Shown here in pieces: positions 1 to 39,668 of a stretch of 39,668 nt of DNA; within the stretch, counting starts at the first letter, position 1; every line of letters starts with the position of its first letter. Origin of the DNA: Acidobacteria bacterium 13_1_20CM_3_53_8. Lineage in GTDB: Bacteria > Acidobacteriota > Blastocatellia > Pyrinomonadales > Pyrinomonadaceae. The stretch lies in NCBI GenBank assembly GCA_001920415.1, contig MNJR01000115.1:57352-97019 (forward strand), read 5' to 3'. Made by a program: the position numbers and the translations under genes. The notes beneath the pieces are model-generated. The model had not been told where the DNA came from, made no database searches, and saw only the letters and a program-made list of their open reading frames with translations.

Positions 1-868
1 CCTGTTGAATGATTCTGCCGGTCAACACTGTGCGAACGCCAAGTTCGCGCCCCACCACCTGCGGGTCAACCTCCTGCCCTTTGTAATGAAAGACAGAACT
101 GCGCGCTATCACTTTCAAGCCGGGCAAGCGAGAGAGATTGTTAATGATATTCTCCGTTATGCCGTCGGAAAGGTATTCGCTATCCGGGTTGGAGTTAGCG
201 TTCGGGTCGGCGTTCGTGTAGGTGAATGGTAAAACCGCTATGGAATCGCTTCTGTTGGAATAAACGTAATAGCCTGTGACGGCTAGAGCGGCAATGAGCG
301 CTACGGCAAGGACTGAAACGATTTTACTAGAGCGTTTGATTCTGTTGACGAAACTCCTGCCCGTTGCAATCATACGGCCTATTGGCAACGGGTCGGGCTT
401 TATCAAATCTAATCCAGAAACATTTACCGTGCTCGCCGTTACACACAGTTCCTGTCCTACTGTTTCGTCCCTGTCAATCTCCTCTTCCTCTTCAATTGTG
501 ATACTTGACAGGGTGCGTTCCTTGACCATCACGACCGCGCTCAGTTCGCGCACGCCTGCGGCAAAGCGGTAGCCGCGCCCGCGCACCGTCTCTATATATT
601 TACGTTCGGCATCGCCCTCGCCCAGTGCCTTTCTGAGCGTGGAGATGCTCTTGTCCAGATTGTTCTCCTCAACTATGGTGTCAGGCCAGACCTCGCTCAT
701 CAACTCCTCTTTATGAACCAACTGGCCGCTGCGCCGTACGAGCACGACGAGCGTTTCAAATGCCTTGCCAGCGAGCGGCACAGGTCGCCCCTCGTGCAGC
801 AGAAGCTGCTCCGCCGTATCAAGACGAAAAGGACCAAACTCATATAAGTGTTTGTCCGGCCTGCTCAT
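1..868 (-). CDS. winged-helix regulator with TM segment and TolB-like domain (3' end outside window)
   Basis: Reading leftward from an ATG at 868, the frame stays open to the window edge, giving 289 residues of a truncated protein. Residues about 8-103 are an OmpR/PhoB-type winged helix; the motifs VWPDTIVEENNLDKSIS and VRGRGYRF are typical of CadC-like regulators. A hydrophobic helix at about 180-202 (VSVLAVALIAALAV) follows a basic stretch. From about 207 the sequence SIAVLPF, SDGITENIINNLSRL and GRELGVRTVLTGRI matches the TolB/FlgO-like N-terminal domain found in many acidobacterial CadC-like proteins, usually followed by TPR repeats. It is probably a membrane-bound transcription factor with the DNA-binding part in the cytoplasm; the sensed signal is unknown. 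It diverges from the gene at 1060. Confidence 0.85.
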   Translation of the reverse strand, partial: MSRPDKHLYEFGPFRLDTAEQLLLHEGRPVPLAGKAFETLVVLVRRSGQLVHKEELMSEVWPDTIVEENNLDKSISTLRKALGEGDAERKYIETVRGRGYRFAAGVRELSAVVMVKERTLSSITIEEEEEIDRDETVGQELCVTASTVNVSGLDLIKPDPLPIGRMIATGRSFVNRIKRSSKIVSVLAVALIAALAVTGYYVYSNRSDSIAVLPFTYTNADPNANSNPDSEYLSDGITENIINNLSRLPGLKVIARSSVFHYKGQEVDPQVVGRELGVRTVLTGRIIQQ

Positions 869-904
869 AGAGGCTTTCAGAAACAAGGAAGAAATCTTTC
901 AGGA

Positions 905-960
905 ATTCCGAAGGACGCATCGAACGTCCTACGTGTAACTTCACGAACTGTGAAGCGAAA
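905..960. promoter_or_regulatory. paired short palindromes between divergent genes
   Basis: The 191-base gap between the divergent genes at 868 and 1060 holds two short inverted repeats: AGGACG/CGTCCT (912-917 and 925-930) and CTTCAC-GAACT-GTGAAG (939-955). Their position fits operator sites for the adjacent winged-helix regulator, but such regulators often bind direct repeats, so this is only suggestive. No convincing -35/-10 pair was identified for either gene. Confidence 0.25.
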
Positions 961-1059
961 TGTGACGGCGATAACTCAACTGCAGAGTCTCTCTGTGACC
1001 GCGCTCATTGTAATGCTAGGCGGCGAGCGGGGCAACAGAAACTGGAGACTTGAAAAGGC

Positions 1060-1314
1060 GTGAAGAAGATCAGACGAACAAAAGTGGTCATCGAAACTGA
1101 GCGCATCATTTGCGTCAGCCAGCGCCGCACGGCAATGGATGTCTGGTGCGATGAATGCGGTCAGCACGCCAATATGCTCAGCCTGGAAGAGGCCGTCGCC
1201 GTCACGGGTCTCAGCCCGCAAGAGATTTGCCGCAAGGTCGGGGCCGACGCGCTGCACTTCAGAGAGAGGGCGGACGGACTGCTCTTTATCTGCCTTAATT
1301 CGCTGCTCGAATAG
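1060..1314 (+). CDS. small CxxC protein with helix-turn-helix-like C-terminus
   Basis: An 84-residue protein starting at GTG, with GGAG at 1044-1047 upstream. The N-terminus is basic (MKKIRRTK). C30 and C33 form WCDECG, a possible metal-binding or redox pair with C18 as a further candidate ligand. The second half (LSLEEAVAVTGLSPQEICRK, then LHF and GLLFICLNSLL) resembles the short MerR/excisionase-like helix-turn-helix layout of small acidobacterial proteins. A regulatory or adaptor role is plausible but unproven. It lies 91 bases upstream of the exported HAF-repeat gene on the same strand and may be cotranscribed with it. Confidence 0.6.
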   Translation: MKKIRRTKVVIETERIICVSQRRTAMDVWCDECGQHANMLSLEEAVAVTGLSPQEICRKVGADALHFRERADGLLFICLNSLLE

Positions 1315-1405
1315 AGACAAGAAAAAGTATAGATCACGCGCGAGGTGAGATTGTAAACGGCTCGCGCATAAAACTTCCACTAACAACACGAAGGAGAAAA
1401 ATCAG

Positions 1406-2359
1406 ATGAACCCCAAAAGAATCATGTTTGCTTTCACAGGCGCGGCCATCCTTGCCGCCCTCATCATCACCTTTGGCGCGCACAAGAGCCATGCCGCCAG
1501 TATCAAGTCCGGCACGCTTCTGAGACTCGCAGCGGCTAATGTGTCGGCCTCGCAGAATTTCAGTCCCATAAACGTCTGCGCTTCTTGCCTGACTCAGCCG
1601 TTCGGTATCAACGAAAGCGGCCTCATCACAGGCACGTACTTTGACGCTGACGGCGCGCCGCACGGCTTCTTGTTACGCGGCGGAAACTACGTCAACATTG
1701 ACGTGCCGGATTCATTGTTCGTGGAGGCAGCCAAGAGCAACGACGCAGGTGCAATCGCGGGCGACTACGTTGCGCAAGATGGCATTGACCGCCCGTTCGT
1801 GCGCGACCGCTTCGGTAATCTGATTTTCAAATCGGGATTTCCGGGCGCAACCGTCACCTACGGCGTCAAGGTCAACAATCAGGGCAGTCTGCTCGGCGGA
1901 TACACCCTAGACCCATCGGGCGCGACGGGCTTTCACGGCTACATCCTGACAGGCATTGATTTCACGACCTTTGACTATCCGGGCGCAAATGTGACCAGCA
2001 CGTTTCCTCTGGACATGAATGAAGTGGGCACAATCGTAGGCTCATACAAGACTACGACCGAGGGCGAGGAGCACGGCTTCATGCGCAGCGCGCAGGGCGT
2101 CTTCACGCAGATTGATTTCCCCGGTTCCGTGCAGTCGGAAGCCTTCGGCATCAACGCCGCAGGGGATATTGTAGGAAGGTATCTGGGCACTGATGGACAC
2201 CATCATGGATTCCTGCTGCACAGCGGCACCTTCACTTCGATTGCTTATCTGTCCCCGAATACCTACGCCTGGGGCATCAATTCAAGAGGCACAATCGTAG
2301 GCTACTCTTTCGCAGACTCGCCTTCCGGGCCAATCAATGGGTTTAAGCTAGGCAGTTGA
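1406..2359 (+). CDS. exported HAF-repeat protein
   Basis: A 317-residue protein with a clear Shine-Dalgarno (AAGGAG at 1391-1396, nine bases before the ATG) and a signal peptide of about 30 residues (hydrophobic AAILAALIITFGA, probable cleavage after SHA). The mature part repeats a unit of about 40-45 residues with the patterns GINESGLITGTY, NDAGAIAGDY, GINAAGDIVGRYLG and GINSRGTIVGYS alternating with HGFLL. This is the signature of HAF-type extracellular repeats, which are predicted beta-rich and found in exported proteins of unknown function. No catalytic domain or anchor is visible. It is followed by a GC-rich hairpin. Confidence 0.75.
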   Translation: MNPKRIMFAFTGAAILAALIITFGAHKSHAASIKSGTLLRLAAANVSASQNFSPINVCASCLTQPFGINESGLITGTYFDADGAPHGFLLRGGNYVNIDVPDSLFVEAAKSNDAGAIAGDYVAQDGIDRPFVRDRFGNLIFKSGFPGATVTYGVKVNNQGSLLGGYTLDPSGATGFHGYILTGIDFTTFDYPGANVTSTFPLDMNEVGTIVGSYKTTTEGEEHGFMRSAQGVFTQIDFPGSVQSEAFGINAAGDIVGRYLGTDGHHHGFLLHSGTFTSIAYLSPNTYAWGINSRGTIVGYSFADSPSGPINGFKLGS

Positions 2360-2505
2360 GCCGATTACGGCGAAGGTTATAACTGAAAGATTCGACCTGC
2401 TCTCCACGCCCGGGACATGACCTTCGGTGGTCAGGTTTGAGCTACAGCCTGAATGGTCATGAGACTGATGCAGCATTAGCCCTCCTGACCAACTTTCGGA
2501 TTCAC

Positions 2506-2541
2506 GGAAGACCCCGCGCTATCAAACAACGCGGGGCTTCC
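2506..2541 (+). terminator. GC-rich hairpin after HAF gene
   Basis: Stem GGAAG-a-CCCCGCG (2506-2518), loop CTATCAAACAA, stem CGCGGGG-CTTCC (2530-2541). It lies about 150 bases after the stop at 2359 and has no strong T-run, so termination is likely but may be weak. Its reverse complement resembles the hairpin at 6345-6377, including the loop. Confidence 0.5.
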
Positions 2542-2728
2542 GCTTTGTAGTAATACCAAGTTGCTGCGAAAAGTAAGGCTTAGGAATTCTGTTAAGCTGC
2601 TCTCGCCACAGCGAGCTAAGGAAACTTTGCAACCTCAACTGATTCTGCAATCTGGTATAAGCTTCTAGATTTTATAGAGGTTTGCGGAAGAGAGTGACTT
2701 GCTCAGAGTCTAGGCTTTAGCATGTCTA
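2542..2728. other. gap between convergent genes, weak MITE-like inverted repeat
   Basis: The full gap between the convergent genes ending at 2359 and 2729 is 369 bases. Apart from the hairpin, it contains TACCAAGTTGC at 2554-2564 and GCAATCTGGTA at 2647-2657. These match as inverted repeats at 9 of 11 positions and bound about 104 bases, the size of a small non-autonomous element. No open frame or RNA gene was seen. Confidence 0.2.
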
Positions 2729-3427
2729 TTAGGATGGTTGAGGATCGAATTTGCCCAGTGTGCGGTCTAAGCGTAGAGCAAGCCCTACGCCCAGAGCGCC
2801 GACTGCTAATCCTGCGAGGATGTCGGGAGTCCAATGGATACCAAGAATGAAGGTGGAAAGAATGACCGTAATTCCCAGGGCTAGCACGGTGGTGCGAAAG
2901 CGTATTTTAAAGATATAGCAGATCAAAATGATCACAACGGTTAATGAAACATGAAAACTTGGAAAAGAGTTGTCCAGACCGCTGATTGGTCTGATCATCC
3001 AAATCAACTTGGAAGACCATTTATCTGAGAGCAGTATGGCTCCCGATTCCGCGCTGGTCCATCGTTCAGGGACCGGAAAAAAGAGGAAAAAAGGGAGGCT
3101 CAAAGCATAGTCAAAAGCAACTGCCAAGGCAAAGGCTCTGTAAGGCGAAATCTCCTTTCTTCGCGCAAGGCTGAACGCGACCAGAACTCCCAGGAGAGGT
3201 AGCAGGAAGAAGTAAGAGACGGAATAACCGTAGACCGCCAGAAAATTGGTCGCGTCGTGATTCTCGAAAGTGTAGTTGTTCTCTACTTGCTGAAAGGCGA
3301 CGGTTATCATGTGGCCCCACTTCAGGCCATATCCGGTCTTCAGATATTGTTCCGCGAAAGTTTCCGCGACATTGAAGAGCAAGACCGCCACAAGCAGCAA
3401 GGTTAGTCCGGTTTTTTTGTAAAGCAT
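2729..3427 (-). CDS. PAP2-family membrane phosphatase
   Basis: A 232-residue polytopic membrane protein with about six hydrophobic segments. It carries the PAP2 superfamily motifs NSFPSFHVS (around residue 155) and LGIHWTPDILAG (around 190), whose two histidines and aspartate form the phosphatase centre. These enzymes remove phosphate from lipid phosphates such as phosphatidate, undecaprenyl-PP or PG-phosphate, or act as phospholipid:sphingoid transferases; the layout resembles the PAP2_3 branch. The exact substrate cannot be read from sequence. The start codon abuts the stop codon of the upstream gene (3428-3430), so the two are almost certainly cotranscribed and probably translationally coupled. 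Confidence 0.85.
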   Translation of the reverse strand: MLYKKTGLTLLLVAVLLFNVAETFAEQYLKTGYGLKWGHMITVAFQQVENNYTFENHDATNFLAVYGYSVSYFFLLPLLGVLVAFSLARRKEISPYRAFALAVAFDYALSLPFFLFFPVPERWTSAESGAILLSDKWSSKLIWMIRPISGLDNSFPSFHVSLTVVIILICYIFKIRFRTTVLALGITVILSTFILGIHWTPDILAGLAVGALGVGLALRLDRTLGKFDPQPS

Positions 3428-5944
3428 CTATTCTTTCAAAAGCGCTAGCGGTGTGAATTCAATAAACAAGGATTGAGTTCCATTCTCGGAACTGTCATCC
3501 CATCTCTGAACTATTCCTAAGAGCCACGCGTCTAGTTCGTTAGCCTTGAAATACTCATCCAGATTGCCTTCCTTTGAGAGCTTAAAGTGCAAAACCATTT
3601 GACTCACAGCGCCCCCTACGGGTGTTTGTTGAGGAGACCAAGTGATCTTCTCTTTATACGTTAAGGTTAGTTGGTTTTCATCCTCACTTGATTCCCATTT
3701 TCGAGTAAAGAAATTGACCTTCAGACGGCTATCTCTAATTACGGTATCGAAGTGTTTCGATACCAAGTTTTCTAGCATCGGATTCTCTCTTGAAATAAAT
3801 CCGTTGCCGTTTCCATTTCCATTACTTTGCACTGCCGAGGCTGCATCGAGTCGTTGAAAGACCTGAAAGGCAATCGTGTTCAAAACATCCCATTCTAGCT
3901 GCATGCCAACGAAGGATGAGAGCAGGCGCTTTTCTATGAGGAACCTAACCACGTTATCAAGCCGTGCCGCATCACCGACTTTGGCCGGATCAACGACCAA
4001 CTCCGTAGTCACCGAACGCTCAACCGAAGCACTGAAGATATTTTTTACTATTGGAATGTTCGCCAATAAAGCATGTCGCTCTGTTTGTCGCCGTACCCTA
4101 TCGAACTTGGGATAAAAACCTTTTGCCTCGAATTCTGTGATCTTCTCCTCTAGCAACTTGCGATTGCACCAAATAACATTGGCCTGTGCTATCTGGCGCT
4201 CCAGCCATGATTTGTAGTAACCATCAACCTTCTTCTGATAGCTGTCTTTGAACAACTCGCCGTCAACGAGCGCGCCCATGGCAGGCTGTCCTGGTTTCCG
4301 TCTTAAATCGTAGACCGCGCCGATGGCTGCCGTGGCGAGCAGAATGAGGAAGGCGTAAGTCAGTATACGAAATGCCATGCTTTCCTCTGATCCTCTGACG
4401 AGTACCACTTGATAGGAAGTATTGCTCAAAGGATCAAAGTTAAAAGCGCCCGCATTCACCATCGGGAATTCTGAAGAAGTGAATCGAATGCTATGAAGAT
4501 CAGTCTTCGAAACCGTGGTGTCAAATGCATCGCTGGCTTCGAAATTATTCTTTGAAAAATCCGGGTCTTGCCATGTTATCCTTCGGGCTTTAATGTTTGT
4601 CCCCTTGAAAATGGGCAAATCAACATCCCTAATCACTGTTGGGTTTGCATCCTCATAGGGCCAGATGCAGCGGATGCGGTCCATTCGGCTCTTTATAAAA
4701 TTGACGATGCGGTTGCTGAGGTCTTCTGGATCGGTAAAATCGATAGTATACATCTGAGGCTCAATATCGAAGCCCTCGAGCTTGCTGACTAGTTCGATTG
4801 CCTGATCGTGTGTCTTCTTCACTGTCCATGTGATATTTCTCTGCCGGTGATAGTCTCTGTCGAATAGGACAAACTCAGTATTGGAAAGCCGAATACCATT
4901 TTTGAGTGCCTCCAACTGTAACGGTTCGACCGATCTGTCAGGGATAATGTCAATCGTTACATTGGTAGGATGTTCCTGCGCCAAGTAGCGTAATTGGGCA
5001 AGCGCTTCACGGGCGCTCCCCATATCCCGCTCTCTCCTATTGTCCCAATCCACCCAAATGCTCACATCGTCACCTTGTGCATCCTCGGACCTCATCGCCT
5101 TAATGGCGTCGCGGATGCTCTTTTTAATATTCTCAGGTAAACGCGCGGAGCAAACAAGAAGATCATTCGGAAGAGCCTCCTGAAGCTGTATGAAGTAGAC
5201 CTCTTGCCCCGGTTTTTGTTTGTAGTCAGCTTTCGGCTGATCCCAGACGGCTGCGAGGAGGTTGCCCTGATCGGTCGCGACAAAATCTATCAAGTCGCTG
5301 CTTCCATGCTCCACGTCACGTTTTCCACTCTCGATCTTAATGAAACTGCTCTTACCATCAGATAAAGAGATGCCCCTATTTCGGAAAAAGAGCGAAGGAA
5401 GAAAATAGCTGGAAGTGCTAAATTTGCTCTGATAGATGAACTTAATCGGCTTGTTAGACTCGCTTCGAGCTTTGATGTATTGAACTAGCTGATCAAGCGT
5501 CGGCGTACCATTAACGCCCTTAACAACTTCGTCAAAGTCACTCTTTCTAACTACGAAATAGGAGTGATATACAAAGCTTCCGGTGTTAGAGCTTTTGTAG
5601 GTGGCGAGTGGCTCTAGGTCGGCCCCGAGCATTTCAGCTGCCACGAAAGAATAAGGCGGGACACGAGCCAGATAAAAGCCGCGCTGTCCTAATTCACCCC
5701 CAGCGAGGTTGTGAATCACTGTGCTATAGGATTGTGCAGGTTGTCCATCAATCGCCAAACTTGTCCTGTCCCGAAGGTACTGCAAGAGTTTTCCATCAGC
5801 CGCCTCTTCGCCTGTATTAACGCTCAAGAAAGTAAGCGATGGTTGAACAGGTATCTCCTGTGCCAGCAACAGCGAGGCACAAAAGATCAGGGCAGAAATT
5901 CCTAAAAATCTGAGCGTGCATTTGGGGAGAGATGGGATTCTCAT
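3428..5944 (-). CDS. PhnD-like periplasmic binding domain, TM helix and cytoplasmic domain
   Basis: An 838-residue protein with an N-terminal signal peptide or anchor (FLGISALIFCASLLLAQ). Residues about 35-300 resemble the PhnD/phosphonate-type solute-binding fold: GFYLARVPPYSFVAAEML, a FIYQSKFSTSSYFLPSLFF segment that parallels the PhnD 'STSG..P' region, and a closing LLVCSARLPENIKKSIRDAI. Residues 300-520 are an additional, probably periplasmic region I do not recognise. A membrane helix lies at about 523-545 (MAFRILTYAFLILLATAAIG). The remaining roughly 290 residues should be cytoplasmic and match no family I know; they include an SNGNGNGNG linker near 745. No ABC permease or ATPase is adjacent, so a ligand sensor or receptor role is more likely than transport. 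The PAP2 gene follows directly. Confidence 0.65.
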   Translation of the reverse strand: MRIPSLPKCTLRFLGISALIFCASLLLAQEIPVQPSLTFLSVNTGEEAADGKLLQYLRDRTSLAIDGQPAQSYSTVIHNLAGGELGQRGFYLARVPPYSFVAAEMLGADLEPLATYKSSNTGSFVYHSYFVVRKSDFDEVVKGVNGTPTLDQLVQYIKARSESNKPIKFIYQSKFSTSSYFLPSLFFRNRGISLSDGKSSFIKIESGKRDVEHGSSDLIDFVATDQGNLLAAVWDQPKADYKQKPGQEVYFIQLQEALPNDLLVCSARLPENIKKSIRDAIKAMRSEDAQGDDVSIWVDWDNRRERDMGSAREALAQLRYLAQEHPTNVTIDIIPDRSVEPLQLEALKNGIRLSNTEFVLFDRDYHRQRNITWTVKKTHDQAIELVSKLEGFDIEPQMYTIDFTDPEDLSNRIVNFIKSRMDRIRCIWPYEDANPTVIRDVDLPIFKGTNIKARRITWQDPDFSKNNFEASDAFDTTVSKTDLHSIRFTSSEFPMVNAGAFNFDPLSNTSYQVVLVRGSEESMAFRILTYAFLILLATAAIGAVYDLRRKPGQPAMGALVDGELFKDSYQKKVDGYYKSWLERQIAQANVIWCNRKLLEEKITEFEAKGFYPKFDRVRRQTERHALLANIPIVKNIFSASVERSVTTELVVDPAKVGDAARLDNVVRFLIEKRLLSSFVGMQLEWDVLNTIAFQVFQRLDAASAVQSNGNGNGNGFISRENPMLENLVSKHFDTVIRDSRLKVNFFTRKWESSEDENQLTLTYKEKITWSPQQTPVGGAVSQMVLHFKLSKEGNLDEYFKANELDAWLLGIVQRWDDSSENGTQSLFIEFTPLALLKE

Positions 5945-6207
5945 TGTAGTAATCCTATAAAGCGAATGGCCTTAATTCTGGTGTGGCGTCAAGTTGAAGG
6001 TCACACCGGAGGGTCTCGCGCGGAAACCTATGAATACAAAGCTTTATAGTTATGTAGCTGAGGAAGAGCTAAGGCTGACCCTCTGACTACTGTCTCCTAA
6101 ATGTTTATGCGGTTTTGAGGCAAAATGTTTCATAAGGCTGGATATGCATGGATGAAGAATGCAACGGTTGAAGTTCAAACTGACCTACAACCAGGAAGTG
6201 CTTCCCC

Positions 6208-6236
6208 TTGACATGGCGGTTAGGCGGTGTTTCAAT
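6208..6236 (+). promoter_or_regulatory. candidate promoter for a short transcript
   Basis: A perfect TTGACA (6208-6213) is followed after 17 bases by TTCAAT (6231-6236), a poor -10. A transcript starting near 6243 and ending at the hairpin would be about 140 bases long. There is no other evidence. Confidence 0.25.
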
Positions 6237-6344
6237 AACAGGCGTACAAACGTGGTGAGTTAAGGCGACTTGCGGCCACGTAAAACAAGCAGCTAAACAG
6301 CTCGGCGAGTCTTTCCAGAAGATCAGATTTTAAGGATTTACCGA

Positions 6345-6386
6345 AAGGCCCCGCGTTGTTTGACGGCGCGGGGCTTCAATTTTTTC
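6345..6386 (+). terminator. intrinsic terminator with no plus-strand gene upstream
   Basis: The stem GCCCCGCG (6348-6355) and CGCGGGGC (6367-6374), extended by A/G-T/C pairs, is followed by AATTTTTTC, a good plus-strand U-tract. Read on the plus strand it terminates a transcript for which no gene is visible. Confidence 0.7.
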
Positions 6387-6407
6387 ATTTTGAATTTTAG
6401 ATTGGAA

Positions 6408-6609
6408 GGATTGGTTCATTGGCTCATTGACTCATTGAATCAATATAGGAGTTACGCAGTTGAACGAACAGGTCAGTACCGCCTGCGGTAGCGGGCGGGT
6501 ATTGTGCGTCCATCACCCGCCCGCTACCGCAGGCGGTACTGACAAGGCTTGCGCTTTTCTGTCAACTGCGTAACTCCTACATTGATTCAATGAATCAATG
6601 GATCAATCC
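6408..6609. repeat. three-layer nested palindrome A
   Basis: The inner layer has perfect 29-base arms at 6472-6500 and 6515-6543, beginning GTCAGTACCGCCTGCGG, with a 14-base loop. The middle layer, TAGGAGTTACGCAGTTGA, lies at 6446-6463 with its exact inverse at 6562-6579. The outer layer consists of TCATTGA-type units at 6408-6445, inversely matched at 6581-6609. The inner core recurs at 12256-12328 and 22451-22599, and the middle layer recurs at 22425-22442. The right outer arm overlaps the upstream ATG of metH. Confidence 0.9.
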
Positions 6610-6622
6610 CTTATTCCAGAAT

Positions 6623-9600
6623 ATGAATAAATTTCTCGATACATTAAAAGAGCGCATCATCGTTTTCGACGGCGCTATGGGCACGAACCTGCAAGTGCAG
6701 AACCTGACGCTGGACGATTTTGGCGGACTGCGGTTCGAGGGCTGCAATGAACACCTGTTAGTCACCAGACCTGATGCGGTCGAGAAAGTCCACACAGCAT
6801 TTCTAGATGCCGGTTGCGACGTGATCGAAACTAATTCTTTCAACGGCACGCCTGTTGACTTTAGCGAGTACGGCATAGCGGATAAAGCTTACGACATGAA
6901 CGTTATGGCCGCGCGTCTAGCCAAGCGCATAGCCTCGGACTACTCAACAAAGGAGAGACCGCGCTGGGTTGCTGGCTCTATGGGGCCAGGCCGAAAACTG
7001 CCTACACTCGGCCACATTACATTTGTAGAACTGAGAGCGGCTTACCGCGAGCAAGTGCGTGGCCTGCTTGACGGCGGGGCTGATCTGCTAATCGTAGAGA
7101 CCTGCCAGGACTTGCTTCAGACGAAGGCTGCGCTCGCGGCGATCTTCGACGAGTTCAAAGCAAGCGGGCGGCGCGTGCCCGTCATAGCGCAGGTGACGAT
7201 TGAGATTTTTGGGACGATGCTCAACGGCACTGAGATAAGCGCGGCGCTCACTGCGCTTGAGCCTTTCCCGATTGACATAATAGGCATGAACTGCGGCACG
7301 GGGCCTCGCCACATGACCGACAGCATACGTTACCTGTGCGAGAACGCGCCTCTCCCTGTCTCTGTATTGCCGAACGCGGGGCTGCCCAGTGTTAAAGAAG
7401 GCAAGATGCATTACGACGAGACGCCTGAAAGTTTCGTTGCGCAGATTACACATTTCGCCAGGGACTTCGGCGTCAACGTAGTCGGCGGCTGTTGCGGCAC
7501 TACTCCAGAACATCTGAAACTCGTTGTCGAAGCGATGCGCAATGTTGCGCCTAAGCGACGAGACGCGAAACTCATTCCTTCGGCCTCGTCCATCTTCATG
7601 CAGCAGCCTTACGTTCAAGATACTTCTTTCTTGATAGTCGGCGAGCGCGTGAACGCGAGCGGCTCAAAGAAGATGAGAGACTTGCTCAATGCGGAGGACT
7701 GGGATGGGCTTGTGTCGCTTGCGCGCGAGCAGGAGCGCGAGGGCGCGCATGTCCTGGACGTTAACGTTGATTTCGTGGGGCGTGATGGCGTGCTTGACAT
7801 GCACGAACTGGCCTCGCGGCTCGTCACGAATGTGAAAATCCCTCTGATGTTCGACTCGACCGAATGGCAGAAGATGGAGGCAGGACTGGAGCACGCGGGC
7901 GGCAAGTGCATTCTAAACTCTACGAACTACGAAGACGGCGAGCCGCGCTTCGCTAAAGTTCTTGAGATTGCGAAAAAGTTTGGAGCGAGCGTTGTCATCG
8001 GAACGATTGACGAGGAGGGAATGGCGCGCGCTGCGGAAGGGAAGTTCAAGATTGCGCAACGCGCATACCAGCAGGCTACGGAAAAATACGGAGTACAGGC
8101 GCACGATATATTCTTCGACCCGCTAGCGCTCCCCATCTCAACCGGAATAGAAGAAGACCGGCGCAACGCGCTCGAAACGATTGAAGCTCTGCGCAAGATT
8201 AAAAAAGATTTGCCCGGCTGCTTCACAATCCTTGGCGTCTCGAACGTCTCTTTCGGTTTGAATCCGGCTTCGCGCGTAGTGCTCAACTCTGTATTTCTAC
8301 ACGAAGCTGTCGAGGCAGGACTGGACGCGGCAATTGTCAACGCGAGCAAGATCGTTCCGCTCAACCGAATTGGCGAACGCGAAACGGAAGTTGCCCAAGA
8401 GCTTATCTATGACAGACGAAAGTTTGAAGGCGACGTTTGTGTTTACGACCCGCTCACGGAGTTCACCAAACTGTTCGAGGGCGTAACGACAAAGCGCGAC
8501 AGAAAGATTGAGAATAATCTGCCTGTAGAAGAACGTTTGAAGCACCACATAATTGACGGCGAGAAGATTGGGCTTGAGGATAATCTGAAGCTCGCGCTGG
8601 AAAAATATTCAGCGCTAGACATCATCAACAACATCTTGCTAGACGGCATGAAAGTCGTAGGCGAACTTTTCGGCAGCGGGCAGATGCAACTGCCTTTCGT
8701 GCTTCAATCTGCCGAGGCTATGAAAACAGCCGTGCGCTTCCTTGAGCCTTTCATGGAGAAGACGGGCGGAGCGACGGCGAAGGGAACGATGGTTCTAGCA
8801 ACGGTCAAAGGCGATGTGCACGACATAGGCAAGAACCTTGTTGACATCATCCTGACCAATAACGGCTATCGCATAATTAATCTGGGCATCAAGCAGCCGA
8901 TTGAAAACATCCTGAATGCTTACGAAGAGCACAAAGCGGACGCCATTGGCATGAGCGGGCTGCTGGTGAAATCCACGCTCATCATGAAGGACAACCTGGA
9001 ATTGATGAACGAACGCGGCATCAACGTGCCCGTAGTGCTTGGCGGAGCCGCTTTGACCAGGCGTTACGTCGAAGACGATCTGAAATCGCTCTATAACGGG
9101 CGGCTCTATTACGCGAAAGATGCTTTTGACGGTCTGCACACAATGGATGTGCTTAAAGGGAACGGCGCGCAGGCTGACGGTTCAGTGAAGACAACAGTCG
9201 CAGAACTCGCTGCCATGGATGAAGAGTCTGAAGAACTCGTTGGCGAGGATGCGAAGCTGGGCATTCGTAAGCTTGTGCGGCCAAGGGCTGTCGTTAAAGT
9301 TTCGGGCGATACTACGCACACTGTTCGGTCTGATGTGCGCGAGGATGTAAAAATCCCGCGAGCGCCTTTCTACGGCTCGCGCGTTGTCGAACAGATTTCG
9401 CTCGACGATGTTTTCGCGTTTATAAACGAGACTGCGCTGTTCAAAGGGCAGTGGCAGTTCAAGCAGGGGAAGAGAGCTGCGGAAGATTACAGAAAGCTTG
9501 TGGCCGAAACTGTGCGCCCCGTTTATGAAGAGTTGAAAGAGCGCTCGAAGCGTGAAAGATTGCTCGTGCCGCGAACGGTTTACGGCTACTTCCCATGCCA

Positions 9601-10147
9601 ATCATCCGGCAACGATCTAATCATCTATGAAGATGACGAACAAACGGAGAGGCTGCGATTCACTTTCCCGCGCCAACCTGCGGGCAAGCGCCTCTGTCTG
9701 GCGGATTACTTCGCATCGAAAGAATCTGGTCGAATGGACGTTGTAGCGTTTCACCTTGTCACAGTCGGAAAGCAGGCGAGCGAGTATTCCCAAAAACTTT
9801 TCAAGTCGGACAACTATGCGGACTATCTATACTTTCACGGCCTGAGCGTGGAGAGCGCAGAGGCTCTGGCGGAACTCTGGCACAAGCGCATACGCGAAGA
9901 ACTCGGAATTGCAGAGCACGACGCGAAAGAGTTGACGAAACTTTTCCATCAGGGCTATCAAGGCTCGCGCTTCAGCTTCGGCTATCCTGCGTGCCCTAAC
10001 TTGGAAGATCAGACGAAACTCTTCGAGCTTCTTGACCCGTCGCGCATTGACGTTGAGTTGACAGAAGAGTTTCAGCTAGACCCTGAACAGTCAACGTCGG
10101 CTATCATTGTGCATCACCCGGAAGCGAAATATTTTTCGATAGATTGA
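6623..10147 (+). CDS. metH: cobalamin-dependent methionine synthase
   Basis: It makes methionine from homocysteine using 5-methyltetrahydrofolate and methylcobalamin, in the cytoplasm. All four modules are present. The homocysteine-binding barrel (about 1-320) has the zinc cysteines C224 (GMNCGTGP) and C290/C291 (GGCCGTTPEH). The pterin-binding barrel runs from about 340 (GERVNASGSKK). The cap and B12 domain (about 635-880) carry H733 in DVHDIGKN as lower axial ligand. The C-terminal AdoMet-dependent reactivation domain includes YGYFPCQSSGND and FSFGYPACPN. An in-frame ATG at 6590 would add 11 residues but lies inside a repeat arm; the ATG at 6623 fits family N-termini (FLDTLKERIIVFDGAMGT). 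No cobalamin riboswitch was recognised upstream. The stop overlaps the next gene's possible TTG start. Confidence 0.97.
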   Translation: MNKFLDTLKERIIVFDGAMGTNLQVQNLTLDDFGGLRFEGCNEHLLVTRPDAVEKVHTAFLDAGCDVIETNSFNGTPVDFSEYGIADKAYDMNVMAARLAKRIASDYSTKERPRWVAGSMGPGRKLPTLGHITFVELRAAYREQVRGLLDGGADLLIVETCQDLLQTKAALAAIFDEFKASGRRVPVIAQVTIEIFGTMLNGTEISAALTALEPFPIDIIGMNCGTGPRHMTDSIRYLCENAPLPVSVLPNAGLPSVKEGKMHYDETPESFVAQITHFARDFGVNVVGGCCGTTPEHLKLVVEAMRNVAPKRRDAKLIPSASSIFMQQPYVQDTSFLIVGERVNASGSKKMRDLLNAEDWDGLVSLAREQEREGAHVLDVNVDFVGRDGVLDMHELASRLVTNVKIPLMFDSTEWQKMEAGLEHAGGKCILNSTNYEDGEPRFAKVLEIAKKFGASVVIGTIDEEGMARAAEGKFKIAQRAYQQATEKYGVQAHDIFFDPLALPISTGIEEDRRNALETIEALRKIKKDLPGCFTILGVSNVSFGLNPASRVVLNSVFLHEAVEAGLDAAIVNASKIVPLNRIGERETEVAQELIYDRRKFEGDVCVYDPLTEFTKLFEGVTTKRDRKIENNLPVEERLKHHIIDGEKIGLEDNLKLALEKYSALDIINNILLDGMKVVGELFGSGQMQLPFVLQSAEAMKTAVRFLEPFMEKTGGATAKGTMVLATVKGDVHDIGKNLVDIILTNNGYRIINLGIKQPIENILNAYEEHKADAIGMSGLLVKSTLIMKDNLELMNERGINVPVVLGGAALTRRYVEDDLKSLYNGRLYYAKDAFDGLHTMDVLKGNGAQADGSVKTTVAELAAMDEESEELVGEDAKLGIRKLVRPRAVVKVSGDTTHTVRSDVREDVKIPRAPFYGSRVVEQISLDDVFAFINETALFKGQWQFKQGKRAAEDYRKLVAETVRPVYEELKERSKRERLLVPRTVYGYFPCQSSGNDLIIYEDDEQTERLRFTFPRQPAGKRLCLADYFASKESGRMDVVAFHLVTVGKQASEYSQKLFKSDNYADYLYFHGLSVESAEALAELWHKRIREELGIAEHDAKELTKLFHQGYQGSRFSFGYPACPNLEDQTKLFELLDPSRIDVELTEEFQLDPEQSTSAIIVHHPEAKYFSID

Positions 10148-11112
10148 AGCAGAAGGCAATGGCTTTGGCAGGTAGTGGGCAAGATTTGCACGAGCAATCA
10201 TTGAAACGAAAAGCGCTTGGTGAAAAGCCACTTGAGCCTTTGCCCGAAGAGTTGGCCGTTCTCTCAGGCTTTGAGCGCTTAGCCTTTCGCCTGACACGCC
10301 GTATGAACGAGGGACGGTGGAAGCGCTTCTGGACTTGGTGTCAGAAAACGTTCGGCGCGGGCTGGATTCATCTTTCAACCTACAATCTAATGCAAGTGTA
10401 CGGCATTGAGAACGTAGAAAGAGTGGATCACACGCGCCCCATCTTGCTAGTAGCCAATCATCGTTCGTTCTTCGACATGTACACTGTCTCGACCGCGCTT
10501 TTCCTGAAAACGCGCTGGCGCAAACAACTCTTCTTTCCAGTGCGCGGTCGTTTCTTCTACGATTCGCTCTTCGGCGTTCTGGTCAACTTCATAATGGGCT
10601 GGTGGTCAATGTTCCCGCCCTTCTTTTCAGGCGGCGAGAATCCGCTCATAGAAAAGAGAGAGTTTGATAAGTATTCCATGCGATTGCTCGCAGAGCTTTG
10701 CACGCATGGCGCAGGCAACGTCGTAGGCTTTCATCCAGAAGGCATGCGCAATCGCAACGCCGATCCCTACTCATTTCTTCGCGCTCAGCCCGGCGTAGGC
10801 AAGCTCATAAAGGACGCGCAGCCGCAGGTCATACCTGTTTTCATCGCGGGACTGGGCAACGAATTGCTTAAGCAAGTTTTGGGAAACTGGCGCGGAGGCG
10901 ACCCCGTTCGCATACATTTCGGGGAAAGATTGGATTTATCTTCGTTCGCTAATAGAAGAGATAGCGTACGCACGTACAAAGAGATTGCAGATTTTTTGAT
11001 GACCAAGATCGCTGAGCTTGGCGAAGCAGACAGGAGCATGTTTGCTAAAGGCAAAAGTAAAAAGGTAAAAGGCAAAAGTGAAGAGGATGAAAACAGTTCT
11101 ATTACTCTCTAA
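10144..11112 (+). CDS. PlsC-like 1-acylglycerol-phosphate acyltransferase
   Basis: A 322-residue lysophospholipid acyltransferase-family protein. It has the HX4D motif NHRSFFD (H106, D111 counting from the TTG) and the substrate-binding FHPEGMRNR motif, as used to acylate lysophosphatidic acid or a related acceptor at the membrane. The start is uncertain: TTG at 10144 overlaps the metH stop (TTGA), and ATG at 10159 is five codons later with AGAAGG only two bases upstream. The C-terminal tail KGKSKKVKGKSEE is encoded by tandem AAAGGCAAAAGT units belonging to an intergenic-type repeat, so the original protein may have ended earlier. It is likely cotranscribed with metH and the lipid kinase. Confidence 0.85.
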   Translation: MKQKAMALAGSGQDLHEQSLKRKALGEKPLEPLPEELAVLSGFERLAFRLTRRMNEGRWKRFWTWCQKTFGAGWIHLSTYNLMQVYGIENVERVDHTRPILLVANHRSFFDMYTVSTALFLKTRWRKQLFFPVRGRFFYDSLFGVLVNFIMGWWSMFPPFFSGGENPLIEKREFDKYSMRLLAELCTHGAGNVVGFHPEGMRNRNADPYSFLRAQPGVGKLIKDAQPQVIPVFIAGLGNELLKQVLGNWRGGDPVRIHFGERLDLSSFANRRDSVRTYKEIADFLMTKIAELGEADRSMFAKGKSKKVKGKSEEDENSSITL

Positions 11113-11182
11113 ATCTATTACTCTCTAAATCTGTAAAAGCGGCTTGCGGCCTAACTTTTTCCTTTTTACTTTTGCCTTATTA
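11041..11182. repeat. AT-rich inverted repeat plus 16-base tandem duplication
   Basis: Two AAAGGCAAAAGT units (within 11044-11080) are inversely matched by CTTTTTACTTTTGCC at 11161-11175, making a long hairpin that begins inside the acyltransferase gene and ends seven bases before the lipid kinase. Between the arms, ATTACTCTCTAAATCT occurs twice in perfect tandem (11101-11132). The first copy supplies the acyltransferase stop codon. Confidence 0.75.
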
Positions 11183-11188
11183 TAACTG

Positions 11189-12145
11189 ATGTCGAAATTA
11201 CCGCTTGTCATCGTCAACCCTGCTTCGGCTGGCGGCGCAACTCGCAGCGCTTGGCCCAGACAGGCTAGCGACCTTCGCACGCATTTCGGGGCGTTCAACT
11301 GCGCTTTCACCGAAAACGCAGGCGACGCTACGCGTCTTGCCGAAGCGGGCGCGCGCGATGGGCGCAAACTCATCATCGCATGCGGAGGCGACGGCACTGT
11401 CTCTGAAGTTGCAAACGGAATCTTGCGCTCAGGCCGTGAAGCAATTTTGGGGATATTGCCGAGCGGCACGGGCGGCGATTTTCGCAGGACACTGAAAATA
11501 CCCTCGCGCACTGCGGACGCTGCTCTGACCTTGCGCAATGGTAAGACGCGCAAGATTGATGTAGGTCGCGCCACTTACTACGATTCAAAAGGCTACGAAG
11601 TGACCAGATATTTTCTAGGCGTCGCTTCGTTCGGCATGAGCGCCGAAGTTATAGCGCGCGTCAAAGAAGATGATAAAGGTTTATTGCAGACAGCGACGCC
11701 GCGCATAATCGGCGGCAAACTCTCATACGCAATTGCTACAGCGCAGGCCACGCTCGCAAAACCGCGCACGCGCGTCAGAGTAAAGTTAGACGGTTCGACC
11801 GAGCGACATTTGACGGTCGCTCAATTCTGTATAGCCAACGCGCGATATTTCGGCGGCGGAATGAAGATAGCGCCCGACGCGCTACTAGACGACGGCGTAT
11901 TCGATGTCGTAGTCATAGACGACATCGGCGCTCTCAAGATTCTCGCCAACGGCCCGCAGCTATACTTCGGCACACATCTGTCAGTGGGCGGCGTTCACCT
12001 CACGCATGCCGCTATGGTAGAAGCCCGCCCTGCAAACAAAGATGAAAAGATCCCGATTGAAATTGATGGCGAACTGCCCGGTTACCTTCCAGCAAAATTT
12101 GAGATTCTTCCTCGCGCCCTGCACATAAGAACAGTGACTGTGTGA
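11189..12145 (+). CDS. diacylglycerol-kinase-family lipid kinase
   Basis: A 318-residue protein of the DagK/YegS/sphingosine-kinase family, which transfers phosphate from ATP to diacylglycerol or a similar lipid. The nucleotide loop CGGDGTVSEVANGIL (G66, D68) and the LPSGTGGDFRRTL motif are intact, and an IVNPASAGG motif sits at the N-terminus. The C-terminal half is the expected beta-rich domain ending in an IEIDGELPGYLPAKFEILP segment. It follows the acyltransferase on the same strand, so the pair could process glycerolipid intermediates. Its last codons and stop lie inside nested palindrome B. Confidence 0.9.
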   Translation: MSKLPLVIVNPASAGGATRSAWPRQASDLRTHFGAFNCAFTENAGDATRLAEAGARDGRKLIIACGGDGTVSEVANGILRSGREAILGILPSGTGGDFRRTLKIPSRTADAALTLRNGKTRKIDVGRATYYDSKGYEVTRYFLGVASFGMSAEVIARVKEDDKGLLQTATPRIIGGKLSYAIATAQATLAKPRTRVRVKLDGSTERHLTVAQFCIANARYFGGGMKIAPDALLDDGVFDVVVIDDIGALKILANGPQLYFGTHLSVGGVHLTHAAMVEARPANKDEKIPIEIDGELPGYLPAKFEILPRALHIRTVTV

Positions 12146-12423
12146 CAAGTGACGAGCAGGAAAGAACTTTTAATCTTTAATTTTTCAGTTTACAGAAAGA
12201 AGCTAATTGCTCTCTCTTATTAATCTATAGTGGTTCTCACTTGAATGCGACTCATGTCAGTACCGCCTGCGGTAGCGGGCGGGTCGTAGCCGCACCGATA
12301 CCCGCCCGCTACCGCAGGCGGTACTGACCTGCATGCCTTGATCAGAGTGGTCGCACCCAAGTGAGAACCGCTATAAATGAAAAATTAAAAGTGATTTCTG
12401 CTCGTCACTTGTCACTGTTCTTA
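12126..12423. repeat. three-layer nested palindrome B between convergent genes
   Basis: The outer layer runs TAAGAACAGTGAC, AAGTGACGAGCAG, then AT-rich (12126-12188), inversely matched at 12374-12423. The middle layer TATAGTGGTTCTCACTTG (12226-12243) is inversely matched at 12358-12375 with one mismatch. The inner core has perfect 29-base arms at 12256-12284 and 12300-12328, identical to palindrome A. It spans the lipid-kinase stop and the epimerase stop (12421-12423), so a bidirectional terminator role is plausible. Confidence 0.9.
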
Positions 12424-13497
12424 AATGCTGCCGAGAAAAGTTTCGCGCAGGTAGGCGACTGTATCTTGAAGTGTTTCGGCGGGGTCGCGTGGGTCGAAGC
12501 CGAGTTCGTTCGTGGCTTTGCTGTTGTCCAGATACCAGAAATATTCGGCCATCTCTACGGCTTCAGCTTCGACGGGCGAAGCCATGTTCCATTGACGAAA
12601 GAGTGCGTCAACAAATTGCGCGCCAGCGACTGTAATCTTTTTAGGAAGTGAGAGAACGGGTGCTGGCGTCTTAGTCAATCTTTCCAGCCGACCGAAGAAT
12701 TTCTTGAAAGACCAGTTGGCGCTTCCCAACAAATAGCGCTCGCCGTGTGCGCCTTTCTTCATCGCTGCAATGAAAGATTGCGCAACATCGCGCACGTCAA
12801 CGAAGCTTAGGCCGCCGGAAGGCATCGCGTTGATTTTACGCGCCATGAAATCCAGCACAACTTTCGTGGAGCTTAAACGTTCGTCGCCCGGCCCCATTAG
12901 CAAACTTGGGTTCATTATCACAAGGCGCAAGCCACGGCCATTGAAATGCTCAAGCGCGACGCGCTCCTGGTAAAACTTGCTCGCGTAATAAGGCCAGCGC
13001 GAGATGATCTCAACCGGCTGAGGAAAAGTTTCGTCAGGGGTCACATCGCCATTGTCTGTTACAGCAATCGTCCCGCTCGTGGATGCGAGCACGATTGACT
13101 TCACATCGCCAGCACGCGCAGCCTCGCACAACAGGCGAGTCCCGTTAACATGAATGTCATGCATCTGGCGCGCGTCCTCACGCTCGCGCGAGACTTTCCC
13201 GGCCAGATGATAGATTTCCTTCACGCCCTCTACGGCGCGTGCAACGTCATCAGCATTTGTAATCGAGCCTTCGACGCCATCAACACCAATCTCACGAATC
13301 CATTCAGGAATCGAAGTCGCCATCACGCGCAAGGTCTTAGCGCCCGATTCGACCAGTTGGCCCACAAGGTGCATCCCCAGAAAACCCGTGCCGCCCGTGA
13401 TTAAAATCTTCGGCTCTGCGCGCTTCGTCAACGAGGCTCTCTTCTTACTCGCAGATTTTTTCGCGCTCTTACGCGGCGCTCGTTTCTTCGTAGCCAT
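12421..13497 (-). CDS. NAD-dependent epimerase/dehydratase (extended SDR) with lysine-rich N-terminus
   Basis: A 358-residue extended short-chain dehydrogenase. The Rossmann motif GGTGFLG is at 35-41, YHLAGKVSRE marks the next strand, and the catalytic YYASK lies near residue 168. Such enzymes oxidise or reduce sugar nucleotides, sterols, dihydroflavonols or acyl intermediates; the substrate cannot be assigned. The first 30 residues are unusual, almost entirely K, R, A and S (KKRAPRKSAKKSASKKR), recalling histone-H1-like tails. They precede the conserved fold and could bind polyanions or membranes, or simply be an extension. It lies 115 bases downstream of the ElbD homologue on the same strand, separated by an AT-rich repeat, which suggests a related lipid pathway. 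Confidence 0.85.
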   Translation of the reverse strand: MATKKRAPRKSAKKSASKKRASLTKRAEPKILITGGTGFLGMHLVGQLVESGAKTLRVMATSIPEWIREIGVDGVEGSITNADDVARAVEGVKEIYHLAGKVSREREDARQMHDIHVNGTRLLCEAARAGDVKSIVLASTSGTIAVTDNGDVTPDETFPQPVEIISRWPYYASKFYQERVALEHFNGRGLRLVIMNPSLLMGPGDERLSSTKVVLDFMARKINAMPSGGLSFVDVRDVAQSFIAAMKKGAHGERYLLGSANWSFKKFFGRLERLTKTPAPVLSLPKKITVAGAQFVDALFRQWNMASPVEAEAVEMAEYFWYLDNSKATNELGFDPRDPAETLQDTVAYLRETFLGSI

Positions 13498-13498
13498 A

Positions 13499-13610
13499 AA
13501 AGCAGTTTTCAGTTTTTAGTTTTCAGTTTTCAGTTTGCAATTTTTAGTTCTAAGCTTTCAGAAAGAAGAGAACAGCTTTTAACTCAAAACTGAAAACTAA
13601 AAACTGTTCT
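13499..13610. repeat. AT-rich inverted repeat of 7-base units
   Basis: The left arm (13503-13560) reads as degenerate heptamers CAGTTTT, CAGTTTT, TAGTTTT, CAGTTTT and CAGTTTG. The right arm (13571-13610) is roughly its inverse (AAAACTGAAAACTAAAAACTG). It occupies the whole gap between the ElbD stop and the epimerase start, and could attenuate transcription between them. Confidence 0.8.
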
Positions 13611-13612
13611 TC

Positions 13613-16600
13613 TCAGTCTGAAGTGGCTGCGAATTGTATGCTGGATGGGTCTGCCTGCTCTCCTTGCGTTGTGCCGTTGCGCCGCTCTTTGTGAAGTCTG
13701 CGTTTGAGCGCTCGCACGTCGAAGCTGGTGCGCGTGCCGTCGCGCAGGTTTTCGACTTCGTGCCGGACTAAAGCGGCGATTAAACGATAAGCTTCGTTGC
13801 GGGAAAGCCCCTTTGTCATCTCTTCCAACTCTTCGTAAGAAAGGTAGCGGCCAATGCGCGCGCCAATGTCGCGGCTGCGTATAATATTAGACCCCTTCGG
13901 CAGCGCTTGATATGTTCCGTGTATGTAGATGGGCAGGATGCCTATCTTTGCGGCGAGCGCCAGATAACCAATGACGGGCTTGAAATCTGCCATCTCGCCT
14001 GTCATGGAGCGCGTGCCTTCCGGAAAGATGAGCGCGTTGTATCCCCTGTCAAGGAACGAGCGCGCGTGACGAAGCGATTGGCGCAGACTTCCGCTTCGCT
14101 CAATCGGAACGAGGCTGGTGAAATTGTCCATCACTGCGCGCTTGTACTTGTTATCGAAGAAGTAATCTGCGGCGGCGAGCGCAACCATGTCGCGCCCCGC
14201 TTCGCCCAGAGCCATCTTGACCAGTCCCATGTCCAGGTGCGATGTATGGTTCGCAGCTACGATGAAGTTAGTGTGAGCAGGAATATTCGTGCGCCCCTCG
14301 TAACGTGTTTTGAGAAACTTCTCGTAAAAAAGTTTCTGGGCAATATCAGCGCCCATGTTGCCGACGGTTCTGACGAAAGATGGGATGTAAATCTCGTCCT
14401 CTTCGCTCTCTGCGGTTTCACGCGATTGGCTGCGCTCACGGCGCGCGTTTGCGGCTGCGGTCTCGCGTCTGACCATGTTCGCCATCTCGCGTATGTCCTG
14501 AACTTCCGTCAAACGCTCAGGCGAAGATATAACGCCGCCGGCATTCTCAATCGCCGTAGCAAGCTCCACGTACATCAGACTGTCGAAGCCAAGATCGCTC
14601 AACCGCGTGTTCATGCTCAAACTGGAGCGAGGACGATTGGCTACCGTAGCAATAACGTCCAAGAGCCATGAAGCATCGCCCGTATCATCGCGCGTGGCTT
14701 CAAGGCGTGAAACGTTTCTGGCGCTCTGTTCGAGCACTTTCATGGCCTCTACCACTTCGCGTCTTTTGACTTTACGCGTGGCTGTGCGCGGAAGCTCCGC
14801 GTCCCAGAAATGCAGAACCTTGACGCGCTTGTAGAAGGGGAGCGTCGAAGAGATTTCCCTGAAATGCTCTTCCACTTTGCGACGAACTTCGGCGCGCGAA
14901 AGCGCTATGTCCTGGTCGTAATCTGGCACAACCATGCAGGCGACCTTCTCGCCTATTCCATCCGGGAGTCCGACGACGCTCAACTCTTTGATGAAAGACG
15001 ACGAGGCGTAAAGCTCTTCTATCTCGTCCGGGTAAACGTTCTTGCCGTTGGTGTCAACTATGATGTCTTTCGAGCGACCTACGAGATAAAGATTGCCTTC
15101 GTCATCAAGACGGCCAAGATCGCCCGTGTGCAGCCATCGCTCTATCAAAGTAGCGCGCGTAGCATCCTCGTTCTCATAATATCCGACCATCACGTTCGGC
15201 CCGCGCGCGACGACTTCGCCCACGCCGCTTGCGTCCGCGTCCAGAATCTTTATCTCAACGCCGGGCAGAGGCTTTCCGACGCTTCCCACTAGCAGGCTGT
15301 TCTGCGGGCGTGTCACAGTGAGAACGGGCGAGGCTTCCGTCAAACCGTAGCCTTCCAAAATTGTGAAACCGAAGCCCTGAAAATCTCTCTGAACTTTTTC
15401 ATTAAGTGCGGAGCCGCCGCTGATAAAATATCGTATGCGCCCGCCGAGTCCCTGATGAATTGGATAAAAGAGAAGCTGTCCCAAATTGAGCGGCGTCTTA
15501 TCGCGCAACCATGCGTTGAATCTGACAAGCATCTCTGCTGTGTTGCCTATCCATTCAGCGCGCTCGTGAAGACGTGTGATGATGCGACGGTCAAGCATCT
15601 CCCATAGCGCGGGCACGCCGACCATGCCTGTGACGTGGCCGTTTTTGATTGCGGTGGCAAGAGCTTCGCTAGATAGTTCGGGCAGGTAAGTTATCTGCGC
15701 GCCGCGACTGAGCGGAGTCAGAAATCCTGCCGAAAACTCGAACGTGTGATAGAGAGGCAGAACTGATAGCACGCCGTCGCTCGTTGACATATCGAAGACG
15801 GACGAGAGCATAGAGACCATGCTCGTCAAATTTCTGTGCGAGAGCATGACGCCTTTAGGTCGCCCCGTTGTGCCAGATGTGAAGATGAGCGATGCGACTG
15901 TCTGCGCTTGCACACGCTGCGGCAATAAACTGATGCGCTGATCTTCTACGGCGACGGGCGTCAACTCGAACACTTCATCGAAAGTCCAAACCTTTGTTTC
16001 AGAAAGTTCAGCCTGTGCCAACGCTTCATACAAATCCGCGCGCTCTTCAAGAACCGCAGAGCTTACAACGATTCCTGTAGCATCGCCCGCGCGAGCGAAG
16101 TTGACAATCTCGCTCGTAGAACTTTCGGGGTCTATGGGAATGCAGGTCGCTCCGGCTTTGAGCACGCCAAAGTATGTCATGCCCCATTCGGGCATGTTCT
16201 GGCTGACGAGCATCACGCGCGTTCCGGGTTTGACTCCCTGGCTTGCCAGAAAAGCAGCGGCGCGCGTCGCCAGTTCGCGCAAGTCCGCATAAGTGTATTG
16301 CTCCTTGCGCCCATCGCGCTCAATGCGCATTGCTACGCGCGTGGCGTGACGCTTGGTGCTTGTCTCAAAAAGTTCCAGAACGTCGCGGTAGGTATAGACG
16401 CGCTTAGGCTTCGCGCGCATCTCTTCTTCGAGCGTGGGCAGCACCCATTTCTGCAAGCCCGGAAGGTGAACTTTTATCCAGTAGTCGTACCAGTCAGTCT
16501 TTTCAGGCGACCAGCGAAGAAGTCCCTGCTCGTCTTTGCGTATGCGCGCGAAGAGCGAGCGCACGTTGTCTGCGCGAAAGACGTAAGCGTTCTCTACTGT

Positions 16601-18055
16601 GAAGGGACGGAACATGTCGAATGCTTCGACGGATTCGCGCGTCACTTCCTCAACGCGATCAATGCTCTCCTTCGCGCTGTCAATCACGTCAACAAGTCGC
16701 CCGCCGCCCCAACGGGGTCGCGCGCGATCAAGCCACGACGAAACTTTCTTCGCCGCAGAATTAATCATCGGCGTAGAAGTCTTTTCAAAGCGCTCGGGCG
16801 TGACCGGATAAGCTTCCATACGCCCAGCAATCTCGTTGACTACACGGAAGCCGCTCTCTTTCTCCTGAAAATGCTTGCGCTTGTAGAGTCCGACGAGGCT
16901 GATGATTCGCTCCATGTTATTCGGATTGGAATCGCCCGTCGCTGCCTGATGAACAAGACGCGGCTCTTCAATGCAAGCTTGCGCGGCGACGGCCAGCATC
17001 ACGGCTGAAACCTGGTCAACGGGCGTGATGTCTAGAATCAACTTTGGATTAGAGGGAATCTGCGTCTGCCCTTTGAGCGTGAGGAAGATTATAGGCGCTG
17101 TCGTCGTAAAGCCTTCGTTCCAGCCGGGGAAGGGATAGCTTTCGGCAGATTCTACAATGCTTGGGCGAACGATTGAGCGAACTATGCTGGCTTCAGCGGC
17201 CACGAGTTGTTCGCCCAGGCTTTTAGTGTAAGTGTAAATGTTGGGCCAACCCCAGAATGCGGCGCGCTCGATGCCGAGTTCAGTAAGCCGCGTGCGCGTC
17301 CACATCTTGCGCTCGCGCGCGACCGCCAATCCCATAGCGTCCAGATCATCCGGGTCGCGCCCCTCTTCCATGAGCCGCTTGCGCGCCTGCTCGCGGAATT
17401 TTGCGGCCATCAAATGGTCGCGCGCCTCTTCCTTCACACGGTCTGAGAGTTTTGCGCAATCGCGTATCTCCTGCTCTACGTCGAACTCAACGCCCTCCAA
17501 CTCTTCGCGTCGCGGGAAGTAGCCTATGACAGGATCGCTTTCCCAAACGGGGCCGGAACGATTGCCCGCGACAAAGCAGGTCGAGACGTGAACGAGAGCG
17601 GGGCGCTTCATGCGCTTTGCGAAAGCTATAACATTCTGCGTGCCCACTACGTTCGTGCGCAGCGCGCTTTCGAGTGTGGGATTGAATGTGACATTGCCAG
17701 CGCTGTTGATGACCACGTCAACGTCGTCCGCAATCCTTTGCGCCTCTTCTTCCGTGTAGCCAAGATTATCGTCGCCAATGTCGCCGCCTACGATTGCGAC
17801 CTTCTCACGAATGAAACCCTCGAACGCGCTCCCGTATCGCTCGCGCAACGGGTCAAACGGCGGAGCGGTGATGACGTGATTCCAGAACCGAGTCTCAGAC
17901 TCTTCCTGCGAGCGAGCGCGCACGGTCACGTGCACACGCCCTATGTTAGGGAAGCGATGCAAGAGCATGCTCAGCGTGACCTTGCCAAGAAAGCCCGTGC
18001 TCCCTATAAGGAAGATTTTTCTGTCCCCGTAAATTTCGGTCGGAGAAAGTTTCAT
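13613..18055 (-). CDS. elbD: ElbD-type ether-lipid enzyme: acyl reductase, AMP ligase, ACP, acyltransferase
   Basis: A 1480-residue four-domain protein. First comes a fatty-acyl-reductase-type NAD-binding domain (GSTGFLGKV near 17; YTYTK near 275). Second is an acyl-CoA-synthetase-like AMP-binding domain (about 560-1110), with LIFTSGTTGRPKGVMLSH near 730 and a YGLTEASP motif. Third is an acyl carrier protein whose phosphopantetheine serine is in LGFDSLMYVEL (about 1152). Fourth is a PlsC acyltransferase (NHTSHLD near 1265; FPEGTRS near 1342). This domain set is that of ElbD, shown in Myxococcus xanthus to be needed for bacterial ether-lipid formation; ether lipids and elbD homologues are also known in subdivision-4 acidobacteria. 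Presumably an acyl chain is activated, loaded, reduced and transferred at the inner membrane. It follows higA by 34 bases. Confidence 0.88.
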   Translation of the reverse strand: MKLSPTEIYGDRKIFLIGSTGFLGKVTLSMLLHRFPNIGRVHVTVRARSQEESETRFWNHVITAPPFDPLRERYGSAFEGFIREKVAIVGGDIGDDNLGYTEEEAQRIADDVDVVINSAGNVTFNPTLESALRTNVVGTQNVIAFAKRMKRPALVHVSTCFVAGNRSGPVWESDPVIGYFPRREELEGVEFDVEQEIRDCAKLSDRVKEEARDHLMAAKFREQARKRLMEEGRDPDDLDAMGLAVARERKMWTRTRLTELGIERAAFWGWPNIYTYTKSLGEQLVAAEASIVRSIVRPSIVESAESYPFPGWNEGFTTTAPIIFLTLKGQTQIPSNPKLILDITPVDQVSAVMLAVAAQACIEEPRLVHQAATGDSNPNNMERIISLVGLYKRKHFQEKESGFRVVNEIAGRMEAYPVTPERFEKTSTPMINSAAKKVSSWLDRARPRWGGGRLVDVIDSAKESIDRVEEVTRESVEAFDMFRPFTVENAYVFRADNVRSLFARIRKDEQGLLRWSPEKTDWYDYWIKVHLPGLQKWVLPTLEEEMRAKPKRVYTYRDVLELFETSTKRHATRVAMRIERDGRKEQYTYADLRELATRAAAFLASQGVKPGTRVMLVSQNMPEWGMTYFGVLKAGATCIPIDPESSTSEIVNFARAGDATGIVVSSAVLEERADLYEALAQAELSETKVWTFDEVFELTPVAVEDQRISLLPQRVQAQTVASLIFTSGTTGRPKGVMLSHRNLTSMVSMLSSVFDMSTSDGVLSVLPLYHTFEFSAGFLTPLSRGAQITYLPELSSEALATAIKNGHVTGMVGVPALWEMLDRRIITRLHERAEWIGNTAEMLVRFNAWLRDKTPLNLGQLLFYPIHQGLGGRIRYFISGGSALNEKVQRDFQGFGFTILEGYGLTEASPVLTVTRPQNSLLVGSVGKPLPGVEIKILDADASGVGEVVARGPNVMVGYYENEDATRATLIERWLHTGDLGRLDDEGNLYLVGRSKDIIVDTNGKNVYPDEIEELYASSSFIKELSVVGLPDGIGEKVACMVVPDYDQDIALSRAEVRRKVEEHFREISSTLPFYKRVKVLHFWDAELPRTATRKVKRREVVEAMKVLEQSARNVSRLEATRDDTGDASWLLDVIATVANRPRSSLSMNTRLSDLGFDSLMYVELATAIENAGGVISSPERLTEVQDIREMANMVRRETAAANARRERSQSRETAESEEDEIYIPSFVRTVGNMGADIAQKLFYEKFLKTRYEGRTNIPAHTNFIVAANHTSHLDMGLVKMALGEAGRDMVALAAADYFFDNKYKRAVMDNFTSLVPIERSGSLRQSLRHARSFLDRGYNALIFPEGTRSMTGEMADFKPVIGYLALAAKIGILPIYIHGTYQALPKGSNIIRSRDIGARIGRYLSYEELEEMTKGLSRNEAYRLIAALVRHEVENLRDGTRTSFDVRALKRRLHKERRNGTTQGEQADPSSIQFAATSD

Positions 18056-18089
18056 ACTTACTGCCAGCGCGTTATCCCATCCTAGATGC

Positions 18090-18401
18090 TCAAGCCGCCT
18101 GTTTGTTATTCAAAGGCTTAATCTTGACGTAAGCGGAGCGATTGGCTTCATACGCTTCCCAGACATCAACGGCCTGTTGCAGATTCAACCATAATTCCGG
18201 TGTCGTATCGAACATTCGCGCTAGACGAAGCGCTATGTCAGGTGTGACCGCGCGCCGCTCATTAATAATTTCGTTAAGTACACGCCGCGAGATGCTTAGA
18301 CGCCTAGCCAGTTCGCTCTGCGTCAAGCCAGTTTCAGGTAAGATTTCTACGCGCAACAGTTCGCCCGGATGCGTCGGGCGACGCTTTCTATTATTGAGCA
18401 T
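18090..18401 (-). CDS. higA: HigA-family antitoxin
   Basis: A 103-residue antitoxin of the HigA/VapI type. It opens with RPTHPGELLRVEILPETGL, the family hallmark, and has an XRE helix-turn-helix (LTQSELARRLSISRRVLNEI, about 26-46) followed by RLARMFDTTPELWLNLQ. It should neutralise the adjacent toxin by direct binding and repress the shared promoter. Its ATG overlaps the toxin stop by one base (TGATG), so translation is coupled. The toxin-first order is typical of higBA. Confidence 0.93.
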   Translation of the reverse strand: MLNNRKRRPTHPGELLRVEILPETGLTQSELARRLSISRRVLNEIINERRAVTPDIALRLARMFDTTPELWLNLQQAVDVWEAYEANRSAYVKIKPLNNKQAA

Positions 18402-18679
18402 CAGTGATAATCCTCAAGTTCGACATCATAGGCATCGCCTTCAATGAATTTAAAAGTAATACGGCGATTCCCGCTCACCCATACGCTCCACGTTCCGGCT
18501 CTTTGCCCTTTCAATTCATGTAATCGGAAGCCGGGCAGATTGATGTCGGTTATAGTTTTAGCAGCATCAATCACGTCTAACCTGATTCTGATACGTGTTG
18601 CCAACTCCGCTGTGATGCCGCGTTTGCTGCCCGTCTCGAAAAAATCTTTCAGCCCTTTATGGCGAAAGGATTTTATCAC
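18401..18679 (-). CDS. higB: HigB-family mRNA-interferase toxin
   Basis: A 92-residue RelE/HigB-superfamily protein starting at GTG, with GGAG in the upstream gene's last codons as a likely ribosome site. Family features include the N-terminal IKSFRHKGLKDFFETGS, the central LPGFRLHELKGQRAGTWSVWVSGNRRITF and the C-terminal DVELEDYH. These toxins cut mRNA in the ribosomal A site. Only six bases separate it from the LarA-like stop codon, so it sits within the lipid-type operon rather than having an obvious promoter gap of its own. Confidence 0.93.
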   Translation of the reverse strand: MIKSFRHKGLKDFFETGSKRGITAELATRIRIRLDVIDAAKTITDINLPGFRLHELKGQRAGTWSVWVSGNRRITFKFIEGDAYDVELEDYH

Positions 18680-18685
18680 TTGCCG

Positions 18686-20284
<1,599 letters not shown>

Positions 20285-20287
20285 TTC

Positions 20288-20392
20288 GATTTTGGATTTT
20301 GGATTTTAGATTTTGGATTAACTGACGGATTGAAAGTGAACTTTACAGATTGCCTTTCAATCCAAAATCGCAAATCTAAAATCCAAAATCAT
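20288..20392. repeat. AT-rich inverted repeat of GATTTTG/GATTTTA heptamers
   Basis: The left arm (20288-20319) is four heptamers alternating GATTTTG and GATTTTA. The right arm (20359-20390) is its near-inverse and runs into the HAD-gene stop codon (20389-20391). It fills the gap between the HAD and LarA-like genes. It could terminate or attenuate, but lies inside what otherwise looks like one operon. Confidence 0.85.
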
Positions 20393-21051
20393 CTTAAGTC
20401 CAATATAGGCCAATCATGATGAAGCGCCGTCTGGCGCAATCTCATGTCCGGGTTCGCGGCTGCCGGGTGGCCTACGACCGAGAGCATTGGAAGATCGCTC
20501 ATGCTGTCCGTGTAGGCGTAGGAGTCGCTTAGGCTCAGTCCTTCGCGCTCGGCGAATGTGCGTATCCAGCTTGCCTTGGTTGCTGCGGCCAGCACGGGTG
20601 GCAGCAATCTTCCCGTTGCTACGCCGTTGACGAATTCAAGATGATTCGCAGCGTAGTCTTTGATTCCTAAAAAATCCATCAAAGGCTTTACAGAAAAATC
20701 CAGCGCGCCTGTGACGACGACTTGCCTCAATCCCAATCGTCTTGATTTATCAATCAACTCAATTGCGCCCGGATAGATGGCTGGCTTCAGAATATTCTGG
20801 AAAAGTTCTTCGGCAAAGAAGCGCAGGCGGTCTTCCGTCTCGCCTTTGTAACGTTTGAAGAATAGATCGTTGAAAACTTTTCGGCTATATGCGTCCGTTA
20901 CCGCGAAGAGCGGAAGGCTCATCATAGTTGCGGCGCTCTTCTTCAAGCTGCGAAAGATGCCCTGCTGGTTACGCGCGTAAAATCCCAGCGTGTGAACAAG
21001 ATTCGTCTTTACTAAAGTTCCTTCAAGATCGTAAAAGGCTGCTGCTGCCAA
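20389..21051 (-). CDS. HAD-IB family hydrolase
   Basis: A 220-residue haloacid-dehalogenase phosphatase of the IB subclass. The nucleophile motif is YDLEGTLVKTNL (D8), motif II is VVTGALDFSVKPL, a lysine follows in AATKASWIR, and the Mg motif is YTDSMSDLPML. The usual DxDGT is DxEGT here, so the general acid/base is Glu instead of Asp; this may alter or weaken activity. IB enzymes typically dephosphorylate serine phosphate or lipid phosphates, and many sit next to or are fused to PlsC acyltransferases. That fits the lipid cluster downstream, where it would be the first gene. Confidence 0.88.
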   Translation of the reverse strand: MAAAAFYDLEGTLVKTNLVHTLGFYARNQQGIFRSLKKSAATMMSLPLFAVTDAYSRKVFNDLFFKRYKGETEDRLRFFAEELFQNILKPAIYPGAIELIDKSRRLGLRQVVVTGALDFSVKPLMDFLGIKDYAANHLEFVNGVATGRLLPPVLAAATKASWIRTFAEREGLSLSDSYAYTDSMSDLPMLSVVGHPAAANPDMRLRQTALHHDWPILDLR

Positions 21052-21381
21052 ACCTTCCTCCAGGAATCATTCATTCGGTTAACAAGAATGCGTGTCGCCC
21101 TTCTGTTATAACTAAATCGAAGCACGCTGGATTGGCATACGAGCTATAAACTATCCACGAAACCACACGAACTAACACGAAGAAAGCTCGAACAGTTTCG
21201 TGTTGCTTCGCATGGTTTCGTGGATCATCTTGTTTTCGTCTCTTCCAATGTTGTCGCTTTCGATTTAGGGCGCTCGGTGAAATCGTCTGGGAAATATACC
21301 TTAATCCGGTGCTATTTTGTAAGCAATCGGTTAAGATTAGGCCGCGCGGTTCAAGCTTAAACTCTTTTCAGACCGGGATTT
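21052..21381. repeat. 330-base divergent gap with a 29-base-arm inverted repeat
   Basis: A gap between divergent genes. It contains an inverted repeat with arms at 21153-21181 and 21197-21225 built from CACGAA units (ATCCACGAAACC pairs with GGTTTCGTGGAT at the ends). No small gene or RNA was recognised. Both promoters must lie here, but no clear -35/-10 pair was found. Confidence 0.65.
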
Positions 21382-22200
21382 ATGAATAAAAACCCAAAAG
21401 TTCGTGCGCTCTCAATCTGCCTTCTCTCAGCCCTTCTTTGCGCGTTTGCTTCCTGCGGCCAGAGCGCGAAGCAGCAACAACAACAAGCGCCAAGCCCAAC
21501 TCCACCGCCCGCAGACTCAATCGCACAGGCCGATAAGCTTTACTCGCAAAGAGAAGATTTAACGCACGTGCGCGAGGCTATAGTTCTTCTACGTCAGGTG
21601 CGAGCCAACGATCAGAACAACTACGAAGCCGCATGGCGTCTTGCGAAATTCAATTATTACCTTGGCTCGCACACGCAAGATCAGAGCGAGCGCGACCGAA
21701 GCTTTCATGAAGGCATAGAGGCCGCGCGCTCTGCTGTGAAGTTGCAGGACAACAAGCCCGAAGGCCATTTCTGGCTCGGCGCAAACTATGGCGGCGAAGC
21801 CGAACAGAGCGCCCTTGCGGGACTCGCCAGCATTGACGACATACGCAACGAGATGGATGCGGTCATTCGTATAGACGAAGGCTATCAATCGGGAAGCGCT
21901 CACATGGTTCTCTGCCAGCTTTACCTTGAAGCGCCGAAGATAGTCGGCGGCGATCCTGCACTTGCATTGCAAGAATGCGAGAAGGGTTTGAAGTTCGGAC
22001 AAACGAACGTGCTCCTTCGCCTGCACTTGGCGGAAGCTTACATCGCCAACAAACGTCCAGAAGACGCGCGCAAACAGATTGACCAACTGATGCAGATGAA
22101 ACCCAACCCGGATTTTGTGCCCGAATACCACGAGGCGGTCGCGCAAGCCCAAGAACTTCTCAAGACCAAATTGCAGACGAGCGGAGCCAGCCAGAGATGA
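21382..22200 (+). CDS. TRAP-transporter TAtT-family lipoprotein
   Basis: A 272-residue exported protein with a signal peptide ending at FASC (residues about 22-25), a slightly atypical lipobox, then a Q/P-rich linker. The mature part is helical TPR-like and carries segments typical of the TAtT (T-component) family: EGHFWLGANYGG, IRNEMDAVIRID, QLYLEAPKIVGGD and LRLHLAEAYIANKRPEDA. TAtT proteins assemble in the periplasm with TRAP-type solute-binding proteins in some bacteria. No TRAP permease or binding protein is in the window, so its partner is elsewhere or its role differs. Its stop overlaps the next start (ATGA). Confidence 0.8.
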   Translation: MNKNPKVRALSICLLSALLCAFASCGQSAKQQQQQAPSPTPPPADSIAQADKLYSQREDLTHVREAIVLLRQVRANDQNNYEAAWRLAKFNYYLGSHTQDQSERDRSFHEGIEAARSAVKLQDNKPEGHFWLGANYGGEAEQSALAGLASIDDIRNEMDAVIRIDEGYQSGSAHMVLCQLYLEAPKIVGGDPALALQECEKGLKFGQTNVLLRLHLAEAYIANKRPEDARKQIDQLMQMKPNPDFVPEYHEAVAQAQELLKTKLQTSGASQR

Positions 22201-22427
22201 GCCAACCCACATGCGCCTGCACATCTTTTGAGAGATTAGAGGGCGCAAGCGTCAACGCCTACATAGCAAGTTTCCTGAAGCGGAAAGCTGGCGCGGAAGA
22301 GAAGAATCTATTCAAGTGCCGCATCTGCGGACGAGAGTGGGAAAGACTTGAGGCTGAATCTCAGAGTGAAGGGAAGAGAGCGTCGCTGGTTCGAGTAAAA
22401 GAGGAAACGCAGGATAACAGATTGTAG
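22197..22427 (+). CDS. small zinc-ribbon-like protein
   Basis: A 76-residue protein overlapping the lipoprotein gene by four bases (ATGA), so the two are translationally coupled. C6, C8, C41 and C44 (CAC and FKCRICGREW) could form a zinc site; the second half is highly charged. The stop TAG (22425-22427) is the first codon of the palindrome-C terminal repeat, so the C-terminus may have been set by that element's arrival. Function unknown. Confidence 0.6.
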   Translation: MSQPTCACTSFERLEGASVNAYIASFLKRKAGAEEKNLFKCRICGREWERLEAESQSEGKRASLVRVKEETQDNRL

Positions 22428-22599
22428 GAGTTACGCAGTTGAACGAACAAGTCAGTACCGCCTGCGGTAGCGGACGGGCATGCCGATTTCGGATTTTAGA
22501 TTTTGGATTGCGGATTTAAGAACCTCTCTTATCAATCCGAAATCCGCATTCCGCATTCCGCAATTTATTCACCCGCCCGCTACCGCAGGCGGTACTGAC
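22425..22599. repeat. nested palindrome C, asymmetric, with an AT-rich hairpin inside the core loop
   Basis: The TAGGAGTTACGCAGTTGA terminal repeat is present at 22425-22442 but has no counterpart on the right. Core arms are at 22451-22478 (one mismatch, GGACGGG) and 22571-22599. The loop is occupied by a second hairpin of GGATTTT/GGATTGC units (22485-22517 against 22534-22566). It looks like a decayed or rearranged relative of palindrome A. Confidence 0.85.
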
Positions 22600-22680
22600 A
22601 CCTAGTCGTATTCAACCCCTATAATAATTGCTAGTACCATGCCTTTGGCTTCCTACTAGCCAATAAAAAACAGACCCCGA

Positions 22681-22709
22681 TTTTTTCGAGAGCCTCTTTT
22701 TGTTATACT
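22681..22709 (+). promoter_or_regulatory. candidate promoter just before the AT-rich gene
   Basis: TATACT (22704-22709) lies nine bases before the ATG at 22718; the -35 region is only TTTTTT (22681-22686). If used, the transcript would have almost no leader. No Shine-Dalgarno is visible before this ATG. Confidence 0.3.
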
Positions 22710-22717
22710 TTCTTGAT

Positions 22718-23701
22718 ATGATTTCTCGCAAAAGCGCCCGGTTATTAGCTGAAGCTTACGATAGCGCATTCTCTACTATAACTATCGAAACACAACGTAC
22801 CTCGTCTAAGTACAAACATATAACGGGTATAGTTGCAATTCCTGATACAGAATATGACGGAACTGAGGAAATAGAACATTATCAGCTACGCAAGGATGAA
22901 TTATATGAATTTTTTTACGATAAGGATTATGAAACTTGGTTCTTAAATATAATTGAAAACCTTAGTAATCTTACTAATCGGAGCATATTAAAAAGCTATC
23001 TAATGGATATTCATACAGGCAAGCTTTTAGGACACTTTAGAAACCCTCATGACCATTCTCCCGAAGTAGAAAGAATTCAAGCGGGACAAGCTCTTCTAAG
23101 AAGACTGGCACAGGATATTATTAAATTAGATGAGGATCAGCCAGCGCGTTTTTCTAATAAGACCAAAGAAAAAATAAACATACTAAAGTCTCAGTTAGAA
23201 TTTGAGGGATATATTTACCGTAACAAACATCTTTATTCGGTCGAAAGCGCGGTTATTGATCCGCAGGCAGAACAAAGCTATCTTGAAAGTTTGGTAGATT
23301 CTTTAGGACTTTCTGATCCGGTAACCATCAAACATCACATTCAACTTGCCGAAGAAGATTATGGAAATAGCCGGTGGAGCAACAGTATTGGTAATTCACG
23401 TCACTTCCTCGAAGCAATCTTAGCTCAGGTGCTTGAGCGAGTAAGTACGAAGCTCGCGCGCAATTTGAATCCTACTATCTACAAGAACGCTACCGCTACG
23501 AGAAACCATCTTGAACGTGAAGAGCTATTAACCCAAGACGAAAAAGAAACTATTGGAAGAATCTATGGGCTACTCAGCAACACGGGTGGTCATGCTTATA
23601 TTGCAGAAAAAGATCAAGCGCGTTTGATGTGGCACTTAGCCTTAACCTGTTCTCAGTTTGCTTTACTTCGCTATGAAGGGTTTGTTAGAGCGCATCCTTA
23701 A
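22718..23701 (+). CDS. AT-rich hypothetical protein, possibly defence-related
   Basis: A 327-residue protein from the ATG at 22718 (a TTG at 22700 is a possible earlier start). I do not recognise the N-terminal two thirds. The helical C-terminus, with RHFLEAILAQVLERV, LLSNTGGHAYIAEKDQARL and LTCSQFALLRYEGF, resembles the helical C-terminal regions seen in some abortive-infection or HEPN-like proteins, but no RxxxxH motif is evident. Base and codon use is clearly more AT-rich than in the neighbours, and palindrome C lies directly upstream, both consistent with horizontal arrival. Its 3' end overlaps the convergent small gene by 17 bases. Confidence 0.65.
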   Translation: MISRKSARLLAEAYDSAFSTITIETQRTSSKYKHITGIVAIPDTEYDGTEEIEHYQLRKDELYEFFYDKDYETWFLNIIENLSNLTNRSILKSYLMDIHTGKLLGHFRNPHDHSPEVERIQAGQALLRRLAQDIIKLDEDQPARFSNKTKEKINILKSQLEFEGYIYRNKHLYSVESAVIDPQAEQSYLESLVDSLGLSDPVTIKHHIQLAEEDYGNSRWSNSIGNSRHFLEAILAQVLERVSTKLARNLNPTIYKNATATRNHLEREELLTQDEKETIGRIYGLLSNTGGHAYIAEKDQARLMWHLALTCSQFALLRYEGFVRAHP

Positions 23702-23897
23702 TTTTTTGAGAACCCGATCCGCGAATCTTCTCTAACGCTTCAATGGTATGCTGTAGGTCGCGTACACGTTCTTCGGGCGTTTTGCGCAGCCGCTCGATAA
23801 GCAGCGTTAGATCAATGCCAAAATCTCGCGCGGCCTCTATGCGGCTTCCGGGCAGCGGGTTGCGTAGTTTCTCTTCTGCGGTGGACATGCATAACAT
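23685..23897 (-). CDS. small conserved-looking hypothetical protein
   Basis: A 70-residue protein; ATG at 23888 (MSTAEEKL) is an alternative start. The sequence AEEKLRNPLPGSRIEAARDFGIDLTLLIERLRKTPEERVRDL looks like a small helical protein recurrent in acidobacterial genomes, often near nucleotidyltransferase-like toxins, though no such partner is next to it here. It overlaps the end of the opposite gene by 17 bases. An antitoxin-like role is a guess. Confidence 0.5.
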   Translation of the reverse strand: MLCMSTAEEKLRNPLPGSRIEAARDFGIDLTLLIERLRKTPEERVRDLQHTIEALEKIRGSGSQKIKDAL

Positions 23898-24059
23898 TTT
23901 ACTCTTCCTAAGCCTTCTGCGGCGAGACTTTTCGTATAGGATAATTGCAAATCAATGGCCTTTCATTCAGCAGCTTGAGTGTCTGGATTTTTATCTTCCG
24001 GCATCCTTTTGTAGTTAATGATTAAGTAATCTGATATATTCCCTCGAAAAGGAGATGCT

Positions 24060-24221
24060 ATGGCTGAAAAGAAGATAGAAAAACATGAGCACGTCAGAAG
24101 AGAAACTGATGAAGGTACACAGGAATCTCATCATGATAGAGTGGTTGAGAAAGACGAGGCAGAAACGAAGCCAAAATCTACTACCGTTGAGGAAGAGACG
24201 ACCATAAAGAAAGATGATTAG
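24060..24221 (+). CDS. 53-residue highly charged small protein
   Basis: A small gene with one of the best ribosome sites in the window: AAGGAG at 24049-24054, five bases before the ATG. The product starts MAEKKIEKHEHVRRE, is rich in E, K, D and T, has no Cys or aromatic residue, and is predicted disordered. A TATATT box lies at 24035-24040. It could be a stress-type hydrophilic protein; no family is recognised. The frame continues open for 60 codons after its TAG stop. Confidence 0.6.
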   Translation: MAEKKIEKHEHVRRETDEGTQESHHDRVVEKDEAETKPKSTTVEEETTIKKDD

Positions 24222-24404
24222 AGCGGTATAGCTTCCACGTTCGACGAGCTACTGGATACGATCCTCCAAAAATACAAAGGGCTGCTCATTCCGAGCGACC
24301 TCAAGTACCTGATTGCTCATAATGACAATGGCGGAGACGACTGCGACTCGACCGCCGCCACCTTCCTTCCCTACAAATCAAAACTAAAAGGCATTCGACC
24401 ATGA
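24222..24404 (+). pseudogene. coding remnant in frame after the 53-residue gene
   Basis: Sixty sense codons follow the TAG at 24219-24221 in the same frame before TGA at 24402-24404. The translation (STFDELLDTILQKYKGLLIP, then SDLKYLIAHNDNGGDD) looks protein-like, but no ATG, GTG or TTG start is near its beginning. It may be a remnant of another gene, or the C-terminal part of a longer protein cut by the TAG. Confidence 0.35.
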
Positions 24405-24612
24405 TGTTGATTGTATATCGTATGGTCGTAGACTGTTTTTCAAACACGCGAGTTGGTTAATCCCCAAAGACCCGGATTCCGCTAAGTATAATACCTGAAC
24501 ACTTAAACCTGCCGTCTCGGCCACTTTCACGAAGTCGGCATGGTTCTTGCTAATCTTTCATGTAAAAGTCTGTCCTGATAAGAGACAAGCAGAGGGGAGT
24601 TTCAAAGTCATT
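24405..24612. other. intergenic region upstream of the FecR-like gene
   Basis: It holds a short inverted repeat (CGACCAT at 24396-24402 with ATGGTCG at 24424-24430) and TATAAT at 24487-24492 without a matching -35. An in-frame ATG at 24547 precedes the preferred start but would put a polar stretch before the membrane segment. Confidence 0.3.
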
Positions 24613-26793
24613 ATGAACAGGATAAAGGTCTGGCCGCATCTGACGATAATAGTTCTTCTATGCGTAGCGCTTGGCGCGATAGCGACTGAACTATGGTTAA
24701 GGCATAGAGAGAGCACGAACGCTCAGACTCTTGTAAGTGCCGCTCGAATAGAGCGTGTGGACGGCGAGGTGGGGCTGAATCGCAGTCTTAACGGTTCTAA
24801 CACACAATGGATAGCTGCCACGCAGAATAGTCCCGTTTCCGTAGGCGACCGTATTTATGTGCGCGACAATTCGCGCGCGGCCATAGCTTTTACGGGAAGA
24901 AACTTCGCAAGGCTCAACCCGAACACGTCGCTGGACGTGTTGTCTCTCTCCGATAGTAGAACTCAACTTGCGCTGCGCGATGGCTCGGCTCTATTCAATG
25001 TAGGGCGACTCGCGCCCGGCGAGTTGTTTGAAGTGGCAACGCCTCTCGGAGCGGTTGATCTGAATCAACCGGGACTCTATCAGGTAGGCATAAACAATCG
25101 CGGCAACACGATCATCTCTGTGCTGAGCGGGCTTGCGCAGGTCGTGGGGCTTGGCGGCACAGGGCAGATAGGTAAAGGCCAGATGCTAACGCTGCTGGGA
25201 CAGACTGCTGCTGACGTTATCATGTCGCGGCTTGACCCACCGTATGCAGGTGGTCTTGTGAATGATTACTATGGCTACCAGTATCCGAACATCTACGACG
25301 GGCGCTACAGCGACTATAACGCTTACCTGAACGATCCTTATTACTATGACCCTTACAATCGTTTCGCCAGTTACCAGTATGTGTCTGACTACATACCGGG
25401 CGTTGATGATCTTGATTATTACGGCAACTGGCAGAACGTGAGCGGCTACGGTTACGCATGGAGTCCACGCGTTGATGCAGGCTGGTCTCCTTATCAGCAG
25501 GGCTACTGGACTATGGATGACCCGTATGGTCTGACATGGGTTTCGGACGAGCCTTGGGGTTACGCTCCTTATCACTATGGCCGTTGGGTGTATTCAGGGA
25601 ATCAATGGTTCTGGATTCCCGAAGGTGTAAACACGCAGCCCGTCTATTCGCCCGCTCTGGTGGCGTTCCTTCCTCTAGCGCAAGCGAACGAGATAGGCTG
25701 GGTTCCGCTTGGACCGGGCGACCCGTATGTACAGACCTACTACGATGCTAACTGGCAGCCACATTATCTAACGCAGACTCCTGTAACGGTGCAGCAGGTT
25801 GTCAACCTGAACGTTCCGGGCGCGCTAACGGTTGTGCCTGTGCAGGATTTTAGTCGCGTCATCAATCCGACGGTAATCACACGAGTTGACCCGCAGATGA
25901 TTTCACAGGTTCGCCCTGTGCTAGACCCGCTCTCGGTTGACCAGTTGCGCCGTGCTGCTATGCAGACAGCAGAGGCGCGCCGCAAAGTTGATGTGCCGCA
26001 GGCCATAGCTCAGCGTTTAGACAATACGCGTGTCGTCACCAGCAGTGTGCCGCCTGCGCCGCCTTTCAGGGCAGACCTGGCCCAGCGACTTCGTGTTGAA
26101 GCCGTTCCAGAAAACCAGAGGAAGCAGAAGCTACAATTCAGAGAAGAGCGCCAGGAGGCAAATGGGCAACAGTCTAATGCAGTTAATCAACCTGCTGCCG
26201 TTCAGACACAGGAAGAGGCGAACGCGGAGCAGGAGCGAAACCGGCGTATGCAAGAGCTTGCGGCCTCTGCTGCGCGAGGCGACCGTACAGCGCGAAGCCA
26301 GATGCGACAGCTTGAGCGCGAACAACAGAACGCCGCTCGCCAGCAGAGGTTAGCCGAGCGGCAGCAGGCGCAAGGTGAACGTGTGAGCGCGCGCGAGCAG
26401 CGACAGGCGCAGAGAGAGGCAGAGCGCCAGCAAGCAATCACCGCACAGCAACAGCAACGCGCGACAATGCAGCAACAGATAGGAGCGCGCAGAGAGGCTA
26501 ATCGTCAGGCCGCTACACAGCGCGCACAATCTGCGCCGCAAAGAGAGCAGCGAGGACGCGCAGAACAACCTAGACAGCAAGTAATTCAACAAGCTCCGCC
26601 TGTGCATCAGCGCGTAGAGCAGCCACAGGCGCGGCCACAGCGTGAGGCTCCGAGGCCATCTGAGCCTGTGCATCAGCAGCAAGCTCAACCGCATCAGCAA
26701 CCGAACGAGCACAGGCAGGGGCCGCCACCACAGGCCGCCAAACCGCAGCAACAAGAACAAAGACCTGCGGGCAGAGGCAGAGGTCATCCATAA
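24613..26793 (+). CDS. FecR-domain and DUF6600 exported protein with Q/R-rich tail
   Basis: 726 residues from ATG 24613. A membrane or signal segment at about 7-30 (LTIIVLLCVALGAIATELWL) is followed by a FecR-like beta domain (about 45-200; GDRIYVRDNSRAAI, LRDGSALFNV). A Tyr/Trp-rich DUF6600 region (about 215-345) has GYAWSPRVDAGWSPYQQGYW and EPWGYAPYHYGRW. After about residue 480 the chain becomes a long Gln/Arg/Ala-rich, probably coiled-coil and then disordered, tail ending in P/Q-rich sequence. It is probably exported and membrane-tethered. No FecA-type receptor or sigma factor is adjacent, so classical FecR signalling is not indicated. AGAGGGGAG lies 12 bases upstream. Confidence 0.75.
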   Translation: MNRIKVWPHLTIIVLLCVALGAIATELWLRHRESTNAQTLVSAARIERVDGEVGLNRSLNGSNTQWIAATQNSPVSVGDRIYVRDNSRAAIAFTGRNFARLNPNTSLDVLSLSDSRTQLALRDGSALFNVGRLAPGELFEVATPLGAVDLNQPGLYQVGINNRGNTIISVLSGLAQVVGLGGTGQIGKGQMLTLLGQTAADVIMSRLDPPYAGGLVNDYYGYQYPNIYDGRYSDYNAYLNDPYYYDPYNRFASYQYVSDYIPGVDDLDYYGNWQNVSGYGYAWSPRVDAGWSPYQQGYWTMDDPYGLTWVSDEPWGYAPYHYGRWVYSGNQWFWIPEGVNTQPVYSPALVAFLPLAQANEIGWVPLGPGDPYVQTYYDANWQPHYLTQTPVTVQQVVNLNVPGALTVVPVQDFSRVINPTVITRVDPQMISQVRPVLDPLSVDQLRRAAMQTAEARRKVDVPQAIAQRLDNTRVVTSSVPPAPPFRADLAQRLRVEAVPENQRKQKLQFREERQEANGQQSNAVNQPAAVQTQEEANAEQERNRRMQELAASAARGDRTARSQMRQLEREQQNAARQQRLAERQQAQGERVSAREQRQAQREAERQQAITAQQQQRATMQQQIGARREANRQAATQRAQSAPQREQRGRAEQPRQQVIQQAPPVHQRVEQPQARPQREAPRPSEPVHQQQAQPHQQPNEHRQGPPPQAAKPQQQEQRPAGRGRGHP

Positions 26794-26894
26794 GGCATCC
26801 GGCGATTGTAGATTAAGAGAGCAGTTCAAAACTTCTTTGCGGAAGAGGCTGTCTGAACTATTATTTACTCGGTAAGAGGGACTTTTATGGTTGG

Positions 26895-26944
26895 AAATAG
26901 AAAAGCGCACCGCCTTTCCCCGTGACGGTACGCTTTTCTATTTT
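26895..26944 (+). terminator. intrinsic terminator after the FecR/DUF6600 gene
   Basis: AAATAGAAAAGCGCACCG (26895-26912) pairs with CGGTACGCTTTTCTATTTT (26925-26943) around a short loop, with one C-T mismatch, and ends in TTTT. The A- and T-rich flanks make it usable in either direction. Confidence 0.8.
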
Positions 26945-27389
26945 ATCAACCGCCCGCTAACGGTCTAATATTCTCCCCCAAGAATATTAATTGCGAGCGG
27001 CTGATTTAACCACCCTGAAATACTTTCCCCTGTGCGCGAATAGTATCACCTCAACTATTGCAAATTCTTTTCGCAAATCAAACAAATATAGCAAGTGAGG
27101 CCACAGTTGCCGCCTCATGAGCCTAACAGCGATACGTCCTGCTTGATGTAGCCCAAGCATGAAATTCATGCACTCCCGTCGTTGCCGCGCCCCTATCATT
27201 CCCGCTCTGCTAGATAAGCGTGAAAAAAGGGCAATAAAATAGGCATTATTTTTGACTCTTCTGTTGCATCTATACTTTGGAATATGGCTTGCCTAAGTAG
27301 CTCTCCGGTCATGCCGTGCTTCGTGTTGAGAATGAGGGGTCAACTCAAGTTCGTACGGGAATGGCATGAGCAGCCATTAGATTTCTAGG
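26945..27389. other. non-coding gap before ppk
   Basis: Together with 26794-26894 this is a 630-base gap. A 70-codon minus-strand frame at 26987-27199 exists but has little support. No other structure beyond the terminator and the ppk promoter was recognised. Confidence 0.3.
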
Positions 27390-27419
27390 TTAAAAGTAGA
27401 ACGACTATGTCTGTATAAT
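27390..27419 (+). promoter_or_regulatory. candidate ppk promoter with almost no leader
   Basis: A consensus TATAAT (27414-27419) lies only four bases before the first ATG (27424). A weak TTAAAA (27390-27395) sits upstream at about 18 bases. If this -10 is used, transcription starts at or just after the ATG, implying a leaderless mRNA or a downstream start such as ATG 27451. Confidence 0.45.
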
Positions 27420-27423
27420 TTTC

Positions 27424-29586
27424 ATGATGATGGTTATAAGCAAAAATTCTATGCTCGAAGAAGAGCGCAGCGCGACTCGTCAGGTGGCGCTGCCGCCAAC
27501 CCTGCGCGGCTCGAAAGAACTGCTGCTCAACCGCGAGTTGAGCTTGCTGGAGTTTTTCCGGCGCGTGCTAGAAGAGGCGCTTGATGAGACTCAGCCGCTA
27601 TTGGAGCGCCTTAAATTCCTTTCTATCTTCTCGTCGAATCTGGACGAATTCTTCATGATACGTGTGTCTGCGCTCAAGGAGCAGTTGACGGGCGAGGTGA
27701 CTGAATTATCGCCGGATGGAATGACGCCCGCAGAGCAATTGACGGAGTGCAGGGAGCGACTGCTTCCTATGATTGATGAACAGATGCGATGCCTTCGTGA
27801 GCAAGTTTTGCCGCAACTCAAAGAGCACGGCATTGTGCTAGCCTCTTACGATACGCTCTCTGAAGGTGAGCGGCGCGCGCTCAATAATTACTTCATGGAA
27901 CATGTGTTCCCAGTGCTCACGCCGCTGGCCGTTGACCCAAGCCATCCTTTCCCCTACATCTCCAATCGCAGCCTCAACCTGGGGCTGGCGGTCGAAGCCT
28001 TGCCTGAGCACGGAATCACAAGGTCTCTGACGGGCAGGCTCGAATCCAGATTCGTACGAATAAAAGTTCCGCCGGTCGTGCCGCGTCTGGTTCCCGTCAA
28101 CGGCGCGAAATCGAAATTCGTTCTTCTAGAAGAGTTGATAGCGGCCAACGCGAGCGCCCTCTTCCCCAGAATGCGCGCAGGCCGATGCCACACGTTTCGC
28201 GTCACGCGCGACGACGATATAGAGATCAGAGAAGACGAGGCGGACGATCTTCTGCGCATGATCGAAGAGCAGTTGCGCCGCCGTCGCTTCGGCACGCCAG
28301 TGCGACTGGAAGTTTCCGATACAATGCCGGACGAGATGGTTAGTTACCTTACGGAATCGCTGGGGCTGACGCCCGCAGATGTTTACGTTATCAACGGGCC
28401 GCTCAACGTGCCCGACCTGATGACGCTTTACGAGATGCGGCGACCGGAATTGAAGGACAGGCCGTTTAGGCCCAAAGTGCCGAAGCTACTTGACCAGAGG
28501 AAGTCTGTCTTCGAGACAATCAAACGGCAAGATGTGCTGCTGCACCATCCTTATAGTTCATACAAGATAGTCACGGATTTCATTTCAGAGGCGGCCAGAG
28601 ACCCGGATGTTCTTGCAATCAAAATCTGTCTATATCGTACAGGCCCGGACTCGCCTATTCCGCCAGCGCTGATTGAAGCGAGCGCGCGCGGCAAACAGGT
28701 CACGGCGCTGATTGAACTCAAAGCGCGCTTTGATGAGGAGAACAACATAGAGTGGGCCAAGCGGCTCGAAGAAGCGGGCGTGCACGTCGTCTACGGTGTC
28801 ATGGGACTAAAGACGCATTGCAAGCTAACGCTGGTCGTAAGGCGCGAGGGGGAGGTGCTTCGTCGCTACGTTCACATTGCCACAGGCAACTACAACCCTA
28901 CGACTTCGTGCACCTACACAGACCTTGGATTGTTCACTACGGACGAGCGTATAGGCGCGGACGCTACGGATTTGTTCAACTTCCTGACGGGCTACTCGCG
29001 CCAGAACGAGTATCGCCAATTGGTAGTTGCGCCCGTCAACTTGCGCGAGCGCATGCTCGAACTCATCAAACGTGAGACGGAGCACGCGCGCGCAGGTCGC
29101 CCAGCGCATATCATCGTCAAAATCAATCGTCTGGCCGATACGCAGATTGTTCGCGCTCTCTATGAAGCATCACAGGCTGGTGTTTCGATTGACCTGATTG
29201 TGCGCAGCATATGTATGCTGCGCCCGGGTGTGCAAGGTCTTTCGGAAAACATCAACGTCAGAAGCATAGTCGGTCGCTTCCTTGAGCACAGCCGCATCTT
29301 TTACTTCGCTAACGGTGGCAACGAAGAGGTTTTTATAGGCAGCGCAGACTGGATGCACCGCAATCTCAACCGACGCGTAGAAGTCGTCACCCCCATCAAT
29401 GACCCAGGGCTTGCTAGATACCTGAAAGATGTAGTGCTGGCTGCGTACCTGCGTGACAACGTGAAGGCGCGCGTGATGCTCGCCGACGGCACATACAAAC
29501 GAATCCAGCCCGCGCAGGGCGAGCAGAGGTTCGATAGCCAGTGGTCTTTCGTAGAGCATCAAGGTGAAAAAGAGTCTGAAGTCTAG
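27424..29586 (+). CDS. ppk1: polyphosphate kinase 1
   Basis: A 720-residue, full-length PPK1, which reversibly polymerises the gamma-phosphate of ATP into polyphosphate at the membrane or in the cytoplasm. The N-terminal domain has LLNRELSLLEFFRRVLEEA and SSNLDEFFMIRV. The catalytic histidines are H465 in LKTHCKL and H484 in YVHIATGNYNPT, with the expected 19-residue spacing. The C-terminal region has EVFIGSADWMHRNLNRRVE. The start is uncertain: ATG-ATG-ATG at 27424, or ATG 27451 (MLEEERS). It is followed by a 31-base perfect inverted repeat and then the exported kinase-like family. Confidence 0.95.
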   Translation: MMMVISKNSMLEEERSATRQVALPPTLRGSKELLLNRELSLLEFFRRVLEEALDETQPLLERLKFLSIFSSNLDEFFMIRVSALKEQLTGEVTELSPDGMTPAEQLTECRERLLPMIDEQMRCLREQVLPQLKEHGIVLASYDTLSEGERRALNNYFMEHVFPVLTPLAVDPSHPFPYISNRSLNLGLAVEALPEHGITRSLTGRLESRFVRIKVPPVVPRLVPVNGAKSKFVLLEELIAANASALFPRMRAGRCHTFRVTRDDDIEIREDEADDLLRMIEEQLRRRRFGTPVRLEVSDTMPDEMVSYLTESLGLTPADVYVINGPLNVPDLMTLYEMRRPELKDRPFRPKVPKLLDQRKSVFETIKRQDVLLHHPYSSYKIVTDFISEAARDPDVLAIKICLYRTGPDSPIPPALIEASARGKQVTALIELKARFDEENNIEWAKRLEEAGVHVVYGVMGLKTHCKLTLVVRREGEVLRRYVHIATGNYNPTTSCTYTDLGLFTTDERIGADATDLFNFLTGYSRQNEYRQLVVAPVNLRERMLELIKRETEHARAGRPAHIIVKINRLADTQIVRALYEASQAGVSIDLIVRSICMLRPGVQGLSENINVRSIVGRFLEHSRIFYFANGGNEEVFIGSADWMHRNLNRRVEVVTPINDPGLARYLKDVVLAAYLRDNVKARVMLADGTYKRIQPAQGEQRFDSQWSFVEHQGEKESEV

Positions 29587-29588
29587 CT

Positions 29589-29670
29589 ATTTTCGATTTT
29601 GGATTTTAGATTTTCGATTGGAAAAAGCGGAAGCTTTTAAATCGAAAATCTAAAATCCAAAATCGAAAAT
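29589..29670. repeat. perfect 31-base inverted repeat of heptamers after ppk1
   Basis: The left arm at 29589-29619 (ATTTTCGATTTTGGATTTTA...) is matched exactly by the right arm at about 29640-29670, with a 20-base spacer. It begins two bases after the ppk1 stop. Its repeat units resemble those at 20288-20392. It is a likely transcription end signal. Confidence 0.9.
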
Positions 29671-29707
29671 TCTTCTGACTCTAGACTGTTTTTCAGAGGT
29701 GCTGATT

Positions 29708-30811
29708 ATGTTTTTACAGAAATGGGTTCGTGAGCTGGTTGCTTTATCAATCGTGCTCATCTTGTCTCTATCAACTTTCGCGTTGGCGCAGCAGCAACCG
29801 GGACGACTGATTCCGCCGCCAGCACAAACTCCTAGCCCGCAACCATCGCAGACTCCAAGCCCGGAGCCTCAGAACGAGCCAAGCCCGCAGCCGCAGCCCT
29901 CGCCAGCCGAGCCGCAAGCCACGCCTTCGCAAGAAGCCACACCGGCGCAGGCCGCACCAGCGCAGGCCACATCTGCGCAACCCATGCCCGTTCTGTGGCG
30001 AGAGCCTTCGGACATCGCTTCGCGCAACCTTTATCTTGGGCCGGGCGGAGAAGATATGAAGCCAGACTTGACGAAGGTCACTTTCATACGTCAGGAGCCG
30101 AGAGGCCACACCACGAAGTATCGTGTGCGTGACGGTCAGGGACGTGTGTGGGTGGTGAAACTGGGCAACGAGGCGCAGTCGGAAACCGTCGCATCGCATC
30201 TGGTGTGGGCCGCAGGATATTTCACTGACATTGATTACTTCGTGCCGGAAGTTAAGATAGAAGGAAAGGGGACGGTTAAGAATGTAAGGTTCGAGGCGCG
30301 ACCCAAGCAAATCAAACGCTTCGATCAAGAATGGGATTGGGATAACAACCCGTTCGCCGGCACAAATGAGCTACAAGGTCTGAAGGTGTTCATGGTCTTG
30401 CTGAACAACTGGGATTTGAAGACTGCCAACAACCGTGTCCTCCTTGTGCACAATGAAGCTACAAACAGCGATGAGTTGCGTTACATCATCAGTGATCTGG
30501 GGGCGACTTTTGGGAAAACAGGCAATTTTATAACGCACAATCGTAACCAGCCCGGGGCTTATGCCGCAACCAAATTAATCAAGAGGATCGAGGGTGACCA
30601 CATAATCTTTGATTTCCGCGCCACGCATGACCAGATGCTTCGGAACGTCACTGTCGCTCAGGCAAAATGGCTCGGAACTCTGCTGTCACAGTTAAGCGAT
30701 CAGCAAATCGGCGACGCATTTCGCGCGGCAAACTATAGTCCTGATGAAATTCAGATACTAACGAAGTCCGTGCGGTCTAGAATAGATGAGTTGGTCAATC
30801 TTCCCGGATAG
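29708..30811 (+). CDS. exported kinase-like-fold protein, copy 1
   Basis: 367 residues from ATG 29708 (AGAGG eight bases upstream). A signal peptide (LVALSIVLILSLSTFALA) precedes a Pro/Gln/Ser-rich linker (about 25-95) and then a globular domain. Motifs recall atypical kinases of the HipA/FAM20/PI-kinase type: VWVVKLGNEAQSETV (K151, E155 and E159), then LLNNWDLKTANNRVL (D236, K238, N241, N242) and YIISDLGATFG (D263), like a catalytic loop and a DFG-type metal motif. No named family was recognised. The exported location would be unusual for an ATP-dependent enzyme, so a pseudokinase or binding role is also possible. It is the first of three tandem paralogues. Confidence 0.7.
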   Translation: MFLQKWVRELVALSIVLILSLSTFALAQQQPGRLIPPPAQTPSPQPSQTPSPEPQNEPSPQPQPSPAEPQATPSQEATPAQAAPAQATSAQPMPVLWREPSDIASRNLYLGPGGEDMKPDLTKVTFIRQEPRGHTTKYRVRDGQGRVWVVKLGNEAQSETVASHLVWAAGYFTDIDYFVPEVKIEGKGTVKNVRFEARPKQIKRFDQEWDWDNNPFAGTNELQGLKVFMVLLNNWDLKTANNRVLLVHNEATNSDELRYIISDLGATFGKTGNFITHNRNQPGAYAATKLIKRIEGDHIIFDFRATHDQMLRNVTVAQAKWLGTLLSQLSDQQIGDAFRAANYSPDEIQILTKSVRSRIDELVNLPG

Positions 30812-30866
30812 GAATCTTTTCGTCTACCGCTCTGTTTAGAATTCTTCGACGCGAAGGGGATAAAAT

Positions 30867-31952
30867 ATGTTCCGACGAAATAGGGTGCGCGAGTCGCTCG
30901 CTTTATCAATTGTGCTCATCTTCTCTCTGTCAGCTTTCGCAGTGACCGGGCAGCAACCGGGAAGACTAATCCCGCCGATGCCAGCACAAACTCCTAGCCC
31001 TGAGCCATCGCAGACTCCAAGCCCGCAGCCTCAGAATACTCCGGCACAACCTGCGCCTACTCAAGCCGAGCCGCAAGCCACGCCTTCGCCGGAAGCCTCG
31101 CCAATGCAGTCCGCATCTGCGCAACCCGCGCCCCTCTTGTGGCATGAGCCTTCAGATATCGCAGGGCTAGACCTCTATCTTGGGCCGGGCGGCGCGAACA
31201 TGAAGCCAGACCTGACGAGCGTGACGTTCATAGAAGAGGAGACAGGCGGATACTCTAAGAAGTTTAGCGTGCGCGATGGCGCGGGCAAGAAATGGATCGT
31301 GAAAATCGGCAACGAGGCTCAGCCCGAAACCGTTGCGACTCGTCTAATATCTGCGGTCGGCTACTATACGGACATCACTTATCTAGTTCCCAGCGTTGAG
31401 ATCAAGGGCAAAGGAACTTTTCAGAACGTGAGGTTTGAAGCGAGGCCGGATGATGTGAAGCGGCTAGGCGAGTGGAAGTGGGAGAGCAATCCATTCTCGG
31501 GCACGCGAGAGCTTCAAGGGTTGAAAGTGCTGATGGCTCTGGTGAACAATTGGGATTTGAAGAACGCTAATAACAGAATATTGAGCCTGCATAACGAAGA
31601 GACGGGCAGAGATGAATTGCGTTACATCATCAGCGATCTGGGCGCGACCTTCGGTAAAACAGGAGGCGTTTTCAATCGCAATCGCAACAGGCCGCAAGAC
31701 TACACGAAAACTAAATTCATCGTCGGCGTTAGAAACAACACCCTACAGTTCGACTATCACGGCAAAAACAGCGAGATACTTCAAGACATCACGGTCGAAC
31801 AGGCCAGATGGATAGGCGGGTTACTGTCGCATCTCAGCGACCAACAGCTTAACGACGCTATTCGCGCAGCAAACTATAGCCCGGCGGATGCGCAGCTACT
31901 GTTGGCGACCATCAAGGCGCGCATTGATGAATTAAAGAATCTTCCGGGATAA
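30867..31952 (+). CDS. exported kinase-like-fold protein, copy 2
   Basis: 361 residues with a Shine-Dalgarno (GAAGGGGA) before the ATG. The signal peptide and Pro-rich linker are close relatives of copy 1, including near-identical DNA around the TPSP repeats. The kinase-like residues are kept: WIVKIGNEAQPETV (K146), LVNNWDLKNANNRIL (D230) and YIISDLGATFG (D257). The family has no assigned function. It starts 55 bases after copy 1 ends and is probably cotranscribed. Confidence 0.7.
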   Translation: MFRRNRVRESLALSIVLIFSLSAFAVTGQQPGRLIPPMPAQTPSPEPSQTPSPQPQNTPAQPAPTQAEPQATPSPEASPMQSASAQPAPLLWHEPSDIAGLDLYLGPGGANMKPDLTSVTFIEEETGGYSKKFSVRDGAGKKWIVKIGNEAQPETVATRLISAVGYYTDITYLVPSVEIKGKGTFQNVRFEARPDDVKRLGEWKWESNPFSGTRELQGLKVLMALVNNWDLKNANNRILSLHNEETGRDELRYIISDLGATFGKTGGVFNRNRNRPQDYTKTKFIVGVRNNTLQFDYHGKNSEILQDITVEQARWIGGLLSHLSDQQLNDAIRAANYSPADAQLLLATIKARIDELKNLPG

Positions 31953-32218
31953 AGTCATAACGACTTTAGAGCAAAATTAGATTGAGTGTAAGTTGCGATC
32001 AATTCACCAGCGCATACCATAAAGAGCGCAGAGGAATTACAGAAGATTTTAAATCTCAGATCAGAAATCTCAAATTTGAAATTTCAAATCTCAAATGATT
32101 TTGATCTTCTCTGTTTATCTTCCGTGCTCTGGCCTGCGTTGTTGAAATGAACTTACCTTACGTTCGACCGAAAATTTGCTCCAGATTACACTGGCCCTCG
32201 CTCTGAAAGGTATAGACG
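31953..32218. repeat. gap with AAATCTC-type heptamer tandem repeat
   Basis: At about 32051-32095 the sequence is a run of degenerate heptamers (AAATCTC, AGATCAG, AAATCTC, AAATTTG, AAATTTC, AAATCTC). No gene was seen. It separates copy 2 from copy 3, so copy 3 may have its own promoter. Confidence 0.65.
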
Positions 32219-33184
32219 GTGTTTCTACAAAACAGAGTTCGCGGCATAGTCGCTTTGACGATTGCTCTAGCCTTGTGCCTCTCATCATTAACCCTGACTG
32301 CCTCTGCTAAATCGAAGAAGAAGATGCCAAGGGGCACGCCCATCTTATGGCGCGAGCCTTCGGACATCGCTTCGCGCAACCTTTATCTTGGGCCGGGCGG
32401 CGCAGCGATGAGGCCGAACTTGAGAAGACTAACTTTTATAAGTGAGGAGACGGGCGGCTATTCTCGTAAGTTTCGCGTGCGCGACGCATCGGGGCGCGAA
32501 TGGGTTGCGAAAATCGGGAAGGAAGCGCAATCGGAAACGGCTGCTGTTCGTCTGCTATGGGCCATAGGCTACGTGACGGAGATTAACTATCTTGCGCCGC
32601 GCGTGACTATTCCGGGCGAGGGAACTTTCGAGAACGTACGCTTCGAGGCCAGACCCAAAAGCATCAAGCGCCTTGATGAATGGAAGTGGGAGGATAACCC
32701 TTTCACGGGCACGCGCGCCTTTCAAGGATTGAAAGTGATGATGGCGCTTCTGAATAACTGGGACATGAAGAACAGCAACAACAAGATTCTATTCGTGCGC
32801 AATGGTCGGCGCGGCGGCGAGCTTCAATACATCATCAGCGACCTCGGCGCAACTTTCGGAACGTCCGGTAATGTGCCCATCTTCTGGCGCTTCACGCGCA
32901 GCCGCAACAATCCCGAAGAGTACGCGAACGCAAGTTTTCTTGAGGACGTTAGTGACAATCATGTTCGTTTCCATTATCACGGAAGAAAGAGCGGTGTCTT
33001 AGACGACGTCACTGTGACGGATGCCAGATGGATAGGCCGCCTTCTTTCGCAATTGAGCAATCAACAGATCAGAGATGCATTTCGTGCTGCCAATTATGAT
33101 GATGATGAAGTTCGGCTGTTGACTGAGGCCGTACGCGAAAGGATCAACGAGTTGGTCAATGTTTCAAGAGAAGCGCGCCGATGA
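32219..33184 (+). CDS. exported kinase-like-fold protein, copy 3 (no Pro-rich linker)
   Basis: 321 residues from a GTG start. It has a signal peptide (IVALTIALALCLSSLTLTASA) but lacks the Pro-rich linker of copies 1 and 2. The conserved residues persist: EWVAKIGKEAQSETA (K98), LLNNWDMKNSNNKIL (D182) and YIISDLGATFG (D208). A 47-base DNA stretch (around 32354-32400) is identical to copy 1. Its last four bases overlap the ABC exporter start (ATGA), so the two are translationally coupled. Confidence 0.7.
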   Translation: MFLQNRVRGIVALTIALALCLSSLTLTASAKSKKKMPRGTPILWREPSDIASRNLYLGPGGAAMRPNLRRLTFISEETGGYSRKFRVRDASGREWVAKIGKEAQSETAAVRLLWAIGYVTEINYLAPRVTIPGEGTFENVRFEARPKSIKRLDEWKWEDNPFTGTRAFQGLKVMMALLNNWDMKNSNNKILFVRNGRRGGELQYIISDLGATFGTSGNVPIFWRFTRSRNNPEEYANASFLEDVSDNHVRFHYHGRKSGVLDDVTVTDARWIGRLLSQLSNQQIRDAFRAANYDDDEVRLLTEAVRERINELVNVSREARR

Positions 33185-35007
33185 AGAAAGGGAAGATTAA
33201 CATAACTCATCTGCTCAGCCCTCACTGGAAAGCGCTCGGCATAGCTTTCGTCGCAGTCATAGGCGAGAGCGGCACGGACTTATTAGAGCCTTGGCCGTTG
33301 AAGATAATCTTCGATTACGTCTTAAGCTCTAAGCAGATGCCCGCGTGGATGGCTTCATTAGTCCATTCCACGCTTGGCGATGACAAGCTGGCCGTGCTCA
33401 GTTTCGCTGCGCTTGTTGTGATTTCTATAGCCATAGTCGGGGCTATAAGCAGTTATACGGAAGATTATCTCACCACAAGCGTAGGCCAGTGGGTCATGCA
33501 CGACCTGCGCAGAACCGTCTATCATCACATCCAACGCCTGTCGCTTGCATATCACGATAAGAAAAGAACAGGCGATTTAATCAGCCGCGTCACTAGCGAC
33601 ATTGACGCCATACAGAGTCTCATCTCGAACGTGCTGCTGGGCATGCTAGTACAAATCCTCACGCTCCTGGGCATGATAGGCGTGATGTTCTATCTTAACT
33701 GGCGGTTCACTCTGATAGCTCTGTCGGTTGCGCCCGCGCTCTTTCTGATCGTCTATAGTTTTACTCGCCGAATCAAACAAGCTTCGCGCGCAGTCAGGAA
33801 AAAAGAGGGCGAGGTTATCTCCGTACTGCAAGAAGTCCTCTCATCAATCCGCGTGGTTCAGGCATTCACGCGAGAAGATTACGAGCAGCGCCGGTTCGAG
33901 CAGGAGAGCATTGAAAGCGTAGGCATAGCCCTTCGCGCGCGAAACCTTAAAGCGATGCTTCCGCCAATAGTCGAGATCGTAGTAGCCCTGGGCACATGTC
34001 TTGTTATCTGGTACGGCACGCGTCTAGTCATCAGCGGTCAACTGAGCGCGGGCGCGCTTCTGGTCTTCTTCCTATACCTTGGCAAGATGTACAAGCCCAT
34101 GCGCCAGCTTTCAAAGATGACCGACACGGTGTCAAAGGCTGTGGTCGGATTCGAGCGCATACGCGAAGTGCTCGAAACAGATATGCTTGTGCGAAACCTG
34201 CCCGGAGCGCGCAAGGCTCCGCGTTTCAAAGGCGAGATTGAATTCGATCACGTCACTTTCGGCTACGAAGAAGGCCGCACGGTTTTACAAGACCTCAATC
34301 TTAAAATCGAACCCGGTCAATTGGCCGCTCTGGTTGGCCCAACAGGCGCAGGCAAGACGACCGTTATTAGCCTCATCCCGCGCTTTTACGATCCCGCATC
34401 AGGCCACGTGAAGATTGATGGCGAGGACGTGCGCAGCTTCAAGATTAAATCGTTGCGCCAGCAGATCAGTTTCGTTCTTCAAGAGTCGCTACTATTTCGC
34501 GCGCCCGTCTGGCAGAACATAGCCTACGGCAGGCCGGAAGCCACGCGCGACGAGATTGTGCGCGCAGCGCGGCTAGCCAACGCGCATGAATTTATTGAAA
34601 AACTTTCGGAAGGATACGACACAATGGTAGGCGAGCGCGGCGTCACGCTTTCAGGCGGGCAGCGACAGCGCATAGCAATCGCGCGCGCCATCATACGCAA
34701 CGCTCCCATACTCATTCTAGACGAGCCTTCCTCTGGCCTGGACGCTGCGTCGGAAGAACTCGTCTTCGACGCCCTGGCACGTTTGATGGAAGGCAAAACC
34801 TCAATCGTCATAGCGCACCGACTCGCAACAATCCGCCGCGCAGACGTTATCTTCGTCATCAACGAAGGCCGCGTGGTTGAAAGCGGAACTCACCATGAAC
34901 TGCTCGCGCGCGGCGGCCTCTACGCAGAGCTTTATGAAATCCAGTTTCGCAAAGAAGAGATGGATGATTTAGAATCCGTATCATTCTCAGCGCGAAACCA
35001 TAATTGA
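33181..35007 (+). CDS. ABC exporter, fused permease and ATPase
   Basis: A 608-residue half-transporter of the MsbA/LmrA type that would work as a homodimer in the inner membrane. The N-terminal six-helix domain (about 15-310) is followed by an ATPase domain with Walker A GPTGAGKTT (from 386), signature LSGGQ (from 490), Walker B ILILDEP (about 510) and the H-loop IAHRL. Substrates in this class include lipids, lipid A, peptides and drugs; none can be assigned. Coupling to copy 3 of the exported kinase-like family suggests a joint role. Confidence 0.92.
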   Translation: MKKGKINITHLLSPHWKALGIAFVAVIGESGTDLLEPWPLKIIFDYVLSSKQMPAWMASLVHSTLGDDKLAVLSFAALVVISIAIVGAISSYTEDYLTTSVGQWVMHDLRRTVYHHIQRLSLAYHDKKRTGDLISRVTSDIDAIQSLISNVLLGMLVQILTLLGMIGVMFYLNWRFTLIALSVAPALFLIVYSFTRRIKQASRAVRKKEGEVISVLQEVLSSIRVVQAFTREDYEQRRFEQESIESVGIALRARNLKAMLPPIVEIVVALGTCLVIWYGTRLVISGQLSAGALLVFFLYLGKMYKPMRQLSKMTDTVSKAVVGFERIREVLETDMLVRNLPGARKAPRFKGEIEFDHVTFGYEEGRTVLQDLNLKIEPGQLAALVGPTGAGKTTVISLIPRFYDPASGHVKIDGEDVRSFKIKSLRQQISFVLQESLLFRAPVWQNIAYGRPEATRDEIVRAARLANAHEFIEKLSEGYDTMVGERGVTLSGGQRQRIAIARAIIRNAPILILDEPSSGLDAASEELVFDALARLMEGKTSIVIAHRLATIRRADVIFVINEGRVVESGTHHELLARGGLYAELYEIQFRKEEMDDLESVSFSARNHN

Positions 35008-35012
35008 GATAA

Positions 35013-35046
35013 AAAAAGACCGCTCTACAACGAGAGCGGTCTTTTT
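35013..35046. terminator. bidirectional intrinsic terminator
   Basis: Perfect 14-base arms AAAAAGACCGCTCT (35013-35026) and AGAGCGGTCTTTTT (35033-35046) with a six-base loop. It sits between the convergent ABC exporter and phosphatase genes and has U-tracts in both directions. Confidence 0.93.
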
Positions 35047-35069
35047 ATGCAGTAGAAAAATCAGCGCTG

Positions 35070-35609
35070 TTAGTTAGCGTGCGATACGGCTGCCGCCCCG
35101 GATGAAGGAGCGCTTTGCGCCTGTATGTGCTGCCCGTAATCTTCTACGAATTTCTTCAATGCTCCGTGTCCAAAGCGCGTGTAGAAATCGTAAGTCTTCA
35201 TCTCGCTGTACACCTGATCGAAGTTCCAGTGATAAAAGTTGAAGCGATAGACAGCGCCTATGACGCCTGTGCGATGACGCCCGCCCGCACAGTGCACATA
35301 AAATTTACCCGTAGCAGGATCATTGACTAGCTTCAGGAAAGCATCAATCTGCTCCGATTTCGGGTAATCCGAATCGCTCATAGGAATGTTCACATAACGC
35401 ATTCCCAGAAGCGCTTGCAGGTCTCTATAGTCCTGCTCTTTTGGCTGCGCTCCGCGATAAAAGCGCTCATCCATCTGACCGAAATTCTTGATGTGGACAT
35501 TCGTCAGACTATTCTGTGCAGGAACCTGTGCAACTGAAAGTGAGGCCAGCGCAAAAACGATAGCCATGATTGAGATTAGGGAACGTAAGGGGTTTGGGGT
35601 CAGACGCAT
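35070..35609 (-). CDS. exported tyrosine/dual-specificity phosphatase-like protein
   Basis: 179 residues from ATG 35609, which has AAAGGAG eight bases upstream; upstream in-frame codons are not needed. A signal peptide (SLISIMAIVFALASLSVAQ) is followed by a PTP-fold domain with FYRGAQP near 47, the general-acid region SDSDYP, and the active-site loop VHCAGGRHRTG (C107, R113). It should hydrolyse phosphotyrosine or another phosphomonoester in the periplasm. It converges on the ABC exporter and exported kinase-like genes. Whether it opposes them is inference. Confidence 0.85.
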   Translation of the reverse strand: MRLTPNPLRSLISIMAIVFALASLSVAQVPAQNSLTNVHIKNFGQMDERFYRGAQPKEQDYRDLQALLGMRYVNIPMSDSDYPKSEQIDAFLKLVNDPATGKFYVHCAGGRHRTGVIGAVYRFNFYHWNFDQVYSEMKTYDFYTRFGHGALKKFVEDYGQHIQAQSAPSSGAAAVSHAN

Positions 35610-36002
35610 TGCAGAATCTCCTTTGTAAAACATAAAAGTTTCTTCGGGATAATTTAAGAAACTGTCGGGGGCTACTGCACTTGTTGAAGACCAGATATTT
35701 TCAGACGGCACTCGAAGCTTTTTCGACCACAAGCCACACGATTTCCGACTGCTTGTGGGCGCTGTGAGGCATCCTAATTATGACCTGATTTTCAAGTTAA
35801 CCGACGAGGTTTTCCAGCACTTTGTCGGTCAAATATAAGATTCATTAATCGCCGCTAAGGTTGCATCTGAGGTCAATCAGAGTCCTCCGATTCCGCCGGA
35901 TTTACCCCTTCGTTTAGAGTCATGGCTCCGCTCCTGAAAGGGCGGCATGACGAGCTATTAAGTCCCTGTTCGAGAGTGGCTACAAAATCTCGGTGAAAGT
36001 AG
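35610..36002. other. gap between phosphatase gene and tRNA-fragment boundary
   Basis: 393 bases without a convincing gene. It contains one short inverted repeat, CCACAAGC (35727-35734) with GCTTGTGG (35751-35758). It is presumably the original chromosomal sequence downstream of a tRNA gene, and it includes the phosphatase promoter. Confidence 0.3.
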
Positions 36003-36004
36003 AA

Positions 36005-36034
36005 AAGCGCGCCTTAAACGATACAGGCGCGCTT
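36005..36034 (-). terminator. terminator following the tRNA fragment
   Basis: Stem AAGCGCGCC (36005-36013) with GGCGCGCTT (36026-36034). On the minus strand it is followed by TTTTC. Its distance of about eight bases from the tRNA 3' end fits a native tRNA terminator. Confidence 0.8.
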
Positions 36035-36482
36035 AACTTTTTGGCGGAGCCGACGGGACTCGAACCCGTGCGCTTCGCCGCCTTTGTGCCTTTTTCGCCC
36101 AATTTTCTACCCATTTACAGCCACCAAAGTCGATTGTTTGTAATGATTCATTATTACCACCATCTATACTAACTCTAGTAGGGTCATAATAAATATCATA
36201 GAGTCCCAACGTTATCGCCTTGGGAGAAACTGTAAAGGGAAGGTGTCCCCCGGCCTTTGCCCATCCCGGTATGCCGGGCTTGAACCTAGCATTATCTATT
36301 GGGGAATATGTACCGTTACCCTGAACGGTCATCTGAGGAAAAAACTGTCGGAGAGCATCTCGAAGACACCGTGACAGTTGTTGTCCATCTGTATCCTTAG
36401 CCCGCGCGTCGAATAATCCCACACGCCAACTCAACTGCGGGGGGCCGCCCTCGTTATCTGGCTTGAAGTAAGGGTACTCCAC
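36033..36482 (-). pseudogene. RHS C-terminal segment in a shifted frame, ending in the tRNA fragment
   Basis: A 149-codon frame from a GTG at 36482, overlapping the RHS gene end by 52 bases. The product (FKPDNEGGPPQLSWRVGLFD; LSRCLRDALRQFFPQMTVQG; LGLYDIYYDPTRVSI) reads like an RHS C-terminal extension. Its last residues RVRVPSAPPKS are merely the translated tRNA end. Either it is a separate overlapping gene, or, more likely, one indel separated it from the upstream RHS frame and the attachment site truncated it. The function of the tail is unknown. Confidence 0.5.
36042..36073 (-). other. tRNA 3' fragment (T-arm, acceptor strand, CCA): candidate attachment site
   Basis: Read on the minus strand, 36069-36042 gives T-stem ACGGG, T-loop TTCGAGT, CCCGT, then CGGCTCC, G and CCA. 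The 5' half, including the D-arm and anticodon, is absent upstream. G as discriminator is compatible with Ser, Asn, Asp, Glu or Gln; the identity cannot be settled. A lone 3' tRNA end is the usual product of integration into a tRNA gene. The geometry places the element to the right, with the intact tRNA expected beyond 39668. Confidence 0.8.
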
Positions 36483-38017
36483 GCCGATAAGCCTAATCCA
36501 AACGGCACAATTGCACCCTGCTCGTGCCTGAATCCGTTCTTATCATGGATAAGATATTCCACTGTGGCAGCACCAGTGTCCATCAAGTGAGCCGCTTCAG
36601 CACAATCGAAAGCTATACCGTTTAGAGCACAACGTCCATCGGGCACAGCAAATCCAGCCAGAAGTGAACCGTTACCTTGCTCTGTTGGAGTGCCGGGAGG
36701 ATTTGGGTCAACGAACGGGTCACTGTATCCCATGTTAATGCCCATAGGATCAGGTTCTATCTCTGCCTCGTAGTTGCCGTACTGGGATGAGAATCCGCGA
36801 GCGCCTGTTACAGGATTATCATGCACCCATAAGACTGCACTCTCTCCTGTGCCCATGTTGTACTCATGACGGGCTATGACCTCATCGCCTAGATAGACAT
36901 AACCCATCATCTTCTGCCCTTGATAGTTGATGTCTGCGATGACCTGCCCACCCAACACACTGCTTCTCAAATAATAAGTTACATCGCCTTGCCCTGTCCT
37001 CTTCACCACTTGAGAATCACCATCGAACGCTTCTGCTATGGCCTGAGTGTTATCGCTACTCTGTACTTTTAGATTATGCCCGGCAGAATCGTAAGTAAAC
37101 TGCATGTCCGGGTTCTGCAAGACGTTGCCTTCTGCATCATAGTGCCAGTTGGGATCAGGACCCTGCCCATTAGCAGCTTGCCTCCGGTTGTGAGAATCAT
37201 ACTGTACATTGAAGTAATCCGACTGACTCCAGTATCGGTTCTCTCGGCTGGTCATGTTGCCCCATACATCGTGCTGATAGGTTTGACGAAAAGGGCCTGG
37301 ATCGCCGTAATGAATGCCAGTAAGATAGTACCTTGCGTCTGCGCCGGAGTAAGCCTCTCTCATCCTGCCCATTTGATCGTAAGCGAAGGCTCTATCCAGC
37401 AGGTCATTCAAGTAATCGTGCGATGAGCGCAAGTTCCCGTCAGGCTCATAAGTGTAATCGTTGCTCACAACGGTGACGGGGCCACTCTGCGTCGGGGAGG
37501 TGAGTTGAAAACTCTGTAGTCGCAAACTAGCATCGTAGCCGATAGAGAGAGTTGTGCTATTGCCGTAAGTCATGCCTTTGGGAGCACCCCATGCACGATA
37601 CTGTATGTTAGAAGCAAACTGCGTAACGTTAGGCCAGCCCGTGCCGGTTACCTCAATTGCTCGTCCTATCGAGTCATAGTTATAGCCGACAGTCTGACCG
37701 AATGGGTCTGTTATCTTCTTCAACTCTCCACTGAGGTTGTAGTCATAGGTGAGAGTGAATGAACCGGACACGCCGCTGAACTGGCGAGTTTCGGATCGCA
37801 GTCGTGATTGTGTATCGTAAATGTAAGAGGTGCTGCCCGTGCTATCACTCATTGATATGCGATTGCCTACAGAGTCATAGGAATAGCTGACATCAGAGGG
37901 CAAGGGGATTGATGTGGAATCAGGAGTGGAATAAGTAATACCTGTTACCAGATGACGTGAGTTATAACTGTAGGTTGCACTTGCTCCTCTTGCGTCTGTT
38001 ACCCTGTTGCTGTGCAT
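36431..38017 (-). CDS. orphan RHS/YD-repeat tip without N-terminus
   Basis: 528 residues of YD repeats (YSYDSVGNRISMSDSTG, FAYDQMGRMREAY, WHYDAEGNVLQNPD) through an RHS-core-like end (YVYLGDEVIARHEY). After this comes a linker, CALNGIAFDCAEAAHLMD, and a short unrelated tail. A typical RHS protein exceeds 1000 residues and has an export or anchor region; here there is none. The ATG is eight codons after the lipoprotein stop, in the same frame, and has no Shine-Dalgarno. This is the pattern of a displaced C-terminal tip behind a complete rhs gene. It may be silent. Confidence 0.7.
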   Translation of the reverse strand: MHSNRVTDARGASATYSYNSRHLVTGITYSTPDSTSIPLPSDVSYSYDSVGNRISMSDSTGSTSYIYDTQSRLRSETRQFSGVSGSFTLTYDYNLSGELKKITDPFGQTVGYNYDSIGRAIEVTGTGWPNVTQFASNIQYRAWGAPKGMTYGNSTTLSIGYDASLRLQSFQLTSPTQSGPVTVVSNDYTYEPDGNLRSSHDYLNDLLDRAFAYDQMGRMREAYSGADARYYLTGIHYGDPGPFRQTYQHDVWGNMTSRENRYWSQSDYFNVQYDSHNRRQAANGQGPDPNWHYDAEGNVLQNPDMQFTYDSAGHNLKVQSSDNTQAIAEAFDGDSQVVKRTGQGDVTYYLRSSVLGGQVIADINYQGQKMMGYVYLGDEVIARHEYNMGTGESAVLWVHDNPVTGARGFSSQYGNYEAEIEPDPMGINMGYSDPFVDPNPPGTPTEQGNGSLLAGFAVPDGRCALNGIAFDCAEAAHLMDTGAATVEYLIHDKNGFRHEQGAIVPFGLGLSAWSTLTSSQITRAAPRS

Positions 38018-38041
38018 TGTTCTGCGGAATACACATTCTTG

Positions 38042-38788
38042 TTAGTTGCTGTTCGGTGGCTCTAAAAAATAAGGTTTGAGTTTCTGCCATTCTGATGGAG
38101 ATTCCAAACAGCCTTCCGGCAATAGTTGTGCACCTGGTTCATGGACAATAATCGCCTCAAGATACCGCTGCCGCGACGTGCGGCTATACCAGAATTCAAA
38201 GGCAATACCACCATTTAGATCATCCCAGAAGACTATGTCTCGACCGCCTTCAGCTTCAGTATGGTAGCCAAGTCGCACGAAGGACTGGAGGTTAGGATAC
38301 TGACGACGTATTTGGTCGGGCGAGCTGCTGGACGTGATCCCGTTGGCGGTCGCGTAGCGGTTTGTGGCCGCCACGATCTGAATGACACGCCCTTTGCTCA
38401 CATAAACATATATCCCATTCTGGACTTGGACATCGCTTTGCGTCTTCATGTAATCGAGCCAGTGCATCTGTGTTACACCCTCACAACATTGCTGAGGCCA
38501 GCAGGGCTGTGAGTATTGGTAGGTGTATTCATCGTAATACTTGTTGCCAAACACCGCCCCGAACACCTGTTGGGCGTACTCGCGCGTATCGCCTAGTTGC
38601 ACCGGGCCGATGCTACGCCCAGGAACGATCAGGGAGGAAGTCGCTTGAGATGTTGCATTGACCGTTGCGTTTTTAACTGCTTTATTGGTCGTTTGGTTCA
38701 TCGCAGGGTGACAGCTAGTAAGTAGCAGACCACTTAAACTTAGTGAAGTTACCAATCGCCTAAATGATGCGCTTCTATTTCTTATCAT
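38042..38788 (-). CDS. lipoprotein between RHS genes, candidate immunity protein
   Basis: 248 residues with a signal peptide ending in LLTSC, a good lipobox (C about 26), then a Thr/Asn/Ala-rich linker. The mature domain includes SLIVPGRSIGPVQLGD and VFGNKYYDEYTYQYSQPCWP, with cysteines in CWPQQCCEGV, and no catalytic motif I recognise. It lies 59 bases downstream of an RHS-type gene whose end resembles a peptidoglycan lyase. Envelope location is what would be needed to protect a cell's own wall. The immunity role is inferred from position and localisation only. Confidence 0.65.
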   Translation of the reverse strand: MIRNRSASFRRLVTSLSLSGLLLTSCHPAMNQTTNKAVKNATVNATSQATSSLIVPGRSIGPVQLGDTREYAQQVFGAVFGNKYYDEYTYQYSQPCWPQQCCEGVTQMHWLDYMKTQSDVQVQNGIYVYVSKGRVIQIVAATNRYATANGITSSSSPDQIRRQYPNLQSFVRLGYHTEAEGGRDIVFWDDLNGGIAFEFWYSRTSRQRYLEAIIVHEPGAQLLPEGCLESPSEWQKLKPYFLEPPNSN

Positions 38789-38847
38789 CCGACTCTCCTA
38801 CTCTCCTATTAAAGCTGATAGCTTTAATGCCCATTTGAGCAGGGCCT

Positions 38848-39668
38848 CTAAAAACAGTTCTTTGCGATAGCCAGCACATCAGTGACATAAGTTGGATTGC
38901 CGGGCGCAGTACCCCGGTCCAATATATTTACTCCCGCTTGACCATTTGCGATACGACCCAGCATGCGGCCAGTCGCTCTAACATGACCAGCATTATAACC
39001 CCGCAGGGCACCCGCTACGGCCAGCTCGGGGCCGAACTTCGTAAAGCTTTGAATTAAGCCAGCTACTTTAGCTGACGCCCTATCAGCCGCTGTTCCGGGA
39101 TCATAAGCCCAATTCCGCGCGTCAGGATAACTATGATCATCAAATTGGAATATCCCGTGACCGTGACCATGATCCCCGGTTATGTTTCTAAACCCCGTCT
39201 CTCGGATACCAAGAGCAGCTAAGATTCTCGGATCAATGCTATGTGCACCGCCCGCACGGGTAAGAATATCCCAAGCCGCCTTTGCTCGATTTATTGCATC
39301 TTGTGCCTCTTGTGGTTTTTTAAATCCTGCAACAGCCAAAGCATCTAAACAGGCTTGGCTAAGCTGCCCTTGTTGTGCAGTTTGTTGCGGTGCAGGGTTC
39401 TGCTGCGATGGCGGCGGAGTAGGAGTCTTCGAGGGACTCGGTATAGGGTTCTGCCCGTAGTTAGCAATCCAAGTCCAGAACCCACCAGTCTCAGCCCTGT
39501 TGACAATCACTACATCAAACGGGTCACCCTTGTCCGGCACTACCGTGCGGCTGCCACCAGAGCCGCTATCAACACGCGTGCCTCCATCATTATATGCCCA
39601 GTATCCTCCCCCATGAGGATTAGTCAGAAACATAAAATCCTCCAAAGGCATAGCTATACCATCCCGAG
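38848..39668 (-). CDS. C-terminal part of an RHS-type protein with transglycosylase-like domain (5' end outside window)
   Basis: The frame is open to the window edge; an internal ATG at 39651 would give 267 residues, but upstream codons are sense. It begins with DGIAMPLEDFMFLTNPHG, which parallels the post-core linker of the orphan RHS tip (NGIAFDC...). This suggests the visible part is the tail of a longer RHS protein. After a Pro/Gln linker (about residues 70-95) comes a lysozyme-like/lytic-transglycosylase-type domain: SIDPRILAALGIRETGF with a candidate catalytic Glu, GDHGHGHGIFQFD, and LRGYNAGHVRATG. It would cut peptidoglycan glycan strands. Two cysteines (CLDAL and the terminal NCF) could pair. 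Confidence 0.7.
   Translation of the reverse strand, partial: RDGIAMPLEDFMFLTNPHGGGYWAYNDGGTRVDSGSGGSRTVVPDKGDPFDVVIVNRAETGGFWTWIANYGQNPIPSPSKTPTPPPSQQNPAPQQTAQQGQLSQACLDALAVAGFKKPQEAQDAINRAKAAWDILTRAGGAHSIDPRILAALGIRETGFRNITGDHGHGHGIFQFDDHSYPDARNWAYDPGTAADRASAKVAGLIQSFTKFGPELAVAGALRGYNAGHVRATGRMLGRIANGQAGVNILDRGTAPGNPTYVTDVLAIAKNCF

Follow-up and report, generated by a model that had tools for sequence, protein, structure and literature searches.

A goose-type lysozyme tip with bracketing cysteines and a candidate immunity lipoprotein at the edge of an acidobacterial Rhs locus

In the usual picture of Rhs toxins, a shell is built in the cytoplasm and the unfolded tip is threaded out of it. 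The locus reported here resembles several described systems. The Rhs/YD polymorphic toxins in the catalogue of Zhang et al. 2012 (PMC3482391) likewise combine a conserved core with a variable C-terminal toxin, immunity genes and stand-alone cassettes. Among them is Tox-Glucosaminidase, which has a lysozyme-like fold and cuts peptidoglycan, but this toxin is FlgJ-like and listed for PVC/T6SS, unlike the present tip; the word “disulfide” is absent from the first 300,000 of the 357,715 characters of that article. The logic of a lysozyme toxin and its immunity protein is already known from Tse3/Tsi3 (PMC3792639), in which a periplasmic partner inactivates a toxin of goose-type-lysozyme/SLT fold, goose-type lysozyme being described as requiring a pair of catalytic acids. 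Tse3 is delivered by the T6SS, whereas the present domain forms the cysteine-bracketed tip of an Rhs protein whose relatives are of Sec type. Bacterial teneurin-like proteins (PMC13018210) share the YD shell, the variable toxin end and the downstream immunity gene; Sec signals are predicted for some of them, and one C-terminal-domain cysteine is engaged in a disulfide. That bond joins tip and plug, whereas here two cysteines bracket the tip and cysteine counts in the tails are even. Paired cysteines in a delivered toxin module are also found in the cytoplasm-entry domains of CdiA-CT, most of which are said to hold at least one cysteine pair (PMC9424206), but there the disulfide lies in the entry domain and not around the catalytic domain. 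No description of a cysteine bracket in Rhs tips was found in the literature searched.

The window, i.e. the whole stretch of 39,668 nucleotides analysed, originates from contig MNJR01000115.1 of Acidobacteria bacterium 13_1_20CM_3_53_8, and its edge coincides with the edge of the contig. The following features are read there:

38848..39666, minus strand: 3' end of a cut gene, read as Rhs, with junction RDGIAMPLEDFM (common to the Rhs protein of contig C78), linker and goose-type lysozyme tip
38860..39282, minus strand: GH23 goose-type lysozyme domain, tip residues 129-269 (profile A4 against the PDB)
39349..39351, minus strand: Cys106, first bracket cysteine
38854..38856, minus strand: Cys271, second bracket cysteine, the penultimate residue
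38042..38788, minus strand: candidate immunity lipoprotein, 248 aa, lipobox Cys26 at 38711-38713; paired homologue L036/L168
36431..38017, minus strand: displaced Rhs core fragment, 528 aa, with a C-x8-C linker (Cys463, Cys472) around NGIAFD
36069..36482, minus strand: orphan-tip remnant in another frame, its C-terminal part missing
36042..36068, minus strand: 27-bp exact copy of the tRNA-Asp(GTC) 3' end, putative attachment-site scar
36001..36038, minus strand: hairpin followed by a short T-run (fold z = -3.78)

Judged from sequence, the locus probably comprises the toxin-encoding end of an Rhs polymorphic-toxin gene whose product is exported by Sec, the matching immunity gene and, behind them, a displaced cassette that is dead, all at one end of an element integrated at tRNA-Asp; the lysozyme tip would be clasped by a disulfide and blocked by the lipoprotein.

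Because the window stops at the contig end, where the frame 38848-39666 is still open, this frame represents the 3' end of a cut gene, and the Rhs repeats upstream of position 39668 are deduced from a paralogue of the same genome. On contig C78, a full-length protein exhibits the junction DGIAxPLEDFM directly after its Rhs core; over 39 bp, this junction and that of the tip gene are 95% identical at the DNA level. On C78, too, the gene with this junction is followed by an ORF that by eye resembles a lipoprotein. An Rhs frame that runs off contig C12 was weighed as a possible upstream continuation and rejected, since this Rhs is more distant (30% identity) and nothing was found to support a join. 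The original prediction described a transglycosylase-like C-terminus behind an RHS-like linker. A lysozyme/transglycosylase-like end and an Rhs-type linker are present as proposed, while the name is better changed to goose-type lysozyme: the best six matches of profile A4 in the PDB are all lysozyme g (4.5e-9 to 8.5e-6). Against this, Pfam returns only a sub-threshold lysozyme match for the tip (0.046). Glu156 (39199-39201), Asp165 and Asp176 of the tip align with acids of lysozyme g that we take to be its catalytic residues; the tip of the related genome SZAS-14 has a Glu at the first Asp position. A single-tip structural model was too poor to be used (mean pLDDT 42.6) and was set aside. The motif said to be common to the two linkers is present (RDGIAMP and LNGIAFD) and belongs to a broader pattern, C...(D/N)G...C, which 24 of 60 relatives share.

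The lipoprotein was correctly recognized; its lipobox reads LLLTSC, and its gene lies 59 nt downstream of the lysozyme tip. It is a likely immunity protein for this tip, as gene order and a pairing that recurs once suggest. The adjacent pair is found again in one related acidobacterial genome (G085/SZAS-14), with 27-34% identity for the tip, 24-30% for the lipoprotein and 3 nt between the ORFs as called; the tip of that pair is also a goose lysozyme and shares the start motif and the end cysteine of the window tip. Together with the Rhs core upstream of the same junction in the C78 paralogue, this second pair bears out the polymorphic-toxin reading. It surfaced via the lipoprotein, as a search of the class with the tip did not list G085 at 1e-5; a scan of genome contigs with A3 returned L168 alone. 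Lipoprotein homologues occur at E 0.001 in 5 of the 162 genomes searched, the closest (E 1.6e-18) being the paired one. The original prediction had counted a lipoprotein widespread without the lyase domain as evidence against itself, and here the outcome is divided: among the four other genomes with homologues, one holds the pair, one has the lipoprotein beside an orphan-tip array and two have it in ordinary places. Members of its superfamily are indeed found in ordinary operons, L037 next to hemB and L039 with trpF on one side and trpB on the other. As to a possible BLIP/BamE-like fold, profile comparisons yielded weak matches (7txx, named BA5, 0.003; 3d4e, putative BLIP, 0.038; BLIP entries from 1). 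When the lipoprotein was modelled together with its homologue from SZAS-14, the model was too poor to use (mean pLDDT 41.4), and a Foldseek search with it found no hit at E <= 0.001.

The third element had been described as an orphan tip lacking its N-terminus, a description that has to be replaced by that of a displaced 528-residue Rhs core and a tip broken in frame and truncated C-terminally. The core begins 24 nt past the lipoprotein stop, matches PF05593 (6e-17) and the YD repeat TIGR01643 (2.1e-7), is 49% identical to the C78 Rhs protein and runs into the NGIAFD linker. The tip then continues in a different reading frame, that of ORF 36033-36482, which is open from about 36539; this places a frame break between about 36431 and 36539. 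This tip belongs to another family than the lysozyme tip. Its similarity to relatives, which exhibit an HExxH/EExxH motif further on, ceases between about 36144 and 36093, and past that point its frame traverses the tRNA-Asp copy. The intact tRNA-Asp is located on contig C5, 30 nt from a tyrosine-recombinase-like ORF (best NCBIfam E 1.4e-12, under that model's cut-off). The two marks of a tRNA-integrated element, a repeat of the tRNA 3' end and an integrase beside the intact tRNA, are both found, and we infer that contigs C5 and C86 hold the two ends of one element. The hairpin at 36001-36038 is perhaps the old tRNA terminator.

Among related genomes, 86 ORFs matched the core. Frames without an end, those with tails shorter than 240 aa and duplicates, 20 in all, were left out, and 60 of the remaining 66 are non-canonical. 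The 66 tips fall into 43 BLAST clusters behind related cores (44 with the window tip), as expected for exchanged tips, and the 60 non-canonical ones into 38; rows of displaced copies accompany them. TIGR03696, the canonical Rhs-associated core end, has no match in the window core, and a regular expression for its motif fails in 60 of the 66 relatives (one of these, L086, has the motif by eye). The missing core end defines a divergent Rhs branch. Hydropathy points to Sec-type export: all 15 long relatives retrieved (one is canonical) carry a signal-like N-terminal segment, and so does the C78 protein. The core is nearly cysteine-free (21 Cys in 30,869 residues). The long relatives have other cysteines, including a GCGC motif in 12 of the 15 and in the C78 protein. 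An ORF with a hydrophobic N-terminus or transmembrane segment lies downstream of 53 of the 60 tips, versus 23 of 79 other ORFs, a first control count of 62/142 having included the partners themselves.

A cysteine near the tip start and another near the tip end, the bracket, are found in 55 of the 60 tips and 34 of the 38 clusters, noticed and counted on the same tips, against a mean of 12.3 and a maximum of 25 in 2000 shuffles. The number of cysteines is even in 58/60 tails (p = 3e-15) and in 37/38 when one tip per cluster is taken; without L086, the values are 54/59 for the bracket and 57/59 for even counts. Held-out tips are few and their results mixed. The bracket is present in L036 and in tip 1 of L038, whose frame holds five cysteines from the first start and four in the tail; a further piece of L038 contains a single cysteine. 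Outside the class there is one strong relative, L175, whose cysteine count is even (four) but whose bracket falls one residue short of the strict definition. Weak relatives depart from the rule: L182 has no cysteine, L184 two without a bracket, L185 one in a short tail, and the canonical L188 seven. As a control, 30 canonical Rhs loci of the same class gave 16 usable tails, of which six are bracketed; 11 of 15 have hydrophobic partners, so an exported partner is not peculiar to bracketed tips. A non-Rhs lysozyme relative (L040) has no cysteine in its last 190 residues, and a phage endolysin (L173) a single one, at position 78 of 474. The bracket suggests that such tips are clasped by disulfides on a Sec-exported shell with exported partners.

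It might be argued that the bracket cysteines pair with others elsewhere in the Rhs shell, following the bacterial teneurin BiTLP, whose C-terminal-domain cysteine is described as bonded to the plug domain (PMC13018210). The long relatives do offer other cysteines, including those of the GCGC motif, but even counts within the tail alone would be unexpected if one tail cysteine paired outside, and two cysteines near both tip ends recur from cluster to cluster; this arrangement is unlikely. It is highly improbable that the Rhs/YD protein uses its lysozyme end for wall remodelling, as a surface or housekeeping function, and not as a weapon. Lysozyme/SLT-like domains do occur in ordinary proteins, both in this genome (C18, C71) and in relatives (L027-L030), but the tips stand behind an Rhs core in 38 clusters with rows of displaced copies, and the second genome also pairs its tip with a homologous lipoprotein.

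The lipoprotein, for its part, could be an unrelated envelope protein fallen by chance between two Rhs pieces. Its scarcity at E 0.001 and the toxin-free surroundings of L037 and L039 would fit. Against this stand its place directly after the toxin, the hydrophobic or membrane partners common in the family, and the closest homologue in the 162 genomes, which lies 3 nt after a second goose-lysozyme tip that matches the first in start motif and end cysteine; the other lysozyme-like matches of the tip search (L027 to L030) are not Rhs proteins. A chance neighbour seems unlikely, and a disulfide-clasped lysozyme toxin with its immunity lipoprotein is preferred.

According to the preferred reading, the Rhs protein would be exported, as its relatives suggest, and its tip would fold in the oxidising envelope, where a Cys106-Cys271 disulfide, proposed from the family-wide bracket and even cysteine counts, would clasp both ends of the lysozyme domain. 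Once released, the tip would cut glycan strands in the peptidoglycan of rival cells. Anchored on the periplasmic side, the lipoprotein would bind and block the lysozyme and so shield the producer both while the toxin is exported and against attack by kin. The displaced core and second tip would be a former cassette, broken by frame change and truncation at the attachment site.

More tentatively, and with somewhat less than even confidence, tips as different as goose lysozyme, M23 peptidase, GH19-like, zincin-like and many unknown ones may have gained the same end cysteines, so that each is closed into a loop by a disulfide while in the periplasm of the producer; the bracket would be an entry ticket that restricts loading, storage and delivery by a Sec-exported shell to cassettes able to be clasped, and this shell would also call for exported immunity proteins. 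A covalently looped tip could not pass through as one unfolded strand, so its delivery would be unlike that of tip-threading Rhs proteins. Sec-type signals, near cysteine-free cores and bracketed tips of any kind would then suggest that oxidative folding is a design rule common to the lineage, and a bracket with an exported neighbour could serve as a sequence handle for envelope-acting toxins and inhibitors in acidobacteria. In viral contigs, a search with the window tip found no relative and one with profile A4 a single locus (L174); a plasmid search gave no match; a phage search returned 20 records, all from Streptomyces phages, with up to 31.3% identity.

The window ends where its contig ends (C86:57352-97019 of 97019; own genome 6.1 Mb in 155 contigs), and the gene entering at 39668 is therefore cut by the assembly. 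From this edge inwards, the cluster comprises:

38848-39666, minus strand: cut gene, 272-aa open frame starting RDGIAMPLEDFM
38042-38788, minus strand: lipoprotein, 248 aa, 59 nt after the 272-aa frame
36431-38017, minus strand: Rhs core fragment, 528 aa, 24 nt after the lipoprotein
36033-36482, minus strand: tip remnant, in a frame different from that of the core, its end reading through a tRNA piece

Contig C78 of the same genome encodes a 2943-aa Rhs protein with YARDGIALPLEDFMSM behind its Rhs core, followed by a different tip and by an ORF that by eye resembles a lipoprotein. The first 39 bases of the cut gene are 95% identical to C78 DNA, while the proteins part ways past this junction, the pattern expected from tip exchange behind a common junction. 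We infer from this junction that the cut gene belongs to an Rhs protein, whose core upstream of 39668 would lie beyond the contig end. At its N-terminus, the C78 protein (L019, 3888-12719) has a signal-like segment and then a subtilisin-like domain (TIGR03921, 169.7 bits, under the family cut-off), after which come the Rhs core and the tip, making it a toxin shell equipped with a protease domain.

Pfam analysis of the window tip returned a sub-threshold Phage_lysozyme2 match (0.046). A three-sequence tip profile searched against the PDB gave lysozyme g for all of its top six matches (4.5e-9 to 8.5e-6), which identifies the tip, by profile, as a goose-type lysozyme. In this profile, Glu156, Asp165 and Asp176 line up with Glu and Asp residues of lysozyme g, taken to include its catalytic residues. 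The Tse3 paper states that goose-type lysozymes require a pair of acids and that lytic transglycosylases use a single residue (PMC3792639). The tip, originally predicted to be lyase-like, is thus somewhat likelier to be a hydrolase than a transglycosylase.

Homologues of the lipoprotein occur at E 0.001 in 5 of 162 class genomes, own included. The closest (1.6e-18) is separated by 3 nt from the end of another goose-lysozyme tip (L036/L168), which has the start motif CxDALAVAG and the near-end cysteine in common with the window tip. This second tip was absent from the window-tip search of class genomes at 1e-5, and none of the remaining matches (L002 in the own genome, L027-L030) is an Rhs protein. 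Another homologue, at L038, neighbours arrayed orphan Rhs tips, and two occupy ordinary sites, next to hemB and between trp genes. The superfamily is thus not specific to lysozyme tips, but the nearest relative is paired with one, as would suit the originally predicted lipoprotein immunity. Profile matches of the lipoprotein to the BLIP/BamE group are weak, and structure prediction yielded no usable model. To note, the orphan tips at L036 8110-9177 and L038 9577-14367 have in common a second linker type (W-Q-C ... F-Y-G ... H-C-Q) that likewise holds a cysteine pair.

The window tip carries Cys106 and Cys271 of 272 residues, an arrangement that recurs among the tips of related Rhs proteins. 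The core relatives yielded 66 Rhs frames that are closed and have a tail of 240 aa or more; a regular expression assigned a canonical (Rhs-associated) core end to 6/66 and none to 60/66, L086 among the latter being canonical by eye. A bracket, defined as one cysteine 100-230 residues from the end plus another in the last 30, is present in 55/60 non-canonical tips (tail shuffles: mean 12.3, maximum 25, 2000 runs) and in 34 of their 38 BLAST clusters (E 1e-3, single linkage), which may still be remote homologues of one another. The tail cysteine count is even in 58/60 (binomial p 3e-15), in 37/38 with each cluster represented by one tip, and in 55-58/60 when the tail cut-off is varied from 200 to 340 residues. 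Across all 86 frames, the core matches contain 21 cysteines in 30,869 residues. Two lysozymes outside Rhs proteins lack the bracket: L040 has zero cysteines over its final 190 residues, and the endolysin L173 of a Streptomyces phage contains a single one, residue 78 of 474, far from the lysozyme part. Conversely, the bracket is found in M23 tips (L073, 3e-17; L110, 1.7e-21) and in a weak GH19 match (L121, 0.0034), while L070 (weak Hydrolase_2, 0.011) has the first cysteine and is missing the last. Within the limits of this comparison, the bracket thus tracks the Rhs context rather than the fold. Pfam at 0.05 gave no match for 13/20 relatives' tips tested and an implausible one for 2/20.

Among canonical Rhs tips from this class, 6/16 carry the bracket, as compared to the 55/60 non-canonical tips (Fisher p 1.6e-5); 7/16 are without cysteine and 3/9 of the others have an even count. 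The canonical L064 has the bracket as well. The held-out tips, few in number, gave a mixed outcome for bracket and parity. A hydrophobic N-terminus or TM, scored by hydropathy with one start per ORF rather than by a signal-peptide predictor, is found in 53/60 partner ORFs (31 signal-like, 11 lipobox, 11 TM) versus 23/79 other ORFs (Fisher p 1e-12); an earlier control (62/142) had included the partners themselves. Canonical partners are hydrophobic too (11/15); exported partners therefore extend beyond bracketed tips. A signal-like N-terminal segment is present in all 15 long relatives examined (one canonical) and in C78. When 396 genomes from the phylum were searched, scoring at most 3 candidates per genome, 25 gave a match at 1e-15, of which 5 are outside the class, one of these strong. 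The exported partner ORFs of L061, L066, L073, L087, L090 and L105 display a recurrent motif resembling P-L-x-S-T-R-x-x-V-x-x-x-L-G (by eye and loose pattern) and perhaps form one immunity superfamily.

The displaced cassette behind the lipoprotein has Rhs repeats in its 528-aa core, which starts mid-core: alignments to most relatives set in at residue 4-7 of this core, many of them within far longer frames. Such relatives (E <= 1e-30) are found in 45/162 genomes and 18/53 genera, sometimes in rows (4 on G076:C564, 5 on G088:C18). The orphan tip, separated from its core by a change of frame, is 38-46% identical to L081, L083 and L084, which continue into an EExxH motif; a member of the same BLAST cluster, L077, carries HExxH and gives a Pfam eCIS_core match (8e-6). 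Neither motif was seen in the window's remnant. The remnant's frame runs out in a 27-bp stretch (36042-36068) that exactly repeats the tRNA-Asp 3' end and is followed by a terminator-like hairpin. We read this copy as the probable far end of a tRNA-Asp-integrated element. On contig C5, an intact tRNA-Asp has a tyrosine-recombinase-like ORF 30 nt downstream (L169, 1450-1526, the one intact tRNA-Asp found with the window copy's 3' end; L172, 216-1316, the recombinase-like ORF). C5 and C86 would belong together, and the C5 site may be the opposite end of the element bearing the Rhs cluster. Adjoining the scar, 35070-35732 encodes a tyrosine/dual-specificity phosphatase, with Pfam matches including Tc-R-P (5.6e-9), described as a polymorphic-toxin phosphatase.

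The lysozyme profile and acids, the lipobox, one conserved pair, the bracket with its parity and the attachment scar, all read from sequence, are consistent with the following scheme. The Rhs protein would be exported by Sec, its tip would be closed by a disulfide in the periplasm and might cleave the peptidoglycan of rivals, and the lipoprotein would inhibit it. A lysozyme passing the producer's own periplasm would need an inhibitor there, a role that the lipoprotein fits. Tse3/Tsi3 follow the same logic of lysozyme and periplasmic immunity (PMC3792639), and peptidoglycan-cutting tips and Rhs cassettes have been catalogued in a paper whose text, in the part covered, makes no mention of a disulfide (PMC3482391). 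In a bacterial teneurin (PMC13018210), a disulfide links the tip with the plug, and CDI toxins have disulfides within their entry domains (PMC9424206, PMC11630599), positions that differ from that of the bracket. Among the matches listed, the open-licence PMC literature held no description of the cysteine bracket or of acidobacterial Rhs toxins.

Elsewhere in the window, 29699-33184 holds three similar ORFs in tandem with signal-like N-termini, the one tested giving no Pfam match at 0.1. The window also has a SAM_alpha riboswitch (6242-6317, 44.7 bits), of a family named for alphaproteobacteria, in this acidobacterial genome. On contig C12 (L041, 635-1362), ORFs of spurious appearance contain regularly repeated peptides, which suggest a CRISPR array.
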